In this document: positions 1-64,000 of the stretch, piece after piece
Layout: every line of letters starts with the position of its first letter
Position numbering within the stretch: position 1 is the stretch's first letter
Source of the DNA: Deroplatys truncata
Lineage: Eukaryota; Arthropoda; Insecta; Mantodea; Mantidae
Direction: 5' to 3'
DNA length: 64,000 bases
NCBI GenBank assembly: GCA_030765065.1
Contig: CM060979.1
Coordinates: 109,852,350 to 109,916,349, forward strand
Translations under genes and position numbers: made by a program
The notes under the pieces: model-generated
What the model was told of the DNA's origin: nothing
Seen by the model: only the letters and a program-made list of their open reading frames with translations
Database searches by the model: none

Positions 1-759
1 CGGGTATTATTACAAAATGATATTAAATAGCTTAATATACAATACGTACGGCATATACTAAATACCTTATTGTTATTTATAAACAAATTAATTTCTTCAC
101 GTAGGTAATCCGTGTGAAGCGTATGATAAAAATATAAATTTGACATCTCTATTGGGTGTGGATGTCTTTGTCAGTACCTACCGCACAAGTTAGGAAAGTT
201 GATTAGGTGACAACAAAGCACACAAACATAATAAGGCAAATTGTAATCTCGTGTCATTACTGTATTAATAAACGTCTACAACATGTTGCGGTATTTTCTC
301 ATTGCCATAACACCTTCTGATAGGTTATCTTAAGAAACTCAACACAAATCTCACTTTATAGACTTGTGAGAATTTTTAAACATACTACAAAACATATTTT
401 ACTTTGTGGCTGAAGATGAGAAATCAGAATTCCTCCTGGATAGGTTTTTATTCAGGGGGTATCTTCTGTCTTTAAGACCAGCATGTATAAATTCAAAAAG
501 TACAATCCTTAATAGCACCAAACAACATCGCATGGCATATCAGGAAACTAATAAGTGTTTAGTAAGTTTTCATGTTATTTTGGAAGGGCCCTAATTTTTT
601 TAACGTTTAGAATTTCTTTGTTTCTTTCTCTCTTCACAACAGAATCGGTTCGTGACAATGTTTTGTATTCTATCTCAATATCTGAGTGACTCCTTGATTT
701 TCTGTCCTTTCTTTTACCGAGTTCAGGTTTGCGTGCACTGGTTCACATAAACATACACA

Positions 760-1165
760 TTGAATACAAACACCAACTTCCAACGTGGGAGTCAGGAGCA
801 GTCAGACGGAGGGTCCTGCAGTAACTGGAGCACAGCATCGCAGTAAGCCCCATAGTGCGCCCTTTGTGCTTCCAAGTGACCCTTGGGAGGAAAGGAAGAA
901 AGGGGGCAATGTGCGCCTTGCAAGGACAGATACCTAACAATCCCAACACGACACCAATCCTGATGCCTGTTAGCTCTGCCTTAGTCACCCGCAACCTAGG
1001 GGTCGTGCGAAAGACGAGACACTCCCAGGAAGGAACAGGAGCCTAGCAGTCGCGCCAAGCGCTAAGGTTTCCAGAGTGGAACTCAAACCTGCAACCTTTG
1101 CAGTACAGAACACTAGAACTAAGTACCTACCTCAGCCAGAGTGGCAAGAGTAGCGGCGCTGAGAG
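760..1165 (-). repeat. tRNA-derived SINE-like repeat
   Basis: On the minus strand the right end reads like a tRNA head: a box-A-like TGGCTGAGGTAGGTA near 1140, then about 40 bp later a box-B-like GGTTTGAGTTCC near 1085. The remainder is GC-richer than its surroundings and has no sustained coding frame. The unequal GC content and tRNA-like promoter support a SINE. Target duplications were not resolved. Around it, 1-760 and 1165-2600 show no gene I can support. Confidence 0.5.
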
Positions 1166-2600
1166 CATGGGAAGAGGGAATTTCAAACTGGACAGGAAAA
1201 GCAGCGTTAGAGCTCTCAGTCTGTACTTAGAAGCTACCTGAATCTGAAGTCATAATGTGCATATCTCAGTTTATCTTGGGTGTTACAAAATGCCTATAGA
1301 CATGGATGTACCCAGTAGAAACATATTCTTAACGGAAATATATTAATAACTAAATACAGGACACATAAAGCTGCATAAAGAGGGCTTAATGTTCTTATTT
1401 GAAACTGAAAGTAGTATAACAATTCAGGAACGGATTCTAAAATCGAAAGGGATATTTATCACAACTGTATTGTTCAAAATCGAAGAAAGCGTGCATCCTA
1501 ATTGTGTTTCCTAAGATGTCAGTTAAGACAAAGATACAGGGGGATAATCTTGACCAGAGAATGTTTGCTTATGATTCTATTTCATAAGTGTGGCTTGTAA
1601 ATCCTAGGAAAGCTGTTGCTATCATCAGCGTTGTACCTGCATGACTGTAAGATCCCTATCGTAAAATGGATCCTCCTTAAAGCACCATTCAATGATATTT
1701 CACACTACCAATTAAGAACGGCTCAAATTTGGGTTTATTGCTGTTATTCAAATTCACAAATGATGAACGATACAGAAAAAGAACGCAATAGTCGCTTATT
1801 GTTATTAAAACGTCCTTTGGTGCAAAAGGTTTCAACCCACAATTAAGTTGTTGAAACATGGTGGAAATTTTGTAAAAGCATGATCCAATTGGAATGTTGC
1901 AACATGTAAACCATGTTTCGTGTATGTATTTCATTGTACTGACGCAATGAGGTTGGTTTCAGCATAACCATACTACGCACGCGTCCATTATCTACCACCT
2001 ATATCAGTCCGTGCTCCGACCAGCCAGCTATGTGCTTTGGAAGCCTCAGTTGCCGGTACGCGCGAGCTTCAGCAGCAGACCCCAACGCAGACATAACTAC
2101 ACGCCTTCGTCAGCTACAGGACAGTCACCATAAGCTGGAGGAAGGCTACACACTAATACGAAACTTTATAGAGTAACATGTCCTAATGCCACCAGCTCAA
2201 ACAACATACGCCGAAAAAAGTAAACCCCACATCATGGCTGCTACCACCACCACTTCTTCACAGCACCTAAAAGAATCAGTTGAGACATCCTGCAGTACAT
2301 CACCACAGTACAAAGGTTTATGTCAGTGCCTCGGTCATGACCGTTTTCCCTTTACGCCACTGCGGAGAACTCCGTCACCCCCTTACAGTTACTCACAAAT
2401 ATTCGGTTTGCTACGGCGGTACTGGACACCATGACGCCAATTATTCCCCAATAAATTGTGCTACCACAGTATATTAAGATTCCTTCTCTCCCTCGTTCTT
2501 TTTCCTTCTCAGATACCTATATATCTACTCTGTTTTTTCTTATACCTTCATTCCTGTTTTCCTTCGAAAAAAACAAAATAAAAAAGCACAAGGAAGCAAC
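1166..2600. other. No recognisable gene
   Basis: This stretch is a mix of AT-rich DNA and a slightly GC-richer, pyrimidine-rich part at 2040-2560 with short overlapping open frames. The translations match nothing I know. It may be the degenerate 5' leader of the retroelement that follows, but no long terminal repeat could be matched. Confidence 0.4.
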
Positions 2601-3289
2601 ATCGGGGAGGGACATATCATCCGAATAGAAAATCACGGTCAGAGCGGAGACACAAATGATGCAGAACAGGCAGAAATTGGCCAAGCACCAATCAATAATT
2701 CATTCGTGAGTCCCCTATTGACAAACTAGATAAGGAATGATCGCGTGGAGATCAAACTTAGGTGGACAATAATGGGTCAGAAAATGCAAGTAGAAACTTC
2801 TCTGGTGGTGACTCTCGGTTTAAACACTTTGGACTCAGAAGATTTATGTGTTCTATAAACAATAGGGATCAGACATCCATTGAAGTAAAAGCGAAATAAA
2901 ATTTGGAGGAAGAAACTCTAGAATGTTTTGAGCAAACTGTAAAAGTCAACAATAAAGGGGTGCATCTACCGTTCAAAGAAGACCATGCCCAGGTAAATGG
3001 GACTGAAGGGACGACAATAAAGTAATGAGCTGTAACTATGAAGAGACTAAAAGCTACCCGGAATTATAAACTTTATGACAAGGTAATTCAGAGCTGATTA
3101 CTTGACGGCATAGAACCTGTCCCTCCTAAATGCAAGGAAAACGCTTATTTCCTACGTCATCCAGCAGTGCTCGACCCTTTAGTGAGGGATAAAAGAGAAA
3201 ACTCCCTGAACAACTGTCTGGAAATGGTTCTGAATCTAGCTGACGAATACCTAAAACGTTTATATAATTCAGAAAATATCAAATAGGTA

Positions 3290-5815
3290 TTACTCAAAAT
3301 ATTGAAACGGTATTTTTGCAAATAAGAAGGATAGAAATCATTTGAAGTTCTTCTGGTGGAAGATGGACAACTAACGGCCTGTGAATATTGCAGAGTTGCG
3401 TTTCGAGTATCGTCAAGTCCATTTCTTCTTGGTACGACAGTAACACATCTCTTAGATAAAGCTCCAGAATGCTTAAAAGAAATATATATAAAACTGAAGG
3501 ATCCCTTTCTTTGAAAACAGTGTCACCAGTATAGTCGATAATACAGCATAGTTTTATAGATTTGTAACAGAGGAAGGTGTCAGATTGACTTTAAGAAAAG
3601 TGAGGATGCGAGGATAAATCAGTAGTCCTTTTAGCTCTTCGCAAGATAACGTCAATAATGTAGATAATGTCCACAGTGAAAATGTCAGTGTGTTAGGTTT
3701 GATTTGGAACACCAATGTAGATGAGCTGTACTGTGACGACAATGTACTTTCGTTAACGCATCCTTTAACAAACAGAGATTTACTCCCAGCCACTCAAAAC
3801 ATATTTGACCCAATCTGATTTATGTGTCTAACAACCCTGATATACAAAATTCTACTGCGAAGGATCTGAAAAGATAAATATAAATGGAATGATAAGTTGC
3901 CAGAACGTCTGATATTTGGATATACAGCTTGGGCAAAAACATTCGCTGGCTGAAGAGATGTGGCAAGCCTACACGACCCGTGATTTTTTTAACATTGGAA
4001 CAGGAAAGGTTGCAACAGTAAGTCTTGTGGACGCCAAAGTCAGCATTGCTCCTACCAATCTTGTGGCTATTCCTTACCTCGAAGTTCTAGCAGCTGCTAT
4101 AGGAGTTCGCATGCATATTCAATTAAAATACTCGACATTGGGAAGTTGTAAAGTGAATGTTTGGACTGATTCAACTATTGTTCTAACTGTAACTCAAAGA
4201 AAGGAAGTTTGGAACATATTTGCAGAAAACCGGTGTAAAGAAATCTGCAATACAATGATCCAAAATTTTGGCACCGTGTACGCGATGTCATGAACCCTGA
4301 AGATCTATATTTTAGAGGGCACAATCCAAAAAAACTTCTAGCATCATATGGCAATAGGACGTATTTATAATGGCATAAGAATAACCCGGAAGAGTGGCCC
4401 CATGAGAATTACGCTGTATCTGAAGTTAAGCAAGAAAAAACGGAGGTTGTGCTTATCCTCGCAAGCACAGTCAGCGCAGGTATGAGAGAGAGAGAGATGG
4501 GGAAGAAAGAGAACTTATCAATCCATTATTATATTTTTCGCAATATAATAAGAGTGTTCTTATGCTAGCTACTTTCTTTGCATTTCTGCTAAAGGAGACA
4601 AAAAAGGAAGGGAAAGCTGGCTAATGTAAAATTCAAGATGCCTTCTAAGCTGACATAAACTCAAAAAGAAAAGCAGTTGTTCGTGAATTAATTTGGAATC
4701 GACAGTGCCAATGAATCGTGGTGTCCTTTGAAAAGACAAAACTAGTCTTATGTGAAGACATTCAGTCTTTCATAACTGCTATACTGTTAGTTTCCCAAAA
4801 CGTTATAGTAACCACACTGATAATGGAACACCGTGATCAACCATTGCAGGCTGGGTTGTAGATATTACTTTCTAGCCTGAATAAATGCTAGATAATTGTC
4901 ATGAGAAGAGTATTAAAGAAAATTCTGAAGCGCTCTGTTATATGTAAAAGGTACTCGTAGAAGGCTAGTTCTCTACAAGTACCCTAATCACCATTGCCTT
5001 CAAAGTCGACCATTTGAAGTTACGGAAGGAGACTCTGCGGGATCTCTAATTTTAAAAGGAAAAGGGAAAGGCCGGGATGTTTTGTTTCCTGTGCAGTTTA
5101 TTGCGCTATGCATCTTGAACTGTAGAGTCTTTCTTCAGGAGCATTCATGCAAGCTCTTAGAAGATGCATAGTTCGTCGTGAAACGAAGACAATTATTTAT
5201 TCTGACAAGAGCACCAGCTTCCGAGGAACCCAAAACGGTCTGAGGAAGTTTGACTGAAATGAAATACGAGATTAATTACTCTATTGTCAATAAAATCACT
5301 TAGAAGGTCATTCCACCTACTGCAGCGTGGTGCGGCGGTTGGTGGAAGAGAATGATGCAGGTGGGAGAAGGTGACCAGCCTAGACAAGTCCTAATTGTGC
5401 TACAATGAACCATACATTGGTGTATGTGATTGTGTGGAAATGGTAACTTTACGACCGCTGTCTTATATTACTGAGGGTTCACATAAGCGTATCCCGCTTA
5501 GACGGAGTAAACAGACATGTACTATTTCAACGGTGAAAATACTTACACATACTACGGAAGGATCTTAGGAAGAGTTTCAGAACTGAGCACTTCTAGTCCA
5601 CCATGGTAAATAAAAGGCAAATGAACGGTAGTGGTGGACGTGGTACTGGCTGGACATGATTCTATGAAACGTATAAATTGTCCTATAGTTGGAGTGAAGG
5701 AAATATACCTAGGATGTGATGAAGCTGTAAGAGAGGTAAGAGTGAAGGTGTCGAAGAGAGAGAGCTCGACGGTTATAAGGAATGTATCCCTTAGAAGCGT
5801 CGATTACTGAAAGGG
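3290..5815 (+). mobile_element. Decayed BEL/Pao LTR retrotransposon, pol region
   Basis: Pieces of a BEL/Pao polyprotein occur in the expected order on the plus strand, broken by many stops and frameshifts. Near 3290-3480 the reverse transcriptase part resembles the ...VFLQI... and EYCRVAF.VSSSPFLLG.T segments. At about 3690-3800 comes VLGLIWNTNVDELYCDD, typical of the connection before RNase H. The RNase H-like piece lies at 3916-4293. An integrase core follows at 5130-5350 (YSDKSTSFRGTQNGLRKF), and then the BEL-type C-terminal module at 5640-5810 (VVVDVVL, KRINCPI, VKEIYLG). Long terminal repeats were not found by eye, so the true borders are uncertain. A short (AG)n run sits at 4480-4500. 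Confidence 0.8.
3916..4293 (+). pseudogene. BEL/Pao RNase H-like fragment
   Basis: An open stretch of 125 codons contains ...NLVAIPYLEVLAAAIGVRM... and VNVWTDSTIVLTVTQ. These correspond to the P-R-L-E-L-x-A-A and WTDS-x-IVL motifs of BEL/Pao RNase H, where the Glu and Asp are catalytic residues. The usual SLPRLEL is altered to a variant lacking the Arg. The region continues downstream (4370-4430) with WP.E.YAVSEVKQE-like sequence in another frame, as expected between RNase H and integrase. It is one piece of the longer decayed pol and not an independent gene. Confidence 0.75.
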
Positions 5816-7455
5816 ACACTTTGTGTTGTCAATGAAAATGAATATTTGAATTTGCAAGGTGTGAGAATGTACCGAGTTGACCTTTTTTCCAATGATTTTA
5901 GTTGTTTTACTTTCTTAATATCGGTAGCTACGTTTGAGGCAGTATTTTTAGCACTTAAATGATTTCAGTCTAATTATATAATATACAAATTCAATAACAG
6001 CCCGCCTTAAAGCAATATGTGTATAAAATAACATATAAATGTATGTAACAGATTGTATTAATGTTTATATTATTATGTACATGTTTAATAAAGTTATGTG
6101 AATATATTATGTAATTTAATAAAGTAGTAGCTGTAATAATAGAAGCCGAAAATTGCTAACAATGAGGTAACCTTGAGTCAATAATGAATTGGAAAGTTTA
6201 AAAATGCTACTAGTAATTCTTTGAGCAACAACAATGTAATTTTTGAGACAGTTTATTAATAGTCAATCAACAATCAGAAAAGGCTTAAGTTAAATAAAAG
6301 TGTTCTATTGGAGTAGGATTAGCCAATCAGAAACTGAAATAGAGCAAATTGTACAAATTCAGGCGCCAGTTGCTAGTAGACTGCGTACGTATCCAGTGTG
6401 AGACAAAAATTCAATACGGCGAGAATATTATAAAGCTTACGTGTTTAAAAGTGCAATTAATAAATAATCTCACAGCTCTCTATATAAGTGAAGTGTTATT
6501 TAATCGTGTGAAGGATTAATAAATGGAATGGAGGAAAAATTATAATTTGTGTAAGCCTACATTCTTTAGCCGTATCACATCCTGTTAACAGAAATATGTT
6601 TCTACAAAATTAATACTGACGCAGCCGAGGCAAACATAAATATATATAATATTTAAAGAAACATTAAAATAAAAAGTTGATTCTTCCTAAACGTTGGGGC
6701 GAAGGCCACCGAAAAGTAAAGTTGGGGCGAAGGCCACCGGAAACTTTGTACTATACGTGGGGCATTATACTTCTTCGCGTTCCCAGTTCTGTGTTATGAA
6801 AAGACATAGTACTAAAATTGAGGGTATTTTTTCCTAGTTTCAATCCTTTTTATGTAACAAGGCAGCGCGAGGAAGTTCAAATAAACGTCGGTTCGTAAAT
6901 AGATAAGATTACCATTATGTATTTCAATCTTACCACTATAATAGAACAATTATAAAAGGAACAAGGGAAATTAATGAAACTGAAGTGGTGATTGCTGTTA
7001 GATTTTAAGTATCATGTGCAAGAGCATAAAAATAGAGAAGAATGTTTTAAAATTAACGGAACGAGTTTGCATTTTATTTTGTTAAATAACCATAAAATTA
7101 TTGGGAGAGTGTTCTATAGTATTTTAAAAATCTCTTTGTATAAAAGTGGCTCTCTTGGGAAATAAGTTTGAAAGTTTGTTGTTTATTTCACTAAGGTGTG
7201 TGAAATATCGGCATGTTATTCTGTATAATTGCCGCAGTATTGCAAGATGCAGTCTGAAGTAAGTATTCCACGTTGCTAAAACTGGACTTTCTTATTCCTT
7301 ACACTAGAAATTGATGAAACATAACACTACTGTCTCACAAGGAAAAGGGTCTGTAACTACCTCTCTTTTTCTAGCGTAGAGTAGCATTCAGACAGGGGAA
7401 ACTAAACCTGGAAAAAATTATTTCGATCAGTATGTATTTAGGCTCCTTCACGTAC
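5816..7455. other. AT-rich non-coding stretch with a 19-bp direct repeat
   Basis: No coding region is visible. A 19-bp sequence starting GTTGGGGCGAAGGCCACC occurs at 6693-6711 and again at 6721-6739. The motif resembles retroelement leader DNA, and the stretch may include the 3' terminal repeat of the BEL/Pao relic, but this is a guess. Confidence 0.4.
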
Positions 7456-7753
7456 CAATAGCTATTTTCCAATTGCCGCTACGGACACTAGCAACTCCGC
7501 GCATGTCATCGATGTAGAGAAGTACTTCCTTGCGTTTGGACGGTTCATTGTTGTCCAGAGCCGTCCATTGATCAACACCATCCAAAGGCACATCAGCGAG
7601 ATCTTGAGGATTACCCCCGGCGGCGTGATATAGCGTAGGCAACCAATCAGTAATGTGTATTAGTTGATTAGATACTCGCTTTTTCCTCTTCAGTAGTGGA
7701 CTCCAAACAAACGCTCCACTGCGCACGCCGCCCTCCCACTGAGTCAGTTTCAT
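7456..7753 (-). CDS. Arylsulfatase exon with WEGGVR loop and C-terminal subdomain start
   Basis: The exon is 298 bp (99 codons plus one base). The acceptor is GGCTCTGCAG and the donor GTACGT, in phase 1. It begins MKLTQWEGGVRSGAF, the highly conserved sulfatase loop whose Lys lies at the active site, followed by WSPLLKRK and the HITDWLPTLYHAAGG helix that is diagnostic for arylsulfatases B/I/J. PLDGVDQW and the later RSGNWKIAIG segment mark the start of the C-terminal subdomain. It is the last exon I can recognise. The remaining C-terminal part, usually 100 or more residues in the family, was not found between 1 and 7455 and probably lies beyond the window edge. Confidence 0.93.
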
Positions 7754-10700
7754 CTGCAGAGCCAACAAAAAGAAGTAAACTCTTGTGAAACGTTATCAAC
7801 CTTTAAAAAAGCTTATAAACTCTGAACGCAAATTATAAATCAATTATTTATACATGGTCCCATTATCAACACATTCCCTCTAGATATATAAAAGAATAAC
7901 ATAAATATTAAATTGATTATACCCTTTAAAGGTATAATTTACCATCTGTACAGAGATTAATTAATAACTATCGGTGTTTGGATTTTATAAATATTTGCAT
8001 TACTTTTAACACTTTCAATAATAAATATATACTTTATGCAAAATGGTTTGCCTTTTTGGAGGGATCTAGTTTTCACTATGTTATTTAATTTTCCGTTTTA
8101 ACATACATAATTATTAAAATAAATATTCCAAACTAATTTCTTTCATGTCTTCAGCCGTCATAAACAATCAATCAAGAAGATCTGGCGCTTTTTTAGAAAT
8201 AAGGACATTTCACATCACCAGATCTAATACTTTGAATGAATCCATCTCCCACCCTAATATTAGTCATGGCTGGAAATCCATGATGAAATAAATAAATTAT
8301 CATTACTGAACTTAACAGCCTACTGTACACTTTATCTGCAAAACTAGTATTGCCCAACTTGCCTCATTCCGTTAAAAATGCCCATTATTCTATAAAACAG
8401 ATCAATATTGCTTCTGGAGAATTCAAATAGAACACCAGGACCTACTAGTCCTGTTGCTCAAACCAGTTCTCAGAATTTATTAGCATAAGTGTAATGAAAC
8501 TTCCATGTCGGCTTGAGTCACAAAGCATTTAACAGCCACGTTATTATAATTAGAATAGAATGGCAAGAGATAACCATGCTTTTATTTTCCGGCACACCTG
8601 GAGGAGGATGCTGCGTTACTGGCGCGTAGTAATCGGTAATAAATCCTAGGCGAAAAGCAAAATGAGAGTGAAGAAAGAATGCTTCTCTATGTGCTGCTTC
8701 TTTTTAGATTTTATTTCAGCGTCATCTTTGAATATTAACAATATTAAGGCCACTATAATAGAGTATGATACAAGTGTTAAAAGTGGGGTTTTATTTTGCG
8801 AGTCGAATCCTAATCGACTTACGAGCAAAAGTTATCGAATCCTACGAGCAAAATAAAACACGAGTGGCATACACTATTTTTAGACAGCGCTCGAATTTGT
8901 AAAATATCAATAAAATAATATTACATTGATTCCTGAAACTATGAGAAATCACGTTTACTACGAGATCAACTCACGTGTACAGCAAGATTCTTGAAACAGA
9001 AGAAATGAAGTTAAAAACGAGATCAACTCGTGTACAATGAGATGTCAGATGTTTCTTTTTTGTTTTATTGATTCGCTAGCAGTCATTCGCAGTAAAATTA
9101 TTTCAACAAATTGTGCGTTACACCAGGCAACGAAGTGATTAAATGCTATATCATATTGCTTTCTGAATTTTTGCTAAGTAGTACTAGTGTTATTCTTTCT
9201 ACTTCTGTAATTTCACCTGGCTCTTTCATTTCAGTTTTTCTGACATCATAAGTTCCGCCCCATTGCCATGAGAAATTAATCATGTAGAAAGACATAATGA
9301 AAAGTAAAACCTAATCAAACCAAGTCGAAAATATTAAATATGTGCAAATATAAAGGGTGATTGTCATGTGATTTGACTTGAAACCAAAGTTGGTCACAAT
9401 GGAGTGGTATCAAAATTGTATCATCCTAGTGAAGTAATGTAAAGCTTCTAGTTCATGTGCGCTGTGTTGAAGGTTCTACTTATAGGCCATACTGTATAAA
9501 AAATATTTTTTACATTCTAAATGTAAATTCGAATACCACACGAATGAAAGAGCTCAGTAGCTGCTGCAAATACGGAATTGGATTTTAGAAATTTTATCCA
9601 AACTGTCTTCATATTTCAAAACTTTTTGAAATCGGAAAAAACTTAAGGGTAGTTTAACCAATTAGTCCATAAATACTTTGAATTTGCAAGCGAGCCCCTG
9701 CTTATATAAAATTGAAATGTTGTATACCAGAATTTGACGAAAATTTGTTGATACATATAAAATGTGGTTGAAATGGTTAAGAATATAGAGAACCTCTCAA
9801 AAAGTACGATTTTAGATTTGTTTCCCAAAATATATACTAGTACCAGAATAAAACAATATTTTGCAAAAACAGCTGAAATGTAACGCTATGCTTAGACCTA
9901 GAACGTTTCCTTCGAAATTCTCTTTCTCAATTCCAATTTCAGTTCATTTATATCAGCGCTCAATGCCTGTGGTTCGTATGTTGTAAAAATGGGCATGAAC
10001 ACTATTAAAATACTTTATGCACATTCACAAGATTTTCTCTATACACTGTCGTATACTTCAAGTTAATGAGATAAACGATTCCATAAATAAGTTTTATTAC
10101 ACATTTCGTTATATAAAAAGGAAATATATACAATGAAATGTTTAAACACCGATACTGCATTAAACTTCCATACTATTTCTATCAAAGCACGAGAAACAGT
10201 GAAACGGGAGGGGGCAGGTACTCTAAACTTACGCCTGGAAATGTCCTTCCCAAATCCCCTTTCCCTATTATCATTTCATTTTATGTATGCCAATGTCACT
10301 GCCTGTGGTGCAGTATTAAGTAAGAGCGTGCGTTAAACACTTTTTAAAATTCATAATCGTTAGAGCCATTTTAGCAAATCGATAAAAACTAACTTTTCTT
10401 TAAAGGGTAGCTTAGGGCCCAGGATGGTGTTACTTTCTTGAAATTGTTTCTATCATTTATACATTTCATATGTGTGTATGTTTCTTTGTTCTGCAGTTTT
10501 CTCTAATTTGTGTTTCTTAAAATAACTGATTATAATCAACCAAATAGATAATAAATAAAATGTGTATTTCCGGTGAAGCCTCGGGTTTTTAGGGTGAAAT
10601 GCAATAGTTCCTCTACCCTCTTCAGATGCGCGTGTCATATAGGACACAAGAATTTTTGTCAGTTTTGCTTGCTTAGGGAGCTGATGTGTAACGGACGACA

Positions 10701-11150
10701 CATTTTGCAATAGTCGGTATGCATTCCGATAGAGTTCAGCAAAGACCAGGGGAAGTTTCAAGCTTACGCATGTGCAAACCGTTATTTTGTGTCTGCACCA
10801 GGACAAGAGCGAATCAATGCCTAAGTATTGTAAGCATTTATTTTACACATGCATTTATTGCTTTGAACAATAAAATACATGTTATGTAACTTTTAATGCC
10901 ATGTACAATAGACAGAAATTGTTTTTAACTATCATTGTAACTTTGGATATTTTTGAAAGGGAATTTACTCACCTCCTCGAAAGAACTAACTGCGGATGGT
11001 GATTTATTTGATGAAGAAATATTACAATGGCAGGATATCTAACCCTGAACTTGCGGTACAAGTTCGAATCTCACTGGACAAGTTTTGATAGTGTTAATTT
11101 TTCCTGTATGTCCTCTCACCATAAAAATATAAAATTTTAATTACCTTAAA
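7754..11150. other. Intron sequence without recognisable gene
   Basis: This is AT-rich intron. A pair of 12-bp inverted repeats (GTTTTATTTTGC at 8788-8799 and its complement at 8848-8859) encloses a segment with repeated GAATCCTA/ACGAGCAAAA motifs, suggesting a small palindromic element. A minus-strand open frame at 10453-10806 (117 codons) has no recognisable domain. At 11060-11080 there is a lone box-B-like GTTCGAATCTC. Confidence 0.4.
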
Positions 11151-11621
11151 CTATATGTTAGCTTTTGCTCTTTAGCTTCTTTTTAGTGACAGAAGCAGAA
11201 GTTCTGGAAGAAATTTTCCAATCCGTTTGAAATCGATGGCAATATCTCAGATCTATAGGGGATGTCAAACGACGATGAAGGAGAAAAGATCTCTGTTCCT
11301 CCACTAAAGGCATCAAATGAAAGTGAGTCTTCGGATGGTGAACTGTGATCTAACAGGAGCAAGAAGTTACACAGCTGCCTAGAAATCATCCGCCTTGGTG
11401 CCATAATCATGTTTTTGAGCCTTTACCACCTGCACCAGCTATTAAAGAAGATCCTTGACAAGGCAAATATTGGGCAGCATATGAATAGTTCCCAAAATAA
11501 TTCTTTGTGATACTTTTGAGCTTTTGTCCTCCTGTATAAATAGATCTTCCCTTGCACGCACAGGTAAATCACTAAATACTACTGGTAAATAAATAAGAAC
11601 ATTTTTGGAATATCAATAAAA

Positions 11622-12050
11622 GTGTCTTATCTCGGTTATCCTAGATCGAGTATATACGGTTTTTGGAACAGGGTGGCTGAAATAGCAGGCAAAATGTCAC
11701 GAAAGTATTTCGTTTCCATAAAAATCCCTCTAAAAGTAGTGTTAGATGATGAAGTATCTGGTGAAGTGCTGGTGAAGGATAAATTTTGGAAAATTCTCCC
11801 CTTATTGTTAACTGTAAGAATCGGCTGTCTTCAGAATTCAAGGTCAAAAAATGTCCATTGATGAGCATATTATTCCCTTCTGGGCCATACAACCATGAGG
11901 TAGTATGTTCATGGAAAGCCTTTTGGTTTAAAAACCTTTGTCTGCACTTCACCTGACGGCCTGCCGCTGGATTTCCTCGTGTATGAGGGAAAAGAGGACA
12001 CCGTTATAGTGGACAACTATGAGCATTTAAATATTGGTGAAAAAAGGTAA
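11622..12050 (+). pseudogene. piggyBac transposase, first half (broken)
   Basis: The open frame 11622-11861 contains a KMSRKYFVSIK...VKDKFWKILPLL pattern, matching the piggyBac stretch in which MSR.RF is followed by D...KIRPLL. After a frame change the chain continues with the SIDE/..QYV...KPFGLK-type segment, then FVCTSPDGLPLDFLVYEGKE and VDNYEHLNIG up to about 12050. The first catalytic Asp region is degraded (the SIDE motif is not intact in the open frame). Stops and frameshifts make it inactive. The N-terminal acidic portion probably lies at 11180-11450. Confidence 0.7.
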
Positions 12051-12059
12051 TGCGATTGA

Positions 12060-12490
12060 AGCAGAAAGTTTACACCACGATGAGGCGCCAATTTAATACA
12101 GCAACGAATGGTCGATGGTGCGACAATTTGAAGCAGTGTGGTTGGTCGTCACTTTTGAAGCCGTTTGCTTTACCTGCTTCGTTGTTGATTCTGCTACCGT
12201 GATCTCGTAGCTGGTTCTGTTGTCTCGTGCGCCAGCTGCACCAGTGATAGGCTATGAGATCTTTCTGTCAGGCTATGCATGGATGTATTGTTAAAGGACA
12301 ACAACAGTTTAAATTAACTGAAGTTTATTGTAAGCTAATATTTGAGTTATTGAAGTGAGTTGCCGACCGAAGAAATAGACTGGCTCTGAAATGTAGAGCT
12401 CGAAATTGTGATAACTGAATTATTATATCTCTAACTTCTACAGCATTAATTTTACGATTTGAAGTAACTGTTTCCGCAATAAAACAAACT
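12060..12490 (+). repeat. Dispersed repeat X, uninterrupted copy
   Basis: This segment is about 80-88% similar to two blocks at 20775-21010 and 18366-18458 (opposite orientation). Shared landmarks are CACGATGAGGCGCCAA near 12080, CAGTTTAAATTAACTG at 12304-12320, GAGTTGCCGACCG at 12357-12369, and the block TTTTACGATTTGAAG..CGCAATAAAACA at 12450-12486. Here the spacer between the last two landmarks is about 63 bp; in the other copy a 2.3-kb element sits at that point. It lies inside the piggyBac relic. Confidence 0.75.
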
Positions 12491-13379
12491 ATAATCTATC
12501 TAGCCTTATAATCAGACCTGATGTAAGCAAAACAGTTTGTGTCCCTCCGCGTTAGCCTCATGTTCAGCACTTGTAAAAGCAGCCATGTTTATCCCCTTAC
12601 AGACTGCTCATCATTATCGTATGAATGCATAAGAGGGATGAACGACACCACCCAGTATGAAACGAAACAATCTTCTTTTCGAACCACGTTTGATTAAAAT
12701 ATTACTTAAAAATCTATAGATAATATCTTACATTTAAGGTAATATATATATATGATGTGTTTTGGTTTCCGCCGTATCTCAGATTATTTCATGACGTCAT
12801 GTGTTTACATTAAGTCGGGTTCTAAGAGGAGCGATTATAGTAGCATAATTTGCCGTGATTCGCTAAAAACCTCTCGCAACAGCCGCGAAATCTTACTCAC
12901 ACAAGCGAATCACTTAGCACTTAAAGTATCACAAGAGCAGTACGTACCTCTGACGGTACCAGAATGATTTCGATTGCACATTTATTAATTTTAGTTCCGC
13001 CTACATACTATTATTCCCCTTCTGACTTTACATCCTTTGCGGGCCAATATTTAACCCTTCTTCATGCAGATCTCTTAATTTGATGCTAACTGAGCCTTTC
13101 TCTTTTCTCAGAATTTCTTTTACCGCTCTAATTTACAGAATTGATCTACGTGTCTGCGAACGTACTGAGCTTAACTGATTCCCAGAATCTTTAAGCTAAT
13201 GCATTCGCTACTTTGGCTGTCGCAAATGACTTTCGCTAACCTGCCTTCCTAATTACCCGTTTCTCGGACAAATCTTTCAATTCAAGCTTATTATATTATA
13301 CATTGATTTAGTATACGGGAATTAACTCACTATTATTTATTTATTAACTTATTTACTTATTTATATCTCCCGTCAATAA

Positions 13380-14230
13380 TTACGGTATCACGATTAGTGC
13401 AATCTCTACCTCAGGTTGCACCATCTACATGGATAGGTATTTCACATTAATAGAGCTATTAGATTGCCTTCATGCAGATGCAACTTGCCAAGGAACAGAT
13501 ATCATATAAACGGGTCGAGTTTCAAATGACTGAGATTTTTTCTGAAGTAGAATTAAAGATAAAATGTGGAGGAGCATCGGATCAATCTGTACGGGGAATG
13601 GCCAAATTGCCGTTGAAAAATGGTTCAACAATAAGCCAGTAATATTTGCCTCCTCTGCGGAAAGGAAACTGCCAATGGGACCGTATATGCATTGGCTTAA
13701 ACAGAATAGAGTATATGTAACTGTCACTAGACCTCGTATTATTGAAAGCTACAATTCAAATATAGGAGAGATTTTAATGCTGTACAGAATTATAGCTACT
13801 TGTAAAGTGCAAAGACAAGAAAATGGACTGTTCGTCTAATACTTTATGGGTATTTTTTTCTCCTGCGCAGCTGCATGGGTTGAATACAGGAGGGACAAAC
13901 TTGCTCTAAAACTGAAACTCAAAGAAATTATGGATTATCTACAATTCAAAATTATTATTTCAGAATGGCTTATGTATTTACAAAGTGATGTAGATGATCT
14001 AGAGCATTCTTAATAAGAGCAAATAGTTCCACATCGTATAACAAAGAAGCGACAATCTGCAACAGCACATACAAGTGAACCCAAAAGGAAAAATGGAGCA
14101 TCTTATACACCAGAGATTGCAGATCACACCCTTGTAGAACTATTGGTTGTAAAAATATACGAGAAAGAGTATTTTTCTCAGTCTGTAAAATACATTTGTG
14201 CCTGGTGAAAGGTAGTAATTTCAAAATAAG
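13380..14230 (+). pseudogene. piggyBac transposase, second half (broken)
   Basis: From about 13430 the plus strand reads YMDRYFTLIELLDC, containing the second catalytic Asp region (D-x-Y-F-T), interrupted by stops at 13507 and 13531. The open frame 13564-13839 then carries KWFNNKPVIFASSAE and the VTRPRIIESYNSN motif; the usual MGGVDLLD third-Asp motif is damaged to IGEILML. Further on, AAWVEYRRDKLALKLKLKE follows by frame shift, then a Cys-rich tail. A minus-strand open frame of 151 codons over 13970-14425 is only its antisense. Confidence 0.75.
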
Positions 14231-15371
14231 TGTTAAACTTTTTAAAGAGAATTTTTTGGGGAGCCATGAACCATACAGGCTGAACGATACAGGATGAACA
14301 AACAGCATGCAATATTGCCACCCCTTTATTGATCCATTTAAAAGTATGGTCAACAGAGCAAGTTTTGATGAAATAAGACTTTGCTGTTCGTATAAAGAAT
14401 TATTTGGGATCGAGGTTATATGCAAACCGCATAAAGATGCTGAACTTAAATATTTACTTTGGTATTCATCCGAGTTCTCGCTTTTGTGTTAAATTGTTTA
14501 CACAGACGCACATAACGGGCAGCTGTTTCTAAAAAATGATTTTTTATTCAGGGGATCTCCAAATGTGTACTGGCGTTGAAATCGGATTTCTACGTGGTAT
14601 TTCTTATTTCCTCTACTTAATACGTCTAAGCAATAGGGAAAGTAATTAGACCTACAGCTGTTTTCTTCCTAGACCTAATTTCTAAAGATAGATTGGTATT
14701 GAATGTAATAAAGGGAAGTGAGTTAATTGTAAATAATATGAAATGGTATTTTGTTTCCTTAATGTTTTAATTTCATTTATATATTTTGAGGAAGCCCCTG
14801 TTTGGCGAGAAAAACTAAAATTGTTTAGTGTTAGTAAGTTTAGTGAACAGGGCTATTTTAGGGGTGGGGCTTTAAGTTAAACCTGCAGCTTCATTACATT
14901 AATCTTTGTGGTGCCGCTGTGAAGTAAGGAGTAACTGGGTGGCAATTGGATATATTTAGACTTGATGACAACAAATTTTAACTGGTATATTGACGAAATA
15001 TGAAATAATCTTTACATACCAATACCTTTAAACAGATTAAAACAATAGATTCAAGAATGGCAATAAGAATGTTCAAAAGATGCGTTGAATTCCTCTGCCA
15101 TAATCAGCGCATCACAGATATGATTTCAGATTTGTTGTCGGGTTGCGTTAGAAGAGAGACAAACAAAGATGACTGCGCTGCTCAGAAACAAGGACTAGCA
15201 GATGAATTGATAAACCCTAAAACTATAATGTTCTATTAAAACTAGCCCTAACGAATGAGAGCGATACTCTGGATGATGACTATTATTTACCTTTCAATAT
15301 ATTTATCATCAGGTTCCTAACATGCTGGGTATGTTCCAACATAAAATTAGCAAAGTGATATTTTAACTTAC
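14231..15371. other. Intron sequence without recognisable gene
   Basis: No domain or repeat family is recognised. A short plus-strand open frame (15057-15239, 60 codons, polar and Cys-containing) has no identifiable similarity and no splice context that I could defend. Confidence 0.4.
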
Positions 15372-15535
15372 CCCTCTTAATGGATAATTAGAACCAAAAT
15401 TTTGCCAGACACTAACGGCTCCTGTAGGTGCTCCATTGTCACTGCTGAATAAGATAATTGAATTATCCAGCATTCCATTTTGCTTCAGAGCTTTCACTAC
15501 TTTTCCTACTGATTCGTCCAGTTTCCATAACATCG
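15372..15535 (-). CDS. Arylsulfatase exon with SSDNG metal-binding strand
   Basis: The exon is 164 bp. The acceptor GCATTGCAG provides CG to finish the Ala codon, and the donor GTAAGT follows a complete Gly codon. It reads [16 protein letters not shown], the helix after the YAA/YAGM motif, then [15 protein letters not shown]. The Asp-Asn pair of SSDNG binds the active-site calcium in sulfatases. It finishes with NYPLRG, which in arylsulfatase B-type enzymes immediately precedes the K-x-x-x-WEGGVR loop encoded by the following exon. It is open in one frame only, with clean borders. A mariner copy starts about 330 bp upstream of it in the intron (15863). Confidence 0.93.
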
Positions 15536-15862
15536 CTGCAATGCAAATTTATTTTCATTATAAATTATTGGATTTAATAGGTGAGCAAAACTATCAAAGA
15601 TACTTATTCAATCGCTTAATAAAAGTCTTAACCTATTAAAAACATTTTGTTGGGGAGAGTACTTAGGGCAAGTGTCAGCAAATGTCTGCCAAATGGATGA
15701 AACATCAAAAAAATCATTGATGGTAGCTTTGCTTCTTTATAAACGAAAATAAACTAGAAACAATTACGTTATGGACTATTTTGCGCTTTTGACGATAGTT
15801 GCTGAACTTTGGTTGGAAAGACAGCGTTCGTCAGGGACAAAAATGTTTTTAATTTATGTCAA

Positions 15863-17128
15863 GGGTCATTCAATAATTAGTGGCAACATTTGAATTAACA
15901 AGAAGTAAAACATTTTTGGAACAGTCACATTGTTGCTGTGCTCAGAAGTAATCTCCTCCAACATGAATAACCCGTCTCCACACTTTGGGAGATGACGGAT
16001 GCTACCCACAGCGTCTTGTACTAATCTTCGAACAGACTGCTCTACTGCTGCTGTAATTGCCTGTTTGGTTCTAAAGCGAACTCCACTAAGTGGTAATTTC
16101 ATTTTCGCGGAAACTTAAAAATCACATGGGCTCATATCTGAGGAGTACGGGGGATGCTCCAGAATTTCCCAGTTCCATCTGCGAAATAAATTAACCACAG
16201 AAGCAGCTATGTGAGAGCGAGCACCATCGTGTAGCACAATAGGGTCAGAATTCAGGAGATTTGGACGTTTACGACACACAGCTGTTGGTAAATGGTGTTC
16301 CAGAAAACTGCAATACGCACCATTCACACGATTTCCCGCAGGAACTGAATGAGTGATAAGGACACCATCAAAATCATAAGAAACTATGAGCATGACTTTA
16401 AGTGGATCCTGCTCTTGCCGATATTTTTGGCCGTAGGGAATCATTCTACCGCCACTCATTTGATTGTGTCTTCAATTTTGGTTGATAGCATCGTACCCAG
16501 GTTTCATCTAAAGTTATAATACGTCGAGGATAACGCTCGTCTTCACGTCCATAGCGTTCTAAGTGCAATCTCGCTGTTTCCAGTCTCTGCCAAATGTTTT
16601 CCTCTTCAAGATTGTGTGGAACCCATCGAGCGAAGACTTCCCTCAAGTTTAGCTTCTTAAGTATGTGAAGAATCGTAACAAGAGTAATTCCAGCATCCCT
16701 TGCTAGTTCAAAACAAGTCCAAAAACGTTCACTTGCTGATTGCGTTCTGCAAGCTCCAAGGTTGCTGTTTTTTTGTTTTTTTTAACATCTTCCCTACCTC
16801 TGCGAAATGCTGGCACCCGACTAGCCACGGTCACTCTACCACAAGCTTCCAGTAATGTTGCGTGGCACTGTCGAGCATTCTTGCCTCTTGCAATCTGAAT
16901 TTTAGAGAAGCATCTTTGTTCGTATTTACTAAATATTTTAAAGCACTACAGATAACATCGGCAAATTAAACTCACTACAATTATCTTATAAAGATAAGAT
17001 AATTTATCCCTTCAAACTCGCAGATAATACACAACAGATGCTCTTCTTTCTCATTGTTATCAGCTTGTATCATTTACCGCTGACAGCGCCATATACAAAC
17101 ATTGTTGCCACTAATTATTGAATTGCCC
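15863..17128 (-). mobile_element. mariner-family transposon with intact inverted ends
   Basis: The ends are inverted repeats: TCATTCAATAATTAGTGGCA at 15866-15885 and its complement at 17106-17124, with 25 of 26 or so positions matching over the full pair 15863-15888 / 17103-17128. Between them a decayed minus-strand transposase has the mariner signatures TLDETW, VLHDGARSH and EHPPYSSDMSPCDF. The total length of about 1.27 kb is normal for mariner. A TA lies a few bases outside each terminal match, so the exact border may be slightly further out. Confidence 0.9.
15866..16931 (-). pseudogene. mariner (DD34D-type) transposase, broken
   Basis: Reading from 16930 downward, an N-terminal FKIQIARGKNARQCH-like segment is followed by a helix-turn-helix part with stops. 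Then comes an open block (16646-16446) with RRIITLDETWV, where the Asp is the first catalytic residue. The next block (16459-16115) has HDGARSHIA (second Asp) and PPYSSDMSPCDF (third Asp, spacing consistent with DD34D). A frameshift after CDF leads into MKLPLSGVRFRTKQAITAAVEQ (16102-15866). Interrupted frames make it non-functional. The HDNARPH motif of active mariners is changed to HDGARSH. Confidence 0.85.
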
Positions 17129-18365
17129 GTGTACAACAATTTCTGCTTCATACTATGTGTAGGCTAAGACTTAAAAGTTAAATTAGGTTTTAAATGATTA
17201 ATTTCTATGGGCAGGAGTCCAAAGTATGTATCTACGTCCTTATTATGCCGTGATATCCGAAAGTGCTTTAGATTTCTCTCATCTGCTTAATGCAGGTATC
17301 TCCAAGGCCATATCATATACTTTGACGACTACGGCGTTGAAGTTTACAAATGTAATTCAATTCCCCTATATTTTAAATGGCTTGTAGAATAAAAGCACTA
17401 AGGTTTTACTGCTTTGAATCCCAAAAAGGAACAAATCTGATATCGTTCTCTTCTAGTTTTGGAGAAGCATTCATTCATATATATTTTGAAGGTGGCAGTC
17501 AAAAGCGGGCAAGTTCAGTTCTGATCAACACTAAAGTTATATGTGTTTTCTGTGCTCCTACTCATAGTTGTGCATTTATGTCAATCAATCTGAACTATTA
17601 ATCTAAGAAATTATTTCGTTCCAAATTGATAATTCCTACCCTGGCTACCATCTTGATTTACTTTCTCACTGCAAATTGCTTTAATGTAGTCAAATCCATA
17701 TTATTCCATAATGATTTTGATGCCGTAATTATTGATGGGAAGATATAAATAATTACATAAGGAAATGATAGATAAAGAAATAATTACAAGAAATAATTTC
17801 CGTGTATTAAATCAATGCATAATCTAATAAGCTTGAGTTGAAAGATTTGTACGGAAAGAAAAATGTCATTAGCGAGTCAGTTTGCTCAAAGCCATTATCA
17901 ACAGTCGAAGTAGCGAACGCGTTAGTATAAAGATTCCTGGAAAACAGGTTATAAGTTCAGTACGTTTGAACACTCAGGTTCAAAAGTGAGAAATTCTGGA
18001 AAAATAGGTAGAAAATCTGAAAGAGAAATGTAATGTAATTCTCAAAAATGAGGGGAGTACCGCATAGCAATTAGGTAACAGACGCACATGTTATGAGCTT
18101 TTAGTATTGGAGCGCATTTGAAGGGGGAATAATATATAGGCAGAACTTGAGTTAATATAAGGGTGTGTAATTCTAATCGGAGACCCATTCGTTCGTGCGC
18201 ACAGTCTTATCGTGCAATTCGTGCATACATTCGTCTCTCTGGATACTTGTGACAATTCGTGTGTTATTTAAGTGCTCAGTGGCGCGCTTGTGCGAGTAAG
18301 GTTCAGCGGCCATCGCGAGGGGTTTTGCCGGTCACCATCTTAGGATCCACACCAACTTACGCTGC
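17129..18365. other. Intron sequence without recognisable gene
   Basis: This is AT-rich intron. A plus-strand open frame at 17377-17601 (74 codons) shows no known motif. A less AT-rich part at 18180-18360 flanks the repeat X copy and may be an extension of that repeat, but I could not align it with the 12.5-13.4 kb region. Confidence 0.4.
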
Positions 18366-18458
18366 TAATCTGTTTTATTGCGGAAACAGTTATTTCAAAT
18401 CGTAAAATTGATACTGCAGAAGTTAAAAAATATAGTTTCAAGTGCCACAATTTATAAC
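18366..18458 (-). repeat. Dispersed repeat X, interrupted copy, distal part
   Basis: In reverse orientation this block matches 12395-12490: the complement of GTTTTATTGCGGAAACAGTT and neighbouring bases agree at about 88% over 60 bp. It abuts the left end of the inverted-repeat element at 18459. Confidence 0.8.
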
Positions 18459-18590
18459 ACTAGTCTGCATTTTCAAACATTTTGTCACATGATTTCTTAA
18501 AAGTAGGTGTCCTTGAATCGCATTTTTATGCTAATTCCAGAAATAACTTCCGTTTTTTCTATCACGTCAGGTTTTTACACAAAATTAGAA
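18459..18590 (+). repeat. Left terminal inverted repeat of the GERFHQ element
   Basis: It begins ACTAGTCTGCAT and contains TTTTTATGCTAATTCCAGAA (18523-18542) and TTTTTTCTATCACGT (18553-18567). It pairs in inverted orientation with 20650-20774. Confidence 0.75.
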
Positions 18591-18750
18591 GAAATGTTTT
18601 GACAATTTTACTAATGAGCGTAGAAAAGTATTCAAATACCATTTCACACAAGATAAGTTTCTATTCAAGAAACATTTTAAGTATACTCTCAATAACTCCC
18701 CTAATTTATTTCATGACTATATTTTAACAAAACAAGCCAAAATGTTTCAT

Positions 18751-20426
18751 TTAATCTTTTTCAAACTGTCTCTTCTTTGACTTCCTTGCAGATCCTTGAA
18801 GATGACTGTTCCTTCTCAACATCCAACAATAGTCGGCCATCATAGTTTCATTCCATCTCCCCTGGTACCTCCTCTCCATTTCCTTAATATCTTGGTGAAA
18901 ACGTTCACCCTGCTCTTCAGTATAATGTCCAGGATTTTCTGGAAAGTAGTCAATATGTGAATGCAGAAAATGCACATTTACACTCATGTTACAACCCATG
19001 TTCTTGAAATTTTCCAACATTGTTTCGACAATGGCCTTTTAATTAGTATCTTTGTTATTGCCTAAGAAGTTTCAGTAACTGATCGGAAGGCGGTGCATGC
19101 TTCTATTTCTCTCTCATTCATTGTCTTCTCAAAATCTACATCCTTCATCAACTTATTTATTTGAGGACTAACAAAAACTCCAGTTTTTAATTTGTTTTAT
19201 GTAATGAAGGAAAATTTGTTGAAAAGATACTTGAAGCAGGGTCCATCCTGTGGTAGACCCCTTACAAATTGCTTCATCAAGCCCAATTTTATGTGTAGTG
19301 GCGGAAGCAATATATTTTGTCTCTCTACAAACGGTTCGTGCAGGATGTTTTTAGTTCCAGGCAACAAGTTTCTCCGCTGTGGCCATACTTTCACACTCCA
19401 ATGTCTTTGCTTTGCCCGACTGTCCCATTCGCACAGAAAACAAGGCATTTTTGTGAACCCAGCTTGTTGTCCTAATAGTATTCCAATAACTTTGAAATCA
19501 CCTCATATACGCCTTTAGTGTTCCTCGCATTGGATACTTGTTAAAAGCATCTTCATGTTTTCAACTGTCTCTTTCATTTGAACTGAATGTGCGACAGGAA
19601 TGGACCCATACACATTCCCATTATGCAGTAACACGCCTTTCAGGCTCCTCTTTGATGAATCTATAAAAAGTCTCCACTGAGTAGGAACATGTTCAATGCC
19701 ATAAAAGTGCATTAACTCGTTTATGTTATTGCAGTAAACCAAGGACTCGATCTGTGAGAAAAAAGGAACTAGCTCTTGTTCTCTGTGTCTGTACCAAGAG
19801 TTCCTGGTTCCAGAAGATTCTTATTTTTAAGACGGGAGCCTAATAACTCTGCAGATTCCTTAGACAAATTCAAATCACGTACTAGATCATTTAGTTCACT
19901 CTGAGAGAACAGTTGTGGAGTCACGTCATATTCAGGGAGGTAGACATCACCAGAATCGTCTTTGGTGATTGCATGAGGTTCACTTTCAACACCATCTTCT
20001 TGCAAGTTCCCTAAAACAGCTGGAGGAAGAGGAGCAGGCAGATCTTCTCCGTGTGGAACTGGCCTGATGGCTGAAGGAATACTTGGATACACAATGTGTT
20101 TCTTATTTTTCGAATTGCATCCCTGAACAATAATCAAACAGAAATAACAGTCTTTAAGGTTGTCTTTAGGCTCCCTCCACACCATAGGAATTTCAATGGC
20201 ATGCATGATTTCTTTCCTTTTATCCACAATCTTAACCTCTCGACACAAGAGCGGCAAACTGTCTTTGGAGCCCAGGCCTTGTCTTGGTCACAAAGTTTCA
20301 TTTAAAATAAGCATGGTACACTTTTTTCACAAAATCTGTTATATCGGTTCTCTGCTGAAGCACTGCGTAATTTCCACAAATGTAGCAGAAAACATTTTGA
20401 TTGTTCACACACTTGCGTGTAGACAT
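18751..20426 (-). pseudogene. Unnamed zinc-binding, possibly transposase protein (GERFHQ family), about 558 codons, frameshifted
   Basis: The likely start is the ATG at 20426. The N-terminus has VFCYICGNYAV and KLCDQDKAWAPKTVCRSCVE: two CxxC pairs suggesting a zinc-binding domain at about residues 12-65. MVWREPKDNLKDCYFC (about 80-95) adds another CxxC. Then come a PSIPSAIRPVPHG stretch and an acidic linker, followed by LFSQSELNDLVRDLNLSK. The central part has WRLFIDSSKRSLKGVLLHNG, MPCFLCEWDSRA and LLPPLHIKLGLMKQFV. The C-terminal part has HSHIDYFPEN, EEQGERFHQDIKEMERRYQGRW and MMADYCW. At least four frame breaks and several stops separate these blocks. I recall similar uncharacterised proteins from other invertebrates but no functional name. 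The conserved Asp in FIDSSKRS, the Asp in CEWDSRA and the Glu in EQGERFHQ could form a DDE-type site; this is inference. Confidence 0.7.
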
Positions 20427-20649
20427 AATGTATTTATAACTTCAATCACGATATAGTACTGATAATCCAAGCCTCTGATATTAACAATGCCTAAATTACA
20501 AATAGCAATCAGCATCTACAGGTGTAACAACCTAAAGATTACAAGTCTGTATTGAGAAACTTCCCTCCAAGGTGTGATAAATTTCCCTCCGAGAAGTGAT
20601 AAATTTCCCTTTTACAATACTCATCATCTACTGCCTCAACTCTATATTT

Positions 20650-20774
20650 TTGAAGTGAAATTGTGAAAAAACTGTACGTGATAGAAAAAAATTAAAAGCA
20701 GTTCTGAAATCAGCATAAAAAGTGAGTCAGAATCACTTATTAGTTTTCAGTCATCCGATATCATGCAGACTAGT
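20650..20774 (-). repeat. Right terminal inverted repeat of the GERFHQ element
   Basis: The complement begins ACTAGTCTGCATGATATC and includes CACTTTTTATGCTGATTTCA and TTTTTTCTATCACGT, matching the left repeat in order and spacing with scattered differences. Confidence 0.75.
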
Positions 20775-21010
20775 TTAATCAGTTTCATTCTCTATTTTTA
20801 AACGGTCGGCAACTCGCTTCAATACCTCAAGTATCAGATCACATTTAATTTCTCAGTCAATTTAAACTGAGGTTATCCTTTCACACCCAGCCACGCATAC
20901 CCTGGGAGAAAGATCTGGTAACCAACCATTGTAGCAGCCGACAGCAGAATCAACGGCAGATTCTGAAACAAAGGATACTGCTTCAAATCTTGGCGCCTCG
21001 TCGTGGTGCA
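20775..21010 (-). repeat. Dispersed repeat X, interrupted copy, proximal part
   Basis: In reverse orientation this matches 12075-12372, including GAGTTGCCGACCG (complement near 20802-20814), CAGTTTAAATTGACTG and CACGACGAGGCGCCAAG. Further right (21025-21240) there are minus-strand open pieces such as YQHYFDVLLSIP that faintly recall the DxYF/TSxP stretch of piggyBac transposases; I do not rely on this. Confidence 0.7.
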
Positions 21011-21239
21011 ATAGATCGTCATTTTTAAGTATAGAATTTACTTGGAGCTCTAAATGCTGATTTGATTCCATTGTCATGCAGCTTTGAATTAATTTTAAAG
21101 TGAAATCTAACAAATGGTAGTCTTTTTCTATCAAAACCAGACTTTGGTATTGAAAGCAAAACGTCAAAATAATGTTGGTAATTTACTTCAGCATAGTTCA
21201 TCTCAAACATCTGAACAAAAGCGTTTCTGAGTCAGACTT

Positions 21240-23264
21240 TACGCTATAACTGCTATGAAAGATAAGGTAACCCCGATTAATAAAATAGTTAAGGGAATTT
21301 ATAAACTTTGCTTCTGTCTTAAAAGTATAAACGCCTGGACTCCCCATTTACACTGAAAAGTGAATATCTATATAGCTGCATGTAAATACAAAATGTTTTT
21401 TCTTTAAATTTTAGCAGAAAGGCGGAACATTAAAAAATATATATATATATCTGAATATACAAGAATCGAAATTACGTGTTACCATCATTATCTTATGCAA
21501 TCAGAGGTATACCTTTTATTTTATACGTCCATCCTAAAACAATAAACTGGCGTATCTCAAAACATGAGGGTTAACTAAAAGCCAAATGCCTTAACTTGTC
21601 CTGAAATCATAAGCAGTAAGTATCTGGTGTAGTTTCCCGGATACAAGATGTAAAAATGGCACGTAGCCATATAAGATTCGCATTTCAGTTGTTAACAGGA
21701 ATAGGAATACAACTGTGCGCTTCTACTACAACTGATTATTTGAACCTCGCATTGACTACACTGCGATCTAGCGGCCAGCTTGAGATGCAATTAGTACCTA
21801 TCGTTCACAGAATATGGAAGATATGATCGCAAGACAGAATGCTGGTGTGCTTCGTTGTTTAGAAAAGAGTAAACTCTATGTTTAATTTAATGAACCTAAT
21901 TAAACAATAAAACTCAAAGCCGCAAAGTTGTCATGCATGATGACAGTTATTTAAATGAAATAAATAGAAAAAGAACGAGAAAATTGCTGTTCTTGCATTT
22001 CTTCGTGGATATCAACTTACAGTCAACCATTTGCTTCAAAGATCTCAAATTACTTTTGAATGTACATCAAATCAGATTCATTTAGGACAAGCTTTTTATA
22101 TAGTACTGTAGGTAGTGAACCCTGCTGGAAGTAGCCTGCCATTTGCAGCTGGCACTTAAAAGAAGCGTTTTACCTTGCTGTCATTCATGCTGTTGTGGTC
22201 GGATGGCCTCGGTTACTGATATAACTGAATATTATAATACATATAATACCGATGTATAAATTGGTACAAAGATGTGAGAGAGTAATCTCAGAATCTGCAT
22301 GCAAGTCTGCATGGGAAATTTAAGTATAGGACAGGACGATCTGGAGAGAAATTATTAGTGTAGTTTTAGCAAGGCGGCTGTTGCGTCAAAAAAAACAGAA
22401 CAGATGGAAAATGTATTAAGTTGTGTTGATTACCAAAAACTAATACCAAATTTTCTTTAAGCCATCATAGCGCCTTACATATTTGCATTACATTATAGTT
22501 CAGTTACTTAAACTTCTAACCGTACTAAGGGACAAGCTTTGTCTATTCAAAAGGTATTATCAACTAATATTTCAGAGCTATAACTTCAAAATATAGAGAT
22601 AATATCCTGTAAAAATATTGAACCTTATGCTGTACTATACTTAATCAGTAAGCTGGCTCGCTTAAATTCAAGTTCATTGATAAACGCAATATAATAATCC
22701 AGAGATTTTAGTGTGTGGGTTATGACAGCGGCGTTTTGGATATTTTATAGTTAGGAAATAAATTTCTCCAAATGTTTCTTTAGGGATGTTTTCCTACCCT
22801 TCTATATGTTTCTAATGCAATACGCACCATTTGATGAATCTTAAAAATATAGATGATTCTTCTGTAAAAGGTTTTGTCGAACATTTGCTCTTTAGCTTTA
22901 CGTTTATGAAAAAGACTTAACATAATCCTTTGCGGTGAAAAAAAAAACTCCAAGCTTATTCCGAACAATTTTGATGGATATTATGTCGCAGATAGCAAAA
23001 CAGTAACCAAACTTTGGCAACTATAGTTCAGAGGGGTAGACGTCTCTATGCTGCATAGGTTCCATTTACCATAAGATAGCATAAGCTATTGTTTGTGTAA
23101 ACCATCCCACTAAATCCTATATTCTACATCCAATCTCTTCTACTTAAATTAGTTATATGTTGGACAGAATGTTTTACGATTTGGTTTTTGCTCTTACCGT
23201 ACAAAGTGCACTGCTTAATCTACAGTGAAAATACATTTGTGATCTAAACGAAAGCAGAGCTTAC
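21240..23264. other. Intron sequence without recognisable gene
   Basis: This AT-rich intron contains a short (AT)n run at about 21437-21451. No domain, tRNA-like head or inverted end was recognised. Confidence 0.4.
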
Positions 23265-23526
23265 CAGCATAAGTCCTTCTATCAGGATCGGTAATGTAGC
23301 TGAATTTGTCAATAATCTCTTGTGGCGCCTCCAGAAGTTTTCCTCTGTTGCCCGAGTGACACGCAAGATGCGCCAAGTACAGAAACAGGGGTTTGGAGCT
23401 ATTGTGGTTTTCAATGACCCTCACGGATTCTTCAGTCAAAACATCAGTGGCATACTTTCCAGTGTAGTCCCAAGTGGTCTGTAAGTTTCTTCTAAAGTCC
23501 ATTCCATTCAACACTCCCATGTATCG
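23265..23526 (-). CDS. Arylsulfatase exon, central domain
   Basis: This exon has 262 bp (87 codons plus one base). Its acceptor is CATTTTCAG and its donor GTAAGC, ending in phase 1. It begins RYMGVLNGMDFRRNL, then has WDYTGKYATDVLTEE, which matches the arylsulfatase pattern in which a tyrosine-rich start is followed by a helix with a conserved YATD/STxxFT stretch. KPLFLYLAHLACH is the conserved strand that in arylsulfatase B reads LFLYLALQSVH; its His is an active-site position in the family. The exon closes with the D-R-R-T-Y-A segment that precedes the AMV/MLW helix in the next exon. There is no stop or frameshift. It joins the next exon through a split Ala codon (G/CG). Confidence 0.93.
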
Positions 23527-24546
23527 CTGAAAATGTTATACAAACAATTAAAAGCATACATCAACGACTGGGATTTCTTTGCATGCGCAACTTCTAATCG
23601 ATAACAAGTTACTAACTTGAACTGAAAATATAATTCGTAAGTGAAAGCAAGTAAATTAAAAGGTGTACATTCATTTGCATCCCACCCCATTTATGTTTAT
23701 GAAGCATTGTAAAATTCTGATAATTACGAACGTCATCTGATTTTATGAAATATTCGGCTGTAAAGCATTAACACTTCTTAAACTAATCAGAAGCTTCAAT
23801 GAAATAATGAACATAAGTATCCTTACTGAACTTACTAAACTAAGCAGCACGTTATTATCAACTAATATACTAGAGAACTTTGTTGAATTTTATCCTCACT
23901 TTCAAAAGTTTCAGATTTCTGTTGCTGCTACTGTTAATGCCTTCTGTAGAAAATTGCAAACGTGGAGCAGTTCCCTTCGAGGATAAACGCAACCCTATAC
24001 ATTATACGATGTATGTTATACATTTTTACGTAAAATAGAAGTTAATTACCAAAGTATCTGCAGAGGGGCCAACATAAAGAAAAGACTAAGTATTAAACCA
24101 CAGCGCTGCCAGAGAACCATACACCCCTTCGCTCTGACATTCATTAGGAAGCACGGTTACTGCGCAGTTAAGTACAGGAAACTGTTATCCTACAAATTAC
24201 CCTGAATATCTAGCTTTAACGCCACTATGGGAACATACTATAAAGAATATACAAATAAATAAGTGACAGATTGTTTTGTTCTGTACACATTTCAATGTTT
24301 GCATTGGCAATATACCCCAATTGTTCCACTTATCGAACCCTGGTGTCCTGTTCTGATATGAGAGATACAAAGTAAATGCAAGCTGTTCATAAGAAAACAA
24401 GACAGGCTAATGAATATTCTACATTAGTATTACATTTCCAGCATTAGAGACTGATGTCAGTACAAATAAAATCAAATAATACCAAGAATCTTTTCTTGAT
24501 TTTGGGCGCATTTTGAAACCCATGCATGAAAAATACCTTTACTTAC
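23527..24546. other. Intron sequence without recognisable gene
   Basis: Only short open stretches occur here. None shows a domain or convincing splice sites. Confidence 0.4.
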
Positions 24547-24621
24547 TTCGCCAATCCGAGTGTACCTTCCAGTATCCTTAAGGTACTGCTCACTTTCTGG
24601 TCTTGCTCCAGGTATTGGAAT
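24547..24621 (-). CDS. Possible 75-bp cassette exon of the arylsulfatase gene, or exon of an unknown gene
   Basis: On the minus strand a pyrimidine-rich acceptor ending TTTATTTTTCAG is followed by 25 open codons and then a GTAAGTAAAG donor. The peptide begins IPIPGARPESEQYL and ends RYTRIGE. Its length is a multiple of three and its phase (0/0) equals that of the intron it lies in, between the exons at 29.6 and 23.5 kb, so inclusion would add 25 residues after Asp-Leu without breaking the frame. I do not recognise the peptide, and I know of no arylsulfatase with this insert. It could also belong to another minus-strand gene nested in the intron, or be a chance open stretch. Splice-site quality and codon-like composition favour a real exon, but this is inference. 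Confidence 0.35.
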
Positions 24622-26040
24622 CTGAAAAATAAATGTTTCTGTTATAAAAATATAAATATCATTTACGTATTTCAAACAATCTCCCCTGTAAACAATTTAT
24701 ACAGTGATTGTATTATCTTACATCTCTCTGTAGCTTTTCAGATTATCTCTGACCTCAAAGGACACATCGCCTTATTAGGTTCCAGAATGTTTCATGTAAC
24801 TTTACTTATATATCCAGCCACGTCTTTAAAATAAGTATGGTGCAAAACTGAAGACAAAATGGCTTTCGGGTGAATGGAAGAGAAACATATTCCCCGTGTC
24901 ATCTACCTCCTGAATTCAAATCTTTTTGTTACCTGGATAAAGTTATTACTGGAGTTTGCCTTATACTGTGAGGCTGAATGTCGAGTAACGATAAGCTCTA
25001 TGGACCCCAGGCTAATCTGAGTATCATTCATCCGCCTTACTATATGACCTATCTGCTAAAGGTCTTTAAAGCTTATAAAAAGAGACAAACCTAAGGTATA
25101 AATTTAATCGAACTGGTGACTAATTGTTTAGTATGGTATTACAGTTCAACGCAAGAACTAAAACTCACTTAATTCATCACAAAAGGTGAAAATGTACTTG
25201 ATTACTTGATTGCTTGAAATTGCCTTTGCTGTGATGTTCTCCAAACAATTCTAAAATTTGCTCTTTTTCATTCGGTTTTGATATTGCGACGCAGCTGCTA
25301 TGGCCCAAGGTCATCGTGAGGTCGGCGACAGGCAATCGGAGATAAACAAAGTTAAATCGCGTTCGTTCCCGCGTTAACACCGGAAACGCTTTCGGCAGAT
25401 AACCAGAATTTTCCTGAAGTTTCTTTCCCCCCCGTCTCCAGAACATGTATCCAGATAGTTTTGGAATGATCTGTAGGAGATAATATTCATGATTTACATA
25501 AGTACATTCACAAGATAATTTGAAAACTTTAACTTGCCTAGATACCGATTAGAAAAGACAGGAAAGTATGTATACGTGATCTTCAAAATTGGCAAGAAGT
25601 TTCCATTTGATATATTTCAATTCGACATGTCCCAAAAACATATTATTTCCGGTTGGTTATTGGACAGATCATTTTACAACTTACTAAATTCCTTTCAGAG
25701 CAATTTTAAACATGAGCTGAATTTTATTTGTAATTTTATGTTATATGCTATCTGCAATTGACAAATACAAGTATACTTTTTATAACTATGGTTTGTAGCA
25801 TTCTATAATCTCAATGAGGTGTATATGAATTAAATTAAATTAATCAAAAAAACAAAACAAAAACTGGTTGGTTGCTGTCACTTACAAAATAAATAAACCT
25901 ATATAACAAGATGTCCTACTTACATTCTTTGTTCCCGTTACCATGTGTAATGCTGGACAACAATTGTTTAGCCTGGCAAGGAATTCTAATCTGTTTGACG
26001 TTATACGGCTACGATATTACGGTCGGTTTGTGTTAAGCTG
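24622..26040. other. Intron sequence, one unexplained open frame
   Basis: A minus-strand frame of 89 codons (25177-25446) lies in a locally GC-richer patch around 25280-25450. It is basic at its N-terminal side (FWRRGGKKLQ) and has no domain I know. The rest is AT-rich. Confidence 0.35.
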
Positions 26041-26045
26041 GGATC

Positions 26046-26805
26046 GATGAACCTAACGTGACAGCGTAACGGGGCGTAACGTGAAGTTAAGGAATGCTGT
26101 TAAACTAAAGATCTAATCAGGATTCACTTAACCAAACGTAACGGGAATGACTGATTGTAGTCGTTTTTATTACTTCATACAATGGCTTTACGCCGATTGG
26201 TTCTAATTATCACGTGGTATCAAACTTAACATAACGGGAAGAGAAAGTTTCGCATTCACAACCAGTTACGTCGCGTTTAGTCACGTTATGTCAACCCTAA
26301 ATAGCTCCATTTGATGCAGTGTGTTAAGACTTTCATGTTACGTCGCGTTTAGTCACGTTATGTCAACCCTAAATAGCTCCATTTGATGCAGTGTGTTAAG
26401 ACTTTCATGTTACGTTGCGTTAAGTCACGTTATGTCAACCCTAAATAGCTCCATTTGATGCAGTGTGTTAAGACTTTCCTGTTACGTTGCGTTAAGTCAC
26501 GCTATGTCAACCCTAAATAGCTCCATTTGATGCAGTGTGTTAAGACTTTCATGTTACGTTGCGTTAAGTCACGCTATGTCAACCCTAAATAGCTCCATTT
26601 GATGCAGTGTGTTAAGACTTTCCTGTTACGTTGCGTTAAGTCACGCTATGTCAACCCTAAATAGCTCCATTTGATGCAGTGTGTTAAGACTTTCATGTTA
26701 CGTTGCGTTAAGTCACGTTATGTCAACCCTAAATAGCTCCATTTGATGCAGTGTGTTAAGACTTTCCTGTTACGTTGCGTTAAGTCACGCTATGTTAAGT
26801 TCATC
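26046..26805. mobile_element. MITE-like unit with inverted ends and internal minisatellite
   Basis: The 12-mer GATGAACCTAAC at 26046-26057 is matched in inverted orientation, with one difference, by GTTAAGTTCATC at 26794-26805. Inside, many variants of a TTACGT.GCGTTAAGTCACG motif occur in both orientations; the left part has GCGTAACGTGAAGTTAAG and CTTAACATAACGGG. The right two-thirds is a 72-bp tandem array. No coding capacity is seen, so it would be a non-autonomous DNA element. The neighbouring Harbinger relic at 27.5-28.0 kb is a possible source but its ends were not matched. Confidence 0.5.
26266..26797 (+). repeat. 72-bp minisatellite, about 7.4 copies
   Basis: Copies begin TTACGT at 26266, 26338, 26410, 26482, 26554, 26626, 26698 and 26770 (last partial), exactly 72 bp apart. 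Units carry GTCAACCCTAAATAGCTCCA and TTGATGCAGTGTGTTAAGAC. They differ at only a few positions: GTCGCGTTTAG versus GTTGCGTTAAG, CACGTTATG versus CACGCTATG, and TTTCATG versus TTTCCTG. The last two variants recur in higher-order patterns. Low divergence implies recent expansion. Confidence 0.97.
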
Positions 26806-27479
26806 TTAATCACGACTGTATTCCTGTGTTTATAAGTAATTCGCATTTAACATTATTCAATGTATATTGGTACTAAAATATCAGATAGTACATTTTCCAG
26901 ACTATAAATTATAAAACTGTGAAATAAATTAAATTATCCTAATCCATTTCTTAACCCTAAAAACAATAAAAATAGAATAAAATAAGGTAAAATAAGATAA
27001 AATAAACATGAAAACAAAACCAAATTTAAGGGAATAATTGATTATACGTTATTCATGAGCATTCTTTTGTGTGAAAGGCATGTGATGCATACGAACGTGC
27101 AAGTGTGCATGTGAGTGCTCGCTCCTGTTTAGTTTATTAATTTATTTTCTTTTATATAACCTATTTGGTAATTAATTGTCTTTTTATTCCTGATTAATTT
27201 AAAAAGTTTACAATAGGAATTTTGTTTTAATACATTGAACAATTCTTACAATGCTTAATTCTTTTCTACAAGTTTACCTTACCAGTGACATGTTGTCATT
27301 TCGGTGTGTTCTTAGTCACAGGTTCTCGTACTGTTCCTCATAAACGTATTTGCTTCCATTTCATCCTCATCAACGTCAAAAACACCATTTAAATTCTTTA
27401 CTTATTATTTTAGGCAGCATAGCAGATCACCAATTTTATGACATTTTCAAGCAATACTCTTAACACAGTTGCCAGGATC

Positions 27480-28020
27480 GGAAAACCTTTTCTTCATTTC
27501 TTTAAATGCCGTTTCACCACAAGCCTTTTCTTGGAATGAGTAAAATTAAAATACCTCTGATTTTCGTTTCTTGGTAGTTTGAACGCTGTAATGGACCAAG
27601 AATATATTCCATAACCCGAGTCACCTAATAAGCAGGTGGGGCGATCGGACTGTGATAATCCTCCATGGGCAGCCCCTCCAACCTCACGTCTTGAGCACTT
27701 CAGACCGTTCAGCAGATACACTTGTAACTTTCTCAGCTGCATCGCAAGTAACTTGCACAACATTTAAGCTGGAGTATAAATGTTTATGATTCATCACCAT
27801 ACAAGACAATAAATTTCTTAACTTCTGTATATGTACAGTCGAGTGCTCCGACTACTATAAGGATTCTAAATCGTGTATGACATTGGGCCTCATTCATTTC
27901 ATTCTTCGGTGAAGAAAGCTTTAAGCAGCTGCTACGTTTATCACAAGTATATCCATGACCAAACGTAGCGTTGTTAACAGTCCTACGATGAATGCTGAAA
28001 TCATTGTCTACCCTACTCCG
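27480..28020 (-). pseudogene. PIF/Harbinger (HARBI1-like) transposase fragment
   Basis: The minus-strand block 27763-27494 contains CLLGDSGYGIYSWSITAF and NQRYFNFTHSKKRLVVKRH, the pattern of the DDE_Tnp_4 nuclease of HARBI1-like proteins: LLGDSGYP...W..TPF (catalytic Asp), then FN..HS..R..VER. The final catalytic Glu, normally in VER, appears changed to Lys (VVKR). Upstream (27780-27880) a GALDCTYTEVKKF-like stretch fits the region around the first Asp, where GVVDCTHI is usual. Frame breaks and a missing N-terminal helix-turn-helix mark it as a relic. Whether it belongs to the palindromic unit at 26.05-26.81 kb is unproven. Confidence 0.75.
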
Positions 28021-29603
28021 CTAACCCGAATTTATAAAAGAAAATCATAGTTAATAAATTTCATTTAAAAGAAATGCATAGTTCATCATACAATAAAATT
28101 CTCTCGTTTTTACGACTTAATCATGTAACAAAGCAGTGTAGAAATTTGCCCAGATAGCGAAGTAATACAACAATATTTCCATCCACAGAAACGCTCACCA
28201 CCCCTAGTTGTCGTGCTCTGCCAAAAATTCAGTCGTTAAAAAATCTATACTGTGTTCTTCAAATCATAACAATTGTTTAATCATCAATTCTCCTGCATTC
28301 ATAGCATGCCTAGCTTATACAAACCGGCATGGACATCACCATTGCTTATACCAAGCAAAACTCTAGCATGCATGATTGAAGCTTGACGAAAATCTAGCAT
28401 TTACTTCCGGTAAATAGTGTCACCTAACATACTTAACTCTTCTAAAATAATCTTAGGTTTTTAGCAGGCTCAGTACACACTTACGTTTTGTATTCTCACA
28501 AAACTTTTATTATGTTTGACTTTCTCGATACTTGTTCGATTTATATATGTATGTGGTAATATAGATTCTTTAAAATCTTGATATTTATTCTAAACCTGAT
28601 TTCAAAAATAAAAGGGAAAAAACATTGCGCAAACTCAAAAATCCAAACATTTCCTTCAGCCCAAACCCTCGTCTGTCACTATTGTCAAAATTCGCATGGA
28701 TATTTTAATAACAGTCTTCATTAGGTTTATCTAGAAAGCTTGAAAAAGCTTTCAGGATCAACCTCTACGGGTTGTAGGCGTTGGTCAAGAAAGATCTTGT
28801 ATTTCTCATGAACTGTTGAGCGCTGTCCGCTCGAGGGTTAGTTGTAAATGAGGTTTATATATTTACTTATTCTCCAAATATATTATATTTTAAAAGAAAT
28901 CACATGAAAGCTAAATTTTTCTGCTTTTGAGGATATTTTATAAGGAAATCGTGAGAAGATAGTATGCTAACCTTAAAATCCATTTAAAAAATCTTAGAAT
29001 AAACACGGTGTACATTTTTATCAAAAGCGTGGTTAAATTGTTTTAGATTTATCAAATGAAAACAGAAAATTAAATTTTTTCCTAACAAACAGACAAGTAA
29101 TAATACAAGTAAAATGCACTAAAAATCTTAAGATACAATTTTAAAACTCTATGGAAGGAGATCACAATGTATCATTGAAAAGTGACATGAGTACTAGACA
29201 ACGTCCTAAAAGTCTGCGGGTAAGAATATGATGGCTTTGCCTGATAATTTCAGAACAGTACTGCTAATCACTAAGCGCAGTACTCCATAAATAACAAGCT
29301 CTCTTTAACAGTCTTATTGCAGTTTCATCTCCGGGTATATCAGCAAGTGAAGACACCAATCAGAGATGAACTAAAATTTTGGTCTATTTCTGCTATTTCT
29401 ATTAGCATTGGCAGAAGTTCCTTCCTCACATGTACACAATTGTTCCAGCTTGCGCCACCCCTCTACCTACGCCAGCTTTCAAAGAAACAACAGCCTTTTA
29501 AGAAATTCGTATCAGCATAGGTTAAAATGAATAAATCAATCCTTAAGTAGCCCTAACTGGCTAACTTCAAAAACTTTAAAAAAAAAAAAAAGTTGACACT
29601 TAC
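28021..29603. other. Intron sequence without recognisable gene
   Basis: AT-rich, with only short open frames lacking known motifs. It ends with a poly-A run (29578-29591) next to the arylsulfatase donor. Confidence 0.4.
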
Positions 29604-29827
29604 CAGGTCCTGAGTGATGTGATCATAATAATTGACGACACCATTATAGAAACCTAAGTGAGAATCGAAGCCCCTGTACGTGGGGGTGAGCTCGGGCTTG
29701 TAGAAGCCCAAGTGCCATTTACCCACCATGCGTGTCGTGTACCCCAGATCCTTGAAATAATGTGGCATCAGCTTTCCAGGGGGCAACCCAGCTGGTTCCG
29801 ATGCACCTATCGGAATTCCTTGCATAC
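29604..29827 (-). CDS. Arylsulfatase exon with GKWHLG block
   Basis: The exon is 224 bp. Its acceptor (GGTGTTACAG) supplies GT to complete the Gly codon opened by the upstream exon, and its donor is GTAAGT directly after Asp-Leu, leaving phase 0. The 75 residues contain MVGKWHLGF (about residues 34-42), whose Lys and His are active-site residues in characterised sulfatases. Next comes YRGFDSHLGFYNG, the conserved loop that in arylsulfatase B precedes the tyrosine-rich segment, seen here as VNYYDH. The reading frame is open throughout. A run of 14 A bases lies on the plus strand just inside the following intron (29578-29591). The next in-frame coding piece is either the 23.3-23.5 kb exon or the optional 75-bp exon at 24.5 kb. 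Confidence 0.93.
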
Positions 29828-30700
29828 CTGTAACACCACATCGCAATACTCGTAAAACCGAACATTTGGTAATAAATGGCAAACATTCGGTTCAGATTGT
29901 CACTGTTATAACGAACAGTTATAGTTACATTCCTAGTTACAAATAGTTGCAGCCTAGTTGCATTCTGCAAAAGCCATGTTCTGTAAGTACACTTGTCTAC
30001 CGCTGTTCTGAGTCTGATACAATACACATATTAACATTTACACATTTTTGAATATATGATCCGAAAGGCTTTTAAGAATGCTGTATTTCATTAGTTAATT
30101 ATGTAATTTCGGCATTTTAATAGGTTTTTAAGAGTTTTTGTAGTTTTTCTGTTAAAACAGTATATAAAGCGAAATAAATGCTGTTCTTGCTAGAGGGAGC
30201 ATTTGGGAAGCCTAAAGACAGATGTTCACCGCACATTTACCTGTAGATGCAGGGAGCACGTGATCTCCTGGACCGGTTTTTTAACACGAAGACAATCAAA
30301 GGCATAGCCGCAGTGTTGTTAACTCGTAATCGAAAACGATACCCGTTCGCTCGCTCTAGTTACTTCTACTAATACAACGTGGAGAATATAACTCACTAAA
30401 AATGCACTCACTACATTCGCAACGTGCTTTATTTCTGGGTAACTTGGGTGTTTTTTGTGATGAAGAGGATGAACACAATCTAACATATGCTTAATATGGA
30501 TGGTACTTATCAAGGACACTGGGTTTTTTCTATGATTGAGGGAGAGGGTTTACTGCTTGTATCTAACTAGGAAGACCGTGATTTCCGTAGGGGATTATTT
30601 ATTCTGGACGTGTTTATTATTACTTCTGTTCGTATATCATTTCCTGTTCGTTGATGTGTCTTTGTACATTGCACATATTCCGTGCTACTTGATTGTTCAT
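29828..30700. other. Intron sequence without recognisable gene
   Basis: No domain or repeat family was recognised in this stretch. Confidence 0.4.
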
Positions 30701-30979
30701 TTATAAATATGTGTGGTTTGTATAATCCTCAGACGACCATAGGAATTTCATCTCCGCTTCATATATTCGACTTATACTGGTCCGGTGGGTAGTGTGATAA
30801 GGGCTCCATCCACAGGGTACGTGGGAGGAGGGGTAGGTGAGACTCCATAGACGCAAGTGAAGGCGCTCACCTACAGAAAGAAAACCCAAAATCAAACCTC
30901 ACATGCAAGGGGCTGGTAACCCCTCCATGAAATTTTTGCTCTACTCAAAAGTCTCACAGAAAACAGCCGGACGGATATC

Positions 30980-31560
30980 GACATCAACATGGACTCACGA
31001 CTTAGTAAGAAAGATATGCTGAATATTGGTACCTGGAATGCCAGAGGATTATCTACTAAAGAAGAAAAGTTAACACGGGAAATGCATAGGAAACATGAAA
31101 CATATACTTGTTGCGACAGAAATAAAAAGAAGTTAACGGGTATTTGAGATAAATGATTAGACAGTTATATAGCCTGAAGTAGAACTGAAAGGAAGAACAG
31201 CAAAGGTGTTGCAATATGGGTAGATATGAGTAGACAAAAAATTAACTAAACATGGCTAGAGGTAAAATGTTAATTATCGGAGTTTATGCACCAGAAGAAG
31301 GCAAAAGGGAAGAAGATGAAACATCTGTGAAGAGCTTTAAAAACACTTGATAAGTGCAACAAGACACATAATATTATTATATTAGGTGATTTGAATGCCA
31401 GATTTGGTAAGTTACTTTGTGGAAAAGTTAGTGGAACTCTTGGAGAATGTTGCATCCATGAAATAAGGAAAAAATTAGGAGACTTATACATATATAATTC
31501 TTTAAGAATAGCTAACTCCTTTTTCCAGAAAAAAGATATCCAGTACAGAAAATACGCTGC
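30980..31560 (+). pseudogene. LINE endonuclease fragment
   Basis: Plus-strand pieces in order are LNIGTWNARGLSTKEEKL (from about 31018), a LVATEIKKK piece, NSKGVAIWVD, MLIIGVYAPEEGKREEDE (31268-31320), and IIILGDLNARFGK (about 31371-31410). These correspond to the apurinic-like endonuclease of non-LTR retrotransposons, with the catalytic E in TE.K and D..N in GDLNA. The stretch continues with LGDLYIYNSLRIANSFFQKKDI near 31470. Frame breaks are frequent and no reverse transcriptase follows, so it is a truncated copy. The DNA before it (30720-30960) may be its leader. Confidence 0.75.
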
Positions 31561-31829
31561 AGTGCCCACGGAATTTTAATAACTTCGTTACAAGGTATTT
31601 TGACAGTAAGAAAGTAACAAGCGTGAGATGTAACTCCACGGAATTTATTCTAAAACTATCTAATTATCTATTTCGCGATTATCTCATAATATTTCACGTG
31701 AAAATCATTAGTTATTACTCAAGAACTGCTGAGGTAAGCTTTACATATTGCTGTTTTATAGGCAATAGAGTGTACAGCGGAAAGCAACCTCGCGCACTGC
31801 AACCTACGTAAGATCTCTTGCAACCTACC

Positions 31830-32275
31830 ATGCCCTAAGAGGAGGGGATGCAGTGAAGGAACCACAGGAGGTTACAGGTCGTAGGTAGATAGGCCACAGA
31901 GGTGCGCGGAAGTCCCTAACAGTTCCTGACTCGACCCACTGCTACAGCTGCCCAGAGGGCGACGAGTGACCCGTCCAACCTGGCACGGGGAACACTGTTT
32001 CCTTGAAGCAAGCATCACGCCATCTTTCTGACACCGACACACACCCCGAAACCTATAAACACACCTGAAGCATAAGCAGGAAACGTAACGAAAGGGAAAT
32101 GAGGGAAAGGATATCATGGTAGATGAGAAACGACCCCAGCATTCGACTAACGACCAGGGAAAACCACGAAAAACCCAAGGACACAGCGGGCGGCCAACGT
32201 GAATCGAATCCGTGACCTACTGAATGCGAGCCTCGCGTATCACCGCGGAGCCAACACGCCCCTAAATTCTTTATT
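31830..32275 (-). repeat. Long tRNA-headed SINE, family S1
   Basis: On the minus strand the right end starts GGGGCGTGTTGGCTCCGCGG (A box within), with CACGGATTCGATTCACG as B box about 40 bp later. The body is shared with copies at 57.4, 58.5 and 55.9 kb (common words such as AAACGAC..CAGCATT.G, GGGCGGCC and GGAAATGAG). GC content is well above that of the surroundings. Confidence 0.75.
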
Positions 32276-33515
32276 TAGCTTAGTGGGAAAAAATTAGGTA
32301 AGAATAGCCTCTACCTCCAGGTTTTGAAATAGAGGTAGCCAATCTGACAGAAAAACTAATAAGAAATTGGAAATACTGCTGAAAGGGTAGGCATTACTGT
32401 CCAAGTGCTTAAAAAACAAATTTTACATGTTTAAACAGAACATTGTATTATAAAGCCATTGTTCTCGTTGCAATAAAGATTTCTCCTACAAGCCGCAACA
32501 CAAGATGGAAAATACACCCTGGATGATCTGGTATATTAAGTGATAATCTTGTGTTCTGAACAAAATAAGTTATTTCACAATGCTGAGCAACGACGCAGCA
32601 GCTTCAGTTACTACAGTCACATCTCATAAACTTAATTTTCTACCTAGAGAATACAAAATCCAGTTCATAACAAACGTTGTAAAAAAATTTAAAAAAGCAA
32701 TGTGTACATAGATGTTTTATAAATCCACTTTGTCGCGTAATGCTTGCCAAGGTTATACAACCAGAAGATAGAATAGGAGAAACCTGTGAAAACTGGAATT
32801 TCTACTTTCTATGCGCCAAAAACAAACGCGATAATAAAACCTACCACTGCATATCGATTTCCCTGAACAGGGTTTCCGCATTTTAAACAAATGTATCCGC
32901 TAGACAGATAAAAAGTACTGCTTTCTGAATATCACCAATGATTATAAAAACAATGATTTAAAAGCGATTCCATGAATACACCTGCTAACAAAATGTACAC
33001 TTTCAAAGTTCTTGATTAGATTGCAGGGTCAAAATCAGAAACTAAACTGGTTATAAAAATTGGGACATTTAATTAAATAATAGATGCTGCATTTACGTTC
33101 TGGCATTTGTAGGTACTAATAAAATATGATGATTAATGACTCATGGTTCCACAAATACCCGGAACAGACATCGCGCTGTTGTTGATGGTGATCTAAAATG
33201 GCGATATCTAAAATGTAAACCTTATTTCGAATGTTACTTCACAAACTGCAAAACGAAACCTTAAAATCTGGGGGAAATGTGTGTTTGAAAATTCATTCAG
33301 AAATCATACCACGGAGTCTAAAAATTCTGAGGAGTCCAGATTTTATACAGAGACGGAGTCATATGAAATAGTTTGAAAAAGGCATTAATTTAAATTAGTT
33401 AATTCCCTACATAATTTTCTCGTGTGACTCTATGATAAACATTAGCTTGTCATCCACAAATTTGTTTAATTAATACTTTTATGGAAACATCAAACTCGCA
33501 GGTATTTTTCTAGCT
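32276..33515. other. Intron sequence without recognisable gene
   Basis: AT-rich, with no supported feature. Confidence 0.4.
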
Positions 33516-33519
33516 TGTA

Positions 33520-33657
33520 TTTTCTTTCTTTATAACTTATCTGTAGCGGGTAGAGGAAGCATTGTATTCCACCCAAAAATTCGATATTAAAAACCACGGC
33601 TTGTCTTGCCCTGTACCCAAAAAGGACATTCTCAGAAAAAGGATTCATGTCTGCCTG

Positions 33658-33690
<33 letters not shown>

Positions 33691-33700
33691 TATCTGTCCA
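33520..33700 (+). repeat. GT-core repeat family, partial copy
   Basis: GTAGAGGAAGCATTGTATTCCACCCAAAAATTCGAT leads through an AAAAAGGACATTCTCAG stretch into (TG)n(CG)n at 33657-33689. The same start and a TG/CG core occur at 36.2, 52.1 (reverse) and 56.7 kb. Confidence 0.55.
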
Positions 33701-33725
33701 TAACATAACTGAATATTCGTAAGTT

Positions 33726-33874
33726 TACATCGGTGGCCCCTTAGATCAGTCGATAGAGTACCTGCCTGGTATGCGAGGGATCCCGGGTTCGATTCCCGGC
33801 TGGGGTGGAATTGTTCTCTAGCCAAGGTTATTCCCTATCCTCCCCAGAATCTGGAAGTATGAATGAGAGTGTGA

Positions 33875-33922
<48 letters not shown>

Positions 33923-34040
33923 TCTGATGATTAAAAAACCCAAAGACAAGCGAATAGGAGTAACGCCATTGCCTTAAGCAACAAGTTCCAAAGGAAAAGG
34001 ACGCCGTTACAAGTAACGGTGGGATATAAATGGAACTAAC
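33726..34040 (+). repeat. tRNA-derived SINE with internal (GT)n
   Basis: The head reads GGCCCCTTAGATCAGTCGAT with a box A at about 33735 and a perfect box B, GGGTTCGATTCCCGG (33786-33800). The body holds (GT)n at 33876-33921 and ends before TATAAATGGAACTAAC. The acceptor stem does not close well, so I do not call a functional tRNA gene. Confidence 0.75.
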
Positions 34041-34121
34041 AAAAAGAAAAAAAAGTTCACCATCTTCCATGGACGCGACACGCAGATTTTCAAGAAATCT
34101 CCTCAGCCCACCTATTATATA

Positions 34122-35416
34122 GGATCTTTCAACAAGAGTGCCCTATCTTTAACGTGTGATAGCTGCCGTTGTTATTGAGTTACATCAGTCATTTTTTTCA
34201 CGTGGTTACAGTTGTTATTGACAAATAGCCATGGAACGTTACAGCAGTTAGCAACGCGTAGAAATTGTGAAAAATTATTATCAAAATGGATCATGTGTTC
34301 GCCAAACCTTCCGTGTATTGCGTGAAGTTTAAAGTGCGCATAATCGTCCCTGCGAGAGATCGGTTCGGCGTTTGATCGATACATTTGAAAGAAGTTGTTC
34401 TGTCAGCGATCAAAGAACGCCTGTACGTAATCGACGTAAGCGCTCCAACGAAAACATAGGCGCCGTTCGTGAGAGTGTACGCGAGAACAGAAACAAATCA
34501 ATTGCTCGTCGAGCGCAAGAATTGGTGCTTTCGCCGACCACAACTTGGCGAATTCTGCATCTGGACTTGAAGTTTCACGCTTACAAAATGGTGCTAACTC
34601 AAGAACTAAAGCCCAACGACCATAGGTTGCGCCGTGTATTCGCTGACTGGGCTATGGAGCAATTGGAAGCTACCCGGATTTTTGTCATAAAACCACCTTC
34701 AAGCGACGAAGCCCACTTTTGGATGGATGGTTGCATTAACAAACAAATTTCCGCCATTGGAGCAATTACAATCCAATGCAGATTCAAGAACGACCGCTCC
34801 ATCCCCAAAAGGTTACTCTGTGGTGTGGATTTTGGTATGGTGGAATCATTGGTCCATATTTTTTACAAGATGAAGATGGAGAAGCTCTAACTGTCAATGG
34901 AGAAAGACATCGGGCTCTTATAAGGGACTATTTTGGCCTCAATTTGTTGGTATGGATCTCAGAAACATCTGGTTCCAGCAAGATGGTGCCACATGTCATA
35001 CTGCTCTCGAAAAAATCGATCTTTTGAAGGAGAAGTTCAGAGGTTTCATCACTTCCCGTGGTGGTGATGTTAACTGGCCCCCGAGGTCATGTGATTTAAC
35101 GCCGTTGGATTACTCCTTGTGGGGTTATGATAAATCTTGAGTTTATGTCAACAAACCAGAAACCGTAAATGATCTTATGAATAACATTACGCGTGTTGTT
35201 CGTGAAGGTGGACCTAATTTGCGTTCTTCTGTCATTGAAAATTGGGTCAACCGTATACGCGCAACCCAACGAAGTCGCGGCGGTCACTTAACTGATGTTC
35301 TCTTCCACACGTAATGATATTAATTATGTTCCAAAATAAAAAAGAAATAAACCTCTATCATTTATAGAACGTGTTTCATTTAAGTTCAAAGATAAGACAC
35401 TCTTGTTGAAAGGCCC
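34122..35416 (+). mobile_element. Tc1/mariner-superfamily transposon with TA duplication
   Basis: The terminal inverted repeats are about 30 bp: CTTTCAACAAGAGTG at 34126-34140 and its complement at 35398-35412, extended on both sides with few mismatches. TA dinucleotides flank the unit (34120-34121 and 35417-35418). The 1295-bp length and single plus-strand gene fit the superfamily. The transposase resembles an insect group with long D-to-D spacing and PPRSCDLTPLDYSLWGY at the third Asp. From memory I would place it near the rosa-like group, with low certainty. Confidence 0.92.
34231..35314 (+). pseudogene. Tc1/mariner-type transposase, broken by two frameshifts and stops
   Basis: The likely start is the ATG at 34231, read in the frame that stays open from 34372 to 34740. 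It has an early TAG at 34249 and a TAA further on. The N-terminal helix-turn-helix is followed by RRAQELVLSPTTTWRIL and SSDEAHFW (first catalytic Asp). A one-base loss near 34745 shifts the frame into QERPLHPQKVTLWC and GPYFLQDEDGEALTVNGER. A second shift near 34940 leads to WFQQDGATCHTA (second Asp) and WPPRSCDLTPLDYSLWGY (third Asp). A TGA at 35138 interrupts the tail, which ends GGHLTDVLFHT at the TAA 35312-35314. All catalytic motifs are visible, so inactivation looks relatively recent. Confidence 0.88.
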
Positions 35417-35418
35417 TA

Positions 35419-36189
35419 TAGAAGTTATTTCCTAATTGTATTACTTTCTCAAAAACGGCTATAACTAATTCGATTAAAATGTTATGACTGACATATTCAT
35501 ACGAGGAATAAAATAACTCACATCATGAGTTTTTGTGAATGACCTGTGAAAATGCTTACATTATAAGTGAATTTTGTGTAACTATGAAAGCATTGACATA
35601 GACTTACTTTAGAAAAAGGTAGTGCTTCATTAAGGTATGTAACATGTATTAAATCACATGTTGTAGCTTTAGCCTTTTTACGACGTACCAGTACTTCCAG
35701 TCACATGTTTTTAAAATATTATATCCGCGTTTTTTATGTTTTCTTTTATTTCTCTTCTGTTCCCTTTATTTATTATTGATTTATTTTTTCCTGTAAGGCC
35801 ATGCATAGGGCATTCAAAATGTTAAGCCCAACATACCTATATGACTGAGCTTTTTTATATTAACTGTTGTACTGGCATCTTGAATGGTTCTATTTAACTA
35901 GAATAAAATGTTGTTGAACATGTACAAGAAAATATTTACCATGTTATCACGATGCTAAAAGCAAGCATTTTATTAATTATTTGCAGAATATATATGAAAA
36001 TAAGTTATATAGGTAAAAAATGTCTCAGAACTGTAACACAGATTTCTACTAAAAGGCTAAAGATTTAGAACTGCGAAACACGTACAGTACCAGAAGAGGA
36101 AGAACAAGAAGAGTTCTTCCTCTTCTTTTTCTTCTTCACTGCAAGTCATTGTTTCGGTTTCATATCTGTCCAACGTTTCCTGGACATTA
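35419..36189. other. Intron sequence with a short perfect hairpin
   Basis: No gene was seen. At 36093-36125 a 13-bp perfect stem (GAAGAGGAAGAAC and its complement) with a 7-base loop is followed by a pyrimidine run. Confidence 0.5.
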
Positions 36190-36520
36190 TCCGACCTCTT
36201 TTTCTTTCTCTACCGCTAGAAGGCAGAGGAAGTATTGCCTTTCATCGGAAAATTCTGGAGATTTCTTTGGAAATACGCGTTTTGAGAGTTTCTAGATCAA
36301 AAAGGAGAAAGGTCCGTGTTGTGTGTATTATGTGTGTGTGTGTATATATGCCTTATGTGTGCGCACGCCTTGGTATCGAATTCTCAGAAAATCCCTCCAC
36401 TCCAAAATACCCTTTATATGAAGGGTGTTTTTTATTTTCTCAACCATTTCTCTAAAATTTTTATTAAAATACCATTTGTTTAAGATACATACATCACTAA
36501 CAAAATGCACATGCTCAATT
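36190..36520 (+). repeat. GT-core repeat family copy
   Basis: It starts near AGAGGAAGTATTGCC, contains TGTGTGTGTGTGTATATATG (36331-36350), and ends with AAAATCCCTCCACTCC, TATATGAAGGGTGTTTTTTA and TTATTAAAATACCATTTGTT. The 3' half aligns with 56880-57010 and with the complement of 51840-51990. Confidence 0.7.
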
Positions 36521-36643
36521 TTCTGACCTTTGATGAGCTCTTCACTTTTAATGATTTTTGCATAACTTGGTATAACCCTAAATCATAAGATATAGAAAAG
36601 ACGTTACTATAGAAAAAGTAAACCTTCGCTTATATTATTATTA

Positions 36644-36754
36644 TTGCCACTATACGCATAGTGGAGTAAATCAAAGCATTAAAGCGATATACAATAACCA
36701 TGCTAACACGAGAGCACATAATGTGTATCACTGGCATTTGTTCCACTATTAGTG

Positions 36755-36812
<58 letters not shown>

Positions 36813-36837
36813 TAGTAGTAGTAGTAGTAATAGTAGT
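36644..36837 (-). repeat. Microsatellite-flanked core unit (reverse copy) with (AGT)n
   Basis: The complement of 36650-36741 reads ACAAATGCCAGTGATACACA...GCTTTAATGCTTTGATTTAC...ATGCGTATAGTG, the same core as the array at 39.8-41.3 kb. It is bordered by a TTA run on the left and by (AGT)n at about 36751-36837 on the right. Confidence 0.85.
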
Positions 36838-37367
36838 ATAATCGGCGCAACAGTTCTAGACACGTGAAAATCTTAATGAGAGCTATGATGCGAGTTGCTT
36901 ACCAGATCAGGTGGTGACCGGTCGTCTGCATGCTTCAGGAGTACGTGGGACAGTCATCGTCAAATATCCACACCGGTTATGCACTGCGTTGCGCTGATAA
37001 ACTTGGTTATATACAGTATATTAAAATCCACGCTGTAAAAAGCGCTTAATATAAAAAACGCTGTCAATCATTGCCTCCAATTCTTCCACATCTAACAACC
37101 CTTCCTCTTCTGCGGAATCGCTCACATTATTGCCGTCAACACTGCTGTCACTACTTTCTGCACCATTATCCGGATGAGAATTATTTCTATTTGATTTTCT
37201 GCAATTCCGTATTTTTCGGAATAATGATTCTTAATTTATTCAGCATGTCGCCATACATTTTCCCATTCTGGCCTTCCAATTTCAGCAAATTGCTGGCGTT
37301 ATAACTGCTCCACATATTTTAATTTAAAAGTGATATTTCTGCATGCCCCCCATTTTTTGATGTCAGC

Positions 37368-38664
37368 CTAGATTAATTCGATTGGGTTTAGATCTGGGCG
37401 ATACGATGACAGTCTAAGTACATTATGACGATGTTGTATTACTATCTGGTCAAGTATGTATGACTTCTGAAGCTGTTTGTTGGCTTTAATTAAGTTATAT
37501 AGCTTTGTTTTACTCATGCTTTCATCTAAAGCTTTATTATGTCTAAGTAACCAAGCTCTCATTTCTTCTTTCAGGGAAGTTGAGGTAGGTGGTTTGTGAA
37601 TTTGAGTGTTGACGCATTGTGAAGCATTGTCGATGACCAGAACAGACCCAGCAGGCATATTAGGTATCAACATGGCGTTGATTCACTTCATGTAATTTTC
37701 TGTATTCATTTCTTGATGAAAATCTCCTGTTGTTTGTTGCGACTTGTAAAAGAAGGGCATTTGGAACGAAGCCGATCTTTCCAACAGCACGAACGATAAG
37801 TATTTGCCCTTTGGCAACAGGTGCCTGCAAACCTAATTCGCTATCGTCACTCCAACTTTTAGATGCTGTATGACTGCTGTGTATGTATGACTCATCTTCA
37901 TACATTATAGTATTTTTCTGAAATTTGTAGCACCACCTTAAAAATTGATGCTGATATAAGTACATATAAAATTAGTCATTTGGAAAGGTAGAATCAGACT
38001 GAAAAATTAAATGCCATAGCCGGGATTTGAACCACAGATCTCAGGCTTTCCGTGCCGTTGCTCTAACCGACTAAGCTATCATGGCAACATTTACTTTTTA
38101 TTTTTATTTTTTTATTTTATTATTATTATTTCATTTTATTTATTTATTTATTTATTTATTTTGCTTTTCTGTTAGAACTCCTCTATTTGATTTCGGTTTC
38201 TTCCACTTGAACCCTAAATCTTTAATAATTTTTCTGAGATTTGTAGCACCACCTTGAAAGTTTCTGCTGTGTTTCAGCTGGATGAGCAATCTGCTTATTA
38301 TTAGCACAGTTTTTTCTTCCACATAGGAATTGTGAATCGTGCGCCGAATGACGCATTCGAAATCGTCTATTTCTGTAATACGTTTAGGGACCTTATGTTT
38401 CTTCCCAGGCGTGTCAAATGGCATTCTTTCATCCATATGTTTTTTTCTTATCTTTGAGAACTCTGGAAACGGAACTCGGGGAAACACCAGTTGCTTGACT
38501 ACTCTTTCTTTCACTCTCTTAAGGCTTTTGTGGAACTCGGACGAACATATATTTTCTTCCTTCATCTCTGCTTCTTACTTCATGAAGTCGAGGACATTTG
38601 CAATTATTTCACTACTTTGACTACGTAACACCTTACCACTTAACTTTGAAAACATAGGAGCCAT
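37368..38664 (-). pseudogene. Tc1-like (DDE_3) transposase, split by a SINE-like insertion
   Basis: The likely start is the ATG at 38664 (MAPMFSKLSGKVLRS), with a stop at about codon 30. The open block 38565-38152 has DDFECVIRRTIHNSYVEE and a GGATNLRKIIKDLGFKWKK segment, the winged-helix part of a family I recall from many insects. An insertion occupies about 37966-38150. The catalytic half (37965-37368) has MYEDESYIHSSHTASKSW (first Asp), GQILIVRAVGKIGFVPNALL, VLVIDNASQCVN (second Asp) and VLRLSSYRPDLNPIELI (third acidic Glu). The second-Asp neighbourhood is intact apart from N-A-S in place of N-A-P. The element's terminal repeats were not found. Confidence 0.82.
37966..38155 (-). repeat. 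tRNA-like SINE insertion within the Tc1-like relic
   Basis: The minus strand reads GCCATGATAGCTTAGTCGGT (box A: TAGCTTAGTCGG) and, after about 35 bp, GGTTCAAATCC (box B), closing with GGCTATGGC. The first and last bases (GCCATGA / ..TATGGC) can pair as in an acceptor stem. It is preceded by a (TAAA)n-like stretch at 38100-38160. Because it interrupts the transposase frame it is a later insertion. A true tRNA gene is less likely, but folding should decide. Confidence 0.65.
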
Positions 38665-38879
38665 GGTTATAAATATAACAAATATAAAGTAAGTACTATT
38701 TAAATACTGCTCTCTTTAAAATTACAACCAGATGCAGACACTTTCTATGCGGACTGTATGTGTTACGCACTGTGAGTAAGCAAAGGTGTTATATCGCTTT
38801 CGTTGATTAAGCTAAACATAAACCATTCCTAGGCTCGGCAGCTGGGGTAGCACTCAAGGTCACGATTCCAGAAGTTTTG

Positions 38880-38888
38880 CGCGAGTAA

Positions 38889-38977
<89 letters not shown>

Positions 38978-39114
38978 AAGCGATATAACGAAAACAATGC
39001 AAGCACTAGAACACGTAATGGGAACACGTAATGCCGATAGGGAACCGGCATTTGTTCCCTATCAACACCAGCATCAACATCATCATCATCATCATCATCA
39101 TCATCATTATTATG

Positions 39115-39167
<53 letters not shown>

Positions 39168-39190
39168 CGATACGCATTCTGCAGTAAATC
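38880..39190 (-). repeat. Microsatellite-rich block with split core unit
   Basis: It consists of (AGT)n at about 38886-38978, then a partial reverse core (GCGATATAACGAAAACAATG...GAACACGTAATG...CCGGCATTTGTTCCC), then (CAT)n and (TTA)n runs at 39076-39165, and the other half of the core (ACGATACGCATTCTGCAGTA AATC). The open frames across it are runs of Thr, Asn/Asp or Tyr/His and are artefacts of the repeat. Confidence 0.85.
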
Positions 39191-39229
39191 AAAACATAAA
39201 CACCACGTAACGTATTTATTAACTCTACA

Positions 39230-39310
39230 GCACAGACCTCAAGCCTGATAAAGAGGCCTCTGAGCAAAATTTCGGGCCTTTCACGCCCAATATAGAATGG
39301 GACGCTAAGA
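39230..39310 (+). repeat. SINE family S2, 3' fragment
   Basis: CAAGCCTGATAAAGAGGCCT...TATAGAATGGGACGCTAAGA matches the 3' part of the full S2 copy at 39410-39700. It is truncated at its 5' side. Confidence 0.8.
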
Positions 39311-39409
39311 ACCAGAAACAAGAAATCTGAACATAAAAGCCAAGTAACGTTTTTATTAACTCTACTATGTGTATAGTGCACAATAATAACTTCCTACAGC
39401 ACAGGCGCA

Positions 39410-39700
39410 TTGTGAGTGAGTACACCTGCGTTAGCCCATGTTAGCCGCTTATTCCCAAGGTCGCGGGTTAAACCCGGCGGAGGGCGATGGATTTTTTCGG
39501 GTATAAAAATCCTTAACATGGCTTCCTTTGGAAGGGAAGTAAAGCCGGTGGTCCCGTGTCGTAGATTTACGGCACGTAAAAGAACCTTAAGCCTGATAAA
39601 GAAGCCTCTGAGCAAAATTTCCGGCCTTTCACGTCCAATATAGAATGGGACGCTAAGAACCATAGCAGTTAAAGAGCGTCCATAAATAAAATTCAAGTTT
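39410..39700 (+). repeat. SINE family S2, near-complete copy
   Basis: The tRNA-like head includes TGCGTTAGCCCATGTTAGCC and the box-B-like GTCGCGGGTTAAACCCGGC (39461-39479). The body then has GGGCGATGGATTTTTTCGGG, GGTGGTCCCGTGTCGTAGAT and TAGAATGGGACGCTAAGAAC, ending AAAGAGCGTCCATAAATAAA. It aligns over its length with the complement of 53577-53880. Overlapping open frames on the minus strand look alike between copies only because the DNA is repeated. Confidence 0.85.
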
Positions 39701-39789
39701 TCGTTGTATTAGTTTTGTTTATGTTACACCTGTAGTCCCAGTTGACCATGGGGTACAGCGAGTCTCAAGTTCCGAGCCTTAGTAATAAG

Positions 39790-40463
39790 GGAACTTGCCA
39801 ATGATATACATTATGTACTCCCATGTCTGCATGATTTTGTTACGTCGCTTTAATGCTTTGATTTGCTTGACTATGCGTATAGTGGTAATACTGTTACATG
39901 CTGGGGTGAGGGCCAAAAAGGTTTCTAGCAATTATTAAATTTTAATCACACCAACATACACATGGGGGAAGTGTAGCTATAGATACTGCGAGAGGACCAG
40001 GTCCTTGATGTTCACATTCCGGTGCAGGCGTGGGGGGTTTTATAGCAAATTACACAAATTTCACATCATTCACATTACCTGTGGTTTATTAATAAAATAA
40101 ATGGTGTCCCTACATCACACACAAGGGAATAAAGAATTGAGGGGACATACTTCACACACGACTTACATCTATACTCTTTCACACAAACTCACAGACTCGA
40201 CTGACGCTCGCACACACAAAGAAAGTAACGCTAAATTCTTCCCCCTCTCTCTCCACCTCTGGCTAGGCTCGCCAGCTAGGGATGGCAAGTTGTCACGCCA
40301 GACGGAACTTCAAACATAATGCCGAAAGAAATACTGAATTACCACAACAATGCTGTCGCCAATGCGACGCAATAATTGTCTAGCATGATAATAGCTACTA
40401 ATACCTATTATTACGCCACAACAATACTACTACTATTACTACTACTACTACTACTACTACTAC

Positions 40464-40507
<44 letters not shown>

Positions 40508-40608
40508 GGGGCACAAATGCCAGTGATACACATTACCTTCTCTCATGTCTGCATGGTTTTCGTTACTTCGTTTCAATGATTTGATTCACTCTACTATACG
40601 TATAGTAC

Positions 40609-40668
<60 letters not shown>

Positions 40669-40770
40669 GGCGAACAAATGCCAATGATACACATTACGTT
40701 CTCCCTGTCTGCGTAGTTTTTGTTATGCTCGCTTTATGTTTTGATTTACTCTACTAATTGCATGGTGTAC

Positions 40771-40807
<37 letters not shown>

Positions 40808-40908
40808 TGCCAGTGATATAAATTAAATGGTCCGATGTCTGTGCGGTTTTGTTACATCGCTTTAATGTATTGATTTACTCTAGTATGCGTATAGTGCGTA
40901 ACAATTTC

Positions 40909-40951
<43 letters not shown>

Positions 40952-41047
40952 GAGGTACAAATGGCAGTGATACATATTGCGTGCTCTCTTGTCTACATGA
41001 TTTGCGTTACGTGGATTTGATATTTTGATTATTTACTGTTTGTATAG

Positions 41048-41104
<57 letters not shown>

Positions 41105-41209
41105 GCTGCAAGAAGCGAACAAATGCCAGTATACACATTACGTGCTCTCGGGTTTGCAGTTTTCATTATGTCACTTTTATATTTTGATGTCTACTAAACA
41201 TATTGTTCA

Positions 41210-41240
<31 letters not shown>

Positions 41241-41350
41241 AGTAGTAGTAGTAGTAGTAATAGTAGTAGTAGAAGTAGTAGTAGGGTATGAGATACCAGT
41301 GATACGGATTATGTGCTCTCATCTTTGCATGGTTTTGACTTAACTCTAAA
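39790..41350 (+). repeat. Array of about seven core units alternating with trinucleotide microsatellites
   Basis: A core of about 100 bp (CAAATGCCAGTGATACACATT, CATGTCTGCATGGTTTT, TTTGATTTACTCTACTATGC, GTATAGTG) recurs at about 39791-39890, 40507-40612, 40670-40772, 40807-40912, 40951-41050, 41108-41215 and 41284-41345. From the second unit on, cores are separated by (AAT)n, (ACT)n or (AGT)n runs (40430-40506, 40610-40667, 40770-40807, 40913-40950, 41049-41105, 41208-41280). Cores are 75-90% alike by eye, so the array is old or spread by repeated duplication. No coding potential. Confidence 0.93.
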
Positions 41351-41560
41351 ATGCCTATAAATCACAATGTTAGACAAGAACAGGGTAAGGACAATTTTCA
41401 AAGTAGGCATGGGTGGATACTGATAGGTTAAATAAAGACATTTTAATTATTTGTCAATCTAAAAAGTGAATTTATTCCCTCAAAAATAAGTTGTATGTAA
41501 CTGAAGTGGAAAACGTTTTAAGAACTTTTCGGTTTATTTACATTGTTTTACTATCATCAC

Positions 41561-44500
41561 CAGGGTTAGGATATTTAGGTGCGCACCTTTTTTCTTAGGG
41601 TAAGTTAAATCTGTGCGGAAAGATATCACGTGTGAAATTTTGTTTCTAGTTGCGAAAAGAGGCATTTTTTCTCGCACCTTTTTTCCTTTTTTGGGACCTT
41701 TACCCCTTTCTGGCACCTTTATCACATTTTCCCCCAACAAGCCCATAATCCCCTTTTCCTCCTTTTTTCTTTTAAGTTTCATTCCAATTTATTCTTTAGC
41801 GTTCAATTAACGTCTCCTCGGCTTGCTTGGTAGTGCGAATAGTAAGCCTACCTCTTTCAGTAAACGCCTCGCGGGAATTGAAAGCACAACCGCAACAATG
41901 TAAAATAATTGTGTGTTCGACGAAAACCTCTTTCTCTCGTTTTACCGCTATAAAGTAACCCGCAATAATTCAATTGACAATGAGTGATTCTATCCCACCA
42001 CAATCAGTACCTGCTGTTCGTGAATGTGAGTTTGTTACTGTAAGAGACGTCATCTGTTTGCATGGAGGCGAAGGCTGGGCACGCAGAGACGGTAGTAACC
42101 TCACCCGTGCAGTTCCGAGAATTATTAAGATTGGGTTTTGCTCGAAACTACTAGAAATCGCTGAGACTGAAGTTCCAGCATGAATGAGAACATTCTGGTA
42201 ATAGTCGCGGTGTTATAAGAGAATGTGACAGCGAATGGGTGCAAGAGAGTTGTGTGACAGTCGCGTTGTGTTAGCAAGTGAACTAGTGTTAGCTCTATGT
42301 TACATTACCAAACGAGTGTACTAGTACTATATTTTACCACGCCAAAGGTGTCCAGTGCTCGATTTATTGTTCTGGCTGAGGAATTCAAACAAGATTTCAT
42401 AGACACTGATGGAACTGTTATGCGATGTACTGTTTGTGATTCAGGAATTTTGTTAGATGAAAAACACCAGCGAGATCGCATCAAACAATACATTTCCAGC
42501 TCTAAGCATCAAATGAACAAGACTCTTCAAGCAAACAAATCACGCAAACTCTATTACGAAATGCGTTTCAACAGAGTTCTTCAAAAAGCCAAAATTTGAA
42601 GGAATTAAACATTGATTTGTGTGCAGCTCTTACACAAGTAGGAATTCCACTCAATAAGGTGAACCATCCAGCCTTCAAGGGGTTTCTGAAAAATACACAA
42701 AGATGTCAATGCCCGATGAGAGTACTTTAAGAAAAAGCTTCATGGAGCCAAGAAACCATAGAAAAATCAAGGAGAAAGTGTCTGATTGCGATGTGGGAAT
42801 CATTGTGGATGAAACCATAGACTCAATGGAACCATATGTTTTTAACATTTTAGTTTTTCCCTTAGCAGGGGAGAAAGTTAAGCCCGATGTGTTAAAAATG
42901 TACGAGCTGCAGAAAGTCAATGCCAGTACAGTAATGCAATTCATTATGGACTTCTGCCAAAAACTCCGGCCTACTGGTATCGCGTTTGAACAACTTCTTG
43001 TGGTTAAGGACCAGGCTCCATACATTGTTTCAATTGTTAACCAATTGGAACCTTTATTTCCCAACTTGAAGCATGTGGCATGCTTGGCTCATGCCCTTCA
43101 CAGGGTTTTTGAATTCATAAGGAACGAATACGACATCGCAAATGAATTCATCTCTGCCCTGAAGAAGATTCTATTGAAAGCTCCGAGCCGTGTTGTTTAC
43201 TACAGGGAAATCATTGGTCTGCCCCTTCCAAATTTCCCGGTCATTACTCGCTGGGGATCTTGGATTGAGTGTGCTGCTATGTTGTGTGAGAATTTTTGAC
43301 AAAATTAAAGAGTTTGTACTTTCTTTAGATCCATCCGACGCAGGTGCAATCTGCTAGGCACAGCAACTTCTGTTACCGGAGAAAATACATAAGTTGCAGA
43401 CAGAACTATATTGTGTCCATAGTTACAAGTACCTGCCTGCAGCTATTAAACGATTGGAAGAACAAGATCTGGAAAAGGAAAAGCTTCCGTGAGGGAGCAC
43501 TTAGATGGCTTTGCAAAAGACAAACTTGAATCTAATCTTCAGAAGAATCCAGACATTGAGGAATTCGCCACATCTGTAGAGTTGCCATTCCGAGTGAATA
43601 CAAGGTTTGCCTCACTGGTTTCTGTGGATCTTGAAAGAAGCTTTAGCATCTACAAAGACTTTCTATCTCCTAATAGAAATAGACTTACTTTTAAAAATGT
43701 GGAGATGCTTAATGTCTTGAAGTACAACAGCTTCATGTTTTTTTCCTTCTTTTGATGAGGGATAATTTGATGTACTTGTTTGTAGTTCAATAAATTAGAA
43801 TAGAGGAAAGAGAAATCGTTGGATCAATTAAGGGAATGCACAACTGAAATTAACCCAAAATCTAAAAAAATCTAAATAAAAAAATAATAATATTCCCAAA
43901 AAAATTCCCATTGCTTGTAGTTTTAGAATCCATTTTTATTTTTGACCTAGGGAACGCTTCAGGATCGTTACGAGACTTGCACATTTGGTTGCTAGCTGTT
44001 TATATTTTGAAAACTTGATTTTAAGGCGTTTCTTATTTTCAGCATTTCTGCATATTCAAAATGTTCCACACGATGTAGTTTTCATCCACTCATATTGACA
44101 TTTTTATGCTTATTTCAAAAACTCAAATAAATAAAACTGTCATATAATTTTTCTGGGTAATAAATAGTTTTTGCGCTACTAATTTTTTAAGATAACAATG
44201 TATACAAAAATACGGGAAAAAATGCAAATACAAAACTGCAAAACTTTTTAAAAATGATATGACAGATTTTTAGTTCCTTGACATAGAAGCAAAATAAGAT
44301 TTTTTTAAAAAATGCATCATGTGTTGCATTTTGCATATGCCCATAATGTTATATTTTGAAAATTAATAACTTGAAAGTAATTAAGATTTTGGATTGAACT
44401 TCATAAAATTATATCTAAAGAAGACTGACATGTGGTTAAAAGTTCAGCCCAATTGAATGGATAGTTTAGAAAATAGCAATTTCAGTTGTGCATCCCCTTA

Positions 44501-44596
44501 AATAAACCAGCAGCTTATTGTCCCTTTTTCACCTTATTTGAGCACATTTTCCCTTCCTTTTTTCATCTGAAATTTGCACCAAAAAACCTAACCCTG
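41561..44596 (+). mobile_element. Complete hAT-superfamily transposon with perfect 8-bp target duplication
   Basis: The terminal inverted repeats begin CAGGGTTAGG: 41561-41582 on the left and the complement of 44576-44596 on the right, agreeing in about 18 of 21 positions and both ending in GGTGC. The flanking 8-mers are identical, ATCATCAC at 41553-41560 and 44597-44604, the expected hAT target duplication. The 3036-bp unit contains one decayed plus-strand transposase. Confidence 0.96.
42297..43755 (+). pseudogene. hAT transposase, broken
   Basis: The N-terminal part (42297-42599) has SARFIVLAEEF, then MRCTVCDSGILLD and YISSSKHQMN, a BED-type zinc finger (C-x2-C...H) also seen in CGGBP1-like proteins. 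It passes by frame change through NIDLCAALTQVGIPLNKV (42608 on) into the long open block 42703-43299. That block carries CDVGIIVDETID (catalytic Asp region), VVKDQAPYIVSIV, KHVACLAHALHRVFE and FPVITRWGSWIECA (the conserved RW near the insertion domain). After two more shifts the C-terminal dimerisation part appears at 43560-43720 (FASLVSVDLERSFSIYKDFLSPNRN). At least four frame breaks. The 41974-42183 open frame is upstream leader without recognisable motif. Confidence 0.88.
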
Positions 44597-44814
44597 ATCA
44601 TCACTGATGTACACTCTAGTGCAAGCCTGGTACCAGCCTGTAAATGATCGAGATCCGCTAACCATCTTCGCTGATATGCAAGAGGAGTAGAACGATGACC
44701 CCTCACGTTATTGCGCTAGTTCACCACTGACTTGCGTTTGTTTAGATCTGACCCATTGAATTCTGTAACTCCTTTAACGCACGAAGGGCTATCTACATGC
44801 GTGAAGTAACACGT

Positions 44815-44945
44815 GGTTGGGCCACCTGGTATAAAGCATCGAGAAAAAAAGATAGACTGCTCACTTCGTCAGTTGGTAGAACACCTGCCGGCTTTTACAA
44901 GAGTAACGGATTCAGATCCCAACGGGATCGATACATTGTTCTACG
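44815..44945 (+). repeat. Degenerate tRNA-like SINE head
   Basis: TCACTTCGTCAGTTGGTAGA (A-box-like) at 44860-44880 is followed by GGATTCAGATCCCAACGGGA (B-box-like) at 44908-44927. It is degenerate and its length is uncertain. Confidence 0.45.
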
Positions 44946-46780
44946 ATAAAAAGAGGTTTCTCAATATTTCCAGTGTCTGGCGCGCGAATTTATGTTTCAA
45001 TTATTAATAACCAATTAGCCTATATCAAGACCGTTGCTGGTCAGATGCCTGAATATCGTGTTCCACAGTCATTCTATTTGACACATTTTCATAATGAGCG
45101 CAAGTATATGTACCAAGATGTGTGCCCAAAAGTTAACTGAAATTAAAATTTTAAAAAATATGCTACCCTTAAAGCGGATTCATTGACAACAAAACTTGAC
45201 ACGATTTGGAAGAAGCTGTGTTTGTTTCCGTATTTGAGCTAGGTCCACAATGAAAATATTTCTGGTAAAAGATGTATCATAATGTAACGTGATTAGAAGG
45301 TTTGGTTTTTATATGAATTCAATAATTCTTATGGGTTTATGTGAAGTTGTAATGGCTATGTGATACCTTTACTTGTAATTTGTAGTGCTATGCTACTTTC
45401 GATAACCCGTATTTCTTCATTCTTAATAAATGAGATTTCTAGTTGTTTAGGAGCTTGTTAATGTTTCTAATAAATTCCAAACTGATTTCATCTAAATTTG
45501 TAGACTTTCACTATTAGATGGTGTTATTTCTGTATCTTGTATTCTACCATTATCTCTATCCTTCTGTAAGTATCCAGGATTCACAGCCAGAAAACAAATT
45601 AGGAATTCTTGTGACATTTTATTTTGGTTTCCTTCCTAGTCATAGCTTTAATGCCCCATTTGCTGTTCTGCATATGGTTTGAAATATGTTTAGCTTATTG
45701 TCTAAGCCTGAATCTTTATTGTAACATACTGAATATAAATATTTGTTTTCTATTATTATGTCTAACTTTGATTTTGTATTACCATTTTATATCTATCTTT
45801 ACTTGATATTCTCATTATATTTTTCTTATTCTCTTGATATAAAGATTCTGTAATTCCATTTCTGACCTTTGATATGTTTTCATCCTCAGAATAATAGAAA
45901 TGCTGACAGTGATGTTTCCATGAGATCATATTGAATGACGTACATTTAAATATTAAACAAAGTGGACGAGAGGCTGTACTCTCGTGTTAAATTTGGGTTA
46001 TTTTGGCTCTAATTATCTTTGTGTTAAACTTTATACATTTAAATGAAGTGTGGTAGATAGTCTTATTTCCATTATTTCCAATAGTTTGTTCCTTATAGCT
46101 CTAAATAGCTCTAATAAAGTTTTTTTCAAAATAAATAAAGATTATTAAAGGAAATATCTTATGTTTTATATTCATAATGCTTTCTCTACTTACTATCATG
46201 TACTTTTAAATAACTTCCACAAATTGTTCCTACAAAAGTTTATTTTTCAATTTACTTCATGCTTATCTAGATAAATCTTTGTGGAAATGGTTTCACGTTG
46301 AAGGTATAAGTGGGAGATAGAGGAAACCGAATCGATTGTCAAATGTTTAAAATATAGTCTCTATATTCTGGCCTGGAAATTGTATACTCTTTCCATCACA
46401 TTTCGAGAAACAGCTGAATAGCGACTGAACTTTAAAATGTATGTATTTATTCACTACAATGGGTATTACCCGGTGGCAGAGTTAAATATACAAAATAATA
46501 TTACAAAAATAAGTGCACAAAGAATTATAATACAATAATCAACAATGTGAATAACTTTCTATCAACAATCATATTATTGTAGCTACCAATGTAATATAAG
46601 AGCTAAAAGTTTTGAAATCATTAATTGCTTTACCCTTTATATTCATTAATTACCTATTCAGTCAGTAAAGCCAATATTTTACATTGGTATTCACAAGTTT
46701 ATAAAATTTCAAATATATATCTAAGTAACGTTTATAATTAACTATCCAAAATTTATTGTATTCAGATTTTTCCTAAATTT
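44946..46780. other. AT-rich stretch without recognisable gene
   Basis: No motif or repeat family was recognised. Only short hydrophobic open frames occur, such as 45624-45806, with no domain. Confidence 0.4.
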
Positions 46781-47033
46781 CCTCATGGACAGAGGAGAGC
46801 CCTGAAAGGCTACTACAGGCAATTCTTCCATTCTTTAATGGCCTTACTAACAAAGGAGAATTTTCCTACGTCACTTCTGTGCCTTCTTCCCTTAATTTTA
46901 ACAAATGATCGTTTCTTCCGTAATAAGTCGGGTTCTCCAATCTTTCATTAACGCCCACCTATGTATTTAAACCAGCGTAAGGTTTAAATAATGTGCACAA
47001 CCGATGCTTCTTACGCCAAACTTTTAAAGGCTC

Positions 47034-47645
47034 TCATTGAATATCTTCCTCTTTAGTGGGTCCAAAATATTTACCTCTTTTTATGAATTTCATAGCCCTT
47101 TCCTGTATCCTTTCTAACGAATCAATTTGATTAATTCTAAACGGGTCCCAACATGATGCTCCATATTCCATAACCGGACATACTAAAGACTTATAGGCAA
47201 TTCCTATGGACTTTGAGCTCCCCTTTTTCAGTATCCTCATTATGAAATGTAATGTTTTCCACGCTTTCCTAGATACAGAATTTCCTGGTCGTCCCATTCA
47301 GCGTTACTCGCCAAGTACACACCCAAATATTTTCAGCTGTCCACCTGCGAAATTGTTTCCCGCCCACGTGATAGTCATGTAGGATTTCCTCCTCAGATCT
47401 GCTAAATTCAAGAACTTACTTTTCTTAGCATTAGTTTTCCTCTTATTTGCAGCAGCCCAATTACTTATTTCATTTAAATAACCCTGAAGCGCGGAATCAT
47501 CTACAATATTCCGAATGTTATTGTAAATAATACAATTATTCGCAAACAATCTTATCTCGCATTTAATATTTATAGTTATATCATTAACAAAAATAAGAAA
47601 GAGTAGTGGACCCAGTACTGAGCCTTGGGGTACACCCGAGCTCAC
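47034..47645 (-). pseudogene. LINE reverse transcriptase, C-terminal half
   Basis: The piece at 47645-47304 starts SSGVPQGSVLGPLLFLIFVNDI and continues to CEIRLFANNCIIY, where the catalytic FADD box is changed to FANN. AANKRKTNAKKSKFLNL follows. The piece at 47297-47034 has LVCPVMEYGASCWDP and LERIQERAMKFI, the thumb/C-terminal region of CR1/Jockey-type enzymes. Loss of both catalytic Asp residues shows it is dead. Confidence 0.85.
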
Positions 47646-48776
47646 GGTGCCCCTTCCGGACAGTTATTTACCTAATTTTACCCTTTATGTTCTCCCTTCC
47701 AAAAACATTTTAACCCATAAAGCTACGCGTTTATCAATTCCTAACTTCCGAATAAGTAAATTATGCGGCACTAATTAAAAGCTTTAAAAAATCTATCACC
47801 ACTGCATCAGTTCTTTCTCCTGCAACCATCTCATCTGCTAAGTATGAAATTATTAAGTTATTTGGCTTTCGCACGAGTACCCCGGTCTAAAACTACGTTG
47901 CATCTCCTGCAACCACTTTTTGTTTTCTAACTCCTCCGTATAATATATTCTGCAATTAAATTCTCCATCAATTTACACACCTCTTAAGTTAAACTAACTG
48001 ATCGATAATCATTCATTTCTGTTTTATTGCCCCCTTTATGAATCGGAACTCAACAGTAGTTTTCCAATCTTCTGGCAATCTGTAGTTAATTGATACGTTG
48101 AACAAAAGCATTAGGTAGGGAATTACGGCTTCTCACCCAATCTTCAGTATTTCGGTAGGCATGTTATCGTATCCCCTTTGCAACGTCTTGACCCTTTACG
48201 CATTTGGAAACCATTATTTGAAAAACAGATACAAAATGTGAATTTAATAAGCTCTCTTTGCCCTTATCACCCAATACAGTAATCCCATTAACGTTAAGAT
48301 CTGGTAGGGCCTCTTCACTGTCCCTGCGTCTACTTACATAATTGAAGAAACATCTCCAACAATCATTCTCCCCACTAAGGATTTATTTTAAGAACCGTTC
48401 TTGACTTGCAACCTTGTAGTTGTTTAAATAATTCCTTAAATCTATTAAAATACCCTTCAAATTTCTTTGTTTCTTTTATGAAACGTCTGTGAAGTCTTTC
48501 TTTCAAGTATCCTAATAGATTTTGTATAAAATTCTGGAACAGCGTTACGGTTTTATATGGAACATGTTTTTAATTGTCTCCGAAATAAGTGTCTTGAAAC
48601 TAACCTATGCCGTATATACACTACTGGCAGATTTAACAAGCAGCCTATAGTGTTCGCGGAGAAATATTTGAATACCATTCATGTCAGCCCCGCGGAAATT
48701 CCAAATAATTACTTCTTCCCTTTCAGACCGGTGTTTTCACCTCTTCCAGGTTACATTTAATTGCGCACATCTGTGG

Positions 48777-49300
48777 TCACTTATACCTGGTAAAACTGAA
48801 CATGCAGAAACAACGACTAAGGCCTGTATAAAAATACATCCAGTATAGCTGCTTGCCGAGTACCGTTTTAACGACTTGTAATAATCCCTGATCCCAGACA
48901 ACAAGGCTAATGAGGTTTGGAGCTTCGCCTCCTATTAACTGACCATCCCAGTTTACATTTGGCAGATTTAAATCCCCTGCTTGAATAATACTATTTCGCG
49001 TTTTCGAAGCCATTTTTCCCACTAATTTATGAAGAGTTGTAAAATGGCTTCGCCAGGTGGTCTGTAGCAAGCTATTACTGTTATACTATTTCCTTCGATT
49101 GTTTGGTCCATAATTTCTATTGCGGTCATTTCTATATCATCTTCAACCCACAAAACTTTACTGCTTAACTCTGATTTAGTGTAAATAAAAATTCCCCCTC
49201 CCCTTTCGTCCCTGTCCCTTCTAAAAACCTATAATCTCATCTAAATATTTCCGCGTCATTAACATCAACGTTCAGCCAGGACTCCGTGCCTCTGGTCGCG
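48777..49300 (-). pseudogene. LINE endonuclease fragment
   Basis: The minus-strand frame 49070-48777 contains NSIIQAGDLNLPNVNWDG, the GD.N.P.I.W signature of LINE apurinic-type endonucleases. The preceding piece (about 49240-49080) reads GGGIFIYTKSELSSKVLWVEDD in pieces, as in the same domain. It lies between ORF1 and reverse transcriptase as expected. Confidence 0.75.
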
Positions 49301-49379
49301 TTTGGATTACATATTTCCATTGAATTCCAAAATTCTACTATTTCATTTACAATACTACGGACGCTTACCTGTAACAGCC

Positions 49380-50225
49380 TTAAGGAATCATTTCCCACAT
49401 GTGAACCGTCGTTTCACCGAAGCTGGTGTCACTGCTGCTCCTGCCGCTCGATGCCGTCGCTCTCGCGAGCAACCCAACCAACTTTGACGATCCTCTTCGA
49501 TTAAGGTGAACACCATGCCGTCCATAATCCCAGTCATCAGTCCATTAATTAGGGTCCAAAAACTGCACATCCAGTCGCTCCGATACCCATAAAAATGCGC
49601 CATTTAACTGCATTAGTTTCCTCCAGTTGACATTGCGTCGCCTCCAAACTCCACTAACGGTAATTTTCGCTAAGGAAACAGCTGTTTTGTCTTGGTAACT
49701 AAGTGGTACATGTTTCCATCACAGAGTTAATACCTCTCCACAGGTAATTACTCTGAATATGTAACACAATCGCCCGATAGTCAATTTCCATCTCCTCTTG
49801 CTTCTCGAATTCCCTCAACACACCATCACACCTTATGCCAGACCTCAGAATTTGGATTTTTCGCATGTCAAACAATTGAGTCACCGATTATTAGGCATGA
49901 TTTCTCATTTTCTTTTCCACTATCTTCGCGTACCTCCTTTAGTTGACGGTTTTATTCTTGGAACTTACGAATTTTATCTTCCGTGTTTTGCAGCTTCTCG
50001 CGCAATTTCCGCGTTCCTCCTGGAGCTGCTTCAGTTTTTTCTGATTCGTGATGACGGTCTTATCCCCCCCTACAGTCCTCGCATGCCCAATTTTCTTCTT
50101 AATTTTTTGGCAGCTCAAATGGTACTATCTCCCGCAGGTACTACACAGGAACCCTGCACTCAGTGCTTTGTTGCAGCTCCCACATCTTTCATCAGCTGTT
50201 GTGATTTCCACCGGTCCCGATTTAA
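49380..50225 (-). pseudogene. LINE ORF1 with PHD-like finger and SGNH esterase-like domain
   Basis: Near 50210-50100 the minus strand reads ADERCGSCNKALSAGFLCSTCG followed by HLSCQ, a Cys/His finger of PHD type. A coiled, Lys/Glu-rich part (KKLKQLQEERG) follows. Then SCLIIGDSIVCHAK (49915-49870) carries the GDSI box of SGNH hydrolases. EFEKQEEMEIDYRAIVLHI and SNYLWRGI follow, then a DGVHLN-like motif near 49515 (catalytic Asp/His), and LGWLLARA in another frame. It is fragmented by stops. Confidence 0.75.
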
Positions 50226-50379
50226 CTGAATTGTTCCTATCACAAGCAAAGTTACCAATACGAATCCATTAAAATAGCTATTCGAAGTTTCAGACGTTCT
50301 GACCGATCACTACCTGCTTTTCCCGAATACCTGCCCGTCCACATTCCTAACCTCGCTCGGTAAAGTACCAAATCCACGC

Positions 50380-51715
50380 CCATTGTTCTGCAGCTACTTG
50401 GTTCTTCCTGGTACGTTCGCACTGCTCGAGGATCTCACGATAACTGATGACAAATGACAAAGAGGGTCGGGACGGATCTTCATTTCGAGATGGGACGCAA
50501 GAAACATCGCCATGTCGCCGACTCTGCACGAGAAAGAATCTCCGAGGCTCCCCCGGCAATTGCCCAGGTGGATGCCTGCCGCATGCCGACACCGCACCCA
50601 GCCACTGCTGACTTGCCGGCCGCTACCGCGGCATTTGCCGGGAGCCCGGCACTTCCGCCGCCGCAGCAAAGGACTAGAAATCCCGCTTTAGCCGCTGCTT
50701 CTCCGCGACAGCAGGGGCAGCTGCAGTCGCAACAGTGTGCCAAGACAGGGAGCTCTTCCACCACACCATCCAAAACAGTGACGAGCTATGCCTCGATCAC
50801 TGTTAGGCCGCAACTACACCCAGAAACAGCACGAACAGTCAGCATCTCACCACACTCTGAGCCGCAGGCAACTACTTCTCCACCGACAAGAGCTCCGCCA
50901 GCAGTACTGGCTCCGTAAGTGGAGTCAGCACCACTCATCACCTCCAGTCGCCGACACCGCTAGGGACGTCCACAGCACCACCGCAGCACTCAGCACCTCC
51001 GGCAAGATGCAGTGTGGTCATCTGCGGAGTACCCCGGGACCTAGCAATACGATTTGTCCTTTCCGCCGCACAACACCAGTGGCCTTCGGCATGCACTTCT
51101 GAGGAGCGACTACGGGAGACCGTCCAGGGCCTACATTCTGAGGTCCTGACGATAGGCGGCCGTCTCGGAAACGTCGCTGAAGACGTGAAGCACATCACCT
51201 CTTTCATCACAAAAGAGCATTCAGAAGCACATCTCCGCCGCCTCAATAACATCGAAACCACTCGAAGGGAGCGTGCACGACCCAACCCTCATTTCTTCGA
51301 CGCCTACATCAACCAAGCCCCAGACGAATACTACTCGAGAGATCGAGCTAGAATCACCAGCAATCACCGCTAAGGACTCCACCCAGACCACCAATAACCA
51401 CAGTAAAGCTCCGGCCAAAACAAATGATGACCTAATTAAAACTCAATAAAATAAACAAAAAATACACCACGCCACAGTTCCTTCCAATTCCTCTCCACGC
51501 AAATCCCCCACGTGTGGCGGCCAGGGCCCTCGATCATGGTCGTCACCCGGTCATTCCTCACTCCACTGCCAGGGCAATAAGCTGGCAGTTACCTTCCGTA
51601 CTAATGGGGGTGCAAAAGCGGAACCCCAATACCTCTCCTAACTTCTCCCTTCTAACCCACTCTTAGACATAATCTATTCCCGAAAACCCAATCCAAAAAA
51701 TGACAAAAAATAAAT
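50380..51715 (+). other. GC-rich decayed ORF block, probably retroelement
   Basis: This block is far richer in G+C than its surroundings. On the plus strand 50454-50918 is open for 154 codons, rich in Ala, Pro, Ser and Gln. 51014-51373 is open for 119 codons with a heptad-like stretch (RLRETVQGLHSEVLTIGGRL) followed by EYYSRDRARI. The two are in different frames. From 51480 a non-coding stretch (GTGTGGCGGCCAGGGCCCTC...TGCCAGGGCAATAAGCTGGC) leads to an A-rich end near 51700, like a LINE 3' UTR. I infer a LINE-like ORF1 relic on the plus strand, but no enzyme domain is present to prove it. Confidence 0.4.
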
Positions 51716-51779
51716 CATGTATTTTAGAAGCTCTGCATTTTTGTAGTACGATTTTGTTTCTTTTATGTTTTACTAGTTA

Positions 51780-52215
51780 TACAAAATTATATAACATTCC
51801 TTCCGAATGAAGAGGACTTTAGAGGCTATCCCCTGCCAAAAAATATTCAACACATACATTTTATTTGACATGCAAATGTCATAGACATTAAGTGTTTTAA
51901 CCAAAATCGTTAGCACCGTTTTTGAGAATATTGAAACTTTCGAAAAAATCTTCCATATAAACGGTTATTTGGAGTGGGGGGTTCCTTGAAAATCTGTGTC
52001 ACATCTTTGGAAGACATTGAACCTGAATACCAAGTTTGGTATTTATCGAATATTGGCTTTTGTGTTATGCTTTCATAGTTATAACGCGCGCGCACGGACC
52101 TTTTTATAATTTTTGGGGGTTTAGGAGTCCTCAAAATATGTATTTCTGTTTAAATCTCGTCATCGAAATTTTAGGTGGAATACAATACTTTATTTACTGT
52201 AAGTATGTATTAGAG
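51780..52215 (-). repeat. GT-core repeat family copy (reverse)
   Basis: The complement starts GTATTGTATTCCACCTAAAA, passes GGTCCGTGCGCGCGCGTTAT as the core, and ends with ACCCCCCACTCCAAATAACC, GTTTATATGGAAGA, TCTCAAAAACGGTGC and AATAAAATGTATGTG. This matches 56660-57015 and 36190-36520 in the same order. Confidence 0.75.
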
Positions 52216-52424
52216 AAAGTATATACAAGATGTATATAAAGGCATATACAGTAATTCATGATTTGTTTATGTACCTTCGGAAATGTTCTTGAAACTAAGG
52301 CACCTTCACGTGACATCTGCAGTACATTCCACAAGTCGTCAAAATCGTCTGACGGATTTGTATTGAGTGCAATACTGTTTATATTACACATAGTATTACT
52401 TGTAAATATAACCTACAGAGTTAC

Positions 52425-52584
52425 CTATATTTGAAGGATATCTTCCAGTAAGCAGAGCTGCACGAGTCGGTGTACAAATAGGCTGAACATAGTGCTGGTT
52501 CAACATGATCCCATGATATGCCATGGCGTCCAAATTTGGGGTTGGTATCTGATTGGCGCCGTGAAAGCTGAAGTCATTCCAACC
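52425..52584 (-). CDS. Arylsulfatase exon with catalytic CTPTR signature
   Basis: This 160-bp exon encodes 53 residues plus one base. It starts after a strong acceptor (TTATTTTTCAG) and ends at a GTAACT donor in phase 1. It opens with GWNDFSFHG, which follows the usual ADDL metal-binding strand of sulfatases, so the preceding exon should end with that strand. Residues 37-41 are CTPTR, the C-x-P-x-R motif whose Cys becomes the catalytic formylglycine, followed by AALLTGRY, the second half of the signature. No frameshift or stop is present, so the active-site segment looks functional. The upstream exon (signal peptide, first Asp pair) was looked for between 52.6 and 64 kb and not recognised. 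The substrate is not decidable from this exon; arylsulfatase B/I/J similarity is the closest match I recall. Confidence 0.92.
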
Positions 52585-53576
52585 CTGAAAAATAACATTG
52601 GAAATAAAGTGTGGATGCCGCGATAGTATCAGGGTAGGTATAGTCACGGCGAGGTGGCGGTTGTTGAACTTGATACCACTGATAGTTCCAGTAACTATAG
52701 TGACGCCACTGATGATGGGTTTGTTGCGTTGTAGTGGTACATAGACTGTAATAGCGCTGCGATTATAGCTTTACTAATACCTTCGGCCAAAAAGTCGCTG
52801 ATTTTACACGCACAATTTATCGAAATGAAGCGACAATTTTCACCTTAATGGATATTGATTTACCAAGGCTATTACATAAGTTATTAAGCTGTATCCTTAG
52901 GGCTTGTAAATTTTCCGAGGGACAAATTCATTAATAATTCCGTGGGCGCATACAATCTTTGTTTTACATATTGATTAGTAATACAAGTAAAATTAAAATG
53001 TGGGATTTAATGAAAGGTAGTTTTTGCAATGAAGTTTACTTTACAACAGTACCTAGGGACTTTGTTATTGATAAATATATACGGTATGAATTAATCTATA
53101 GGTATCTTTGTAGAAATTACGGAGTTGTCTATGAATCGTGGAACAACAATGACAAAGGTATAGAGTATGTGTACTGTATGAATCGTATGAATATGTACTG
53201 CAAGGAAATTATGCATCCTGCGTTGGACAGAAAGTAATAATATGAATATTGTGAGTGAAGTTCTGCTGATGTATAGGATGACAGAGGTAGATTTCAGCAC
53301 TGCGGCCAAATCTATGCCTATTGAACCTACTTAATCTCCAGGAAGCATACATAAGTTTTGAGGAAGTATCAAGGGTGTCAATATCTGATGACGGTAGGTA
53401 CAACACAGCGGGGCCCTTAACGATTCCAATTGTGCGTCCCGGCAGAGCCTCTCACATACCATGAATATCCACGACATGTGCACGTGGGAGATATCGGTGT
53501 AACAGTAGAAACAGTTCTCTTCTCCAAGCATATCCACCGCGCCTGGCCCTGTTACCCAAAAGTTAAATTAAATTAA
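52585..53576. other. Intron or upstream sequence without recognisable gene
   Basis: The exon preceding the arylsulfatase signature exon was sought here and not found. Short open frames at 52959-53237 and 53331-53537 have no known motif. Confidence 0.4.
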
Positions 53577-53880
53577 ATTGAGTTTTATTTATGGACGCTC
53601 TTTAACTACTATGGTCCTTAGCGTCCCATTCTATATTGGGATTGAAATACCGGTAATTTTACTCAGAGGCCTCTTTATGAGGCTTGAGGTTCTTTTACGT
53701 GCCGTAAATCTACGACACGGGACCACCGGCTTTACTTCCCTTCGGAAGGAAGCCATGCTAAAAAAATTTTACGCCCGAAAAAATCCATCGCTCTCGCCGG
53801 GTTTAACACGCGACCACGAGAATTAGAGGCTAGCATGCTAACCACTACACCACGAACGACACCCTAAACATTAAAGAGGG
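53577..53880 (-). repeat. SINE family S2, near-complete copy
   Basis: The minus-strand head CGTGGTGTAGTGGTTAGCAT is followed by a degraded box B in GTCGCGTGTTAAACCCGGCG. The body matches 39410-39700, including GGTGGTCCCGTGTCGTAGAT. It ends at ATAAATAAAACTCAATTTAA on the minus strand. Confidence 0.85.
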
Positions 53881-55924
53881 AAAATAAGTGAGAAGGAATG
53901 AGAAACAGGAAAAATCAACAATCGTAACAGTACGTAACAATCAATCTCAGTATTCGCTTAGCGAACAAGGAAACGCACAAAAAAAATACTTTAATAAGCT
54001 TGGTCGGTCACCTTGGACTTTGAATTAGAGATGTACATTTCTGCGATTTTTCCTGCCTGCACCTGCCTGCCCCGACAAGCAGGTTTGCCACGAGCCAAAC
54101 TACGCATACGCAGGTGGTTTTCCTCAATGCTGGGCCAGAGGAAAACTATCTCAGCGAAGGTTTACAGACGGAGTTGTGGAACCTGCTCTCATAAGTAAAT
54201 AGGCTAAGCGTTATTTCATGCATGGCCTTGCGATACGACAACATCCTAATGCATTACTGTTATATTGAAGTTATTTTCCTTAATCATATGCCCCAAACTG
54301 CTAATGCAATAATTATAATTAAACGTCAACACTTGGGAACTGTTTGGAAAGTTTTCATTGGAATTATTTCAAACATTACGTTCAACAACCTTTATCGACG
54401 TTTTTTAAAATAATTTGAGGTATTTGCAAATGTTTTCAGTTTGCAAGGTGAATATGTTTGAATTCGTGCTATTATCGTTGTTGTTAACAGTGTTATATCC
54501 ATGTCCTTACAACTGTTCAAAATGCACGCTTTTAACAAAGCGCACAAATGAGTTGAAGTATTTTTTTATTATTTCATAACTCTTTACTCACCCATTTTTC
54601 CGCCTTTAATTGCCGCTTTGAAGACGTCATGCTGCCAGTTTAATAATGCGCATTCGCTTAGAAGGTAATCTACCTTTTGATCTCCGTCACCACAAAGACA
54701 GCCTTTTAAACTGGATGAAGTCTAATAAAAGTGGAGAACGTGTAGGAATGTAAAAATTGTAAAAGATGGAAACGTTTATTTTAAGGTTAAAACATCTAAA
54801 TATTCGAAAACGTAACAATGCACAATAGCGACAATGGACAGGGACAAAATTTGGTAAAGTATAACAGATTAAACCTTGATTAAATCACAGATAGGTTGAT
54901 AACTGCACACCTCTAGTTTGAAACCGGGACCTACCGAATAGCAGGCACAACAATCTGGGCTACTCCGCTCGGTGTTCTGCTGGTTTATTTCGGGAACTTG
55001 ACGAATTTGTAAATAAAATTGACGATGACAATGTTTAAATCCGTGTTCAATTCCTGTAATGTGACTTTCAGGGGTAATTTTAACAATTGTATTTTATATT
55101 TCAATTCTGTTCAAAGAGTAAATCCGGCTTAATGTTATTGTGAATATATTTTTTTGAGTTACAGTCGTCTGTGGTAAGAATTACTGAAATAATTAAATGT
55201 TTCTTGTTTCAATTAAATGTGATAATTGAAACAAGATGATGTCCGAGCATCGTTAATAAAAGTTCTTAATGCCCATAGGGGTACAGTGTACCTTATAATT
55301 TATCTCGTACCCCAACAGTAAAGTAAACCATAAAGTATTATTGTTGACTAAAATGTATTAAATATCCTTATTCCTTGTGAAAAACAAGAGGATAACACTA
55401 AAATATTCATAGCACATAAGAGTAATAATGAATGTAACAAATCTTGAAAAAGCATATTTATGTCTATGTCTAGACATGATTAAAGTTCAATAGAAAATAA
55501 AAGAAATTATTAAAAGCATTTTTGTCTAAAATAAACGAGAGTAAAACCATAACTACTGGTCAAATCCAGCATAAAACATTTATACAGCTAACTGAACGTT
55601 ACTGCGTTAGCACAGTTATATAGTTAGTAAATGAAACAAATATAAAAAGTCACTTTCTTTCCAATACACCCTACTCTAAGTTAATAATATACATAATTGC
55701 ATATACAATATACCTAGGGAAATATCGTAATTATAATTTACATAAAAATTATTGATAAATACTTTTTTCTGGATACATCATTTGTGAATGTCTACAGTGT
55801 AGGAAAGGTCATCAGAAAATGATTTGCATGTTGATGTATTTTGTATATCGAAAGCACAAAAGTACTGACATTGAATTTGATAAATTTTACAAATAAATTC
55901 ATCGGATATACCGGCATGGTTCGC
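53881..55924. other. AT-rich stretch without recognisable gene
   Basis: No domain or repeat family is recognised. A slightly GC-richer patch (54040-54190) includes a CCTGCCTGCACCTGCCTGCC stutter. Confidence 0.4.
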
Positions 55925-56520
55925 TACGGTTGGTACTAAGGGAGTAAGACTAGGGGACTAGATGCGCAGGGGGATTTAGCACCTCGAACTACAAGACAAA
56001 TTGTGCCTAAGACCCTGACGGGGTGCTCTCAGGAGGGAGGGGTGAGGCGAGAATAAACAGAGGGCGGCCGTACCAGGAGGCACGACAGGGCAGAGAGCAG
56101 TGTCCCTACCTTTTACAGATTGAAACTCCCCTGATGGCACCTGGTGCAAACGGTTCCCCTCCCCTCCTGCAGGTTTGCACATCCCACTGGGAGGCCGGGA
56201 CTCGGAGACCTCCCGTATTCCCGGGGGTGAAAGGTTACATAGAGCATCCTTTTCCCTTGCCATGCAACGCCGAGACTCCCGCCGACACTTTCAACCCTGA
56301 AACAGAACAAGCAGATGAAAGCTGAAGTGAAATGAGAAAGGAAGTGAACTGGAAGGATATGAAATTTGGGGGATGCAGTGAACCTTCCAAGCATTCAAGC
56401 CAGCCAGGGAAACCCTCGAAAAGCCATGATTCAGGAAGGTCGTCCGCGGCAATAAAACCCACAACCTCCCGAATGCAGGCCACAGATGTTACCGCCTGAG
56501 CCATCCCGCTTGGTTTGATA
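55925..56520 (-). repeat. Long tRNA-headed SINE, family S1
   Basis: The minus-strand right end is AACCAAGCGGGATGGCTCAG followed by GCATTCGGGAGGTTGTGGGTTTTATTGCC, a tRNA-like A box and decayed B box. The body holds GGAGGTCTCCGAGTCCCGGC and CACCCCGTCAGGGTCTTAGG. It is collinear with the copies at 57.3 and 58.5 kb. Confidence 0.75.
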
Positions 56521-56659
56521 CTAAGATATTTCCCTCCCTGTTTTCGAAATGACAAGGATATATAAAATTTACAGGCAGTTAGTTATCTGTCACATGGTTG
56601 TAATGTTGTGTTGCTACCGTCAGATCAACAAGCTTAGTCGTTAGAGTAGCGTGTCAGTA

Positions 56660-57015
56660 ATTTTTCACTTCTCTATCTCTAGGTAGAGGATGTATGTTCC
56701 AATCAATAATTTTATATCAAATTTCACCAGAAATACACATTTTGTGGTTCCCGAATCCAAAAGAAGCATGTTTAAAAAAAAAGTCAGTTTGTGTGTGTGA
56801 GCGTGGGTGTGCTTGCCTGTAAACAGGGTAACTCACAAATGAAATATAGGATAAATATCAAACTTTGTATTTAAGCTTTCAAGAAAATCCCTCACCCCAA
56901 CCTGCCCGTTATATGGAAAATGTTATACAATATTTTATTTTCTCAAAAACTATTCTAATGATTTTACTAAAACAGCATATTTGTTGTATATTGACATGAG
57001 AAATAAAATGTATAC
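56660..57015 (+). repeat. GT-core repeat family copy
   Basis: Order of parts: GGTAGAGGATGTATGTTCCA, AAATACACATTTTGTGG, a TGTGTGTGTGAGCGTGGGTG core, AAATATCAAACTTTGTATTT, CAAGAAAATCCCTCACCCC, TATATGGAAAATG, TCTCAAAAACTATTC, AATAAAATGTATAC. It is the most complete plus-strand copy. Confidence 0.75.
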
Positions 57016-57329
57016 TTGAATTTTTCTTTGAATTGCCCACCACACGCCTTTATTTGACGGAATGGTTTATAATTTTGTATCAGAAATACAAAAACCTACA
57101 GAGAAGTGTAGAGCTCTTTAAAATGCACAATTTGTGTCAAATAAATGTTTCCTTAGTGTCAGTCGTTTTCCAAATATTTTATGATGCAAGTGTGTAGCAC
57201 TTCAAGTCCTTTTTTTAATAGTCGCTAAAATACCTTAGATCTCATACCGACTTTACAAATTAATACACAATGTAGCAAGCAGGTTCGTATATTTCTCATT
57301 TATTTTTGGAACATGTTAAGAATAATATT

Positions 57330-57985
57330 TAGTGAAATAAATAGCGGTAGTGATATTTTGAGTGATAATTCAATGATCGGTGTGCTTAGCTGGGAGACAG
57401 TGAAAGGTAAAGGGACGAACGAAGGAGGGGACCCCCGAAACCTGGGCAAAGCACAGCACGCAGGCCCCCTATCTTGTACCTGTGACGCCCGGGATAGAGT
57501 GATGAGAGGAGAGATCCGAAGGGCGACCAGATGTGGATGACAATGGGCGCAAGCACAGAAGCGGTTCATAATGTTTCCGGATTGAATGCATCCGACGCCG
57601 CCCGGTCCTGCTCATAAACCCCGGACCTCGGCAGTTCCCTCAGGGTGGAGCCCACTTGGAGGAGAGACCTAACTGAGAGTCCCCGCAGCGACGCTAGGGA
57701 AAAACCTCTGCCGAACGCGCAGTCACCATCCAGCCGCAACCCGCCGAACACCGTCACCTGCTTCTACAATCCTGAAATAGATGACAAGGAAGATGAGGGG
57801 TATAGGAAATGAGAGGGAGGAGAGCCTGGTAGAAGAAGAACCACCCCAGCATTTGTTCGTCGATCCGGGGAAACGACGAAAATCCCAAGGGCCAGAGCGG
57901 GCGGCCACCGGGGATCGGACCCGGGACCTCCAGAATGTAAGCCACGGATTCGCCGCCTGAGCCATCACGCTCGGTTGTGAGACAA
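57330..57985 (-). repeat. Long tRNA-headed SINE, family S1
   Basis: The minus-strand head AACCGAGCGTGATGGCTCAG is followed by GAGGTCCCGGGTCCGATCCC (B box). The body contains CTGGGGTGGTTCTTCTTCTA and GCCGAGGTCCGGGGTTTATG. GC-rich compared with its flanks. Confidence 0.8.
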
Positions 57986-58059
57986 TAGCTATGTAAAGTA
58001 ATATTTGGCAGCTATTTGCAATATAGTACCTGTACAATGATAAAAGTGCTTACAGTTTA

Positions 58060-58400
58060 TTAAGTAGACCAGCATCATTGAGAAAGATCTTCAACTTGAA
58101 ATAAGCTGAGGGGTTTTCTATTGATCTTTCGGCAAGGATTCCATATGTTGTCCTCATGAGCTCAATTTGATGGCATCTTGTCACTACGTGTTCTATTGTC
58201 AGTTTACCAGAACAGAATGAATATTTAGGTGTTTCAGCTTAAGTAATGAGATATTAGTAAGTCTTGAGTAGCGTAAGCGAATCCTTGTTGCTATGACTTG
58301 ATGTTGGCCTTACGTCTTATTGTAAGGAAAATGTTTAATTAGTTGCTGAAGGTTGTTGTCGGGAGAAGTAAGGCAATAAAGTTTCCACTATTCACGTAGT
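58060..58400 (-). pseudogene. LINE C-terminal Cys/His region (I/R1-type)
   Basis: Minus-strand reading gives YSFCSGKLTIEHVVTRCHQI, the C-x-x-C...H...C pattern found after RNase H in I/R1-type LINEs. ELMRTTYGILAERSIENPS and YFKLKIFLNDAGLLNKL follow, the typical end. It is separated from its RNase H part (59.05-59.40 kb) by a SINE. Confidence 0.7.
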
Positions 58401-58489
58401 TCTCTAGAGGTAGGATTTAATCTAGGTGAGGAATATTAATGTATTTATTACGTTTATTACACTTCTTAACGGAGGGGACTATGCATCGA

Positions 58490-58990
58490 TCCAGGGAGGT
58501 TATTGTACCTATGCCCCACAAGGAGATGACTCCCGGAGGGAAGAGAAAGTGAGGACACTGGGCGGCCGGAACCAGGAGTAGCGACACAGCAATGACAGGC
58601 TCCCTACAGTTTCCAGATTGGGTCGGATAGGCAGACCACGCCCCTTTCTGAAGGGGCGATCCATAAACCCCGCAACCAGCCGAAGGCCGACAGAGGATAA
58701 AGTTCCACAAAGAGCATCCTTTTCCCTTCCACGCTGCACCGAAACACTAACACTGACACTTCCAACCCTGAAACGACGTAACGGAGTGAAGGATGAATGG
58801 CCTGGTGAATGGAACGAAATGGAAAGACAGGAAATTCGGGGACTGAAAGCAACCACTCCGATATTCGCTGGACGATCCGGGAAAATCCCGAAAAAACCCA
58901 TGGTTCAGAGTGGGCGGTCGGGAATCGAATCCTTAACTCCCGAAAGCGAGTCGCACGCGTTACCGCGGAGCCACTCGCTTGGTTTTTAAC
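58490..58990 (-). repeat. Long tRNA-headed SINE, family S1, inserted in a LINE relic
   Basis: The minus-strand head ACCAAGCGAGTGGCTCCGCG is followed by GTTAAGGATTCGATTCCCGA (B box). The body contains CTGAACCATGGGTTTTTTCG and GCTTTCAGTCCCCGAATTTC. It lies between two parts of one LINE. Confidence 0.8.
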
Positions 58991-59048
58991 ATACTAATCA
59001 ACGGAGTTTTGAGGAGCAACTCTTCTAACCATCAAATGCGTTACTTCG

Positions 59049-59440
59049 TTACCGGTGATGCCAACATGATAGGATCCAGACAAAAATTACATGTAACCTC
59101 TTTCTGAAAACAGACTGAAACTGACGGTGTATATAATGAACCAAAGGGTGGAGTGTGAGTCGATCTTTCTGTTTGGAGGAACTTTTGGATTCAGTAAACA
59201 GTAGGGTGTATTTGGTACGAGATGTTACAATATGACAATACTTATCTAAGAGCCAGTAGTTCGCAGGAGAAGATGAAAACCTGTCAATTGTGCGATGGGA
59301 AACAATGCAGTTGGTTTCCGTGATCACTGCATATCCAAATCCGTGATTCGTTTTTGAGCCATATGTGAATAAGTGCTTACATTGTGTGTATTGAGATATC
59401 AACACTCGGGAAAATTGAATATGAACATTTTCACCAGTGC
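59049..59440 (-). pseudogene. LINE RNase H fragment
   Basis: The minus-strand frame includes YGSKTNHGFGYAVITETNC, where the usual TDGSK is changed to TYGSK, so the first catalytic Asp is lost. RFSSSPANYWLLDKY replaces the F.AEL.AI box, with the Glu lost. FTESKSS stands at the TDS-x-S position, then RLTLHPLVHYI and LHVIFVWILS, corresponding to V.F.WVPSH. All blocks are in the order of LINE RNase H, but catalytic residues are degraded. Confidence 0.78.
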
Positions 59441-59479
59441 CGTATTTTTCTTTTCTGACGATTCCCATGTTTTAAAGCT

Positions 59480-60165
59480 GCTTTTGGGGATCTTTTCCAA
59501 TCTTGGGAAATGCTCAGTCCACTTTTGCCTAATGTTTGTTACTTTATTACTTATTATTTAGCTCTTATGCCAAGTTCAGCTCTTACCTTACAGCGTCATT
59601 TCTTATTCTATCCATTCTTGTACATAATTCCTCTCCTAAGAAATATCATTTCTGTTGCTTGAATGTTGCTTATTTCCTTTTAGAGTTGGTATCTAGGCTT
59701 CACTGCCATAAAGCAACGTGGTTAAAGCGTTACCTTAAAATTGTATTTGGTCTCCCTTTTAAGTTTATTTTTAAAAGTTCTTGAAGTTGTCTCACATATT
59801 ACTTCAAATTTACTAACTTCGCGTTCAATATCATCATCCTTAAAACTTAGTTCACAGCCAAGATATTTAAAATCAGATACCTATTCCAGAATGCTAATGT
59901 TACTTCAAATTTACTAACTTCGCGTTCAATATCATCATCCTTAAAACTTAGTTCACAGCCAAGATATTTAAAATCAGATACCTATTCCAGAATACTATTC
60001 GCTACGGCCATCTTTGAGCTTATTGGATATGTACCTTTAAATGCCATTACTTTTTCTCTTTTCTTAATTGAAATGTTAAAATTGTGGAATTCAGATAGGT
60101 TATTTAAAGGTACGTTGAGTTTTGTTATTTTGCACCTCAGTTGCTTGAACTATGATTCGTTCAGC
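59480..60165 (-). pseudogene. LINE reverse transcriptase C-terminal fragment with internal duplication
   Basis: The minus strand from 60120 reads NLSEFHNFNISIKKREKVMAF, MAVANSILE, and VSDFKYLGCELSFKDDDIE, the segment after the catalytic domain in many insect LINEs (the F.YLGC motif). The VSDFKYLGC part occurs twice because of a 101-bp tandem duplication. A TLLYGSEAW-like motif follows near 59690-59720 in another frame. The lineage differs from the RNase H-bearing relic next to it. Confidence 0.7.
59800..59994. repeat. 101-bp tandem duplication
   Basis: TACTTCAAATTTACTAACTT at 59800 and again at 59901 starts two copies of about 94 bp, essentially identical through ...ATCAGATACCTATTCCAGAA. It duplicates part of the LINE coding relic. 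Confidence 0.95.
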
Positions 60166-60289
60166 CGTAAATACTAGAGCACACACACATACACCTATTG
60201 TGTAGACAGGTTGAAATTGTTTCTAACGACTTTAGAAGCAAACATTATGGTGCAAGAAGTAATTATGAGTCAGTGCAAGTCTCCAAATG

Positions 60290-60960
60290 TCGGGAACCAA
60301 ATTCAGAATATGCACCTACGTCTTCGATTTAAGAAGACGTTCCGTCGTTGCCACACCGTTAAGGTATAGTACTTGGGTATCATCTTCTGTTTACATCTGC
60401 TTGTCATTCGTAGATTCTGACACAAATGGTTTGTTTACATTTCAGTACTGCATCGAGTGTTACACTACGGCATTTGTAGATAACTTTTGTGTTTGTGATA
60501 TTCTTGAAATGGAACACCATTTACACTTTCAGAACTACGATACAGGCATCTTATGTGTGGCAGAGCCACTGGTAATGCATACGAATGGTTTTGATTAATG
60601 CAGACGTTCCATCTGTTGTATACCGTTAAGGTACATTAAGTACATTGTATCATTCTCTATTTATATCTGCTTGTCTACTCTCAGACAAATGGGTTGCGAC
60701 AATGCACGTTTTCAAAGCCTCGGGACATGCATTTCGTGTATGTCAAAACCGCTGGTGATGCACACGAGGTTCAACGCATGTACAGCACCCAATATCCAAA
60801 CAGACGTCTACCACAGCCTCGAACGTTCCAAAACGTTCACAGTTGGCTCCAGGAGAAATGTTGCTTACATAGTGGATCATGTATACTGGTCACGTGGGTC
60901 TCGAACAGTCACTAAGGAAGTCATCACTTGCGCAGGTGTAAAAACAAACAACTAGCAGCG
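60290..60960 (+). pseudogene. DUF4817 (helix-turn-helix) fragment with diverged upstream duplicate
   Basis: The frame 60694-60915 contains MHFVYVKTAGDAHEVQRMY, then QYPNRRLPQPRTFQNVHSWL, the hallmark of the DUF4817 domain of insect DDE-transposon proteins (FVYGEA.GNA.EA.R.Y...PNRR.P....F..V...L). No DDE half follows. The segment 60333-60590 is a diverged duplicate of 60602-60770: both contain AGACGTTCC, ACCGTTAAGGTA, ATCTGCTTGTC and a GGTRATGCA-containing stretch. Confidence 0.75.
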
Positions 60961-61708
60961 CACGCACAATTGTTCATACCATAGGATCTTCCCAAAGTAA
61001 TGTGTGGTATATTTTAAGACAGCCAGCTGAACCCCTATCACCCAAGGGTCTCGGTGTGAGTGATTTCGCATGACGAGTTCAATTTTGTAAATAGACTGTG
61101 GACCGTTGTGAGAATGAACCAATTCTGTAAGCAAAATTTTGTTAAAAGATGACGTAATTTACCATTGAATGCTTTAATTGTTTTAACAGCCATGTCTTGG
61201 CGCTGCACAATCCCTAAGCTGTAATCAAACACCACGAACACACGTTATCGGCGAATGTGTGGGCCAGTGTTATCCATGATTGGGCCCTATGGACCACTGG
61301 TGTATAATAAGGTGTCACGAGATCCCACCTCTACAATTCTGAACAGAATAAACAGAATGATCATGTATTCCCTTCCATTCCACAGGATACAACAAAAGTT
61401 TATTACACTCAGCCACCTCACCTAGATTATACGTATTACCAAACACACACAAAGGGAATGTAACATTACATCTCGTATTGAGTGCGATTGGATCACCCAC
61501 ATGCACGATTGTTCTCTGCCTGACTCCACTGTTACAATAGCATATAGGTAGCTCTGAGAGTTACGTTAAGAACTCATATAATTTTACGCAGAAATTACGC
61601 AATTTGACTTGTGACCCGACAGATACTCCTTGTGAGTTTTGACATCACATAGTTATTCACTATGGTAATTGTCAAGGACGTCTTAGAACACATTCATGAG
61701 AATTTTGC

Positions 61709-62150
61709 ATGTTTTTAAACATTCTCACTATGACGTATTTCCGATGTAATCATGCACACCATGAACAAAAACGTTGGATTTGCTATAGGCAATCATCTCG
61801 AACCGTGGTGGCTAATTTTTATGTGGAATGTTCTGGAAAACACGCACTACCAACTGCGATAAAAAAATCTACTTTTTGGGTACGTTTCCTTGACGATGTT
61901 TCCGCTATTTGGCCACAGGGCCAAATGGAACTTCAGTATTTCTTAGAACATCCGAATAGCCTAAATTCAAAAATGCAATGTACAACAGAACTAGAATCGG
62001 TTGGTCATATTGCCTTTCTAGACGTCTGGTAACTATGCAACAACGAGATATTTACATGTGCAATGTACATAAAGCCAACACATGCAGCCGTTACATCAGT
62101 AAACCTCTAATCATCATCCTAAACAAGAACATGTGATCCGAATATCTTCA
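61709..62150 (+). pseudogene. Penelope-like element reverse transcriptase fragment
   Basis: The frame 61709-62032 has SRTVVANFYVECSGK, TFWVRFLDDVSAIWPQG and LESVGHIAFLDVW, matching Penelope-like reverse transcriptases (...VIANFYME..., RYVDDTF.IW..G, ...LPFLD). It continues at 62040-62110 with a MYIKPTHAAVTSVN piece, corresponding to RKPTHT..YLN. The frame breaks before the GIY-YIG part, which I did not find. The active-site DD is kept (FLDDV). Confidence 0.82.
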
Positions 62151-63600
62151 TCAAGAACTAAAACATTTACACCAGACGCTGAAGTATATGGTCACAGGAA
62201 GAAGGATATGGATCGGGCATTATGTCCTAAAAGAAACAAAAAACGAGCAAAGAACGACTCTGTTAAAAAACGCTTACTGGGCCTTGAGTATAAATTTTGG
62301 ATGCATGCATTTATTCGAAAAAGAAGCAACGTGATGGCAATAACCCTGAAGATGTCTCTCACAGATAGAGAGAAAGTCAAGTAAAACTATTTTGACCTAC
62401 AGACCACGGTAAAACAGACCGGAAGTTTAAGACGATAAAGATATGGACATCGACCGTAACAGCTTACGCATATACCCCACGATGCTTGTACATTTTAAAG
62501 CCAATTATAAAAACTCAGAACATGACAGCCAGCTAATGTTTCATTTACATAACATTCACTTGATAGTCTATCACTTTGTCATTCACGGACTACCTGGCTT
62601 CATCATTAGTAATATCCTATCACTGGTATCAGTTGAATCAGAGACGAATAGCGCTTCAAAAGTAATAACCAAATCGTTAAAACTGTAGAGGGGATATACC
62701 TCGCGATTAAAAATTTTTATCTATATAAAACAAGGTGTTTTAACCTTTTTTTGGTTGGTTTACGTAACCAAGGTGAACCATGCCACCATATTTTCCTGCT
62801 ATGTAGCGTTCTGAAATGACTTTTCTTGATGCCATGTATGCTAGGTTGTCCTGTTTGGGAATGCGTCTCCATTTTGCCTTGTGCGTGTGATCTCGGATTA
62901 ACAAAAATTGGTAAGACACAAATGTCTTCCAGCAGTTAACAGAAGCAGCAATCCAAGAAAGAACTATGTTGAATCAGTCCAAATGTACACTCTTTTGGAG
63001 TGGTAGCACTGAACTAATTTTATGCACTATTTGTGCCACAGTAATGCTCCCCCACAACTCGAATCGAGGTAGCGTCAATCTCTTCACCGGGGCTTCGACA
63101 TAAAGCATAATAACTTAACACAAACAGGCCCTTCCCTGTCAACAAAGGGTGCTATATACACGCACCACAGGCTTGTTCTGAAACCTCTGAAAGTCCATGG
63201 ATCTGAATACCCTTGCAGAATTTTTATTGCTAAATCTAGAAAATGCGATAACGAGCAATATTACTTTTTTTTTCATTTATATGTCAATAGCTTCCTAATT
63301 TCTCCTTCTCTATTTTATTTATTAACATGGCCACTCCACATCGAGCTCTGTTTTCCTGTCCTACTACACTAAATATATTTCTGTATATGCACAGTGATTC
63401 ATAGCTTTCGCTCCTTTAGTTTTCTTTTCGTTTTGCTTATACGGAGTTGTAATGTTTATTACTTTTTTAATTTCTCTTCCAGCATTTGTTCTTTCATCCT
63501 TATATATTTTTCGTTTAAAGCACCTAATTTTACAATTTACGGGTCGTTTTCCAGTATATCCATCCGGCTGTATTCCGTGAAGCGACGGAGTAAACTTATT
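62151..63600. other. No recognisable gene
   Basis: Short open frames such as 62133-62384 (basic, Lys-rich) and 62443-62688 show no domain. 62133-62384 could be a continuation of the Penelope-like relic in another frame. The rest is AT-rich. Confidence 0.4.
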
Positions 63601-63639
63601 TTTAACATGCCATGTGATAAACTCCCAACTTGAGCACCA

Positions 63640-63900
63640 GGACTGTCATCAGGGTTTACTCGCATAGTCAAAGTTACCGACTTCACTCCCTACAGTCCGG
63701 ATTTGGCACCAAGCAATTTTCATCCGTTTCTTCAGCTGAAGTAATTCCTTGGTGGAAAACATTTCAACGAATTGGATGTTGTGAAACAAGAAGTGCAGGT
63801 TTGGCTTTCATCATGGTGGCATCATTCTTTGACGAAGTCATACAAAAACTGGTTTTCCGTTACAATAAATGACTGAATAACGGCGATGTCTATGTGGAAA
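63640..63900 (+). pseudogene. mariner transposase C-terminal fragment
   Basis: Plus-strand reading by frames gives VTDFTPYSPDLAPSNFHPF (third catalytic Asp), then FLGGKHFNELDVVKQEVQVW and DEVIQKLVFRYNK, the usual mariner end. It is a different lineage from the two copies at 15.9 and 34.1 kb. Only the C-terminal third is present; the upstream part is not recognisable. Confidence 0.8.
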
Positions 63901-64000
63901 ATTAGCTAAAGTCTAAGGTAATAAATGATAATAAAGTATTTGCTAAATAATGTTCTATTATTTTTTAAAAAATTATCGGTACTTCCTTTAAAAACATGCC

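Follow-up and report, generated by a model that had tools for sequence, protein, structure and literature searches.

A 64,000-nucleotide stretch of Deroplatys truncata DNA (the window) carries a decayed copy of a DNA transposon, which we assign, at a probability of about 0.92, to the Chapaev3 type within the CMC / Transib-RAG1 group, on the basis of diagnostic features rather than measured homology. An earlier note on this DNA had proposed a new transposon family whose protein fits no known one. Its single-gene, inverted-repeat DNA transposon is borne out, but this kind of element very probably already has a name, as those element-level and motif diagnostics of Chapaev3 that could be tested are present (by description, not by alignment). 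The note had itself named membership of a known superfamily as the finding that would overturn the proposal, and the testable Chapaev3 diagnostics point to exactly such membership. In all likelihood, the element does not represent a new superfamily and is an unremarkable, decayed representative of a group already known.

By itself, this finding opens no new biology. It assigns the GERFHQ protein, so far uncharacterised, to a named group of transposases, which allows relatives of this protein to be annotated as Chapaev3-type. It also puts on record, for one large genome, an extensive family with 2,258 exact left ends and a common derivative of ~1.0 kb.

Element ends and target site duplication

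The 12-bp perfect ends described in the earlier note, ACTAGTCTGCAT and ATGCAGACTAGT, were found at 18459 and 20763, each occurring once within the window. The surrounding inverted repeats of ~125 bp are also genuine, with a local alignment score of 43, whereas none of 500 shuffles of one arm scored above 23.5. The proposed extent, 18459..20774, proved one base short on each side. To locate copies, we searched the genome (4.29 Gb, 818 contigs) and scored the best 40 of 3,103 first-look candidates. These comprise the window copy and 39 others that are 89-93% identical. Both ends lay above the alignment threshold in 30 of the 40 copies (window included), and the remaining 10 were dropped. Flank agreement in the two-ended copies indicates that the element starts one base further out per side, at 18458-20775. 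This exact boundary is drawn from the element copies more than from the diverged empty sites of the host repeat (Table 1).

The genome search, which the earlier note had proposed as a check, returned many copies with shared ends and a duplication of constant size: flanks are identical over exactly 3 bp in 20 of the 30 two-ended copies and over 4 bp in 1 of 30, while 10 of 30 are without identical 3-bp flanks. The identical 3-bp flanks read TAA or TTA (TWA) in 19 of 20 copies and TTT in the other. Among the 19 TWA copies, the duplication is preceded by A in 18 and followed by T in all 19. Left and right flanks taken from different copies agree over 3 bp in 263 of 870 cross pairs, an agreement that stems from the constraint on the target; the match rate within copies is about twice as high. 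Two of the observations, the CACTAG end and flanks of TAA, were recorded before any comparison with the published description of Chapaev3, and most other tests came after it.

Genome copies other than the window copy have the termini CACTAGTCTGCAT...ATGCAGACTAGTG. The column majority of the 30 copies is CACTAG...CTAGTG, giving CAC...GTG termini. The window copy starts with CACTAG and finishes with CTAGTT, where most other copies have CTAGTG. The mean Kimura distance of the 30 copies to the column majority is 3.7%, in a sample that is non-random for divergence because the copies were picked by similarity to the window.

An abundant host repeat is present in the window as two inverted copies (12117-13390 and 17718-20997), one of which is interrupted by the element. 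Using a 200-bp piece of this repeat as a query, we scored the best 40 of 2,960 first-look candidates and fetched five more copies. The 2.3-kb insert is absent from all six host-repeat copies, namely, the window's own and the five fetched. At the insertion site, the empty copies read ATAAT (L095), CTAAT (L099), ATAAA (L097), and ATATT (L096); a fifth (L098) is diverged there, and the window copy also differs. In the window's own empty copy, the best-scoring flank joins fell away from the element ends.

TABLE 1 Coordinates of the element, its gene, and its flanking sequences in the window
Feature	Position	Strand	Basis
Whole element, 2,318 bp, decayed copy	18458..20775	gene on (-)	copies end here; paralogous empty sites
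Target site duplication TAA, left; A at 18454 before it	18455..18457	(.)	flank comparison
Target site duplication TAA, right; T at 20779 after it	20776..20778	(.)	flank comparison
Left terminal inverted repeat, starts CACTAGTCTGCAT	18458..18582	(+)	inverted-repeat alignment
Right terminal inverted repeat; final base T (most other copies: G)	20661..20775	(-)	
Transposase piece 1: start codon, first CxxC (FCYIC)	20301..20426	(-)	
Transposase piece 2: second CxxC (VCRSC)	20209..20301	(-)	
Transposase piece 3: CYFC and linker	19799..20212	(-)	
Transposase piece 4: 3 stops; candidate Asps, C(2)C, LH	19071..19805	(-)	
Piece 4, candidate first Asp (FIDSS)	codon 19659-19661	(-)	inferred from motif layout
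Piece 4, candidate second Asp (GDFK)	codon 19497-19499	(-)	inferred from motif layout
Piece 4, C(2)C	codons 19440-19442 and 19431-19433	(-)	
Piece 4, LH, His codon	19293-19295	(-)	
Transposase piece 5: 1 stop; H(4)H, candidate Glu	18754..19071	(-)	
Piece 5, H(4)H	codons 18970-18972 and 18955-18957	(-)	
Piece 5, candidate catalytic Glu in EEQGER	codon 18904-18906	(-)	inferred
Stretch of the inverted host-repeat copy without the element (paralogous empty site)	12230..12500	(-)	

Genome-wide abundance and a short derivative

Genome-wide, we counted 2,258 exact left ends, 1,906 of them directly preceded by TWA, and a reversed-pattern control for TWA plus the left end gave no matches. For the right end with TWA, the count is 1,601. 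On contig C1, we compared the first 100 listed left ends with listed right ends located below 280 Mb (91 in number) and obtained 40 pairs, a sample tilted toward younger copies because exact ends were demanded on both sides. Pair lengths are 941-1009 bp in 33 of the 40 and 2,232-2,297 bp, or full length, in 4; the others measure 1,159, 1,830, and 4,849 bp. Two copies of the ~1.0-kb derivative (L100 and L101) join element bases 1-870 to 2183-2317 and have identical deletion points. Together with the 33 short pairs on C1, these shared points establish that an internal-deletion form of ~1.0 kb has spread. Nonautonomous forms are known for other Chapaev3 families, as listed in Table 1 of the partially available PMC4079192.

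The transposase gene and its product

The single minus-strand gene reported earlier is present and contains the motifs FIDSSKRS, CEWDSRA, and EEQGERFHQDIK, but it is not open, being broken into five pieces with 4 frameshifts and 4 stop codons. The composite protein assembled from these pieces has 562 residues, the frame between stops in the column-majority sequence spans 566 codons, and the longest single frame among the 40 sequences examined is 534. Three CxxC pairs lie in the N-terminal part of the composite, whose sole Pfam match is zf-AD across pieces 1-2, below the cut-off for that family (E 0.037). Further along, the protein has C(2)C (C333/C336), LH (L381-H382), and H(4)H (H490/H495; all in composite numbering), and candidate D/D/E residues (D260, D314, and E512) occur in order together with these motifs. 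This motif order alone recurs in 63 of 20,000 protein shuffles.

The motif layout fits the DDE-like transposase suggested in the earlier note; an RNase H fold would be predicted for such an enzyme, and the structure model, built from a 22-row alignment, is of low confidence (pLDDT 49.5, pTM 0.36). In this low-confidence model, a helix comes after three strands around and after FIDSS, an arrangement like the start of an RNase H core. A fold search with the same model returned no matches at E <= 0.001.

Diverged relatives in the same genome

As bait for relatives, we used the pattern EEQGERFHQ(D/E), which includes the candidate Glu, with codons unlike those of the window family. The pattern occurs at 143 genome sites, from which 30 loci (L065-L094) were cut out. 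Compared with the window protein over 556 sites, they average 43.5% identity, and 28 of the 30 fall in one cluster whose gene-side ends are >75% identical in DNA sequence. The gene-side end reads TWA-CACAG in 18 of the 30 loci, with A before it in 17, vs none of 60 control stretches. Most of the 18 clean ends read TWA-CACAGG(C/T)CT, and two end and codon variants could be distinguished by eye. These older Chapaev3-like relatives and the window family have ATWA-CAC ends in common.

Across the 30 diverged loci, the commonest residue is the window's own at 9 of 9 motif sites vs 309 of 544 sites overall. The Glu, itself part of the search bait, is kept in 28 of 29 loci (99th percentile). Conservation of the other motif sites ranges from the 50th to the 81st percentile in these decayed loci, where decay and substitution are pooled: the first Asp is kept in 8 of 18 (50th percentile of sites), the first Cys in 9 of 20 (51st), the first His of H(4)H in 17 of 29 (58th), and the second Asp in 11 of 17 (64th).

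Placement among transposon groups

In the available part of PMC12730594, the CMCT clade (EnSpm, Mirage, Chapaev, Transib) is characterized by CA...TG ends, duplications of 2-5 bp, and C(2)C and H(3-4)H between the second D and the last E. The window family displays these features, with D and E assigned putatively. Within this clade, the GERFHQ proteins could form a deep CMC/Transib lineage apart from published Chapaev3, with only target choice and zinc-motif layout in common, which we consider unlikely. If so, the genome would carry an unnamed clade of several groups, and the N-terminal zinc region may be related to the insect ZAD fold.

Membership of another CMC/Transib branch (EnSpm/CACTA, Mirage, Chapaev proper, or Transib) is suggested by the CACTA-like first bases (CACTAG) and by C(2)C and H(3-4)H, which are reported across the whole CMCT clade (PMC12730594, as far as available). 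We regard this as very unlikely, since the 3-bp A-TWA-T duplication, the one-gene element of ~2.3 kb, and the ~560-aa protein are a specific fit to Chapaev3, and the clean ends of the diverged relatives read CACAG, not CACTA (18 of 30 loci).

Searches beyond the family bear on whether the element could represent a new superfamily outside all named groups. Pfam recognized no families in four ORF pieces and only weak single-member matches among 22 alignment members (best, VAPB_antitox, E 0.0018), which we read as chance; a PDB sequence search gave no match worth keeping. No relatives were found in viral contigs and phage records, nor was the EEQGERFHQ pattern found in viral and bacterial contigs, all of them collections poor in animal sequences. 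Two more patterns located 2 and 15 loci in viral contigs, whose tblastn matches are at chance level (best E 0.31 to 0.56), and peptide strings of the protein had no occurrence in literature text. This lack of relatives in Pfam, PDB sequences, phage records, and viral or bacterial contigs, in collections with few animal sequences, speaks for a new superfamily. Against it, the duplication, target context, ends, motif set, and element and protein size all match the published description of Chapaev3, and we hold a new superfamily to be highly improbable.

The target duplication of piggyBac elements is TTAA. With 3-bp TWA flanks and no piggyBac transposase domain by Pfam, membership of that group was rejected, and we see next to no chance of a piggyBac-like element despite the similar first bases and length of Kenshin elements (CACTAG(A) ends, about 2.1-2.5 kb in the available part of PMC4298943).

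Other features of the window

A 29-nt inverted repeat (15860-15888 / 17103-17131), 90% complementary and with 1,214 nt between its arms, is possibly another small DNA transposon. A Pfam DUF659 match at 42658-43296 (+), below cut-off (E 1.5e-5) and presumably linked to hAT, is a possible hAT-type remnant. The window also contains a Pao retrotransposon peptidase fragment at 3913-4290 (+) (Pfam Peptidase_A17, E 7.6e-5) and a piece of a sulfatase domain, perhaps an exon, at 52399-52770 (-) (Pfam Sulfatase, E 1.3e-11). ARAGORN and Rfam each made one tRNA call, in different places (33736-33807 (+) and 38012-38085 (-)), and these may be tRNA-like repeats.

Proposed mechanism

As a Chapaev3-type transposon, the element in its intact state would have a single gene encoding a ~562-residue DDE transposase that carries cysteine pairs close to the N-terminus. 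This enzyme would bind the ~125-bp inverted repeats and cut at the CAC/GTG ends, with cleavage chemistry and RNase H fold presumed from the named group. The element would then be pasted into A-TWA-T sites, where a staggered cut would yield the 3-bp duplication. The ~1.0-kb form may have been moved in trans by the enzyme of the full-length element, as the named group suggests. Of this scheme, the sequences themselves show the ends, the 3-bp duplication with its target context, the presence of many copies, and the ~1.0-kb internal-deletion form.

Comparison with known systems

Like EnSpm/CACTA elements, the window family has CACTA-like first bases and a 3-bp duplication. EnSpm/CACTA elements are usually larger and have multi-exon genes; in a further difference, the window protein is without a Pfam transposase match. 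Transib elements make 5-bp duplications, unlike the 3 bp of the window family, and the window protein has no detectable sequence similarity to PDB chains. The order C(2)C, LH, H(4)H, Glu is one that it shares with Transib and RAG1. In mouse RAG1 (6oem_A, derived numbering), the LHC His 795 is followed by His 937, His 942, and Glu 962, and the counterpart in the window protein is His382, then His490-x4-His495-x16-Glu512.

The closest correspondence is with Chapaev3. According to the available part of PMC4079192, Chapaev elements have CAC/GTG ends and C(2)C, LH, and H(4)H motifs, and Chapaev3 elements make TWA duplications with A before and T after. The same partial source gives 2,289-2,455 bp and 554-562 aa for Garfield (silkworm, triatomine bug, bracovirus) and Merrow (two lampreys); Garfield_BM has 2,289 bp and a 556-aa transposase, and Merrow encodes 78+484 aa. 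An N-terminal Chapa zinc domain is described for Chapaev3 in the available part of PMC4411706. Horizontal transfer has been reported for other Chapaev3 families. Unlike Garfield and Merrow, which have two exons where most Chapaev3 elements have one (PMC4079192, in part), the window element has no evident intron. Compared by description with the accessible account of Garfield, Merrow, and Conan (PMC4079192), the window family resembles Chapaev3 in its A-TWA-T duplication, its CAC...GTG ends, its C(2)C/LH/H(4)H motifs, its element and protein size, and its nonautonomous derivatives.
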